35,771 bases of DNA from an uncultured Clostridia bacterium (GTDB lineage: Bacteria; Bacillota; Clostridia; Christensenellales; UBA1242), in the NCBI GenBank assembly GCA_947624105.1, contig CANQIX010000009.1, positions 1-35,771 on the forward strand. Reading direction: 5' to 3'. Below, piece by piece: positions 1-35,771 of the stretch. A program made the translations under genes and the position numbers. Positions within the stretch are counted from its first letter, which is position 1; each line of letters begins with the position of its first letter. Below the pieces are notes generated by a model. The model did not search any database. It worked only from the letters and a program-made list of their open reading frames with translations, and was not told the DNA's origin.

Positions 1-440
1 CACACACATAAGAATTTTTGCGCTTGTGCCTGCACCTACCCAAAGGATAATCACAGGCCCTAAGGCGATTTTTGGCAAGGAGTTTAACACGACGATATAT
101 GGCTCGAATATCTTTCTTATCTTCTCGTTCCACCACAATAAAACAGCGATGATATAGCCAAGTATGGTCGCGATTAAAAAGCCAATTATCGTTTCGGACA
201 GCGTAACAAATATATGGTGCAGGAGATTGCCCGTTTTAAACAACTCAACAAGTTGCTTTATGATTCTTGACGGACTGCTTGTGAAAAAGGGATCTAAAAC
301 ATTTATTCTAGCAAAAAGTTCCCATAGGCATAGCAGTGCAATTATTATGAATACTCGAAAAAATATTATTGTAAACTTATCTTTTTTAAGTTTCTTTATA
401 AAGAGTTTGTGCGATAGAGAAAAGTTAGTTGGCCTCTTCA
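1..440 (-). CDS. ABC transporter permease, TauC/SsuC/NrtB type (partial, 3' end outside window)
   Basis: I translated the minus strand directly; the frame is open from an ATG at 440 to the window edge, giving about 146 N-terminal residues. It starts MKRPTNFSLS, has a first membrane segment around residues 28-42, and contains the cytoplasmic ATPase-contact loop typical of COG0600 permeases (NSLPKIALGP, followed by VIILWVGAG). It would form the membrane channel of an importer for a small organic solute such as sulfonate, nitrate or a thiamine precursor; the substrate cannot be told. Its start overlaps the end of the upstream ATPase gene by 16 bases, so the two are translationally coupled. The substrate-binding protein is not in view. 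Confidence 0.85.
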
Positions 441-1189
441 TTGTTCAGTTCTCTCCATATTTTTTGGAAGTATTCGTTGGATCGATCGTCCTCTCTTCGT
501 TTAAGCGGAGTTTCGCCGTTTAGGTCGAGAGTGATGATGTCCTTTACACGTGCCGGCCTTTCTGTAAGCACAATTATTCTGTCAGACATTGTTATCGCTT
601 CGGTTATGTCGTGCGTAACAAGTATGGCAGTCTTTTTTTCGCCTTTAATTATCTCGTAGACGTCATCACAGAGGGAGACGCGCGTTTGAAAATCCAAGGC
701 GGAGAAAGGCTCGTCAAGGAGCAACAACTTTGGATCAAGAACAAGTGTGCGCAGCAATGCGACTCTCTGTTTCATTCCGCCACTAAGGGAACTTGGCTTT
801 TTGTCTTTAAAATTGTATAGATTATATTTCTTTAATAACTCCTCTGTAAACGAAAGTTTTTCCGCTACATTTTTATGCTCAATCTCTAAGCCGATTGTTA
901 TATTTTTCCAAACGCTCCGCCAATCAAACAGCATATCGCGTTGGAACATATATCCTATATCATTTTTGTTTAAAGACTCTTTGCCGTCTAAAAGGACTTT
1001 TCCGCTGCTTGGCTTTAAAAGTCCGGCAATAAGCGACAGAATCGTCGTCTTTCCACAGCCGCTAGGGCCGACAATAGAGACAAATTCGTGCTCAAAAACA
1101 TCAAAACTTAAATCATCGATGGCGTGTATTTCATCATCAGTAGTTTGATAGAAATAATTGACGTGTTCAAACTTTAACATTTTCTTCAT
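425..1189 (-). CDS. ABC transporter ATP-binding protein, TauB/SsuB/NrtD type
   Basis: This 254-residue cytoplasmic ATPase powers the importer whose permease follows it. Visible motifs are Walker A GPSGCGKTT (residues 41-49), the Q-loop near MFQRD (81-85), the signature LSGGMKQR (135-142), Walker B LLLLDE (155-160), the D-loop SALD and the switch histidine in VTHD (H193). Length and spacing are normal for COG1116, the family that serves nitrate, sulfonate, taurine and thiamine-precursor importers. It is divergent from the phage module that starts at 1317. No clear Shine-Dalgarno sequence precedes the ATG. An in-frame second ATG lies three codons in. No riboswitch was recognised in the short upstream gap, so the substrate stays open. 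Confidence 0.93.
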   Translation of the reverse strand: MKKMLKFEHVNYFYQTTDDEIHAIDDLSFDVFEHEFVSIVGPSGCGKTTILSLIAGLLKPSSGKVLLDGKESLNKNDIGYMFQRDMLFDWRSVWKNITIGLEIEHKNVAEKLSFTEELLKKYNLYNFKDKKPSSLSGGMKQRVALLRTLVLDPKLLLLDEPFSALDFQTRVSLCDDVYEIIKGEKKTAILVTHDITEAITMSDRIIVLTERPARVKDIITLDLNGETPLKRREDDRSNEYFQKIWRELNNEEAN

Positions 1190-1258
1190 TCGTGATTTGC
1201 CCCTACACTAACATTCTATTGAATTATCAAAAATTTGTGAATATTTTGTCATAAAAAC

Positions 1259-1287
1259 TTGATTGCGCAAATTTTGGCGCTTAAAAT
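1259..1287 (+). promoter_or_regulatory. Sigma-A type promoter of the phage structural module, with an inverted repeat in the spacer
   Basis: TTGATT (1259-1264) and TAAAAT (1282-1287) are separated by exactly 17 bases, pointing towards the first phage gene. The spacer contains GCGC-AAATTTTG-GCGC (1265-1280), an inverted repeat that could be an operator covering the promoter. The promoter call rests on consensus match and spacing; the operator is inference. Confidence 0.55.
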
Positions 1288-1316
1288 ATCGGCAAAAGTC
1301 GCAAGGAGATAGAAGG

Positions 1317-1598
1317 GTGGACGAAGATAAAATTAAGGAAGCGCTATTTAAAAAGGCGGTGGGATTTTCTAGCAACGAAGTTGTTGAAGAATATTCTCTT
1401 GACGAAAACGGAAAAGAAGTTCTTAACAAGCGCAAAATCACAAGAAAATATAATCCGCCAGATATCGCAGCAGTGAAGATTTTATTGGAGAAAAACGAAA
1501 TAGATGAGAATCGGTTTTTGAATATGACATCTACTATGCTTAAAAAAGAGAAAAAGCGACTTTTAAAAATTTTAAAGGAGGAGAAAAGTGAAAGTTGA
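1317..1598 (+). CDS. Phage-associated small protein, possibly terminase small-subunit-like
   Basis: The preferred start is GTG at 1317, because AAGGAG (1304-1309) sits at the right distance; this gives 93 residues. The frame is open further upstream to 1263, but that would overlap the promoter. The protein is charged and mostly helical, with a central stretch KAVGFSSNEVVEEYSLDENG, then KRKITRKYNPPDIAAVKILL. This layout (short helices, then a PPD.AA.K.LL segment) resembles small proteins next to terminase and portal genes in Firmicutes phages, which I recall as small-terminase-like DNA-binding proteins. It is the first gene of the module. No large terminase follows, which is abnormal for this gene's usual position. 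The functional label is tentative. Confidence 0.6.
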   Translation: MDEDKIKEALFKKAVGFSSNEVVEEYSLDENGKEVLNKRKITRKYNPPDIAAVKILLEKNEIDENRFLNMTSTMLKKEKKRLLKILKEEKSES

Positions 1599-1812
1599 AA
1601 GATGTCAACACAAAGTAAAGTGCGATTTTGCCGGTTGTGGAAACTTTGCAGATTTTTATGTTTCAAAGCGCGGACTGATACACAACGAGTTTGCTTTTTG
1701 CAGCAGTTGTATGAAAGAACTTTATAAAATTCTGTCAAAAGAGTGCGTTCCAAAGGCTATCGAATCTCATTACAAACCAAATAGGAGGAAGAGAGATGAA
1801 CAAACAGATTAA
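1588..1812 (+). CDS. Cys-rich mini protein, probable zinc-binding, of the phage module
   Basis: This 74-residue protein starts with GTG at 1588, supported by a strong AAAGGAGG (1574-1582). It overlaps the preceding gene by 11 bases and the portal start by 17 bases, so all three are translationally linked. Cysteines lie in CQHKVKC-DFAGC (residues 6, 12, 17) and in CSSC (38, 41), with a histidine at 8, which would suit one zinc site. The C-terminal tail is basic (NRRKRDEQ). I do not recognise the family. The position before portal suggests a head-assembly or DNA-packaging accessory, but that is inference from context only. Confidence 0.65.
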   Translation: MKVERCQHKVKCDFAGCGNFADFYVSKRGLIHNEFAFCSSCMKELYKILSKECVPKAIESHYKPNRRKRDEQTD

Positions 1813-3649
1813 TCCTGTTGTAAAAGAGGTGCTTGCAGATTTTGAAGAGCGCGCTCGCGAAAGACGTCCGTTTGATGTGCAGTGGCAGATGAATATGAAC
1901 TTTTATATGGGAAATCAATTTTGTGGCGTCAACTACGGCGGAAACGTCGACGAGATAAACAGGCAATATTTTTGGGAGGAACGCGAAGTTTTTAACCATA
2001 TTGCCTCTAAGATAGATATAAGACTGTCAAAACTTACGCAAATAAAGCCAAATTTGAGGGTTTTTCCGGCATCAAACGAGGAAAGAGATTTATATACCGC
2101 GAAGGTGTCTAAAAAGATTTTAGACGCCGTTTCAGACAAATATAGTTTGCAGAAAAAGATAAATCAAGCAACAAAATGGAGTGAAATTTGCGGAACGAGT
2201 TTTTATAAGGTTTTTTGGAACACCAATTTGGGTCAAACGGTGGCTGTTGATGAAGATAACAAGGAGATAAAGGCGGGCGATGTCGACATCTCAGTTTGTT
2301 CGCCATTTGAAATCTATCCAGATTCGTCCTTCTGTGAAAATATCGAAGATTGCCAAAGTTTGATACACGCAAAGGCATATACAAGGAATGATGTTAGGTT
2401 GATGTATGGCATAGAGGTAGATGGGCAGAATATCGACATCTTTACGCTTAACAACGCAAAGAACCTCGGCGGACTTGGATATAACTCGATTGGAAGCAAG
2501 TTGATATCTTCGACAAAGAAAGATGCCGTGCTTGTTTTAGAAAAGTATGTTAGGCCAAGCGTGGAATATCCAAACGGAAGACTCATTATCGTTGCTGGCG
2601 ACAAACTTGTTTATGACGGAGAACTGCCTTACATCAATGGGCAGAACGGCAAGCGCGATTTTCCATTTATAAAGCAAGTTTGCGCTGACGAAATAGGCTC
2701 GTTCTGGGGAAAGAGTTTGATTGAAAGAATGATTCCGGTTCAACGCGCATACAACGCCGTGAAGAACAGAAAACACGAATATCTAAATCGACTTACTATG
2801 GGCGTGCTGACGGTGGAAGACGGCTCGGTTGATGTTGATAATTTGGAAGAAGAAGGGCTTGCACCTGGAAAGATATTAGTGTATAGACAGGGCGCAAACG
2901 CACCAAAATACCTCGAAAGCGAAAACATCTCGACCGACTTTGAAAAAGAGGAAGAAAGGCTTTTAAATGAATTTACATCGATAAGCGGAACGAATGACTT
3001 TGGCGATATAGAAAAGGTGTCGTCTTCGGTGAGCGGTGTTGCGCTGGAACTTCTTATCGACGAAAACGAATCGCGCCTTGCTTTTACTTCGGACAGTTTA
3101 AAAGAGGCAGTTAAAGACGTTGGACAGCACATTTTAAGGTTATATAAGCAATACGCCTCTCTGCCTAGAATAGCAAAGATTGTTGGAGAAAATGGCGAAC
3201 CAGAAATATTTTATTTTACAAGCAACGACATTTCAAGCGAAGATGTCAAAATCGACACTGACTATTTGCCGGTTGACACACTTTCTCAGCGCAGAGAGAT
3301 GGTGTATACACTCATTGAAAAAGGAATCCTAAATGACGATGATGGCAAACTCTCCGCAAGCACAAAAAACAAGATATTGGAGATGATTGGCTTTGGAGTT
3401 TGGGAAAGCGCAAAAGATGTTGAACAACTACACATTAGGAGAGCGGACAACGAAAACCTTGCAATGCTTAAAGGCAATGTGATGGAAGTTAAGGCGATTG
3501 ACAATCACGAACTGCACATAAATGAACATATTGCGTTTATGCTTTCTGGCAGTTTTGACTTTGATAACAGCGATGCCGAAAGGATATTTATGGAGCATAT
3601 TGCAAAACATAAGCAACTTTTAAAAGAAAATAAAAACGAAGAGGAATAA
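1796..3649 (+). CDS. Phage portal protein (P22/crAss-like podophage type)
   Basis: The 617-residue product is recognisable as a portal, the dodecameric ring at one vertex of a phage head through which DNA passes. Hallmarks are NMNFYMGNQF near residue 35, CSPFEIYPD near residue 165, and the wing/stem segment ERMIPVQRAYNAVKNRKHEY around residues 308-327. Phage head proteins of this size and pattern occur in podophages of Gram-positive gut bacteria. The start is fixed by AGGAGGA (1782-1788) before ATG. The C-terminal helices are acidic and Lys-rich, as is common. The gene is intact with no frameshift. It is followed after three bases by the scaffold gene, the usual head-gene order. Confidence 0.9.
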   Translation: MNKQINPVVKEVLADFEERARERRPFDVQWQMNMNFYMGNQFCGVNYGGNVDEINRQYFWEEREVFNHIASKIDIRLSKLTQIKPNLRVFPASNEERDLYTAKVSKKILDAVSDKYSLQKKINQATKWSEICGTSFYKVFWNTNLGQTVAVDEDNKEIKAGDVDISVCSPFEIYPDSSFCENIEDCQSLIHAKAYTRNDVRLMYGIEVDGQNIDIFTLNNAKNLGGLGYNSIGSKLISSTKKDAVLVLEKYVRPSVEYPNGRLIIVAGDKLVYDGELPYINGQNGKRDFPFIKQVCADEIGSFWGKSLIERMIPVQRAYNAVKNRKHEYLNRLTMGVLTVEDGSVDVDNLEEEGLAPGKILVYRQGANAPKYLESENISTDFEKEEERLLNEFTSISGTNDFGDIEKVSSSVSGVALELLIDENESRLAFTSDSLKEAVKDVGQHILRLYKQYASLPRIAKIVGENGEPEIFYFTSNDISSEDVKIDTDYLPVDTLSQRREMVYTLIEKGILNDDDGKLSASTKNKILEMIGFGVWESAKDVEQLHIRRADNENLAMLKGNVMEVKAIDNHELHINEHIAFMLSGSFDFDNSDAERIFMEHIAKHKQLLKENKNEEE

Positions 3650-3652
3650 CAA

Positions 3653-4294
3653 ATGGAAGAAGAGGAAAAGGATTGGGAACAACCGGAAGAATCAACTTTA
3701 AAGGAAGATGCCGGCTCCCAAGATAATGGTGAAAATGAACCTAAAGAGGAGGCAGATGCTTTAGAGAGCAAAGCGGAGAAAGGCGAAACTATCGGGAAGT
3801 TTAAAAGTGTAGAGGCTCTATATGAAGCATACAACAACCTCGAAAGGGAATTCACCAAAAAGAGTCAAAGACTTTCTCAGTTAGAAAAAGATAAAACGCA
3901 AGAGGAAGATAACACAAATGAAGTTGTCGATAAAAAACTCAACGCGTTCCTTTTAAGCAATGGGGAAGCACAAGGGTATGCGCAGATGCTTAAGGATAAG
4001 GTCTTAGCAGATGACACACTCAAAAAGATGGAAGATCCGTTTAGTTACGTGTGGGCGGAAATTGTTTTTGATAAATTGAAAGCAAACACTGACGGAGATT
4101 CCGTTGTTTACAACTATGTTTTAAATAACAAAGAGATAAAGGATATGGTTGTAAAGGATTATATAAGTCAACTAACGCAAAATGCCACTCCAATTAAGAT
4201 TGCCTCTTCCGGAAGCAGAGTTGCACAGAATGTTGTAACAAAGCCGGCAAATCTTAAAGATGCAAAAAGCGTGCTGTTTGACTTATTTTCTTAA
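3653..4294 (+). CDS. Phage scaffolding protein
   Basis: This 213-residue protein lies between portal and capsid genes, the standard site for a scaffold that templates procapsid assembly and is then removed. The first 50 residues are highly acidic and low in complexity. A helical segment follows, FKSVEALYEAYNNLEREFTK, then KSQRLSQLEKD, a pattern I recognise from scaffold proteins of clostridial phages. The C-terminal part (roughly 165-213) is likely the coat-binding helix region. No protease motif is visible, so exit rather than self-cleavage is the likelier fate, as in P22. The start follows GAGGA at about nine bases. Confidence 0.85.
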   Translation: MEEEEKDWEQPEESTLKEDAGSQDNGENEPKEEADALESKAEKGETIGKFKSVEALYEAYNNLEREFTKKSQRLSQLEKDKTQEEDNTNEVVDKKLNAFLLSNGEAQGYAQMLKDKVLADDTLKKMEDPFSYVWAEIVFDKLKANTDGDSVVYNYVLNNKEIKDMVVKDYISQLTQNATPIKIASSGSRVAQNVVTKPANLKDAKSVLFDLFS

Positions 4295-4312
4295 AGAAAG
4301 GAGAAAGATATA

Positions 4313-5503
4313 ATGGTTACATTAGAAAGTGCTGAAAATGCGCTAAAAGAGGTGTATTTGGGCGTTGTTGCAAATCAACTTAATGTTGCGGCAAATCCAC
4401 TTCTTGCACAAATCAAACATTCAAGCAATAACATCTTCGGCAAGGAAATTAAAAAGGTTGCACCAGTTGGAATTAACGGCGGAGTAGGTGCTACAAGCGA
4501 AGATGGAGCGTTGCCAGTTGTTGCAAAACAAAACTATGTTGAATTTGTTTCAACTCTTAAAAATCTCTATGGCAGATTTGAAATAACAGATAAGGCAGTT
4601 AGAGCAACTGCAAATAGCGTTTCGGGATTTGTAAATCTTTTGAACGATGAGATGGAAAGTTTAATAAAGGCAAGCAATTTCAACCTTGGAAGAATGCTTT
4701 TTGGAACTGGCTCTGGCTGTCTTGCAACAATAACTGCTATGGACGCGGACAACAAAAACGTTACCGTAGATTCAACTAGAAACTTGGTTGAAGGTATGGT
4801 TGTTTACTTCTATACTGAGGAAGATGAACTTGCATCTACTGCCACACCATTTACAATCACTTATGTAGACAGAGTTGAAAACAAAGTTTACACCGATGCT
4901 GGAAACTATACATCAAGTTCTGTTGGATATGGCAGTAAGATTTACAATCAAAAGTCAATCAATCAAGAGATTACCGGAATTGAAGGGCTTTTCGCTAATG
5001 AAACTCTCTACGGGCTTAAAAAGAGCGATTATGCTTGGCTTAAACCTTACGAAAATGCTGAACTATCATATTTAAGTGAAAACTTAATTCAAACGGTGAT
5101 TGATTACCTTGAAGAGAACAGAGATTCAAACGTAAACTACATTGCAACAACAAAATCTATTAGACGTTTGTTCCAAGAATATCTTGGTGCATACAGACGC
5201 AATATAGACGTTGCAGAACTTAACGGTGGATTTAAAACTATCGCATACAATGGCATTCCGGTTGTTGGAGATAGATTTGTTCCAGAAAAGACGATGTATC
5301 TTCTTAACACAAACGACTTCACAATGTATGAGATGGGAGATTGGAATTGGCTTTCTGACGAAAACGGCAGAATCTTAAAACAAATTCCAGGCTATGCAGC
5401 ATACACTGCAACACTTGTTAAGTATGCTGAACTTATCTGCGATAAGCCAGGCGGACAAGGCAAGATTTCAAACATTGCAGACACACTCACCGCAGCAGAA
5501 TAA
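4313..5503 (+). CDS. Phage major capsid protein (HK97-fold type)
   Basis: The 396-residue product has the organisation of HK97-fold coat proteins: a helical N-terminus, an inserted beta-rich region around residues 145-205 (cycling from LATITAMDAD to YTSSSVGYGS), and a C-terminal half with TTKSIRRLFQEYLG, GIPVVGDRFV and MYLLNTNDFTMY, typical of the P and A domains. There is no N-terminal delta domain long enough for a cleaved prohead form, matching the separate scaffold gene. A strong AAAGGAG precedes the ATG, and a terminator-like hairpin follows the stop. Both fit a gene expressed at high level. The reading frame is intact. Confidence 0.9.
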   Translation: MVTLESAENALKEVYLGVVANQLNVAANPLLAQIKHSSNNIFGKEIKKVAPVGINGGVGATSEDGALPVVAKQNYVEFVSTLKNLYGRFEITDKAVRATANSVSGFVNLLNDEMESLIKASNFNLGRMLFGTGSGCLATITAMDADNKNVTVDSTRNLVEGMVVYFYTEEDELASTATPFTITYVDRVENKVYTDAGNYTSSSVGYGSKIYNQKSINQEITGIEGLFANETLYGLKKSDYAWLKPYENAELSYLSENLIQTVIDYLEENRDSNVNYIATTKSIRRLFQEYLGAYRRNIDVAELNGGFKTIAYNGIPVVGDRFVPEKTMYLLNTNDFTMYEMGDWNWLSDENGRILKQIPGYAAYTATLVKYAELICDKPGGQGKISNIADTLTAAE

Positions 5504-5522
5504 ATTTTATATTCCTAAGTTT

Positions 5523-5553
5523 AGAGAAGCAGAAAGCCTGCTTCTCTTTTCGT
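5523..5553 (+). terminator. Intrinsic terminator after the capsid gene
   Basis: A 10-bp perfect stem AGAGAAGCAG (5523-5532) pairs with CTGCTTCTCT (5538-5547) around a 5-base loop, followed by TTTCGTT. Its place directly after the capsid gene, inside the phage operon, would lower expression of the connector and holin genes relative to coat, as in many phages. Confidence 0.75.
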
Positions 5554-5573
5554 TAGGTTTTTAAGGGAAAATT

Positions 5574-5897
5574 ATGGAAAATAAATCATTTAAAATTTAC
5601 AGCGATTGCCTTGATATAACAAAAAGGCTGAAAGAAATTGATAGGGGATATTTTGTTGTGTTCAACCTAAAACGCAAAAAGTTGGAACTGCACAACAGTT
5701 TGCAAAGCGATGACACGTTTTGCCTTACAATCCCTTATAACACCTTAGATGAGCGGACGATTAGCCTTGCTTTAAAAACGAGAAAGGAAAAGCAAGACGA
5801 ACTCTTTGAGGAGATTGAAGCGGAAAATGAGAAAAATCTTAAGGCGCAATGTCGCAAAATTTTGAATGAAGCGGAGGGTAGGTTGTATGACTGTTAA
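5574..5897 (+). CDS. Small conserved phage protein of unknown function
   Basis: This 107-residue protein lies between capsid and connector genes. The N-terminal half is beta-rich (RGYFVVFNLKRKKLELHNS, then FCLTIPYNTLDERT), and the C-terminal third is a charged helix rich in Glu and Lys. I recall similar small proteins behind capsid genes in Firmicutes phages but cannot name a function. The module's order would fit a head accessory or head-closure factor. The gene's end overlaps the next gene by 11 bases. The Shine-Dalgarno is weak (AAGGGAAA), with ATG at 5574. Confidence 0.7.
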   Translation: MENKSFKIYSDCLDITKRLKEIDRGYFVVFNLKRKKLELHNSLQSDDTFCLTIPYNTLDERTISLALKTRKEKQDELFEEIEAENEKNLKAQCRKILNEAEGRLYDC

Positions 5898-6447
5898 AGA
5901 GATAATTGCCATCGCTTTCGGCTTTGTTGGCGAAAGAGAGTTGGCAGAAAAGATACAAACAACTGCAGAATTAAACTCAGCAGAAACAAAGAAACTTAAT
6001 TTAATGCATAAATATTTCAATTTTTTAAATCAGGAGATTGCAACGGACTATTTGCCACTTTTAATTACCGAAGATATCGATGTCAAAAACTCCACACTAA
6101 ATTTTTCGACTTTATCTAAGAATCTTTTAAGCATATACGCAGTTAAAGGGAAATATGGCAGAAATGTTAGATACCGAAAATATCCAAACTATGTTGAGAT
6201 TATGGGGCACGCAACTAAACTTACGTATTCCTATCTTCCAGAAGAACTTTCAATAGACAGTAATGTCGACTTTTCAAACGGACTGACTGCAAGGATATTT
6301 GCTTACGGACTAGCAAGCGAATATCTGCTTTGCGATGGGCTTGGAGATGAGGCGGAAGTTTGGGAAGAGCGTTTTAAGGAGTCGTTGTTTGTGCTTTCAA
6401 GAAAACACACAGAGATGTGCCTTCCAAAGAGGAATTGGTTTTGCTAA
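5887..6447 (+). CDS. Head-tail connector/adaptor-like phage protein
   Basis: ATG at 5887 is chosen because GGAGGG (5873-5878) lies nine bases upstream; an in-frame ATG at 5866 would place the ribosome site inside the gene. The product is 186 residues. It begins with a helical region (MTVKEIIAIAFGFVG), continues with a helix-rich core and a short beta segment (NYVEIMGHATKLTYSYLPEE), and ends in a helix (TARIFAYGLASEYLL). This size, fold prediction and position match the gp4-like adaptor family that binds the portal in podophages. The match is by pattern and position, not by sequence search. The stop overlaps the start of the next gene. Confidence 0.65.
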   Translation: MTVKEIIAIAFGFVGERELAEKIQTTAELNSAETKKLNLMHKYFNFLNQEIATDYLPLLITEDIDVKNSTLNFSTLSKNLLSIYAVKGKYGRNVRYRKYPNYVEIMGHATKLTYSYLPEELSIDSNVDFSNGLTARIFAYGLASEYLLCDGLGDEAEVWEERFKESLFVLSRKHTEMCLPKRNWFC

Positions 6448-7940
6448 TTTATAAAAAACTAAGAAAGCACAGACATACCGCGGAGAAAGACATAGTATTT
6501 TCGGTTTTTGATGCTGGAATAAAGTCCAAAAAAGATGACAGCGTAGAAAATCTAACGGCTTGCAAAAACTCCTACAACTTTTCTCTTGCCGATGGTGCAC
6601 TAAAAACTGGGCTTGGCTTTAAGGACCTTGAAGTGCCTTACAGCGCAGCTGACTTAAGCAAATTGCATACCTTTGACTTTTTGGGCAGAGGTATAACCGA
6701 AATTAAGTGGATAGATTGCTACAGATTCAAAAACACCGAAGACGGCAAAAACTACTATCACTTAAATGTGGTAGATCAACAAGGGCGATTGTGGTATTGC
6801 GTGCTGCTTGAAGACGAACTTGGAATACCGGTCATAAAGAGCGATGTTGAGATAAAGGAGATTATCTCGTGTTTTGAATATCGAATCGGCGACAGAGATT
6901 GCATACTTTACTTCACGCCAGATGGACTTGTATATTCTTCGGCATACCAAACAAGCCTTTACAGTGAAGTCCCTCCACTGCTTTCTTGTGCGGTTCACTA
7001 TGATAAACTGTTTGGAATCACAAATTCAAACCGCAACGAACTTGTCTACCAGGAAAACTTAGATGTGCGCGAATGGGATAAAGAAACGTCTTCTGTAATA
7101 CAGTTCTTAGATCAGCGTGGTTCGTTTACTAAACTTGTTGTGTTCAGCAATTATGTATATTTATTCAGGGAGCACGGCATAACAAGAATCTCGGAATATA
7201 CACCTACAAAGGAGTTTACTTTTACTCATTTGTTCACTTCAACTTCGAGGATTTTTGAAGATTCGATATGCGTTTGCAACTCTGCCGTTTACTTTGTTAC
7301 AAGAGATGGTTTGTATGCCTTTAACGGCTCGTCTGTTACAAAAATTTGCACCGATTATGATGGATATTTCACAAAACTAGACAACTCAAATTGTGCCTCT
7401 TGTGCGGTAAACGGAAAGTATTATCTTGCAAGCCGACTAAACTTTGATGACGAAAGAAAAGTTGGTTGCGAAAGTGAGAATTTTGTGAACAATGTGCTGT
7501 TTGAAATTGATATAGAAAGCAAAAAGGTGGAGATTTTGCGCGGAGTTGACATAAAGCGCATTATCAAAATCGATTTGCCAGAATATTGTCGCGTTGCAGC
7601 GTGCTTTAATGGAAAACTTAGTTCTCACGTCGGTCAACTTGGAAATTACGGCAGTGCGTTTGACGATGACAGCGTAAAAGTGTGGGAATCGTTTGCTACA
7701 GACTTAGGCTATCAAGGTAAGAGAAAGAAGATAAAAGAGATTTTGCTCACAACAAAAACCGATTGCACAATCGAAATTATAAGCGACATAGAAAGCAAAA
7801 AATTCGATTTTGTGGGTGGGGAAAGAGAGCAGAGATTAAGCGTATCTTGCCTTGGAAATACCTTTAAATTTGTGATAAGCACGCCATCTAAAGAATGTGA
7901 AATCTGCAAACCAAAAATCGTATTCGACGTTGTTGTATGA
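6441..7940 (+). CDS. Phage tail hub/nozzle-like beta-propeller protein
   Basis: The frame is open from GTG at 6417, but TTG at 6441 is the better start: AGAGG (6428-6432) lies eight bases upstream and the overlap with the previous gene becomes seven bases; 499 residues result. The protein is rich in short beta strands with repeated blade-like units ending in aromatic-Gly patterns (YLFREHGITR, YFVTRDGLYAFNGSSV, KIDLPEYCRV). P22 gp10 and T7 gp12 nozzle proteins show this size and propeller-like make-up. Together with the adaptor and portal it would complete a portal-neck channel. No receptor-binding or depolymerase domain is visible. The assignment is from pattern and context. Confidence 0.55.
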   Translation: MLIYKKLRKHRHTAEKDIVFSVFDAGIKSKKDDSVENLTACKNSYNFSLADGALKTGLGFKDLEVPYSAADLSKLHTFDFLGRGITEIKWIDCYRFKNTEDGKNYYHLNVVDQQGRLWYCVLLEDELGIPVIKSDVEIKEIISCFEYRIGDRDCILYFTPDGLVYSSAYQTSLYSEVPPLLSCAVHYDKLFGITNSNRNELVYQENLDVREWDKETSSVIQFLDQRGSFTKLVVFSNYVYLFREHGITRISEYTPTKEFTFTHLFTSTSRIFEDSICVCNSAVYFVTRDGLYAFNGSSVTKICTDYDGYFTKLDNSNCASCAVNGKYYLASRLNFDDERKVGCESENFVNNVLFEIDIESKKVEILRGVDIKRIIKIDLPEYCRVAACFNGKLSSHVGQLGNYGSAFDDDSVKVWESFATDLGYQGKRKKIKEILLTTKTDCTIEIISDIESKKFDFVGGEREQRLSVSCLGNTFKFVISTPSKECEICKPKIVFDVVV

Positions 7941-8053
7941 AACTTATAGACAAAAACTATGCAAGATTCTACAACAAAAAATTGTTCTACCAATTTAGGC
8001 AGAATATAGTTGTCGATAAAACGTTAAATTTGCGTGGGAGAGAAGATGATTGA
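7937..8053 (+). CDS. 38-residue peptide translationally coupled to the nozzle-like gene
   Basis: ATG at 7937 overlaps the stop of the preceding gene in ATGA, the classic coupling arrangement. The product is 38 residues, basic and Tyr/Phe-rich in its first half (KLIDKNYARFYNKKLFYQ). Its end overlaps the start of the BhlA-like gene by eight bases. It has no membrane segment. I do not recognise it. The tight fit between two real genes supports translation, but a chance reading frame is possible. Confidence 0.4.
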   Translation: MKLIDKNYARFYNKKLFYQFRQNIVVDKTLNLRGREDD

Positions 8054-8297
8054 TTTTTGGAATGAACTTATTAGAATCGTAGTAAGTAATGGAATTTTTG
8101 CAGTCCTGTTTGTTTGGCTGTTCTTTACACAAATGAGGGATTCTCGCAAGCGCGAAGAGAAATATCAGCAGACGATTGAAAGTTTAAGCAAAGGTTTGAA
8201 TGTTTTAGATAAACTTGAGGAAGATGTCGAAGATATAAAGGATTTTTTAAAGGAGAAATCTAATGAAAAACTTGTTTCAAAAAATGAAAAAGTATAG
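8046..8297 (+). CDS. BhlA/UviB-type holin-like protein
   Basis: ATG at 8046 follows GGGAGAG (8036-8042) and gives 83 residues. A single N-terminal membrane segment (about residues 8-28, IVVSNGIFAVLFVWLFF) is followed by RDSRKREEKYQ and an amphipathic charged coil. This is the layout of the BhlA/UviB family, linked to holins and bacteriocin export in Firmicutes and their phages. It would insert in the cytoplasmic membrane with the coil inside the cell. It overlaps the next holin-like gene by 35 bases. No endolysin gene is nearby, so a lysis role is not secured. Confidence 0.75.
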   Translation: MIDFWNELIRIVVSNGIFAVLFVWLFFTQMRDSRKREEKYQQTIESLSKGLNVLDKLEEDVEDIKDFLKEKSNEKLVSKNEKV

Positions 8298-8499
8298 TTT
8301 TTGGGTGTCGTTTTCGGGCGCACTTATAATATTTTTAAATTGCCTTGCAAAGTTATTCAATTTTGAATTTGAAAGTGCAATAGTTGAAGAAGTTTTGCTT
8401 GCGTTTGCCGGCGTTTTGGTGGTGCTTGGGCTTGTTGTTGATGATTCAAACAGCAATGACGATGGCGACACAAATGAAGAGGAAAACGCAGAAAAGTAG
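8263..8499 (+). CDS. Phage holin, phi LC3-like
   Basis: This 78-residue protein has two membrane segments (about 12-29 and 41-59) separated by a short loop, a basic N-terminus and a very acidic tail (DSNSNDDGDTNEEENAE). The pattern FWVSFSGALIIFL, then VLVVLGLVVDD, resembles phi LC3-type holins that form membrane lesions for endolysin release. The start is set by AAAGGAG (8249-8255) seven bases before ATG. It is the last gene of the module; a terminator follows. In complete phages an endolysin gene would be expected next, and none is present. Confidence 0.78.
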   Translation: MKNLFQKMKKYSFWVSFSGALIIFLNCLAKLFNFEFESAIVEEVLLAFAGVLVVLGLVVDDSNSNDDGDTNEEENAEK

Positions 8500-8570
8500 A
8501 TGTATTAAGTTAAGATAAATACGGCATAAATATACTAAAATTTATATAAATATGCACAAAACAAAAGAAT

Positions 8571-8609
8571 AAGACCGCTTAAAATGGCGGTTTTATTTTT
8601 TATATTTTT
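8571..8609 (+). terminator. Intrinsic terminator closing the phage module
   Basis: AAGACCGC (8571-8578) pairs with GCGGTTTT (8587-8594) around TTAAAATG, with one G-T pair, followed by a T-rich run (ATTTTTTATATTTTT). It lies 70 bases after the holin stop and separates the module from the host gene at 8670. Confidence 0.75.
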
Positions 8610-8620
8610 ACAGATAAAGG

Positions 8621-8649
8621 TTGAAATTTAGTTTATTTTATGTTATATT
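8621..8649 (+). promoter_or_regulatory. Promoter of the small membrane protein gene (and perhaps polA)
   Basis: TTGAAA (8621-8626) and TATATT (8644-8649) are 17 bases apart. TG at 8641-8642 makes an extended -10. AGGAGG and the ATG follow within 25 bases, so the expected 5' leader is short. Confidence 0.65.
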
Positions 8650-8669
8650 TATCTTAGGAGGGAAAATAA

Positions 8670-9002
8670 ATGAAAAAAGCGCTTTACACAGTTTTGTCTA
8701 TTTTGTCAATCATCTACATAGGCTTCTTGGCAGTTAACTACTACAAGGTAAGCAATGGATTGACTTTTGACATGGGGTGGTTTACCACTTGGTTTGATAT
8801 GATTGTAAACTTCGGTGGAGTTGTAATTATTTTCTGCTTTGCTCTTGTAAACTTTGCAGGAAGCCCACTGAAAACAGTATTCTTCATTCTGCTTATAGTT
8901 GCAATCCTTGCATACGTAGTTTGCCTTATCTGGTCTAAGCAAATTCACGGACTTATCAACGCAGGCGAAACAGCAGGACAGGCTTTGGCTCTTTTAAGAT
9001 AA
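8670..9002 (+). CDS. Small membrane protein, three predicted membrane segments, function unknown
   Basis: The 110-residue product has membrane segments near residues 5-23, 44-63 and 67-88, and a short polar C-terminus with GETAGQALALL. ATG at 8670 follows a strong AGGAGGG (8656-8662). It has its own promoter just after the phage module terminator. It precedes polA by 63 bases and may be co-transcribed with it. I do not recognise the family. The base composition looks like the host genes, so it is probably a resident gene, although it borders the insertion and could in principle belong to it. Confidence 0.75.
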   Translation: MKKALYTVLSILSIIYIGFLAVNYYKVSNGLTFDMGWFTTWFDMIVNFGGVVIIFCFALVNFAGSPLKTVFFILLIVAILAYVVCLIWSKQIHGLINAGETAGQALALLR

Positions 9003-9065
9003 CTTAATTCGATAAATTCACATTTTATGTTTATTTTTGATGTTATGTGAGATAATGGAGTTAAA

Positions 9066-11558
9066 GTGAAGAAATTTTTAATTATCGATGGAAACAGTTT
9101 AGCAAATAGGGCATTCTATGCAATGCCTTATTTATCTAATATCAAGGCGCAGCCATCAGGAGCGATATTTGGCTTTGCAAACATCTTGATAAAACTTATC
9201 ACTGAGCAAAAACCAGACTATATTGCTGTTGCGTTTGACCACGCGAGGCAGACGTTTAGAAATCAAATATACAGCGAATATAAAGGCACTCGCGGAGAGA
9301 CTCCTCCGGAACTTATCTCACAATTTGCAAACATAAAAGAGATGCTTGCGATTATGGGTATAAAGACCTTTGAAGTTGAGGGAATTGAGGCAGACGATAT
9401 CATCGGCACACTCGCCAAAAACTCGGGTGTTGAAAACATAATTTTGTCAGGCGATAGAGATCTTTTGCAACTTGTCAACAAAACGACCAAAGTTTGGCTG
9501 ACAATCAAGGGCGTAACCGACCTTGCGATTATGGACGAGAAGGCAATACAAGAAAAGTATGGCTTTACGCCACCACGTATCGTCGATATGAAGGCTCTTA
9601 TGGGCGATTCGTCCGACAATATTCCAGGAGTTGCCGGAATAGGTGAAAAGACGGCGCTTTCGCTTTTGAGCAAGTATAAAGACCTTGACGATGTGTATGC
9701 AAATATCGAAAATATCACCGGCAAACTGAAAGAAAAGTTGATTGCTGACAAGCAAAACGCAGAGATGTCGAAATTGCTTGCAACAATCAAAACGGACTGC
9801 GCGATTGATTTTAACGATATCGAAGAATGCACCTATTACTATCCATTTGCCGACAAAGTGCGTGAGTTTTTTGAGTATTGGGGATTTAATTCCTTTACCA
9901 AGCGTGATGATATCTTTGAAAATGAGAAAAAGCCGGTTAGTGTAGAACGCGTGCTAATAAACAGTGTTAGCGAGGTTGATGCACTTATAAAGTCAATTCG
10001 CGGAGAGTTCGCTTACAATCTTGATGCGCTTGAATTTTGTAGCGGAGATGGAAAGGTTTATTATGTCGAAAAGGACCTCGATCTTTTCTCGGCATATATT
10101 GGCGTTGATGAAGTTTTTGCAAGGCTTAAGGGCGTTTTTGAAGACAAAAACATCTGCAAAATAACGATATCCAGCAAAAACGACATCAAAAGGTTGAACA
10201 AATTAGGAATCAACCTTGAAAACTTCTTTGACATCGAAATCGCCAGATATCTTTGCTACACAAGTATATCTAAAACTCTGCCAGAAAGCGTTGCGCAGTA
10301 TTTTGACGAAAAGCAGAAGTATATGATTTTGCTCAAAGAGAACGAACTTGAATATGTCTATAACTCCATTGAAATTCCACTTGTAAGAGTGCTTGTGGAT
10401 ATGGAGGAAACGGGCTTTAAGATTGACGAGAAAAGCCTCGACGAAATTGACAAGAAGTTTGATGGCGAAATTGCACAACTTGCAAGCGAAATTTTTGCAA
10501 TCTCCGGCGAAGAATTTAATATAAATTCGCCAAAACAGGTTGCAACAATTCTGTTCGACAAACTTGGCATAAAATCGATGAACAACTCAAAGCGTTCGAC
10601 AAGTGTTGATGTGCTTGAAGAACTTAGATACGACAACGAGATTGTCGATTTGATTATAAGATACAGAAAGGTATATAAGTTAAAAAGCACTTACACCAAT
10701 GTTTACAAAAATATCTGCGAAACGTCAGGAAATGTCGTTCATACCGTTTTCAATCAAACACAGACGAACACCGGAAGATTGTCTAGTTCCGACCCTAATA
10801 TGCAAAACATTCCAACAAGAGATGAAGAGGGTAAGATGCTTAGAAAGATATTCATTTCTAAGTTTGAGGGCGGAAAGATAATCTCGGCGGATTATAATCA
10901 AATTGAACTAAGGCTGCTTGCAAATCTTGCGGACGAGAGGTCGATGATTGAAGCGTATAAAAAGGGTGCTGATATTCACACTGCAACTGCAAGCGAGATA
11001 TACGGCGTTGATGTCGACCTAGTTACTCCAAATATGCGCAGAGATGCAAAAGCGGTCAATTTTGGCATTATCTATGGCATAAGCGACTATGGTTTGTCGC
11101 AGAGTATAAACACATCGTTTAACAAAGCGAAAAAGTATATCGAAAACTACTTTTCAACGCACCCAATGGTGAAAAAATATATGGACGACAACGTTAAGTT
11201 TGCAAAAGAAAACGGCTATGCAAAGACGTATTTTGGACGAAGAAGACCAATCCCAGAGATTGAATCGTCAAACTATATGGTAAGAAAGTTTGGCGAGAGG
11301 GTTGCAATGAATATGCCTTTGCAGGGCACTGCGTCGGATATAATAAAACTTGCTATGATTGCAACGTTCAACAAACTTAAAGGTATGAAGAGCCACATCA
11401 TTTTGCAAGTTCACGACGAACTTATCATCGACACACACCCAAGCGAAGTTGATGTTGTTGCAAAAATGATAAAGGAAATTATGGAGAATGTTGCTGACTT
11501 TGAAGTTCCACTTATCGTTAACGTGGGAGTCGGCGATACGCTTTATGATTGCAAATAA
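9066..11558 (+). CDS. polA: DNA polymerase I
   Basis: This 830-residue family A polymerase fills repair gaps and removes Okazaki primers. It starts with GTG at 9066 after GGAG. The 5'-3' exonuclease domain (1-290) shows IDGNSLANRAFYAMP, SGDRDLLQL and GDSSDNIPG with the helix-hairpin-helix GIGEKTA. The polymerase domain has motif A (SADYNQIELR, D609), motif B (RRDAKAVNFGIIYG) and motif C (HDE, 783-785). The central 3'-5' exonuclease domain is present in size but lacks the DxE metal ligands; NLDALEF stands where they should be. Proofreading is therefore probably absent, as in Bacillus-type enzymes. Confidence 0.97.
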   Translation: MKKFLIIDGNSLANRAFYAMPYLSNIKAQPSGAIFGFANILIKLITEQKPDYIAVAFDHARQTFRNQIYSEYKGTRGETPPELISQFANIKEMLAIMGIKTFEVEGIEADDIIGTLAKNSGVENIILSGDRDLLQLVNKTTKVWLTIKGVTDLAIMDEKAIQEKYGFTPPRIVDMKALMGDSSDNIPGVAGIGEKTALSLLSKYKDLDDVYANIENITGKLKEKLIADKQNAEMSKLLATIKTDCAIDFNDIEECTYYYPFADKVREFFEYWGFNSFTKRDDIFENEKKPVSVERVLINSVSEVDALIKSIRGEFAYNLDALEFCSGDGKVYYVEKDLDLFSAYIGVDEVFARLKGVFEDKNICKITISSKNDIKRLNKLGINLENFFDIEIARYLCYTSISKTLPESVAQYFDEKQKYMILLKENELEYVYNSIEIPLVRVLVDMEETGFKIDEKSLDEIDKKFDGEIAQLASEIFAISGEEFNINSPKQVATILFDKLGIKSMNNSKRSTSVDVLEELRYDNEIVDLIIRYRKVYKLKSTYTNVYKNICETSGNVVHTVFNQTQTNTGRLSSSDPNMQNIPTRDEEGKMLRKIFISKFEGGKIISADYNQIELRLLANLADERSMIEAYKKGADIHTATASEIYGVDVDLVTPNMRRDAKAVNFGIIYGISDYGLSQSINTSFNKAKKYIENYFSTHPMVKKYMDDNVKFAKENGYAKTYFGRRRPIPEIESSNYMVRKFGERVAMNMPLQGTASDIIKLAMIATFNKLKGMKSHIILQVHDELIIDTHPSEVDVVAKMIKEIMENVADFEVPLIVNVGVGDTLYDCK

Positions 11559-11578
11559 TAAAAACCTTTTGTATTTGT

Positions 11579-11607
11579 TTGACTTTTTGCTTAAAATTTA
11601 CTAAAAT
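11579..11607 (+). promoter_or_regulatory. Promoter of ruvX, close to the start codon
   Basis: TTGACT (11579-11584) and TAAAAT (11602-11607) are separated by 17 bases. Only 14 bases lie between the -10 box and the ATG at 11622, and no Shine-Dalgarno is visible there, so the transcript would have a leader of about seven or eight bases. Confidence 0.7.
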
Positions 11608-11621
11608 GAAAATGGTGTTAT

Positions 11622-12041
11622 ATGCAATATAAAAGATATTTAGGCTTAGATTATGGCAAAGCACGCATAGGAATTGCGTTTTCGGATTTATCCGGCACGA
11701 TCGCAACCGCTGACAGCATCTATAAATCGATGGGAGATGAAAAGGATATCGAATACCTTTGCAATCTTGTTGAGCAAAAAGATGTCTATGCCATAGTTTT
11801 AGGACTACCATTAAATGCAGATGGCAGCGAAAGTGAAATGTCGAGAAAGGTGCAAGATTTCGGCGAAAAACTGAAAATTGCAACAAAAAAAGAGGTATTT
11901 TACCAAGATGAGCGGTATACTTCTTATGAGGCAGATGAATATTTGAAAGAGGCCGGCTATAAGTGGGAGAAAAGAAAAGAACTTTTAGACAAGGTTTCTG
12001 CACAAATTATTCTGCAAAATTATCTTGACAAAATAAAATAA
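11622..12041 (+). CDS. ruvX: Holliday junction resolvase-like protein RuvX/YqgF
   Basis: The 139-residue protein has the RNase H-like fold of YqgF, a nuclease implicated in 16S rRNA 5' processing and junction resolution. Catalytic residues can be placed: D10 in LGLDYGKARIG, E97 in YQDERYTS, and D123 in LLDKVSAQIIL. The GLPLNADGSESEM segment is typical. It is followed after 13 bases by the DUF1292 gene, matching the yrrK-yrzB order known in Bacillus. It has its own promoter just upstream, with almost no untranslated leader. Confidence 0.93.
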   Translation: MQYKRYLGLDYGKARIGIAFSDLSGTIATADSIYKSMGDEKDIEYLCNLVEQKDVYAIVLGLPLNADGSESEMSRKVQDFGEKLKIATKKEVFYQDERYTSYEADEYLKEAGYKWEKRKELLDKVSAQIILQNYLDKIK

Positions 12042-12054
12042 AAGAGGAGTTAGT

Positions 12055-12435
12055 ATGGATAAAAACAAATCAAGCAAACTGGAAAAAATTTCTAAAGAGG
12101 TTGAAGTTGAACAAGAACAATTCGACGTTTTAGACGTTCTTCTTGACAAAGAAAACCACGAACCAATCGTATTGGAAAACGACAAGGGAGAGAGATTGTC
12201 TTTTGAACAAATTGCAGTTATTCCTCGTGATGACGTTTTGTATGCAATTTTAAAGCCAATCGACAAGATTCCTGGAATTGCTGATGACGAAGCAGTTGTA
12301 TTCTGGGTTGATGAAAGCGCAAGCACAAATGCTCTTCGCGTTTGTGAAGACGAAAAACTTGCAATCAGCATATTTGAAGAATACTATGATATGCTTGAAG
12401 AATCAAAACCAAAGACAACAAAGAAAAGTAAGTAA
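12055..12435 (+). CDS. DUF1292 family protein (YrzB-like)
   Basis: This 126-residue acidic soluble protein carries the DUF1292 core: VLENDKGERLSFEQIAVI, then YAILKPIDKIPGIADDEAVV, and ends in a Lys-rich tail. Function is unknown in the family. The start is fixed by GAGGAG nine bases before ATG. It directly follows ruvX and is probably co-transcribed with it, an arrangement conserved across Firmicutes. It carries about 35 charged N-terminal residues before the domain, slightly more than in Bacillus YrzB. Confidence 0.88.
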   Translation: MDKNKSSKLEKISKEVEVEQEQFDVLDVLLDKENHEPIVLENDKGERLSFEQIAVIPRDDVLYAILKPIDKIPGIADDEAVVFWVDESASTNALRVCEDEKLAISIFEEYYDMLEESKPKTTKKSK

Positions 12436-12498
12436 TTGTTTTGTTTTTTGATATCTTGACTATATAGATTGTGATCTTTTTTAAGACATTTTTTATCT

Positions 12499-12528
12499 TT
12501 GCAATATAAATGATGTATTATGTATAAA
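12499..12528 (+). promoter_or_regulatory. Candidate promoter of the 45-residue peptide gene
   Basis: TTGCAA (12499-12504) and TATAAA (12523-12528) are 18 bases apart. A small hairpin TCAAGG-GCAAA-CCTTGA (12557-12573) lies in the predicted leader just before the ribosome binding site. Confidence 0.45.
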
Positions 12529-12590
12529 ATTTGAAATTTATAAGATAATATATCTATCAAGGGCAAACCTTGAGAATAGGAGGATAAACT

Positions 12591-12728
12591 ATGTTTGGAA
12601 AAAAGAAAACTAAGAACGTAAAAAGCGGAGCAAGTTCTGAAGCAAGTTCTGAAAGTTCTGCTAAACAATCAAAAGGCAGCGTAAACAGTTCTATGAAAAC
12701 CAAGAACACAAAAAACTGCACTAGATAG
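12591..12728 (+). CDS. 45-residue Ser/Lys-rich basic peptide, unknown function
   Basis: ATG at 12591 is preceded by a full AGGAGG (12578-12583) at the ideal distance. The product begins MFGKKKTKNVKSG, has a short Ser/Glu repeat (SSEASSESS) and ends KNTKNCTR. It has no membrane segment and is strongly basic. The DNA shows tandem AAGTTCTGA units. The gene has a candidate promoter and a very strong terminator, so it looks like a self-contained, well-expressed unit. I do not recognise it. A small nucleic acid-binding or cytoskeletal-type protein could look like this, but that is speculation. Confidence 0.65.
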   Translation: MFGKKKTKNVKSGASSEASSESSAKQSKGSVNSSMKTKNTKNCTR

Positions 12729-12739
12729 TTTTCCTATTA

Positions 12740-12770
12740 AAAAATCTGTGAGATCCTCACAGATTTTTAT
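12740..12770. terminator. Bidirectional intrinsic terminator between the 45-residue gene and rluA-type gene
   Basis: A 13-bp stem (12740-12752 with 12756-12768) containing AATCTGTGAG and CTCACAGATT, flanked by A and T runs, works in both orientations. It ends transcripts of the plus-strand peptide gene and overlaps the stop codon of the minus-strand gene. Confidence 0.85.
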
Positions 12771-13621
12771 TTTTCAAAAGATTTAGGAAGTGGAATTTCT
12801 ATATCATACTGCTTATCGCTTATTTTGTTATAAAAAGATAACTTTTTTAAGTGCAATAATATTCTGTCGATTCCGTCATCACTTCCGTATAATTTATCAC
12901 CAACAAGTGGGTGATTTATATGGGTGGCGTGGACTCTTATTTGGTGTGTTCGGCCTTTCTCTATGCTGACTTTAAGCAGTGTTTGATTGCTTTTATGACT
13001 TATTGGAGAAAATGTCGTCTTTGCATATTGACCAAGTGGCGAGCAAATGCGTTTCATCGTGTTGATGCCGTCAATATTTTCGGTGTAAATCGGTTGTTCA
13101 ACGACCGTTTCTTTGTCTATAATGCCGTTGCAAACTGCGTAATACTCTTTTTTAATGTTTGAAGTTGCTTGATAGGTTATTGCGTCTTTCGCCACGAGGA
13201 CGAGTCCGGAAACATCAAGGTCAAGGCGATTCATAACTCTAAGTGTAAAGTTGCCATCTTTCTGCTGCATATAGAAACAAATTCGGGCGGATAGGTTGTC
13301 GTCATAGTGCGAGCGAGTTGGCGTTGATGCAAGTCCGGCAGGTTTGTTGCAGACTAAGTAGTTATCGTCCTCATAGACGATTTCGATGGGTTTGGCAGAG
13401 AGTGCTATCTCTGTTTTTTTATAAGGATTCTTATCTATTGCAAGGGTATCGCCGTTTTTAAGTTGCGTTCGCATAGTTGCTTCTGTGCTATTTACCAAAA
13501 TCTTTCCAGGAGTGCGCAGATTTGACAGATAGTGCTCGGAATAACCGTTTTTGCGCAAATATTGATACACCGTTGTTTTTGCTGTTATGTTGTCAACCAA
13601 AATTGTATAGAACTTTTCCAT
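12767..13621 (-). CDS. RluA/RluD family pseudouridine synthase
   Basis: The 284-residue product has an S4-like N-terminus (YLRKNGYSEHYLSNLR, GKILVN, LKNGDTLAI) and a pseudouridine synthase domain. The catalytic aspartate lies in NRLDLDVSGLVLVAKD; the usual form is HRLDRDTSG, so His is Asn, Arg is Leu and Thr is Val here. Other family segments are present: DDNYLVCNKPAG, EYYAVCNG, EKGRTHQIRVH and HPLVGDKLYG. It modifies uridines in rRNA or tRNA; the target cannot be told. It is transcribed alone, with a consensus promoter whose start point falls at the ATG and no Shine-Dalgarno. Confidence 0.92.
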   Translation of the reverse strand: MEKFYTILVDNITAKTTVYQYLRKNGYSEHYLSNLRTPGKILVNSTEATMRTQLKNGDTLAIDKNPYKKTEIALSAKPIEIVYEDDNYLVCNKPAGLASTPTRSHYDDNLSARICFYMQQKDGNFTLRVMNRLDLDVSGLVLVAKDAITYQATSNIKKEYYAVCNGIIDKETVVEQPIYTENIDGINTMKRICSPLGQYAKTTFSPISHKSNQTLLKVSIEKGRTHQIRVHATHINHPLVGDKLYGSDDGIDRILLHLKKLSFYNKISDKQYDIEIPLPKSFEK

Positions 13622-13627
13622 ACGGAA

Positions 13628-13656
13628 ATTTTAACATCTTATCTCGCCATTTTCAA
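13628..13656 (-). promoter_or_regulatory. Promoter of the rluA-type gene, predicted leaderless
   Basis: On the minus strand TTGAAA (13656-13651) and TAAAAT (13633-13628) have a 17-base spacer. Six bases separate the -10 box from the ATG at 13621, so transcription should start at or next to the first codon. Confidence 0.7.
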
Positions 13657-13695
13657 GCAAAAATACGCGTTTTGCCGATAAGAGATAAATTTTAG

Positions 13696-13724
13696 TTGAC
13701 AATTCAAGCGCTAAAAGGTATAAT
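13696..13724 (+). promoter_or_regulatory. Consensus sigma-A promoter of the pheS T-box leader
   Basis: TTGACA (13696-13701) and TATAAT (13719-13724) are both perfect consensus boxes with a 17-base spacer. Confidence 0.9.
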
Positions 13725-13730
13725 TAGACG

Positions 13731-13963
13731 CATAAAGACTATGATGAAAGAGTAGTAAACGCGCCAAACTTCTTGCAGAGAGCCTCGGTTGCTGAAAAGA
13801 GGTAGAAGAAGTGTGTTGAATTCACTTTCTAGTTGCGCTCTGAAGGATTTTTCTGTGTAGGAGTTGCCGCTTGCAGGCGTAATTGCGTAATTAAGGTGCT
13901 TTTGCACGAAGTTAGGTGGTACCACGGTTTGTTAATCGTCCTAATATTTTAGGGCGTTTTTTT
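13731..13963 (+). promoter_or_regulatory. T-box riboswitch (tRNA-Phe) with terminator, upstream of pheS
   Basis: The 371-base gap between rluA and pheS holds a T-box leader. The T-box motif AGGTGGTACCACGG is at 13914-13927. The terminator stem is CGTCCTAA (13937-13944) with TTAGGGCG (13949-13956), followed by a T run. In the distal part of Stem I, GAATTCAC contains TTC at 13821-13823, which fits a phenylalanine specifier codon. Uncharged tRNA-Phe would pair with TTC and the T-box sequence to form the antiterminator and switch on pheS-pheT. Confidence 0.95.
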
Positions 13964-13992
13964 ATTGCCAAAACGTCCAAAAGGAGAGTGTA

Positions 13993-15012
13993 ATGAAAGA
14001 AAAACTAGAAACAATTCTAAGTGCAGGCGTAGCAGAAATCGAGCAGTGTAACGACTTAAAAACGCTAGACGAAGTTAGGGTTAAGTTTCTTGGAAAACAA
14101 GGGGAACTTATCGCTATTTTGCGCAACTTGAAAGAACTTTCGCCAGAAGAAAGAAAGGAAGTTGGCTCGCTTGCGAACAATGCTAGAGCAGAGTTAGAGA
14201 ACAAGATTGCAGAAAAAACGGCTCGTTTAGAGGAAGAAAAACTTGAAAAAGAGATGGAAAGCGAAGCGATTGATATAACGATGCCAGGTAAAGGCACGAA
14301 AAAGGGCGCTTTGCATCCTTTAACGCGTTTCAACAACAAATTTATGGATATCTGCGTTGCTATGGGCTTTACCGTTATTCAAGGACCAGAAATCGACACA
14401 GATTATTATAACTTTGAGGCTTTAAACGTGCCAAAAAATCACCCTGCACGTGATATGCAAGACTCGTTATACATCACAGACAACATTTTGATGAGAACAC
14501 AAACATCAAATATGCAAGTCCACGCAATGGAAATGCTTAAGCCACCATTTAAGATTGTTTGCCCGGGGAGAGTATATAGGAACGATGATGACAGTTCGCA
14601 TTCTCCTATCTTCAACCAATTTGAAGCGCTTGTTGTTGACGAAAACGTTGGACTTAAAGACCTTATGAAGATGATAGAAACGATTTTAAAGAAGTTGTAT
14701 GGCGAAAATGTTAAGATGAGAGTTCGTCCATCATACTTCCCATTCACTGAACCAAGCATCGAGATTGATGCAACTTGCCAAATCTGTGGCGGAAAGGGTT
14801 GCACGATCTGTAAAGGAACAGGTTTCTCCGAAGTGTTTGCGGCTGGTGTTGTAAATCCAAAGGTGCTTGAAATGAGTGGAATCGACAGCAAGAAATACAG
14901 CGGATTTGCGTTTGGGCCTGGGATAGATAGAAGTGTTATGGTAACAAACAAAATACCAAACATCAAATATCTGTTTAAAAACGATATGAGGTTTTTAAAG
15001 CAAATGCGATAA
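13993..15012 (+). CDS. pheS: Phenylalanyl-tRNA synthetase alpha subunit
   Basis: This 339-residue class II synthetase subunit forms the catalytic half of the (alpha-beta)2 enzyme that charges tRNA-Phe. An N-terminal coiled coil (about 1-90) binds the tRNA. The catalytic domain shows GPEIDTDYYNFEALN, the motif 2 region RVYRNDDDSSHSPIFNQFE and the motif 3 region GFAFGPGIDR. A Cys cluster (CQICGGKGCTIC) is the usual structural element. AAAGGAGAG precedes ATG 13993. It is controlled by the T-box leader and is followed by pheT after a 71-base gap that holds a 34-bp palindromic repeat. Confidence 0.97.
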   Translation: MKEKLETILSAGVAEIEQCNDLKTLDEVRVKFLGKQGELIAILRNLKELSPEERKEVGSLANNARAELENKIAEKTARLEEEKLEKEMESEAIDITMPGKGTKKGALHPLTRFNNKFMDICVAMGFTVIQGPEIDTDYYNFEALNVPKNHPARDMQDSLYITDNILMRTQTSNMQVHAMEMLKPPFKIVCPGRVYRNDDDSSHSPIFNQFEALVVDENVGLKDLMKMIETILKKLYGENVKMRVRPSYFPFTEPSIEIDATCQICGGKGCTICKGTGFSEVFAAGVVNPKVLEMSGIDSKKYSGFAFGPGIDRSVMVTNKIPNIKYLFKNDMRFLKQMR

Positions 15013-15027
15013 ATTGGTTGTGGTATG

Positions 15028-15061
15028 CAACATACTACACAATATATAGCGTATTATGTAA
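15028..15061. repeat. 34-bp near-palindromic intergenic repeat, copy 1 (pheS-pheT gap)
   Basis: Arms CAACATA and TATGTAA flank core halves CTACACAATA and TATAGCGTAT. It starts 15 bases after the pheS stop and lies inside the operon. See the findings for the family comparison. Confidence 0.7.
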
Positions 15062-15083
15062 GCTTATAAATTAGGAGAGAAAG

Positions 15084-15290
15084 ATGAAAGTATCATATAA
15101 ATGGTTGAAAGATTTTATAGATATAGATGTTTCGGCAGAAGATATGGCAAACAAACTTACAATTTCAGGACTTGAAGTTGAAGATGTTGTTTATCAAAAT
15201 GCACATTTGCACGATGTCTATGTTGGTCTTATTACAAAGATAGAAAAGCACCCTAACGCTGAAAAATTGCAGATTTGCCATACAAACTAG
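15084..15290 (+). pseudogene. pheT: pheT 5' part (phenylalanyl-tRNA synthetase beta subunit, N-terminal 68 residues), split by a frameshift
   Basis: ATG 15084 follows AGGAGAG. The product begins MKVSYKWLKDFID, as PheT does, and runs into the tRNA-binding OB-fold (HPNAEKLQIC), then ends at TAG 15288-15290. The continuation is in the -1 frame, starting before LGDREVQIITSATNV. Adding one base between about 15263 and 15287 would give one protein of about 800 residues, the normal PheT length. I see no slippery heptamer in phase. Either this is a sequencing or assembly error, a real mutation in an essential gene, or an undetected recoding event. The first is the default. Confidence 0.85.
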
Positions 15291-17479
15291 GAGATAGGGA
15301 AGTTCAAATAATCACTTCTGCCACCAATGTTTTTGAAGGTGCTCATATTCCGGTTGCTTTAGATGGCGCAGACCTTGTTAACGGAGTGAAGATTAAACCT
15401 TCGAATTTTAGAGGTGTTCAAAGTGAAGGAATGTTTTGCTCTGGCGAAGAACTTGGAATAGATGAAAACTATATTGAGGGCGGTTCGGTTAACGGCATCT
15501 TGATTCTGCCAGAAGATATGAAACCTGGCACTAAGATTGAAGATGCGCTGCTTTTGAATGACGTTATGTTCGATATTAACGTAACACCAAACAGACCAGA
15601 CTGCAACAGTGTTATCGGTATTGCGCGTGATTTGTGTGCTATATACAACAGACCTTTTAAAGACGTTGATTATTCATATAAAACGGTGGGTGATGATGTC
15701 AACAAATACATCACTGTTGATGTTAAAACGAAAAATTGTCCTCGCTATATGGCTGCGTATGTGAAGAACTTAAAACTCGAAAGATCTCCACTTTGGCTTA
15801 GAGCAAGATTGAATGCAGTTGGAATTAAACCTATCAATACGATTGTTGACATAACAAACTATGTTTTGATTGAACAAGGTCAACCAATGCACGCTTTTGA
15901 CTATCAGCATATTGCTGGAAAACATATTATTGTAAGACAAGCCAAGAATGATGAAGAGATTGCTGTTTTAAACGGCAACACATACAAACTTTCTAGTGAT
16001 GATATGGTTATTGCTGACAGCGAAAAGCCTATTGTAATCGCTGGAATTATCGGCGGAACAAACTCTTGTGTTCAGCCAGATACTACTGCAACGGTGTTTG
16101 AGTGTGCTGTGTTTGATTTAAAGAGTGTTCGTTTGACAAGTAAAAAGATTGGTGTTGCAACCGATTCTTCAATTAGATACTCTAAAAATGTCTACATCAC
16201 CACTCCAGAAACAGCAATTAGACGTGCTTTAAACCTTGTTTATACGCTTGGTTGTGGCGAGATTGTCGATGGAATTATTGATACTTACAACAAAAAGGCT
16301 GAGGGAAGAAAGATAAACGTTTCAATGTCTAGAGTTGATAAAATTCTTGGCATTAAGATTGAAAGAAACAGAGTTTTGCAGATATTGAACAATCTTGGAA
16401 TTGAATCCTCGCTTAATGGCGACGTTCTTTCGTGCGTTGTGCCAAGTTATCGTGAAGATATAGAGGCGGAAAATGATATTGCAGAGGAACTTATTAGAAT
16501 ATATGGTTACGATGTCTACAATCAAATATCAGGCGATGTGTTTGAAAATTCTTCGATAACAATCGGTGCTTATGAACCTCGTCTTGTGTTTGAAAACTCG
16601 TTAAAGAATCAACTTGTTGACGACGGATTCTATGAAACCCTAAACTATTCATTATATTCTTCAACTGCTTGCGACAAACTTTTGATAAACGACGAGCGCA
16701 AGAATGTGATAAAAATTGCAAACCCAATAAATGAAGATCTTTCAACGGTAAGAACGGTTATGGCACACGCTCTTTTGCTAGATATAAAATACAATCTTTC
16801 TGTTGGAAACAAAAACCTAAGATTCTTTGAAACCGGAAGGGTATATTTGCCAAAGAAGTTGCCTCTTGAGGAACTTCCAGAAGAAAAGAACAGACTTTCG
16901 ATTGCGGTTTGTGAAGATGGATATGATTTCTATATGCTAAAACGCGTAATAGAGAATCTGCTTGTATCACTACCTATTGAATATAAACTTGTAAGATCGA
17001 CAGAACCATACTTGCATCCAGGAGTTAGCGCTGACATAGTTACTGCAGATGGCAAGAGAGTGGGCTACTTTGGAAAAGTCCATAAAAAAGTTCTTAAAAA
17101 CTATGGTATTGGAAGCGATGTTTACTACGGCGAACTCGACACAGATTATCTGTCATCTCTTCCAGAAAAAACTTATGCAACTAAGGAAGTTTCAAAATTT
17201 TCTGCAGTTGAAAGAGATATTGCGATTGTTGTTGATAGCAAGGTTACAAACGAAGAGATTTTGTCGGTAATTAAATCTGCTTGTGGCAAAAATTATGTAG
17301 ATGCAGACCTATTCGATGTTTATAAGAGTGAAAGTCTGGGCGAAGGAAAAATAAGCCTTGCATACAAAATTCACTTGATGAGCGAAGAAAAGACGCTGAC
17401 TAGTGAAGAACTTAATGCAATACTTAACAAGGTTATAAAGTCTTTGCAATACCGCTGTGGTGCTACGCTTAGAGCGTAG
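15275..17479 (+). CDS. pheT: Phenylalanyl-tRNA synthetase beta subunit, main part (frameshifted relative to its N-terminus)
   Basis: The open frame contains about 730 residues of PheT: the rest of the OB-fold (VQIITSATNV, GVQSEGMFCSGEELGI), TPNRPDCNSV, the B3/B4 editing region (ITNYVLIEQGQPMHAFD), B5 (ISRVDK-like SMSRVDKILG), the catalytic-like core (FFETGRVY), and the C-terminal ferredoxin-like anticodon-binding domain (KFSAVERDIAIVV). A TTG at 15275 could in theory start it, but no ribosome binding site is present, so it is most likely continuous with the 15084 start after correcting one base. It forms the tetramer with PheS and edits mischarged tRNA. Confidence 0.9.
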   Translation: MPYKLGDREVQIITSATNVFEGAHIPVALDGADLVNGVKIKPSNFRGVQSEGMFCSGEELGIDENYIEGGSVNGILILPEDMKPGTKIEDALLLNDVMFDINVTPNRPDCNSVIGIARDLCAIYNRPFKDVDYSYKTVGDDVNKYITVDVKTKNCPRYMAAYVKNLKLERSPLWLRARLNAVGIKPINTIVDITNYVLIEQGQPMHAFDYQHIAGKHIIVRQAKNDEEIAVLNGNTYKLSSDDMVIADSEKPIVIAGIIGGTNSCVQPDTTATVFECAVFDLKSVRLTSKKIGVATDSSIRYSKNVYITTPETAIRRALNLVYTLGCGEIVDGIIDTYNKKAEGRKINVSMSRVDKILGIKIERNRVLQILNNLGIESSLNGDVLSCVVPSYREDIEAENDIAEELIRIYGYDVYNQISGDVFENSSITIGAYEPRLVFENSLKNQLVDDGFYETLNYSLYSSTACDKLLINDERKNVIKIANPINEDLSTVRTVMAHALLLDIKYNLSVGNKNLRFFETGRVYLPKKLPLEELPEEKNRLSIAVCEDGYDFYMLKRVIENLLVSLPIEYKLVRSTEPYLHPGVSADIVTADGKRVGYFGKVHKKVLKNYGIGSDVYYGELDTDYLSSLPEKTYATKEVSKFSAVERDIAIVVDSKVTNEEILSVIKSACGKNYVDADLFDVYKSESLGEGKISLAYKIHLMSEEKTLTSEELNAILNKVIKSLQYRCGATLRA
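17463..17479 (+). other. Hairpin at the end of pheT
   Basis: CTACGCT (17463-17469) and AGCGTAG (17473-17479) form a 7-bp stem that includes the stop codon. There is no T run after it, so it is not a typical terminator; it may affect mRNA ends or stability. Confidence 0.4.
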
Positions 17480-17485
17480 TAATTG

Positions 17486-17519
17486 TTGAATACTACACAA
17501 TATGTTGTGTAATATGCAA
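17486..17519. repeat. 34-bp near-palindromic intergenic repeat, copy 2 (pheT-nifS gap)
   Basis: Arms TTGAATA and TATGCAA flank core halves CTACACAATA and TGTTGTGTAA. It starts six bases after the pheT stop. Confidence 0.75.
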
Positions 17520-17548
17520 TATAGCATTTACACATATAGGAGAATGAT

Positions 17549-18670
17549 GTGATCTATCTTGATAATGCTGGAACTACACAAATGTTAAAAGAATGTGCCG
17601 AGGTATATTCTTTTTACGCGTGTCAAGATTTCTATAATCCTTCTGCAGTTTCTAAGAAAAGTGCCTATGTTTACGAGAAATTAGATAAGGTTAGAGAACA
17701 GGTTTTAAAGAAGTTGGGCGCAACAAAAGGAACGGTGGTGTTTACCGGCGGAGCAACCGAAAGCAACAACTTAGCCATTAAAGGGTGTGTTAGGAACGGC
17801 AAAAACAACTATGTTTTCTCTAGTGGCGAGCACCCATCGGTATATAATGTTGCAAAAGGGCTGGAACTTGCCGGTAAAGATGTTAGATTTGTGAAACTTA
17901 CCAAAGATGGACAAATCGATTTAACTGAATTAAAAAAGGTTGTCGATGCAGATACGCGACTTATAAGTTGTATGCTTGTAAACAACGAAACCGGCGCAAT
18001 CAACGATATTAAGGGGGTTGCACGCATACGCGATCGTGTTTGTCCTAAGGCACTTTTGCACGTTGATGCCGTTCAGGGATTTGAAAAAATACCATTTTCG
18101 GTTGAAAATCTTAAAATCGATTTGCTAAGTTTTAGCGCTCACAAATTTTACGGGCCTAAGGGCGTTGGCGGACTTTACATAAGAGATATGAGCAGTGTTA
18201 AAAACATTGTTGATGGCGGAAATCAAGAGTTTGGTTTGCGCTCTGGAACGGAAAATGTTGCCGGAATTATGGCTATGGCTAAGGCGCTTGAGATTGTTGA
18301 TGTGGAGAAAAATTACGACCACGTTTCAAAATTGAAGAAGATTTTAAACGATACTCTTGCAAGCGAGCAAAATATAAAGATTTTGGACTGTGGCGGTTCT
18401 CCATACATTGAAGTGCTGATATTTAAAGGTGTTAAGGGTGAAACGATGCTGCATTCCTTAGAGGCTCGTGATGTTATTGTTGGACTTGGTAGTGCTTGTT
18501 CGGCTAAAAAAGCGGGCAACAGAATTTTAAAGGAAATGGGAATATCAAACGAAGATATTTTGTCGTCTTGCAGAGTTAGTTTTTCTGCCTATTTAACGGA
18601 AAAAGAGGTTATGCAAGCGGGAAAGATTATACTTGATTGTTATAAAAAATTAAAGGAGGCTGTCGGCTGA
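17549..18670 (+). CDS. Cysteine desulfurase (NifS/IscS type, partner of ThiI)
   Basis: The 373-residue PLP enzyme takes sulfur from cysteine as a persulfide. Residues seen are the PLP lysine K199 in SAHKFYGPKG, the aspartate of HVDAVQG, the HPSV segment, RSGTENVAG and the active cysteine C317 in GLGSACSAKK. The start is GTG 17549 after AGGAG; no in-frame ATG is closer. Its stop overlaps the thiI start by one base (TGATG). That pairing is the same as NifZ-ThiI in Bacillus, so its main acceptor is probably ThiI for 4-thiouridine in tRNA. Iron-sulfur cluster supply is possible as well. Confidence 0.93.
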   Translation: MIYLDNAGTTQMLKECAEVYSFYACQDFYNPSAVSKKSAYVYEKLDKVREQVLKKLGATKGTVVFTGGATESNNLAIKGCVRNGKNNYVFSSGEHPSVYNVAKGLELAGKDVRFVKLTKDGQIDLTELKKVVDADTRLISCMLVNNETGAINDIKGVARIRDRVCPKALLHVDAVQGFEKIPFSVENLKIDLLSFSAHKFYGPKGVGGLYIRDMSSVKNIVDGGNQEFGLRSGTENVAGIMAMAKALEIVDVEKNYDHVSKLKKILNDTLASEQNIKILDCGGSPYIEVLIFKGVKGETMLHSLEARDVIVGLGSACSAKKAGNRILKEMGISNEDILSSCRVSFSAYLTEKEVMQAGKIILDCYKKLKEAVG

Positions 18671-19824
18671 TGAAAAAAGTGCTGCTTTTAAAATTTGGAG
18701 AGTTGTTTTTAAAAGGCAAAAACAAGAAAGAGTTTGAAAAACAACTGATTGGAAATATCAAGATAAAACTTATCGAATATGACTTTGATTTGACGGTTAC
18801 GCCAGGGCGAATTTTGATTTCTGGCTACAGGGAATCGCTTGAAGAAAACATCATATCCGATCTTACGAATGTTTTTGGCTTGATATCTGTTTCTAAGGCG
18901 GTTGAACTTGATACGTCGGTCGAAAATATCGAAAATTACATTGCGAAAATCGACATTGTTGGCACGTTTAGAGTGAATGTGAAAAGGGCTGACAAAACAT
19001 TTCCTATTCATTCGACTGATTTTGAAGCAAAACTTGGCGGAATTGTGTTGGATAACTGTCCGGAAAGCAGCGTGGATTTGCACAATCCAAAAACGCACAT
19101 ATATATAGATATAAGACTAAATAAGAAGACTTACATATATTATGAAAGTGTAAAATGTCGCGGAGGGCTTCCACTTGGTACTGCAGGAAGCGCACTTTTG
19201 ATGCTTTCGGGTGGTATTGACAGTCCGGTTGCTGGCTATATGATGGCAAAAAGAGGACTTGAACTTGAAGCAGTGCACTTCCACTCATATCCATATACAA
19301 GTGAACAGGCGAAACAAAAAGTTATTACGCTTGGAAAAGAGTTGTGTAAGTATGTCGATAAATTAACTTTGCACATCGTTTCGTTCACAAAGATTCAGGA
19401 ACAAATACACTTTAACTGCGACGAGGAATATATGATCACGATAATGCGCAGAATTATGATGCGTATATCGGAGAGGATTTGCGAAAAGAACAATCTTGGG
19501 GCGATTATAACCGGCGAAAGTTTGGGGCAAGTTGCAAGCCAAACGATGCAGAGCATAAACGTAACGAACTCGGTTGTGTCGCTGCCGGTGTTTAGACCGC
19601 TTATTGGTTTTGACAAAGAGGAGATAGTTGCGATTTCGAGAGATATAGGAACGTATGACACGTCTATTCTGCCATACGAGGATTGCTGCACTGTCTTTCT
19701 GCCAAAATATCCAGTAATTAGGCCAACGATAAAGAAAGCAGAATATCAAGAGAAGTTTTTGAATGTAGACCTACTTGTCAACGAGGCGATAAATAATATG
19801 GAGGACATAGTTTTAACAAGATAG
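18670..19824 (+). CDS. thiI: tRNA 4-thiouridine synthase ThiI
   Basis: This 384-residue enzyme adenylates U8 of tRNA and inserts sulfur. The N-terminal ferredoxin-like region starts MKKVLLLKFGELFLKGKN, followed by the THUMP domain (about 60-165), and the PP-loop ATPase domain opens with LMLSGGIDSPVAGY (SGGIDS at 180-185). The C-terminal rhodanese domain of the E. coli enzyme is missing, as in Firmicutes; sulfur then comes straight from the adjacent desulfurase. The gene is coupled to that gene by a one-base overlap and is closed by a strong terminator. Confidence 0.96.
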   Translation: MKKVLLLKFGELFLKGKNKKEFEKQLIGNIKIKLIEYDFDLTVTPGRILISGYRESLEENIISDLTNVFGLISVSKAVELDTSVENIENYIAKIDIVGTFRVNVKRADKTFPIHSTDFEAKLGGIVLDNCPESSVDLHNPKTHIYIDIRLNKKTYIYYESVKCRGGLPLGTAGSALLMLSGGIDSPVAGYMMAKRGLELEAVHFHSYPYTSEQAKQKVITLGKELCKYVDKLTLHIVSFTKIQEQIHFNCDEEYMITIMRRIMMRISERICEKNNLGAIITGESLGQVASQTMQSINVTNSVVSLPVFRPLIGFDKEEIVAISRDIGTYDTSILPYEDCCTVFLPKYPVIRPTIKKAEYQEKFLNVDLLVNEAINNMEDIVLTR

Positions 19825-19840
19825 GGTTGTTATAAAGCAC

Positions 19841-19870
19841 AAACGCACTTAAAGAAGAGTGCGTTTTTTA
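19841..19870 (+). terminator. Intrinsic terminator after thiI
   Basis: AACGCACT (19842-19849) pairs with AGTGCGTT (19858-19865), followed by TTTTATTTT. It ends the pheS-pheT-nifS-thiI transcript. Confidence 0.88.
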
Positions 19871-19887
19871 TTTTGACATTCTTAGGG

Positions 19888-19912
19888 CGAGTATTTGCAT
19901 TATGCATACTCG
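19888..19912. repeat. Imperfect inverted repeat between thiI and argR
   Basis: CGAGTAT (19888-19894) and ATACTCG (19906-19912) flank TTGCATTATGC. It may be a second terminator (a T-rich run follows) or an upstream operator site; the TGCAT-T-ATGCA centre resembles the arms of the 34-bp repeats. Confidence 0.45.
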
Positions 19913-19996
19913 TTTATTTTTATACTTTGCGAATTTATAAATTTGCATAAACCTAAATTTATATAAAAAATTTGTGAATAAATATACAAAAATTGC

Positions 19997-20025
19997 TTGC
20001 ATATTTATAAAAAATATTGTATAAT
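19997..20025 (+). promoter_or_regulatory. argR promoter
   Basis: TTGCAT (19997-20002) and a perfect TATAAT (20020-20025) are 17 bases apart. TGTGAATAAATATACA (19972-19987) just upstream resembles an ARG box, consistent with autoregulation by ArgR. Confidence 0.7.
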
Positions 20026-20033
20026 AATCAAAA

Positions 20034-20067
20034 TTGCATAAATAAATATAAATTTATAAATATGCAA
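20034..20067. promoter_or_regulatory. 34-bp palindrome in the argR leader, candidate ArgR operator
   Basis: TTGCATA (20034-20040) and TATGCAA (20061-20067) flank an A/T-only core (AATAAATATA, AATTTATAAA). It lies right at the predicted transcription start. AT-rich half-sites with this type of dyad fit ARG boxes. Its arms and total length equal those of the intergenic repeat at 26340. Confidence 0.5.
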
Positions 20068-20118
20068 GAACGGCTACAAGCGCCTAAAATAGTGCAATGT
20101 AGCGTTTGGGAGGATGAT

Positions 20119-20574
20119 ATGGCAAGAAGTGCTAGACAATCTAAAATATTGGAAGTGATTTCATTAAAAGAGATTGAAACTCAAGATGAACTTGCAAAGG
20201 AATTGAAGAACGCAAACTTTGATATAACACAAGCAACGATATCGCGTGATATCAAAGAACTTGGTCTTACAAAGATTTTATCTTCAAGTGGAAAATATAA
20301 ATATGCCATTTTGGGTTCTGAGCAGCAACAGGCCGTTTCATCTAAATACATAACTATATTTAAAGAATCGGTTATCTCCGTGAAGAATTCTCTTAACCTT
20401 GCCGTTATCAAAACAATCAAAGGTATGGGTGGAAGTGTCGCATCTTTCATTGACAAACTCAACCTAAACGATTTGATGGGCGCAACTTATGGAGATGACA
20501 CCGTGCTTTTGGTTTTCCCTTCAACCGTATTGTCAAGTGAGGCTGTAACGTCATTAAATGGTATATTAGGTTAA
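20119..20574 (+). CDS. argR: Arginine repressor ArgR
   Basis: The frame opens at 20017, but ATG 20119 is right: GGGAGGA (20108-20114) precedes it and the product, starting MARSARQSKILEVI, is 151 residues, the family's normal length. The N-terminal winged helix binds ARG boxes (TQDELAKEL, ITQATISRDIKELGL). The C-terminal domain forms the hexamer and binds arginine (GATYGDDTVLLVF carries the GDD ligand motif). In Firmicutes argR commonly precedes recN, as here. The leader contains AT-rich dyads suited to autoregulation. No arginine gene is in this window. Confidence 0.94.
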   Translation: MARSARQSKILEVISLKEIETQDELAKELKNANFDITQATISRDIKELGLTKILSSSGKYKYAILGSEQQQAVSSKYITIFKESVISVKNSLNLAVIKTIKGMGGSVASFIDKLNLNDLMGATYGDDTVLLVFPSTVLSSEAVTSLNGILG

Positions 20575-20584
20575 GGAGTATTTT

Positions 20585-22240
20585 ATGCTTACTTCTTTTT
20601 CGATGCAGAATTTTGCATTGTTCAAGCATTGCGAAATCGACTTTAAGAAAGGATTTAATGTAATTCTAGGGCAGTCCGGCGCTGGTAAGAGCATCATAAT
20701 TGACGCTCTTAATTTTGTTTTAGGTGGCAAGGCGGACAAGAATCTTATAAGAACCGGCGAAAAGACTATGCGAGTTGACGCAGTGTTCAGCAATTTAAGT
20801 GCGCAAGGAAAGGCGGTTTTGGACGAACTTGCAATCGATACTGATGATGGACTTATAATTTCTCGCACATTGTCGGAAGATGGAAAGTCTAATATTAGAG
20901 TTAACGGCGCGATTCTTTCGCTTAAAGACCTTAAACTTATAACCGAAAATTTGATAGATTTTTGCGGGCAGCACGACAGTGTTGGGCTTATAAATTCAAA
21001 CAACCATTTGATGTTTTTGGATAAATTTATTGGAAATGAAGCCGGAAAAGATAGAGCAGAGATAGAAAAGTCCTACGATGAACTTATGGACATCGACAAA
21101 AAGATAAAAGCGCTTGGCGGCGATGAATCGGAACGTGCGAGATTAAAAGAGATTTTGCAGTTTCAAATAACCGAAATCGAAAACGCAAACCTACTAGATG
21201 GCGAAGAGGAAGAATTGCGAACAAGATATAAGTATATATCTTCCGCTGAAAGAATCTACGAAAAGGTGTCTGAGGCGTTAAAAGTGCTTGATGGCACGGC
21301 TGCTGGGGTTACTACGCAACTTTTTGAAGCGAAAAACACGCTAAAATCGTTGAGTGAATTTGAAAACTTGCAAGAATGTAGCGATAGGCTTGAAAACTCT
21401 TATTACGAAGTAAAAGATGTTGTAGATACGCTTGAAGATGTGCTCTCTAACACGGATTTTGACCAAAATGAACTTGAAAGAATCGATGCGCGTCTGGATT
21501 TAATAAAGGGGTTAGAGCGAAAATACGGCGCAACAATAGCAGATGTTTTGGTATTTTGCGAAAAGATTAAGAAACAACTTAACGACCTCGACGACAGCGA
21601 GTTTATGCTTGAAAAGTTAAACAAAGAGAGAGAAAGGGTGTCGGCAGAATTGGAAGAGAAGTGCCAAAAACTCTCAGACTTACGCAAGAAATACGCCTTA
21701 GAACTTGAGCAAAAGATTGAAAATGAATTAAATGAACTGCAAATGAAGGGCACTCGCTTTAAAGTTGATTTTGAAAGAGCGGCAGTTAGCAAAAAGGGAT
21801 TTGACCAAGTTAAGTTTATATTCTCGGCGAATCTTGGGCAAAATATGAAGGATCTCTCAAAAACGGCGTCTGGCGGAGAACTATCGAGATTGCTTTTGGC
21901 GTTTAAAAACATTATGCTCGATAAAGAATCCGTTTCAACTGTTGTATTTGATGAAATCGACTCTGGAATAAGTGGCAAAACCGCTGGAAAAGTTGCGGAA
22001 AAACTTGAAAACATATCGAATTACTTCCAAATTATATGCATAACGCACACGCCAGTTGTTGCAAGTAAAGGAAATGCTTATTTGTTAGTAACAAAATACA
22101 ATGAAGATAACACGACTTTGAGTAAAGTTGAAGAAATTGCGAATGATGATGTTGTATATCAAATTGCAAGTTTGATTGACGGAAGTGAAAAAGTATCAGA
22201 TACAGCAATAAATCATTCAAAACAATTACTTAAAAAATAA
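20585..22240 (+). CDS. recN: DNA repair protein RecN
   Basis: This 551-residue SMC-like ATPase acts at double-strand breaks. Walker A is GQSGAGKS (29-36). A long coiled coil spans about residues 150-390 (DKLNKE-type heptads around ERERVSAELEEK). The signature SGGELSR is at 429-435 and Walker B VVFDEIDSG at 453-461. AAGGAG precedes ATG 20585, ten bases after argR, so they form an operon. It ends in a strong terminator. The spoIVB-spo0A genes that follow recN in many spore formers are absent here. Confidence 0.96.
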   Translation: MLTSFSMQNFALFKHCEIDFKKGFNVILGQSGAGKSIIIDALNFVLGGKADKNLIRTGEKTMRVDAVFSNLSAQGKAVLDELAIDTDDGLIISRTLSEDGKSNIRVNGAILSLKDLKLITENLIDFCGQHDSVGLINSNNHLMFLDKFIGNEAGKDRAEIEKSYDELMDIDKKIKALGGDESERARLKEILQFQITEIENANLLDGEEEELRTRYKYISSAERIYEKVSEALKVLDGTAAGVTTQLFEAKNTLKSLSEFENLQECSDRLENSYYEVKDVVDTLEDVLSNTDFDQNELERIDARLDLIKGLERKYGATIADVLVFCEKIKKQLNDLDDSEFMLEKLNKERERVSAELEEKCQKLSDLRKKYALELEQKIENELNELQMKGTRFKVDFERAAVSKKGFDQVKFIFSANLGQNMKDLSKTASGGELSRLLLAFKNIMLDKESVSTVVFDEIDSGISGKTAGKVAEKLENISNYFQIICITHTPVVASKGNAYLLVTKYNEDNTTLSKVEEIANDDVVYQIASLIDGSEKVSDTAINHSKQLLKK

Positions 22241-22244
22241 AAAG

Positions 22245-22285
22245 AAAATGCAGAACTTTGAAATATAAGATTCTGCATTTTTTAT
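22245..22285 (+). terminator. Intrinsic terminator after recN
   Basis: AAAATGCAGAA (22245-22255) pairs with TTCTGCATTTT (22271-22281) around a 15-base loop, followed by TTTATT. It opens the 319-base convergent gap 22241-22559, which further holds a repeat copy, a large hairpin and the terminator of the minus-strand gene, and no gene. Confidence 0.85.
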
Positions 22286-22343
22286 TGCATACTACCTAAA
22301 AAGAAAAATGTAAATGATGAAAAATATAAGAAAATTGATTTGC

Positions 22344-22377
22344 TTGCATAATACAAGATATTGTGAGTGTTATTTGA
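22344..22377. repeat. 34-bp near-palindromic intergenic repeat, copy 3 (after recN, degenerate)
   Basis: Arms TTGCATA and TATTTGA flank core halves ATACAAGATA and TTGTGAGTGT. Partial related sequences lie at 22285-22296 (TTGCATACTACC) and 22381-22399 (AATACAAAATATTG). Confidence 0.55.
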
Positions 22378-22398
22378 TAAATAATACAAAATATTGAT

Positions 22399-22434
22399 TA
22401 TCTATTCGCAAAACCTGTCTTTTGCGAATAGATA
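22399..22434. repeat. Perfect 15-bp inverted repeat in the recN convergent gap
   Basis: The stem 22399-22413 (with CTATTCGCAAAA) pairs exactly with 22420-22434 around the loop CCTGTC. No T run follows on either strand, so it is not a standard terminator. It could be an operator, a protein-binding site or a stable RNA end. Confidence 0.6.
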
Positions 22435-22486
22435 CAGATGTCGTTTTACACCAAAATTTTCAATAAAACGCCTCCTCTCCTAATAA

Positions 22487-22540
22487 AAAAGAAGGCAAGT
22501 TTTTGTGGACTAGTGTGCAAAAGTTACTTACCTTCTTTTA
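22487..22540 (-). terminator. Intrinsic terminator of the small membrane protein operon
   Basis: AAAAGAAGGCAAGT (22487-22500) pairs with ACTTACCTTCTTTT (22526-22539) with one mismatch; TTTTG and CAAAA extend the stem inwards. On the minus strand a T run (TTTTTTATTA) follows. It may work in both directions. Confidence 0.8.
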
Positions 22541-22559
22541 TATTTTATATCCTGCGCCC

Positions 22560-22940
22560 CTACATAGCAAACATTCCAACAAAGAATAATGCTGCTATAC
22601 CAAAGCAAAGAACTATTTTGCAGATATAGAAAAACTTATCTTTAAATATCTTTTTGTTGTATACCTTTTTATATTCTGCGATGTTTTCGTCAAAGTATTG
22701 CGAAGTTATGTTCGTGTTGTTTATCGTGTCCGCTTTGAAGAAGACAAAATTCTCTTCAAGTTGTTTTTTAAATTCCCTTATATACAAAAGTATAAGATGA
22801 ATCCCCCACATAAGCGATAGTGCAGTTAAAGTTGTTAACACGAAATACGAGAATCCGCCCCATACTTTTATCAAAAGCGAAAAGATGATAGATATTACGA
22901 TTAAAATTGCTGATATAATATATACAAGGCTTCTTTTCAT
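22560..22940 (-). CDS. Small membrane protein, unknown function
   Basis: The 126-residue product has membrane segments near 5-25, 30-53 and 102-124, with a charged cytoplasmic-type loop between the second and third (EFKKQLEENFVFFKAD, FDENIAEYKK). No family is recognised. It lies ten bases after the stop of another small membrane protein gene on the same strand, and both follow rny; the three may share a transcript. A strong terminator follows. Confidence 0.7.
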   Translation of the reverse strand: MKRSLVYIISAILIVISIIFSLLIKVWGGFSYFVLTTLTALSLMWGIHLILLYIREFKKQLEENFVFFKADTINNTNITSQYFDENIAEYKKVYNKKIFKDKFFYICKIVLCFGIAALFFVGMFAM

Positions 22941-22950
22941 CAGTTATCCC

Positions 22951-23376
22951 CTATTGAATTAAAACGAACACATAGAACACAACTAGCACAATCAGTGAAA
23001 TGAACCAACCTACAAGCCACCATTTGTTCTTTTGCTTTAAGGTGAAATAGAATCCAACCCATACGCAAACGATATACGCCAAAAATTCCGACACGCGTTC
23101 AAAGTAAACTAAAACTTTTGGCGAGTGCTGAAAAATGAGTCTAAATATCATTACAACGGCAATTAAGGCAACCGAAAAGTATGCAAAACATTGAAGAATG
23201 CGATTTGGTGCTCTTTTTACAACAGTCGCCTGTTTCTCTTCATTTTTGCCTTTAGTTGCCTTAGTTGGTTGTTGAATTTCTGTGTTATTCTGCGTCAAGG
23301 TTTCTTCTGTGTTTTCTGTTTCCTCGTATTTAGGTATTTCCTTAAACACAAGGCCTTTATCTTTCTTCTTTTTCAT
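22951..23376 (-). CDS. Membrane protein with a charged N-terminal tail, unknown function
   Basis: The 141-residue protein has a hydrophilic, low-complexity N-terminus of about 60 residues (Glu, Thr, Lys and Gln rich) and then three membrane segments (about 66-83, 92-112, 117-139). GGAGG lies before the ATG. It sits 25 bases after rny on the same strand and before another small membrane protein, so it belongs to the rny transcript or a short operon with it. RNase Y is itself membrane bound, but nothing in the sequence links them in function. No family is recognised. Confidence 0.7.
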   Translation of the reverse strand: MKKKKDKGLVFKEIPKYEETENTEETLTQNNTEIQQPTKATKGKNEEKQATVVKRAPNRILQCFAYFSVALIAVVMIFRLIFQHSPKVLVYFERVSEFLAYIVCVWVGFYFTLKQKNKWWLVGWFISLIVLVVFYVFVLIQ

Positions 23377-23401
23377 AATAAAACCTCCCGCACAAAACTA
23401 A

Positions 23402-24985
23402 TTATTTCGCTGTTTCAACATATCTGCTTTCGCGGATTACATTAACTTTGATTTGTCCTGGATATTGCATTTCGTTTTCAATCTTTGTTGCAATATCTTT
23501 AGCCATAAACATTGCATCGCTGTCAGATATCTCCTCTGGCTTAACGATGATTCTAATTTCTCTTCCTGCTTGAACGGCAAATGACTTGTCAACGCCTTTG
23601 AATCCGTTTGCAATCTCCTCGAGTTGTTGCAATCTCTTGATGTAGTTTTCAAAGGAATCGCGTCTTGCACCTGGCCTTGAACTTGAAATTGCATCGGCAA
23701 CTTGCACAATAACTGCTTCGATTGTTTTGAATTCAACGTTAAAGTGGTGAGCCTCGATGCAGTGAATAACCTCTTCGTTTTCGCCATATTTCTTTGCTAA
23801 ATCTACCCCGATTTGAACGTGAGAGCCTTCAAGTTCGTGGTCAAGCGCTTTACCGATATCGTGAAGAAGTCCGCCGCGCTTTGCAACCTTAACATTTGCG
23901 TCCATCTCTGCTGCGATAAGCCCTGCAATGATAGATACTTCAATCGAGTGTTTTAAAACGTTTTGTCCATAACTTGTGCGGTATTTAAGTCGCCCAAGTG
24001 TTTTTATAAGTTCGTTGTGCATATTGAAAATGCCAACTTCGTTTATTGCTTCGTCGCCGGCTTGCTTGATTGCCTTATCAACTTCGCGTTGCATCTTTTC
24101 GACAATTTCTTCGATTCTTGTTGGGTGGATTCTTCCATCGCTTATCAACTTTTCAAGCGACAATCTTGCAACTTCTCTTCTAATTGGATCAAAGCACGAA
24201 ATGGTGATCGTTTCTGGCGTGTCATCAACGATAAGTTCAACTCCGGTTGCAGCCTCGATAGCACGAATGTTTCTTCCTTCTCTTCCAATGATTCTACCTT
24301 TCATTTCGTCGGTTGGAAGAGATACAACAGAAACGGTCATTTCAGATGCTGTTTCAGTTGCGCATCTTTGAATTGCTTGTCCAACGATGTTACGAGCAAG
24401 TTTTTCTCCGTTTTCTCTTGCTTCGTCTTCAATTTGTTTGATGATTACACTGGCGTCTTTATGTGCTTGCGCTTTCATACTTTCAACCAGTTTGTCAGTA
24501 GCCTCTTGCCTTGTCATCTTGGCAATTTTTTCGATTTCGGCAACTGATTTTTCTTTGAGGTCTTCAACCTCTTGTCTTTGCTTTTCTAAGTCTTCTCTAA
24601 CAGAATTTAGTTGTTTCTTTTCTTCTTCAAGTTGTTCGCTACGCTTGTCTACTGAGAGTTCTTTCTTTTCGATATATTCCTCTCTTTGATTGAGTCTTTC
24701 TTCAATCTTAACAACTTCCTGACGTCTTTCAGCAACTTCTTTTTCGACTTTATCCTTAAGTTCCTGAGCAGACTCTTTGCTTTCTAGCAAAGCCTCTTTT
24801 TTGATTGTTTTTGCTTCTGCGTATGCATCTTCAATTATTTTAACTGCGTTAGATTTATTTTTCTGCATTCTGTGTTTATTATAGAAATAAACAGCAACTC
24901 CTCCGGCAACAAGTCCTAAAATTAAACAAACAACACCAATAACAGATGCGATAGCAGGAGAAACATCTAATAAAATAGTTTCCAC
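23402..24985 (-). CDS. rny: Ribonuclease Y
   Basis: This 527-residue membrane-anchored endoribonuclease starts mRNA turnover in Firmicutes. The N-terminal membrane segment is about residues 8-34, followed by a coiled coil (40-200), the KH domain (GRIIGREGRN at 230-239) and the HD domain (histidine and aspartate in GGLLHDIGKA, HD at 375-376; later EAHH). The start is GTG 24985, with AAGGGG ten bases upstream on the minus strand. A consensus promoter about 145 bases upstream gives a long leader. Two small membrane protein genes follow. Confidence 0.96.
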   Translation of the reverse strand: METILLDVSPAIASVIGVVCLILGLVAGGVAVYFYNKHRMQKNKSNAVKIIEDAYAEAKTIKKEALLESKESAQELKDKVEKEVAERRQEVVKIEERLNQREEYIEKKELSVDKRSEQLEEEKKQLNSVREDLEKQRQEVEDLKEKSVAEIEKIAKMTRQEATDKLVESMKAQAHKDASVIIKQIEDEARENGEKLARNIVGQAIQRCATETASEMTVSVVSLPTDEMKGRIIGREGRNIRAIEAATGVELIVDDTPETITISCFDPIRREVARLSLEKLISDGRIHPTRIEEIVEKMQREVDKAIKQAGDEAINEVGIFNMHNELIKTLGRLKYRTSYGQNVLKHSIEVSIIAGLIAAEMDANVKVAKRGGLLHDIGKALDHELEGSHVQIGVDLAKKYGENEEVIHCIEAHHFNVEFKTIEAVIVQVADAISSSRPGARRDSFENYIKRLQQLEEIANGFKGVDKSFAVQAGREIRIIVKPEEISDSDAMFMAKDIATKIENEMQYPGQIKVNVIRESRYVETAK

Positions 24986-25129
24986 TTTCGCATACCCCTT
25001 TTAATGTAGACGTAATATTTAGTTTTATAATTTTAAGCAGAATATCTCTGCGTTTAGTTATCTTTAACCTTTTCAAACAAAGGTAGAATATACTTCAAGG
25101 CTTACAAATAAATATTACACCTTAATATG

Positions 25130-25158
25130 AGTATATACTATTTAATATTTTAAGTCAA
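25130..25158 (-). promoter_or_regulatory. rny promoter
   Basis: On the minus strand TTGACT (25158-25153) and TATACT (25135-25130) have a 17-base spacer. The leader to the GTG is about 140 bases and contains a small hairpin GCAGA-GATAT-TCTGC (25037-25051). The promoter lies between tgt and rny, so rny can be made independently of the queA-tgt genes. Confidence 0.75.
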
Positions 25159-25185
25159 ACAAAAAAATGAAGTTTTCAGCCTCTT

Positions 25186-26310
<1,125 letters not shown>

Positions 26311-26339
26311 CTATCTAGTTATTATAACGACATATAACT

Positions 26340-26373
26340 TTGCATACTACACAATATGTAGTGTATTATGCAA
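26340..26373. repeat. 34-bp near-palindromic intergenic repeat, copy 4 (queA-tgt gap), best copy
   Basis: Arms TTGCATA and TATGCAA flank core halves CTACACAATA and TGTAGTGTAT; the stem has 7 bp, one mismatch, then 5 bp. It begins two bases after the queA stop codon. Confidence 0.85.
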
Positions 26374-26375
26374 TT

Positions 26376-27428
26376 TTATTTAATAAACATAGCATCACCA
26401 AAACTGAAGAAACGATATTTATCATCTACGGCGTGTTTATATAAATCTAGCGTTATATCGATGTCGCCTATAAATGCCGCAACAAGCATAATCAAAGTGC
26501 TTTCTGGCAAGTGGAAGTTTGTTATCAGCGCATCTACCACCTTAAACTTATATGGCGGATAGATAAAGATGCTTGTGTCAGTTTTAATTGGAATGACCTC
26601 TCCTTTTTCGTTTACCGCGCTTTCAAGCGTTCTTACTGAGGTTGTTCCAACGGCAATAACTCGTCTGCCCTCGCTTTTTGCTTTGTTAATCTTGTCGGCA
26701 ACTTCCTTAGTTACTTCGATATGTTCGGAGTGCATTTCGTGATGCAGTATGTTGTCTTCTTTTACCGGTCTAAATGTGCCAAGTCCAACGTGGAGTAAAA
26801 CTTCGCATACTTCAACTCCTTTTGCTTTGATGTCTTCAAGCAGTTGTTTTGTGAAGTGTAACCCTGCAGTTGGTGCAGCACTTGACCCATTTTCCTTTGC
26901 GTAAACAGTTTGATATCTGTCTGGATCGGCAAGTTTTTCCTTTATATATGGTGGCAGTGGAACTGTGCCAATATCCATAAGGTGTTCTTCAAATGTCTTT
27001 GAAAGGTCATATTCAAATTTAACGTAGCAAACTCCATAAGTGCCCATCTTTGTTATCGTGCAAGATATGTCTTTATTGAACACGATTTTGGTGCCGACAC
27101 TTAGGCGCTTGCAAGGTTTTGCAATAACTTCCCAATTCAGTAAATCGATTCTCTTTTGGAGTAAAATTTCTATCTTCGCTCCAGTTTCTTTAAAGCCATA
27201 CAGCCTTGCTGGAAGAACTTTTGTGTTGTTGATAACAAGCACATCGCCCTTTTTTAGTTCGTCTATAATGTTATAAAAATGCACATCGCTGTGTGATTTT
27301 GTCTTTCTGTTGTAAACGAGAAGGCGCGAATGATCTCTTGGCTCGATTGGAACTTGCGCAATTTGTTCTTCTGGCAGTTCGTAAAAGTAAGTGGATCTCA
27401 AAACCTCTCTTCTTGCTTCTTCTTGCAT
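26376..27428 (-). CDS. queA: S-adenosylmethionine:tRNA ribosyltransferase-isomerase QueA
   Basis: QueA transfers the ribosyl part of SAM to preQ1 in tRNA, making epoxyqueuosine. The frame is open to 27533, but ATG 27428 is preferred: AAGGA lies at a suitable distance, the upstream part overlaps ruvB, and the product is then 350 residues, the usual length. Typical segments are YELPEEQIAQVPIEPRDHSR, INNTKVLPARL, GSSAAPTAGLHFT, HVGLGTFRPV, HSEHIEV and GTTSVRTLE. It follows ruvB by ten bases and precedes tgt. Confidence 0.95.
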   Translation of the reverse strand: MQEEARREVLRSTYFYELPEEQIAQVPIEPRDHSRLLVYNRKTKSHSDVHFYNIIDELKKGDVLVINNTKVLPARLYGFKETGAKIEILLQKRIDLLNWEVIAKPCKRLSVGTKIVFNKDISCTITKMGTYGVCYVKFEYDLSKTFEEHLMDIGTVPLPPYIKEKLADPDRYQTVYAKENGSSAAPTAGLHFTKQLLEDIKAKGVEVCEVLLHVGLGTFRPVKEDNILHHEMHSEHIEVTKEVADKINKAKSEGRRVIAVGTTSVRTLESAVNEKGEVIPIKTDTSIFIYPPYKFKVVDALITNFHLPESTLIMLVAAFIGDIDITLDLYKHAVDDKYRFFSFGDAMFIK

Positions 27429-27438
27429 AGTATTTTCC

Positions 27439-28449
27439 TTATTTTGTGTTGTTTCCTGTGTATGGTATCCCAAGATGGTTATAGGCGTTTTCAAGTGCAA
27501 CGCGCCCTCTTGGTGTGCGAGAAATGAATCCAAGTTGCATTAAATATGGCTCATAAACGTCTTCAATCGTTCCTGAATCTTCGGAAATTGTGGCGGAAAG
27601 TGTTTCAAGTCCAACAGGCCCACCGCCAAATTTATAAATGATGCTTTCAAGAATCTTTCTGTCGATAAAATCCAAGCCTAATTCGTCTATTTCCATTTTA
27701 GCAAGTGCTTGGTCGGTTATCTCTTTTGTAATCTTGCCCGTTCCAAGCACGTCGGCATAATCACGAACTCTCTTTAAAAGTCTGTTCGCAATTCTTGGCG
27801 TGCCTCTCGAACGTTTTGCAATATCTAGACTTGCCGTTTGGTCAATTTCGATATTCAAAATCTTAGCCGAACGATTTATAATCACCCTAAGTTCCTCATC
27901 GCTGTAAAGTTCCAGTCTTGCGATAACGCCGAAACGATCACGTAATGGACCGGTGAGCATACCTGCTTTGGTCGTTGCGCCGATAAGTGTGAATGGTTGA
28001 ATTTTAAGGCGCATATTCTTTGCAGATGGCCCTTTGCCGACGATAAAGTCAAGAGCAAAATCTTCCATCGCTGGATATAGAATCTCCTCAACAGTCTTGT
28101 TAAGGCGGTGAATTTCATCAATAAACAAAACGTCGTATTTATTTAAGTTTGTAAGTATTGCAGCAAGGTCTGCAGCGTGCTCGATGGCTGGCCCCGATGT
28201 AATCTTTATCTGCGAGCCAAGTTCGTTGGCAATTATATGCGAAAGAGTCGTCTTTCCAAGCCCTGGAGGTCCATATAAAAGCACGTGGTCTAAGGCGTCT
28301 TTTCTTGTTTTTGCCGCCTTAATATAAATCTTTAGGCTTTCCTTTATCTTTTCTTGCCCAACATATTCATCAAGCCTTGTAGGACGAAGAGAGTTTTCTA
28401 TCTCTGCATCTGTCCAGTTTTTTGTGCTTGTAATAAATCTATCTTCCAT
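27439..28449 (-). CDS. ruvB: Holliday junction branch migration ATPase RuvB
   Basis: ATG 28449 is chosen over the longer open frame (to 28473) because AAAGGAG precedes it. The 336-residue hexameric AAA+ motor drives branch migration with RuvA. Walker A is GPPGLGKT (60-67), Walker B with DEIH at 111-114, sensor 1 around [11 protein letters not shown], the arginine finger in GPLRDRFG, and a C-terminal winged helix ([10 protein letters not shown]). It is separated from ruvA by a 59-base gap filled with copies of the 34-bp repeat. Confidence 0.97.
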
Positions 28450-28458
28450 TTGCTCTCC

Positions 28459-28508
28459 TTTGATAATACACAATATGTTGATGTGTTATATTTGCATATT
28501 ACACAATA
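28459..28508. repeat. 34-bp repeat family, copy 5 plus a half copy (ruvA-ruvB gap)
   Basis: The first unit begins TTTGATA with core ATACACAATA and TGTTGATGTG, with a small insertion. A second half-unit follows with arm TTGCATA (28492-28498) and core TTACACAATA (28499-28508), ending exactly where the ruvA stop codon begins. Confidence 0.7.
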
Positions 28509-29108
28509 TCATCTACCAAGTTGTTTAAGCGTTTTAAGAATAATCTCTTCGGCAGTGTCGCCATCTGCAGCATTTGAACGTGCGTATCTGTAAGCATCGT
28601 TCTTGTTTACACCAAGGTTTATAAGAGTGTCAACAGCATCGTTTAGCGCGGTTTCGCTTACATTTACAACAGGAACATCGTTGTAGTTGAACAGATTGAT
28701 TCCGGTTGCGTCAACTTTGTCTTTAAGTTCAAGGCAGATTCTTTCAGCAGTCTTTCTGCCAAGCCCCTTGATTTTTGATATAGCCGACACATCTTCTCTT
28801 GAAATTGCAATCAAAAGGTCGGATATTTTCATACCAGAAAGCACCCCAATTGCCATTTTTGGCCCTACGCCAGATACGGTGATGAGTTTTAAGAAGAGTT
28901 GTCTTTCTTCACTTGTAGCAAAGCCATAAAGCGCCACGCCATCTTCTTTTACGTGCAAATAGGTCAAAATTTTGGTGGTAGAATTTAACTCTGGAAGTGC
29001 CGAAATGGTGTTTCCGGAAACTAAGAGTTCGTAACCCACTCCATTTACGTCCATTATTATTTCATTCTCGTATTTTTCTTCGATTGTTCCAACTAAAAAC
29101 GCTATCAT
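28509..29108 (-). CDS. ruvA: Holliday junction branch migration protein RuvA
   Basis: This 199-residue tetrameric protein binds four-way junctions and loads RuvB. Domain I is an OB-fold (MIAFLVGTIEEK, DVNGVGYELLVSG), domain II has the helix-hairpin-helix motifs VSGVGPKMAIGVLSG and KIKGLGRKTAERIC, and domain III at the C-terminus binds RuvB (LINLGVNKNDAYRYA). A GAGGAG ribosome site precedes ATG. It lies seven bases after ruvC. The stop codon touches a palindromic repeat. Confidence 0.97.
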   Translation of the reverse strand: MIAFLVGTIEEKYENEIIMDVNGVGYELLVSGNTISALPELNSTTKILTYLHVKEDGVALYGFATSEERQLFLKLITVSGVGPKMAIGVLSGMKISDLLIAISREDVSAISKIKGLGRKTAERICLELKDKVDATGINLFNYNDVPVVNVSETALNDAVDTLINLGVNKNDAYRYARSNAADGDTAEEIILKTLKQLGR

Positions 29109-29115
29109 ACTCTCC

Positions 29116-29604
29116 TCACATCATATTTACATTTAGTCTTGGATTTATTTGACTGTGGCAAATCGCAACTGCCAAAGCATCGGCGGCATCGTCTGGTTTT
29201 GGAATTGACGCAAGCCCAAGCACATTTGTTACCATATACTGAATTTGTTTTTTCACAGCGTGGCCATTGCCGGTGAGTGCTTGTTTAATTTGAATAGGTG
29301 TATATTCAAAGATTCTGCCACAATACTTTTGACTAGCAAGCACAATAACTCCCCTCGCTTGTGCAACTTGGATTACCGTTTTCTGGTTTTTAAAATAGAA
29401 AAGTTCCTCGATGGCAACTTCGTCTGGCTTATATGTTTCAAACAAAACCCTTAAAGACTCTTCAATCGCCTGCAATCTAACTGGCAAGGGATCTTCTTTT
29501 GGCGTTTCAATAACACCATAGTCGACAACTGCATTGTTTAGATGCGTGTCGATGATGCCATAACCGACTATTGCATATCCAGGGTCAATACCTAAAATTC
29601 TCAT
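29116..29604 (-). CDS. ruvC: Holliday junction resolvase RuvC
   Basis: The 162-residue endonuclease cuts Holliday junctions symmetrically. The four acidic residues are visible: D7 in LGIDPGYAIVGYG, E66/E67 in AIEELFYFKNQ, and D138/D139 with D142 in KPDDAADALAVA. ATG 29604 has no ribosome binding site; a consensus promoter ends six bases before it, so the message is probably leaderless. It starts the ruvC-ruvA-ruvB-queA-tgt transcript. Confidence 0.96.
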   Translation of the reverse strand: MRILGIDPGYAIVGYGIIDTHLNNAVVDYGVIETPKEDPLPVRLQAIEESLRVLFETYKPDEVAIEELFYFKNQKTVIQVAQARGVIVLASQKYCGRIFEYTPIQIKQALTGNGHAVKKQIQYMVTNVLGLASIPKPDDAADALAVAICHSQINPRLNVNMM

Positions 29605-29610
29605 AGAGTA

Positions 29611-29639
29611 AGTTTAAGATATTTTCCTAAAATTGTCAA
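29611..29639 (-). promoter_or_regulatory. ruvC promoter, predicted leaderless
   Basis: On the minus strand TTGACA (29639-29634) and TAAACT (29616-29611) have a 17-base spacer. Only six bases remain before the ATG at 29604. Confidence 0.72.
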
Positions 29640-29729
29640 ATAAAACGCAAAGAAAACGCAGATAGCCTATGCCATTTTAAAGATAAAAACAAGAGACATT
29701 GCGCAGAATAGTTATATTGTTTATTGCAT

Positions 29730-29755
29730 AAAAAAATCAGCAAAATTGCTGACTT
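29730..29755 (-). terminator. Intrinsic terminator after yebC
   Basis: On the minus strand AAGTCAGCA pairs with TGCTGATTT around a four-base loop, with a T run of seven beyond it (29736-29730). It separates yebC from ruvC. Confidence 0.75.
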
Positions 29756-29758
29756 TGT

Positions 29759-30487
29759 TTATTCTTCATCTGGAAGATTTACGTTGTGATAAACCTCTTG
29801 AACGTCATCTAAGTCTTCTAAGGCGTCAATCATACGTTGGAACTTGCCAAGTTGCTCTTCGTTTAAGTCTACATAGGTGTCTGCAACAAGTTCGGTTGAC
29901 GAAGAAACGACTTTGTAGCCCTTTTTCTCTAAGAAATCTTGAACTTCGATGTGCTTGTTAGGTTCGGTTATAACCTCAACAGAATCGCCATCTTCAACGA
30001 CATCAACAGCGCCGGCATCAAGAGCGTCCATCATAAGTGTGTCAACGTCTTTAACGTCTTCAACGATAACAATGCCCTTGTTGTTGAACAAGTAAGATAC
30101 GCAGTTTGTCGAACCAAGCGCACCACCGTGCTTATCAAAAGCGTGGCGAACATCTCCGGCAGTTCTGTTTTTGTTGTCTGTAAGGCACTCTACAATAACT
30201 GCAGAGCCAGAAACACCATATCCTTCATAAGTGATAGCCTCGTAGTTTACTGAACCAAGTTCGCCAGAAGCCTTTTTAATCGAACGTTCGATGTTATCGT
30301 TTGGCATATTGTTGGCTCTTGCCTTGTTTATGATATCGCGGAGTTTGTTGTTAGTGTTAGGGTCAGGGCCGCCTGCTTTAACGCATACAGCAATTTCACG
30401 TCCAATTTTTGTAAATATTTTGCCCCTTGCTGCATCAGTTTTACCCTTTTTGGCTTGTATGTTATGCCATTTTGAATGTCCTGACAT
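29759..30487 (-). CDS. YebC/PmpR family protein (transcription/translation factor)
   Basis: This 242-residue protein begins [19 protein letters not shown], the family signature, and contains [19 protein letters not shown] and [15 protein letters not shown]. YebC proteins act as DNA-binding regulators in some bacteria and help ribosomes pass proline stretches in others; which applies here is open. A strong GGAGGTG precedes ATG. The C-terminus is acidic ([12 protein letters not shown]). It is downstream of a SpoU-type methyltransferase gene and upstream of the ruv genes, a common neighbourhood. Confidence 0.95.
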
Positions 30488-30506
30488 TTTTCACCTCCGT
30501 TAAAAT

Positions 30507-31229
30507 TTAAAAGTTGTTTTTTGATAGTTCATACATAATTATCGAACCACTCACTCCGGCGTTTAGGCTTTCAATCCCCTCTTTCATAGGAATCTTAACT
30601 GTTTCTTTGCAAAGAGCGGATATTTCTGCGCTAACGCCCTGTCCTTCGTTTCCAACAACAACTCCAACAACTCCGCTTGGAGCGTAAGAGAAGATGTCTT
30701 TTCCATTCATATCGCACTTAACAAGATTAAGTTTGTTTTTTGTGGCAAAATTAACAAATTCTGCTTTAGTAAATTCGTAGCACTTTTCATTGAAAACTGC
30801 CCCCACCGAACTTCTTATAAGTTTTGAATTTGTTTTGTTAACGCTGTCCACCAAAAACACTGCAAACATACCGCACGCTTTTGCTGTTCTTATAAGCGTG
30901 CCTACGTTTCCAGGGTCTTGCAAACTGTCGATTACTAAGAAGTTTGAAGTTGGCACTTCCACAACATCTTGTGTATAGTATGCTATGCATAACACTTTCT
31001 GTGGTGTAACAGTGTCTGCAAGCATTTCAAGCGTTTTTGAATCGACACGATATGTTTTTGTTGTGGTTTTGAATGGTAGTTCGTCTAATGTGGTTATGAA
31101 GCAATCAATCTTAATTGATGAGTTTTTGATTGCATCTTCGATAATTTTGACATTATCTAAAAAAAGCAAAGACTTATTTCGTTTTTGCCTTTTCCATTCG
31201 AGTATTAAACTCTTTGTCGCCTTAAGCAT
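30507..31229 (-). CDS. SpoU/TrmH family rRNA 2'-O-methyltransferase
   Basis: The 240-residue enzyme methylates a ribose in rRNA (or tRNA). It has the N-terminal substrate-binding domain (about 1-90) and the trefoil-knot SPOUT domain with motif 1 [12 protein letters not shown], motif 2 VVGNEGQG and motif 3 [16 protein letters not shown]. The start is taken at ATG 31229, which overlaps the rplT stop by eight bases; a TTG at 31238 in the same frame is possible. The gene follows rplT directly, as it does in many Firmicutes, so it likely belongs to the infC-rpmI-rplT operon. Confidence 0.92.
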
Positions 31230-31569
31230 TCTTTGCAATCTCTACAAGTTTAGAGAATGCTTCTGGTTCTCTTACTGCCATATCAGCAAGAACTTTACGG
31301 TTTAATGATACATCTGCTTTCTTTAAGCCGGCAACAAATCTGCTGTATGATATGTCGTTAAGTCTGCAAGCAGCGTTGATTCTTGTAATCCAAAGGGATC
31401 TAAAATCTCTCTTCTTTTGCTTTCTTCCAACATAAGCATATTGGCCAGACTTCATAACCTGCTCTCTTGCAGTTCTATAAAGTTTGCTCTTTGCGCCAAA
31501 GTAACCTTTAGCAGATTTTAAAATTTTTCTACGTTTTTTAAGTGCATTTACTGATCTTTTAACTCTCAT
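31222..31569 (-). CDS. rplT: 50S ribosomal protein L20
   Basis: The 115-residue basic protein begins [20 protein letters not shown] and has [30 protein letters not shown] and [10 protein letters not shown], as L20 does. It binds 23S rRNA early in assembly. In Firmicutes L20 also represses its own operon by binding the leader upstream of infC; a matching leader is present here. A strong ribosome binding site precedes the ATG. Its end overlaps the methyltransferase start. Confidence 0.98.
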
Positions 31570-31584
31570 ATTGCCCTCCTACTC

Positions 31585-31779
31585 TTACTTGCCAATCAGA
31601 GTCTTTATATTTGCTGCGTTCTTTCCAGCAATATAAGATCCCTTTCTAAGTTTTCTTTTACGGCTCTTTGACTTTGCTGTCAAAAAGTGTCCTCTGTTTG
31701 GTCTTGCATACTTTACTTTTCCTGTTGCTGTAAGTGAAAAGCGTTTCTTTGCACCACTATGTGTTTTTTGTTTAGGCAT
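31585..31779 (-). CDS. rpmI: 50S ribosomal protein L35
   Basis: The 64-residue product starts MPKQKTHSGAKKRFSLTATG and includes KYARPNRGHFLTAKS, the hallmark of L35. It sits between infC and rplT with short gaps, the conserved order. It is very basic and binds 23S rRNA. Confidence 0.98.
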   Translation of the reverse strand: MPKQKTHSGAKKRFSLTATGKVKYARPNRGHFLTAKSKSRKRKLRKGSYIAGKNAANIKTLIGK

Positions 31780-31792
31780 ATTCCTTCTCCTT

Positions 31793-32308
31793 TTATTTTG
31801 TCTTCTTTGGGCTGATTACAACAGTTACGTTATGACCCATTACCTCTGGTTTTTTGTCGGTTGTGCCATATTCACTGAGCGTTTCAACAAATTTTTCGAC
31901 ATCTTCAACTGCATTTTTTGCATACGCTTGCTCTCTTCCGCGCATTCTAAGCGACACCTTAACTTTGTCGCCCTCTTGCAGAATCTTTTGAGCGTTTTTA
32001 AGTTTGAAACTTGTGTGATATTCGTCGATACGCATTGAAAGTTGAATTTCTTTAACTTCGGCGATCTTCTGGTTTTTCTTAAGTTCCTTTTCGCGCTTTA
32101 AACTGTCGAACTTAAACTTGCCATAGTCCATAAGTTTGCAAACTGCAGGACTTCCGTTGCCGTTCATAAGAACAAGGTCAAGTCCTTCGTTATCGGCAAT
32201 CTGCCTTGCCTTTTCGATTGGAAGAATCCCAAGTTGTTCTCCCTCTGCACCAATGAGACGAACCTCTTTTGCAGTGATTTGTTCGTTGATTAACTGTTCC
32301 TTAAAAAT
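31793..32308 (-). CDS. infC: Translation initiation factor IF-3 (AUU start)
   Basis: The start is set at ATT 32308, nine bases from GAAGGAG (complement of 32318-32324); the product is 171 residues and runs MFKEQLINEQITAKEVRLI, the normal IF-3 beginning. No ATG, GTG or TTG is better placed. An AUU start is the known autoregulatory device of infC, because IF-3 itself discriminates against it. The N-domain includes NEGLDLVLMNGNGSPAVCKL and MDYGKFKFDSLKRE; the C-domain includes IQLSMRIDEYHTSFKLKNA and VSLRMRGREQAYA. It leads the infC-rpmI-rplT operon under an attenuator. Confidence 0.95.
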   Translation of the reverse strand: MFKEQLINEQITAKEVRLIGAEGEQLGILPIEKARQIADNEGLDLVLMNGNGSPAVCKLMDYGKFKFDSLKREKELKKNQKIAEVKEIQLSMRIDEYHTSFKLKNAQKILQEGDKVKVSLRMRGREQAYAKNAVEDVEKFVETLSEYGTTDKKPEVMGHNVTVVISPKKTK

Positions 32309-32446
32309 TGTCGTAATCTCCTTCAAAAAAAATTTTGGTAGAAGCAAATAAGCACCCTACCAAAATATAATAAAGCAATGTTTATTAAATTTTAACCAAA
32401 TCTGAAACGAATTCGACTGGTGAGAAGGTGTCTTCTGCTTACATAC
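32309..32446 (-). promoter_or_regulatory. L20-type leader of the infC operon
   Basis: The 138-base leader between the promoter and infC contains a structured region (with GACACCTTCTCACC, 32437-32418 area) and the attenuator hairpin. Position, operon and architecture match the L20 leader of Firmicutes, in which L20 binding favours termination. The call rests on context and architecture; I did not fold it by program. Confidence 0.75.
32325..32366 (-). terminator. Attenuator hairpin directly before infC
   Basis: On the minus strand ATTTTGGTAG pairs with CTACCAAAAT (32366-32357 with 32341-32332) around a 15-base loop, followed by a run of eight T. It lies just before the infC ribosome binding site and can end transcription before the operon. 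Confidence 0.85.
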
Positions 32447-32452
32447 GCCGTT

Positions 32453-32482
32453 ATTTTAACACACATAGTTTTTATTTGTCAA
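32453..32482 (-). promoter_or_regulatory. Promoter of the infC-rpmI-rplT operon
   Basis: On the minus strand TTGACA (32482-32477) and TAAAAT (32458-32453) are 18 bases apart, immediately after the stop of the preceding membrane protein gene. Confidence 0.8.
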
Positions 32483-32495
32483 CTGATTTTTTAAT

Positions 32496-33035
32496 TTATT
32501 TCGTATTTTTTCTTGCTTTTCGCCTTTTAAAGTTGAAATCGAGCATCTTTCCAACAATCATTGCAACCTTTGTGCAGTTTGTGATGGCGTAGTTCTTCAT
32601 AAGTGCCTTAAAAAATATCGTTAGCCCAGCAATAAGCGAACTTACAAGGCAACTTGCAAGCAAAAATATGTTTGGATTTTCGATGTGCATATTAAGCACC
32701 AAACTAAGTCCGCCCGCGCCACTTAATATGCTGCAGATATCTCCCACAACATCTCCGCCAAAAGACGAAACCTTCTCGCAGTTATCACACAGCCTTTTTG
32801 CAACAATATATCCGCGCGAATCCTTAAATCTTTCTAAGTCCGCTCTTTTAAGCGATGCAAATGCGATTCCAATCATATCAAATATTACGCTTGTAAAGAT
32901 AAAGAATGCGATTATGAAGATTGAAAAATATATCGAAAGATAAGGTTGTAAACTTTGAGAAAGCAAACTGAAGATGATTGATAGTGAAATAGATAAAAAC
33001 AGAACCTTAAATGGCCATCTGTAAGACAGTTTCAT
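32496..33035 (-). CDS. Membrane protein, distantly DUF21/CNNM-like
   Basis: The 179-residue protein has membrane segments near 10-28, 33-56 and 118-146. Between them lies IFDMIGIAFASLKRADLERF and NCEKVSSFGGDVVGDICSIL, a pattern I recall from Firmicutes proteins with a DUF21-like transmembrane domain but no CBS pair. A transport or envelope role would fit, but no residue proves it. The C-terminus is basic (NFKRRKARKNTK). ATG 33035 has TATAAT ending five bases upstream and no ribosome site, suggesting a leaderless message. It lies between proS and the infC leader. Confidence 0.7.
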   Translation of the reverse strand: MKLSYRWPFKVLFLSISLSIIFSLLSQSLQPYLSIYFSIFIIAFFIFTSVIFDMIGIAFASLKRADLERFKDSRGYIVAKRLCDNCEKVSSFGGDVVGDICSILSGAGGLSLVLNMHIENPNIFLLASCLVSSLIAGLTIFFKALMKNYAITNCTKVAMIVGKMLDFNFKRRKARKNTK

Positions 33036-33069
33036 ACCATATTATACGCTCTGTTTTTATAAATTATAT

Positions 33070-34788
33070 TTATTTTTCGATTTCGTTTATCTCGTCTTCA
33101 ATCATCGCTTTAAGTTCTGAAAGAAGTGTCGACAAAGGCAGATAAACTGTTTCGCCTGTTGCACGCATAGTAACTTCTGCTGTTCCGTTTTGCAGTGTTT
33201 TTGGGCTGATAACGACTCTTATTGGGATTCCCATAAGTTCGCTGTCAGTAAGTTTTATACCGGCGGAGATGTTTCTGTCGTCAAACAAAACCTCGATGTC
33301 GGCATCTAACATTTGCTTATAGAGTTCTTCGGTTATCGTTGCAACATTTTCGTTGTCTAAACGGAGTGGGCAAAGATAAACACTCCAAGGAGCGATTGTC
33401 ATAGGCCAAACAATGCCCTTGTCGTCGCCACTTTCTTCAACAACGCTTGCAAGCCCTCTGCCAACGCCGATTCCGTAGCAACCCATAATTGGTTCTTTGC
33501 TGCTTCCGTCTGGCATAGAAACTTTCATTCCCATAGTTTTTGTGTATTTTGTGCCGAGTTGGAAGATATTTCCAATTTCGATACCACGAGTTAAGCGCAA
33601 TTCCTTTCCGCAAGTGCAGCATCTGTCGCCTTGCTTAACTTGAACGAGGTCAACATATTCCACATCTTTTAAATCTCTTGACGCGCTGGCGTTTTTGATG
33701 TGATAATCCTTTTTGTTTGCGCCGGTAACAAAGTTCTCTAAGCCCTTAATAGAGTCGTCATAGAACACCAAACTGTCGGCAGGAAGTTCGAGGTTTAAAC
33801 AGCCAATATTTCCAGCAACAAGATTGAATTTGTCTGTGTCGGTAAGTTTGATTTCGCTTTTACATAACTTTGCAAGTTTGCACTCGTTTACATCGTAGTC
33901 TCCGCGCATAAAGGCAACAACAAGTCTGCCATCTTCGGTTTCGTAGCAAACGGATTTTACGGTGTGTGCTGCGTCAGTTTCAAGGAAATGACAAACCTCT
34001 TCGATTGACTTTGCGTTGCCTGTGAAGACTTCTTCCGCTTTCCCTAAAACTGTGTGGTCGTTTTCTGCCTTAATGCCAGATGCAACTTCCATATTTGCCT
34101 TATATCCGCAGTCGCACAAAACAAGTTTGTCCTCGCCTGCATCGGTAACAAGCATAAATTCATCAGCAACCTTTCCGCCCATAATTCCGCTGTCGCTTGA
34201 TACGGCGATAACGTTCTTTAAGCCCATACGCTTGTAGATGCGGAAGTATGCGTCATACATCTTTTTGTAGTATGCGTTTAAATCTTCTTGAGAGGTGTGG
34301 AAAGAGTATGCGTCCTTCATAGTAAACTCTTTCACTCTTATAAGTCCGCCTCTTGGTCTTGCCTCATCTCTGTATTTTGTTTGGATTTGATATATCATAC
34401 ATGGCAGTTGGTCGTGGCTTTTAACGGTGTTCATAACCATATGCACAGCCGCCTCCTCGTGAGTCATTCCAAGCAGCATATCGTGTCCGGTTCTGTCTTT
34501 AAATCTAAGAAGTTCGTCTTGAATAGATTGGTATCTTCCAGAGAGTTCCCAAAGTTCTCTTGGCATAACAACTGGAAAGAGCACTTCTTGTCCGTCAAGT
34601 TTGTCCATCTCTTCGCGGATTATCTTTTGAATCTTCTTGCTAACTCTTTGTGCTGGAGGTAACAGAGAAAAGATTCCTGCACTTGTTTGCTTTATGTAAC
34701 CTGCGCGCAGCAAGAGTATATGGCTTTTTAATTGTGCGCCATTTGGAGTTTCTTTTGTCCTTTCTCCAACAAGTTTACTTAACTTCAT
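33070..34788 (-). CDS. proS: Prolyl-tRNA synthetase (bacterial type with editing domain)
   Basis: The 572-residue class II enzyme charges tRNA-Pro. Motif 1 is around QRVSKKIQKIIREEMDKLDG, motif 2 around YRDEARPRGGLIRVKEFTMK and motif 3 GCYGIGVGRGLASVV. The YbaK-like editing insert lies between motifs 2 and 3 (about residues 225-400), which marks the bacterial form that hydrolyses Ala-tRNA-Pro. The C-terminal anticodon-binding domain follows (APWSVYLCPL, VLFDDRNISAGIKL). GAGGAGG precedes ATG. The gene begins right after xseB, one base beyond its stop. Confidence 0.97.
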   Translation of the reverse strand: MKLSKLVGERTKETPNGAQLKSHILLLRAGYIKQTSAGIFSLLPPAQRVSKKIQKIIREEMDKLDGQEVLFPVVMPRELWELSGRYQSIQDELLRFKDRTGHDMLLGMTHEEAAVHMVMNTVKSHDQLPCMIYQIQTKYRDEARPRGGLIRVKEFTMKDAYSFHTSQEDLNAYYKKMYDAYFRIYKRMGLKNVIAVSSDSGIMGGKVADEFMLVTDAGEDKLVLCDCGYKANMEVASGIKAENDHTVLGKAEEVFTGNAKSIEEVCHFLETDAAHTVKSVCYETEDGRLVVAFMRGDYDVNECKLAKLCKSEIKLTDTDKFNLVAGNIGCLNLELPADSLVFYDDSIKGLENFVTGANKKDYHIKNASASRDLKDVEYVDLVQVKQGDRCCTCGKELRLTRGIEIGNIFQLGTKYTKTMGMKVSMPDGSSKEPIMGCYGIGVGRGLASVVEESGDDKGIVWPMTIAPWSVYLCPLRLDNENVATITEELYKQMLDADIEVLFDDRNISAGIKLTDSELMGIPIRVVISPKTLQNGTAEVTMRATGETVYLPLSTLLSELKAMIEDEINEIEK

Positions 34789-34995
34789 TTAATTTACCTC
34801 CTCTTCTGTGATTTTATCAAATTCTTTCTTTATTTCAAATAATTTTTTCGATGTCTTAGAGAGTTCCTCTTGGCAAAACTTGGCAAGTTCAGTTGCCTTG
34901 TCAAAAAGTTTTGTGCTTTCTGCAAGAGGTAGACTTTCACTCTCTAATTTGTTAGTTATATTTTCTAATTCCTTCATTGCTTCTTCGTAATTCAT
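34789..34995 (-). CDS. xseB: Exodeoxyribonuclease VII small subunit
   Basis: The 68-residue helical protein has the XseB core YEEAMKELENITNKLESESL and LAESTKLFDKATELAKFC. It pairs with XseA to form the single-strand exonuclease VII. GGAGG precedes ATG. It follows xseA by ten bases and touches proS, so the three are one transcript. Confidence 0.95.
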   Translation of the reverse strand: MNYEEAMKELENITNKLESESLPLAESTKLFDKATELAKFCQEELSKTSKKLFEIKKEFDKITEEEVN

Positions 34996-35005
34996 ATTGC
35001 CTCCA

Positions 35006-35771
35006 TTATTTTATAGGTTTTGCAGTTAATTTTCCGTCTGCAAAACTAACTTCGATGTTTTTGTTTAAATCTACGCTGCTAAGAGTGTCTTTAAGTTTTC
35101 CCTCTTGTTCGATAAGCGTATATCCCCTCTTCAGCACGGCACGCGGGTCAAGCCACTTTAAAGCGTTTATTCTTAGTTCAAGTGTGTGCTGATAGTTTTT
35201 TACGATATTGTCTATGTCAAGCGAAAGATTGTCGCAGCAAACATAAAGTCTGTCGCTCTTTCTTGTTAGGTAATCTTCTATGGTGTCGGTAAGAGCGGAG
35301 ATTGTGTCGTTAAATAGTTCTGTTTTGTCGCTTATATATGTGTTTAGTTCTCTGCACAGTTTGTTTAATATAAGCGTAAAGGTAGAGCGTTCTTTCTCCC
35401 TATCCTTTGTAAGTTGTTCTGCTGCGGCGCTCGGAGTAGGTGCTCGTAAGTCGCTTACAAAGTCGATGATTGTAAAGTCGGTTTCGTGTCCAACAGCGGA
35501 TACAATTGGCTTTTTGCAGTTGTAAGTTGCTCGCGCCACACTTTCGGTGTTGTATGCGGCAAGGTCTTCCATCGAACCGCCTCCACGCGCAACAACGACA
35601 ACATCAACATTGTCATAGTTAGAAAAGAAGTTGATTCCTTCCACAATCTCCTTTTCGGCATCGTTGCCCTGCACCTTTGTGGAGTATAACACGATGTCAA
35701 CTGTTGGATTGCGCCTCCACGTAACGTTTTTTATATCTTGAATAACTGCGCCCTCTCTTGATGTAACAACG
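35006..35771 (-). CDS. xseA: Exodeoxyribonuclease VII large subunit (partial, 5' end outside window)
   Basis: The minus-strand frame is open from the window edge to the stop at 35006, giving about 255 C-terminal residues. TSREGAVIQDIKNVTWRRNP, then VQGNDAEKEIVEG, VVVARGGGSMEDLAAYN and ESVARA match the catalytic domain of XseA; SAVGHETDFTIIDFVSDLRA is a family hallmark. The C-terminal part is a long coiled coil ending in LKRGYTLIEQEGK. The N-terminal OB-fold is beyond the window. An internal GTG at 35692 is not the start. Confidence 0.95.
   Translation of the reverse strand, partial: VVTSREGAVIQDIKNVTWRRNPTVDIVLYSTKVQGNDAEKEIVEGINFFSNYDNVDVVVVARGGGSMEDLAAYNTESVARATYNCKKPIVSAVGHETDFTIIDFVSDLRAPTPSAAAEQLTKDREKERSTFTLILNKLCRELNTYISDKTELFNDTISALTDTIEDYLTRKSDRLYVCCDNLSLDIDNIVKNYQHTLELRINALKWLDPRAVLKRGYTLIEQEGKLKDTLSSVDLNKNIEVSFADGKLTAKPIK

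Follow-up and report, generated by a model that had tools for sequence, protein, structure and literature searches.

A podovirus-type head module and an unlinked terminase in a Christensenellales genome: evidence favouring a dispersed system resembling a gene transfer agent

Introduction

Some genes of RcGTA, the gene transfer agent (GTA) of Rhodobacter capsulatus, lie outside its main cluster, and its tail is of a type other than podovirus-like; PBSX of Bacillus subtilis is long-tailed. Very few GTAs have been described so far, according to the accessible part of PMC12946183 (Nat Commun 2026), which presents FpGTA of Faecalibacterium as the first podovirus-like GTA and as one of very few outside Alphaproteobacteria. 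Judged by its described gene set, FpGTA is the closest published system to the one that we report here. As portrayed in that part of the paper, both have a podovirus-like gene set (small and large terminase subunits, TerS and TerL, portal, scaffold and capsid), a TerS in which no DNA-binding domain is evident, a gut Clostridia host and a division of the genes between two unlinked loci (for FpGTA, some 125 kb separate them in one strain), and no replication genes are reported there for FpGTA. The second FpGTA locus carries baseplate, tail fibre, receptor-binding, holin and endolysin genes, whereas the second locus here holds TerL, a RinA-like regulator and an SH3-domain protein, with the holins in the head operon. 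Moreover, particles and about 9 kb of packaged DNA have been shown for FpGTA (PMC12946183, same part), whereas the module here is known from genes alone.

RcGTA shares with the present system phage-derived head and packaging genes and a TerS without an N-terminal DNA-binding domain (PMC6854486, accessible part). A published abstract gives its regulator as GafA-type, whereas here we find a RinA/Q-like regulator and a podovirus-like module in Clostridia. PBSX is likewise a domesticated phage-like particle of a Gram-positive host (PMC12946183, accessible part). No published description of the present system was found in the open-licence literature, preprints being outside the scope of that search.

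The head module and its setting

The window, the whole stretch of DNA that was analysed, comprises 35,771 nt of contig CANQIX010000009.1 (assembly GCA_947624105.1) from an uncultured Clostridia bacterium (Christensenellales, UBA1242; genome label G000). A head module of the short-tailed-phage type, with ten main genes that are all open and intact, occupies positions 1317-8499 between host genes (Table 1), as an earlier note on this DNA had claimed for 1259..8609. Among the neighbours, polA, pheST, thiI, rny, tgt and ruvB were confirmed as housekeeping genes. The claim that no tRNA-type attachment site is present agrees with the count of 0 tRNA genes in the window, and no integrase or replication genes were recognised within it. 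GC3 is 0.378 in the module versus 0.382 in host genes.

When the PDB was searched by sequence, the portal gave one weak match (8jov, E 9e-8), the capsid none, and TerS hit nothing but designed proteins and unrelated chains; neither scaffold nor connector had a library match that counts. The count of nozzle members in Table 1 uses a threshold of E<=1e-3. Both genes that had been called holin-like scored above their family cut-offs. The 38-residue peptide gene fared less evenly: an ATG ORF of 36-51 residues lies at the same place in 15 of the 23 relatives examined, likeness being judged by eye. Beside the module, no gene for an endolysin or a receptor-binding protein was recognised in the window's genus.

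Table 1. Features of the head module and its putative signals (window coordinates)
Feature	Position	Strand	Evidence
Probable promoter of head operon, TTGATT-17-TAAAAT, AAAGTYG element downstream	1259..1287	+	same arrangement in relatives
Small terminase subunit (TerS), GTA type, 93 aa, without N-terminal part	1317..1598	+	phrog_309
Small Cys-rich (CxxC) protein, role not assigned	1588..1812	+	similar genes 5' of portal in several related phage-type contigs
Portal protein, 617 aa	1796..3649	+	phrog_156 4e-39; P22_portal 88.3 bits; 133/147 family genomes
Probable scaffold protein	3653..4294	+	position between portal and capsid, conserved
Major capsid protein, podovirus type	4313..5503	+	NF033394 capsid_maj_Podo 225.6 bits (cut-off 80); phrog_14242 3e-52
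Terminator-like hairpin 3' of capsid gene	5523..5547	+	similar hairpin in 30/75 related loci
g6, conserved small virion-module gene	5574..5897	+	also in related phage-type contigs
Probable head-to-tail connector (adaptor)	5866..6447	+	by position, conserved
Probable tail nozzle protein	6417..7940	+	phrog_3287 virion structural protein, 19/37 members; PDB 7z47 'Surface protein' weak, E 0.0015
38-residue basic micro-ORF	7937..8053	+	similar ORFs in part of relatives
Holin, BhlA family	8034..8297	+	PF10960 57.6 bits (cut-off 22.6)
Holin, Phage_holin_1 / phrog_297	8263..8499	+	PF04531 25.5 bits (cut-off 22); phrog_297 1.6e-7
Terminator-like hairpin at operon end	8564..8601	+	similar hairpin 3' of last holin, 59/70 related loci

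An unlinked large terminase

The earlier note had called the large terminase absent and had asked for a search of the genome for an unlinked copy. The absence is true of the window and not of the genome: TerL lies on another contig as an open frame of 471 aa (G000:C13:5790-7205), adjoined by a RinA/Q-like activator (G000:C13:8089-8607) and an SH3-domain protein, the same two neighbours that accompany TerL in unsplit relatives. All three genes are at the head-gene locus in 25 of 42 mapped relatives; the genus of the window has a split locus. Since the frame is intact and the ATPase and nuclease motifs are kept (conserved in 40/40), this TerL is predicted to be functional, as a GTA would require.

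These findings bear on two other accounts of the module. An encapsulin-like or other shell, storing protein or small molecules, would explain why capsid genes are kept without recognised phage replication genes, but portal, connector, nozzle and a terminase with both conserved motifs are kept alongside the capsid, and portal and terminase have been lost jointly in five genomes (see below); we think such a shell very improbable. The earlier note, too, had preferred packaging of some cargo over an encapsulin-like shell. A phage satellite borrowing its helper's terminase, or some other mobile element, would suit a window without terminase and the split location. The genome has its own conserved TerL, however, no integrase appears among the families listed for 100 flanking ORFs and the trees are largely host-like, and we attach next to no credence to this explanation.

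The terminase is also informative about a third account, a PBSX-like particle: host DNA would be packaged, or phage-like particles formed, and the effect would be to kill neighbours without gene delivery. TerL scored 28.1 bits against the PBSX terminase model TIGR01547, far under its cut-off of 105.05, which places it outside the PBSX family, and such particles would still have to bind cells. Conservation and purifying selection would nevertheless look identical under this account, the discussion of PMC12946183, as far as accessible, leaves the same question open for FpGTA, and the window has only the 38-residue ORF between nozzle and BhlA genes, where relatives have variable genes and c11. 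We regard a PBSX-like particle as unlikely. Within the window's genus c11 has a short form (c26) in four genomes and is unseen at the locus in three, including the window; the Pfam model DUF7934 finds no c11 in G000, and the same model misses G013, whose locus has c11 by custom profile. Under the PBSX-like reading, the SH3-domain protein would be a candidate immunity gene.

A shortened small terminase

The assignment of TerS in the window protein itself is a weak family match (phrog_309 profile positions 196-244 of 319, E 1.9e-4), and 37 of 38 aligned members match the same family. The small terminase-like identity proposed earlier is retained and the start of the gene revised: GTG at 1317, behind AAGGAGA, is most likely preferable to TTG at 1263, which would give a longer ORF. 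Neither Terminase_2 nor an HTH family is among the 14 Pfam families found for 38 TerS members. In the early-branching family f33, TerS is longer (177 aa, phrog_309 positions 126-252). Judged by sequence, the window's TerS is shortened, without the N-terminal part that f33 retains; a TerS without a specific DNA-binding domain, a GTA feature in the accessible part of PMC6854486, is accordingly found in the window and not in f33.

We rejected phage TerS proteins as a direct comparison for the parent of the module's TerS because those proteins are of a different TerS family; the f33 protein serves better for this purpose. The phage candidates, chosen by eye (4 of 11 IMG/VR loci inspected, plus L304 and L308), lie upstream of TerL in six phage-type clusters, and five of the six exceed the cut-off for Terminase_2 or an HTH family. 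The candidate of L371 falls in phrog_51, another family than the module's TerS.

Distribution, loss and variation

The same module, sought in related genomes as the earlier note had proposed, proved to be widespread. The portal occurs in 133 of 147 sampled family genomes (41/42 genera) and in 172 of 297 order genomes, covering 63/125 genera and at least 17 families of the order; TerL occurs in 138/147 family genomes. The portal was also present in 16 sampled genomes outside the order, and the lineage is therefore not confined to it. Of 80 named relatives, 71 have the full set of ten head genes in unchanged order and the remaining nine break off at a contig end; the portal match is single in 111 of 133 genomes, the others being mostly fragments of one gene.

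Portal and TerL are jointly absent in five genomes, and all five are also without the SH3 gene, which is present in 18/18 TerL-bearing genomes. The activator was matched at E 3e-27 or better in 17 of 18 TerL genomes, against a best value of only 4e-10 in the five loss genomes. The module is lost together with its unlinked partners. Nine genomes (G137, G048 and seven others) have TerL only and four have the portal only. The TerL-only genomes might seem to contradict co-inheritance. The case of G137 is accounted for by a contig that terminates before the portal, and G048, where the TerL locus is kept and the portal went undetected, is without explanation. G034 was considered for an empty site next to the ABC transporter, which was not upheld because the neighbouring c18 gene is also absent there. 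As for ComEC, a candidate co-inherited uptake gene, comEC was present in 21/21 genomes, with and without the module; therefore it lends no support to transfer, and we rejected it. Genus g42 has a short portal.

Flanking genes on both sides are common to some loci of two families. The flank scan covered 100 of 122 ORFs from 22 of 42 mapped loci, 22 ORFs having been left out by hand; no integrase figures in the list of 25 phage families (of 31) given for those 100 ORFs of relatives' loci, and the polymerase, topoisomerase and SSB families that were matched look to be of cellular type. The housekeeping neighbours in the window and the flank scan thus indicate the combination characteristic of a GTA: phage genes for structure and packaging, with none for replication or integration. 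The earlier note had held that a full prophage at this locus in close relatives would speak against its reading; relatives do have the terminase there, but no integrase among the families listed.

Inheritance and selection

Portal dN/dS was 0.004-0.049 in the seven closest pairs, the window being in none of them, and the large genes generally gave low values in close relatives, far below 1. The dN/dS check that had been asked for thus points to purifying selection in close relatives, the window's own copy having no relative close enough. Higher values occurred in single close pairs for small genes (CxxC 0.70, connector 0.59, holin 0.44), and distant pairs reached up to 0.64.

Trees were built from 41 of 43 genomes, leaving aside G034 (no module) and G058 (polA in two pieces), with TerL missing for G153. 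The polA and GTA trees have 16 of 38 splits in common, against at most 2 in 200 label shuffles. Among the 25 well-supported polA splits, conflicts number 5 for the combined tree, 4 for the portal, 7 for the capsid and 11 for TerL. Mainly vertical inheritance under purifying selection, as expected of a GTA, is what we observe; the trees largely follow the host gene.

Prophage decay, or remnants of prophages that arrived repeatedly and independently at different sites, would be expected to leave signs of reduction, and some are visible: c11 is short or unseen in the window's genus, the g42 portal is short and whole systems have been lost. The ten intact genes across relatives, low dN/dS in close pairs, tree congruence, host-like composition and the usually single portal match all argue the other way, and we judge this explanation highly unlikely.

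A proposed GTA-like system

Of the four options raised in the earlier note (a domesticated capsid, the head part of a dispersed GTA, a satellite borrowing a terminase, an early-stage remnant), the second is the one that the evidence favours, in the form of a dispersed GTA-like system whose head part lies here: the unlinked intact terminase with its regulator and SH3 gene, the wide distribution, purifying selection and joint loss all fit. Because the same gene set is widely kept in a bacterial order, the module looks like a tamed virus for packaging the host's own DNA rather than a dead one. We consider it likely that the module belongs to a GTA, or a GTA-like particle, of podovirus descent that is old, has been passed on mainly vertically and packages host DNA irrespective of sequence.

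In such a system, the RinA/Q-like activator on the second contig would, upon induction, turn on both the unlinked terminase and the window's head operon. Portal, scaffold and capsid would assemble the head, the shortened TerS would bring TerL to any DNA, and TerL would load the heads with host DNA taken at random. A short tail would be closed by connector and nozzle, and the two holins may aid release of the particles. The particles would then deliver DNA to a recipient, which one of their proteins would recognise.

We also lean, by a little, towards a more specific history. A single podovirus would have been domesticated in the ancestor of this Clostridia order and inherited since as a GTA, together with the RinA-like activator and SH3 protein; the N-terminal DNA-binding part of TerS would have been lost after f33 split off, in parallel to the alphaproteobacterial GTA, and the system would now be splitting, shrinking and disappearing in genomes of about 1 Mb. 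Family f33 may show the state preceding TerS shortening.

If the GTA-like reading is true, an order-wide system of the FpGTA kind exists in many genomes of about 1 Mb, and capsid-borne DNA exchange would be a long-inherited trait among uncultured gut bacteria. Under the more specific history, the system would also be a candidate origin for random DNA packaging as reported for Christensenellaceae; the accessible part of PMC12946183 gives no gene cluster for that packaging. TerL, shortened TerS, RinA-like activator and SH3 protein form a gene list for predicting producers; the natural loss lineages offer controls, and the split locus shows how such systems disperse.

Related phages and viral contigs

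With the portal alone as query, a search of viral contigs confirmed 0 close relatives, and with an alignment as query, 107. Our analysis suggests that many such host loci are filed as viruses in a virus database. Related phage-type contigs in IMG/VR (e.g. L371, L379, L383 and L394; 53-56 kb) and clusters L304 and L308 have, whole or in part, the order TerL, portal, scaffold, capsid, g6, connector; the IMG/VR contigs differ in portal sequence (32-41% identity) and in additional phage-like small genes nearby. Among the nearest GenBank phages are Arthrobacter phages Jasmine and Adat and Microbacterium phage Shocker (portal 22-24% identity, capsid about 28%), but these are very distant, with phage genomes of 45-47 kb.

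Promoter and terminators

By consensus alone, the one promoter claimed earlier is at chance level (21 found versus 19.8 expected). Together with the downstream AAAGTYG element it is found again ahead of TerS in 46 of 77 related loci and is matched by 0.06% of mononucleotide shuffles, the pattern having been defined post hoc, after inspection of 18 of the tested upstream regions. A motif common to the TerL and TerS upstream regions was rejected (0/45 TerL regions). Terminator-like hairpins on both strands numbered 12 against 5.2 expected. Of the two terminators claimed, the post-capsid hairpin is not generally conserved, and we rejected it as a conserved terminator (none in the 23 relatives tested among L101-L124, besides the overall count in Table 1), whereas the end-of-operon hairpin recurs in most related loci, both counts in relatives being raw, with no shuffled control.

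Head module and large terminase

The head genes of the window stand intact, as the earlier note had described them: ten genes, overlapping for the most part, are flanked on one side by an ABC transporter gene and on the other by a small membrane-protein-like gene, beyond which comes polA (see table). The module and 13 neighbouring genes agree in GC content and codon use (GC3 0.378 versus 0.382; RSCU correlation 0.93), and no tRNA gene was found in the window, in keeping with the lack of a tRNA-type attachment site already remarked. The proposed promoter fared less evenly. Its consensus score is at chance level, but its arrangement with a downstream AAAGTYG element recurs in 46 of 77 small terminase (TerS) upstream regions and is matched by 0.06% of shuffles, the pattern having been composed after 18 of the 77 regions had been inspected. 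Between the nozzle and holin genes the window holds nothing except a 38-residue ORF; relatives carry variable genes there, one of which, at locus L045, is a phrog_5302 tail protein. In 15 of the 23 relatives inspected (L101-L124), an ORF of 36-51 residues, alike by eye to the micro-ORF of the window, follows the nozzle gene and precedes BhlA.

Features of the head module and of the unlinked terminase locus (L081, contig C13) in the window's genome
Feature	Location	Strand	Size and basis of name
ABC transporter gene	window 425-1189	opposite to module
Candidate promoter	window 1259-1287
Head module	window 1317-8499	+	ten genes
TerS-like protein	first gene; most likely start GTG 1317 behind AAGGAGA	+	93 aa
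Portal		+	firm; phrog_156 4e-39, P22_portal
Scaffold		+	position
Capsid		+	firm; NF033394 capsid_maj_Podo, 225.6 bits (cut-off 80)
Connector		+	position
Nozzle		+	position and weak match
Micro-ORF	window 7937-8053
Two holins		+	firm by library matches
c37, surface-type protein	L081:3062-5659 (relative L038:3295-5571)	- (L081)	750-870 aa; weak GLUG and List_Bact matches
TerL	L081:5790-7205		471 aa; Terminase_6N 4e-14, phrog_2 9e-30
c14	L081:7304-8092	opposite to TerL, divergent	262 aa; SH3 domain
c13, RinA/Q-like activator	adjoins TerL		172 aa; phage late regulators phrog_36 1e-7, phrog_248 1e-4

A large terminase (TerL), whose gene lies upstream of TerS in relatives, is indeed missing from the window, yet it is present, unlinked, elsewhere in the same genome (0.96 Mb in 50 contigs, 98% complete). 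A search with the TerL protein of L038 gave a single match, on contig C13, at 68% identity; the match spans one TAA ahead of the start codon, and the ORF itself is open. All 40 aligned TerL proteins keep both Walker motifs (A and B) and, in the nuclease half, three aspartates, which we take to be the catalytic ones. The scores of the neighbouring c13 against Q and RinA models fall under their cut-offs, and for c14 wall binding, immunity or export may be guessed. The c37 gene adjoins TerL in six of the seven genomes mapped from the window's genus; in L038 and L039 it stands between the two terminase genes.

A locus split in relatives

Head loci were mapped in 30 further genomes of the window's family, 12 genomes of its order (Christensenellales in GTDB) from 11 other families, and eight elsewhere in the class. 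The usual order is c13, c14 (opposite strand), TerL, TerS, a small Cys-rich (CxxC) gene, portal, scaffold, capsid, the small virion-module gene g6, connector, nozzle, variable genes, c11 (DUF7934), BhlA and holin. TerL falls inside the mapped stretch at 21 of the 30 family loci and 11 of the 12 order loci, the remaining one beginning at a contig start, and TerL, c13 and c14 are all at the locus in 18 and 7, respectively. Other genes separate TerL from TerS in L038 and L039. Throughout the window's genus (7/7 mapped genomes) TerL lies away from the head locus, about 40-105 kb distant in the six genomes with both on one contig, and it is likewise apart in genomes G010, G036 and G016. In other genera the unsplit locus is followed by what we take to be the RNase J gene. 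The TerL half of G142 and G036 is still near that gene, so it is apparently the head half that moved.

Among the best 80 of at least 579 named relatives, which include Candidatus Caccovivens faecavium and Candidatus Caccopulliclostridium gallistercoris, the ten head genes keep their order in 71, and in the other nine the contig ends first. Thirteen of the 80 show TerL, at 5.9-8.1 kb from TerS in five and at 2.5-3.6 kb in eight. Where the sequence upstream of TerS exceeds 5 kb (53 relatives), 42 show no TerL, and the split is therefore common among the closest relatives.

Several loci of family f1 and one of family f20 (L229) share host genes at either end, deacetylase-like and SSB-like at one and c16 and RNase J at the other (names presumptive, some taken from phrog_44, matched by 7 of 100 flanking ORFs). 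That two families share a site points to a single old insertion; in other families and genera the flanks differ. Three loci (L043, L092, L322) carry a tandem pair of capsid genes.

Distribution and joint loss

The module is not unique to one strain: portal is found in 133 of 147 family genomes and 41 of 42 genera, and TerL in 138 of the 147. Both occur in 129 genomes, portal only in four, TerL only in nine and neither in five (Fisher P 0.0004). Across the order, portal is present in 172 of 297 genomes, 63 of 125 genera and 17 families (hand count) and absent from 125 genomes; in a sample of the class, 29 of 391 genomes have portal and 26 capsid. Sixteen of these portal genomes lie outside the order, in eight families, with five in one genus and two weak.

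Profiles of c13 and c14 were compared with 23 of the 147 family genomes, namely the five without portal and TerL (90-100% complete), five of the nine with TerL only and 13 with both. c14 was found in none of the five and in all 18 others. Of the 18 TerL genomes, 17 match c13 at E 3e-27 or below, the exception being G137 (1.8e-7), whose TerL is on a 5.2-kb contig; the five losers have weak matches only (best 4e-10), such as most others show beside the strong one. The losers are spread over three genera that also hold system-bearing members, and there were therefore at least three whole-system losses; one loser, G034, is a member of the window's own genus, in which the head and TerL loci are apart. 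Joint disappearance from two sites makes it probable that the genes work together. Two findings speak against this link: ComEC is present in 21 of 21 genomes tested, with or without the module, and G048, in which portal was not detected, keeps the TerL locus.

Selection and descent

Comparing the window and the best 80 named relatives with one another gave 13 pairs whose portal pS is below 0.6, no pair including the window, and Nei-Gojobori dN/dS was computed for these. In the seven closest pairs (portals 93-100% identical; L105-L108 (Caccovivens), at 93%, and L106-L118 count among the nearest relatives of the window) values for the large genes lie far below the neutral one of 1 that the earlier note had weighed: 0.004-0.049 for portal, 0.018-0.156 for capsid, 0.047-0.085 for nozzle (six pairs) and 0.029 and 0.058 for TerL (two pairs). 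Higher single values among close pairs come from the Cys-rich gene (0.70), connector (0.59) and holin (0.44); in the six more distant pairs portal reaches 0.17-0.35 and single genes up to 0.64.

Trees of TerL, portal and capsid combined and of polA, for 41 genomes, share 16 of 38 splits, against a mean of 0.3 and a maximum of 2 over 200 label shuffles. The combined tree recovers 15 of the 25 strong polA splits and conflicts with five; single genes conflict with four (portal), seven (capsid) and 11 (TerL). The distance correlation of 0.68 was reached by 0 of 500 permutations. Descent is mainly vertical, with some exchange possible.

An IMG/VR alignment search gave 107 relatives, of which 80 were kept. 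GTA-type TerS or c14 is present on 53 of the 80 contigs (L315-L394), so host gene transfer agent (GTA)-type loci seem to be filed as viruses. Two others (L315, L373) resemble cut GTA-type loci, and the remaining 25, with portal identity of 32-41%, look phage-type, eight being on contigs of 50-61 kb. In genus f76.g214 of another order, portal and scaffold-capsid-g6 are on separate contigs in four mapped genomes (L300-L302, L305 versus L221, L222, L306, L307), and two genomes of this genus also carry a phage-type cluster (L304, L308).

A shortened small terminase and a probable GTA-like system

The small terminase family phrog_309 is matched by 37 of 38 aligned TerS members (best 1.4e-8), the window's at E 1.9e-4 over positions 196-244 of 319; the 14 Pfam families matched among TerS members at E<=0.1 include no Terminase_2 and no HTH family. 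The longest TerS ORF in 79 named relatives is 91-157 aa (median 102; starts uncurated), and the TerS of four further family or order loci (L046, L047, L048 and L230; 96-167 aa) match phrog_309 C-terminally alone, or not at all (L046). Because the TerS of family f33 (L233; 177 aa, upstream of TerL) matches positions 126-252 (2.6e-21), the short TerS corresponds to the C-terminal portion of a genuine small terminase, and the lineage itself has probably lost the N-terminal portion. L233 comes from G178, the rooting genome of our trees; this early-branching form has the same head genes, a c13-type activator and TerS upstream of TerL as in phages, and may show the state before shortening or still be a prophage.

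The lost part would be the DNA-binding one if the usual TerS layout holds, as given in PMC6854486, where its absence is proposed as a GTA mark. PMC12946183 reports the same feature for the Faecalibacterium GTA, the nearest published case found; judged by sequence, the window's TerS is likewise short of this part, as in that agent and the Rhodobacter capsulatus GTA (RcGTA).

We consider the system to be a conserved, split, podovirus-derived and GTA-like one, and we reject the reading of the module as a remnant. Its parts, their intactness and their joint fate are observed directly. We suggest that the activator would switch the system on, head proteins would assemble, TerL would fill the heads with unselected DNA, a short tail would be added and the holins would effect release. 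Random packaging would follow from the anatomy of TerS, on the model of RcGTA; particle release and delivery we infer. A reduced form also occurs: in genus g42 (G058, G079, G099, G117, G130, G141) portal ORFs are just 351-369 aa versus about 620 elsewhere, and at L050 scaffold, connector and nozzle are short and TerL and capsid full-length, possibly a miniature packaging machine.
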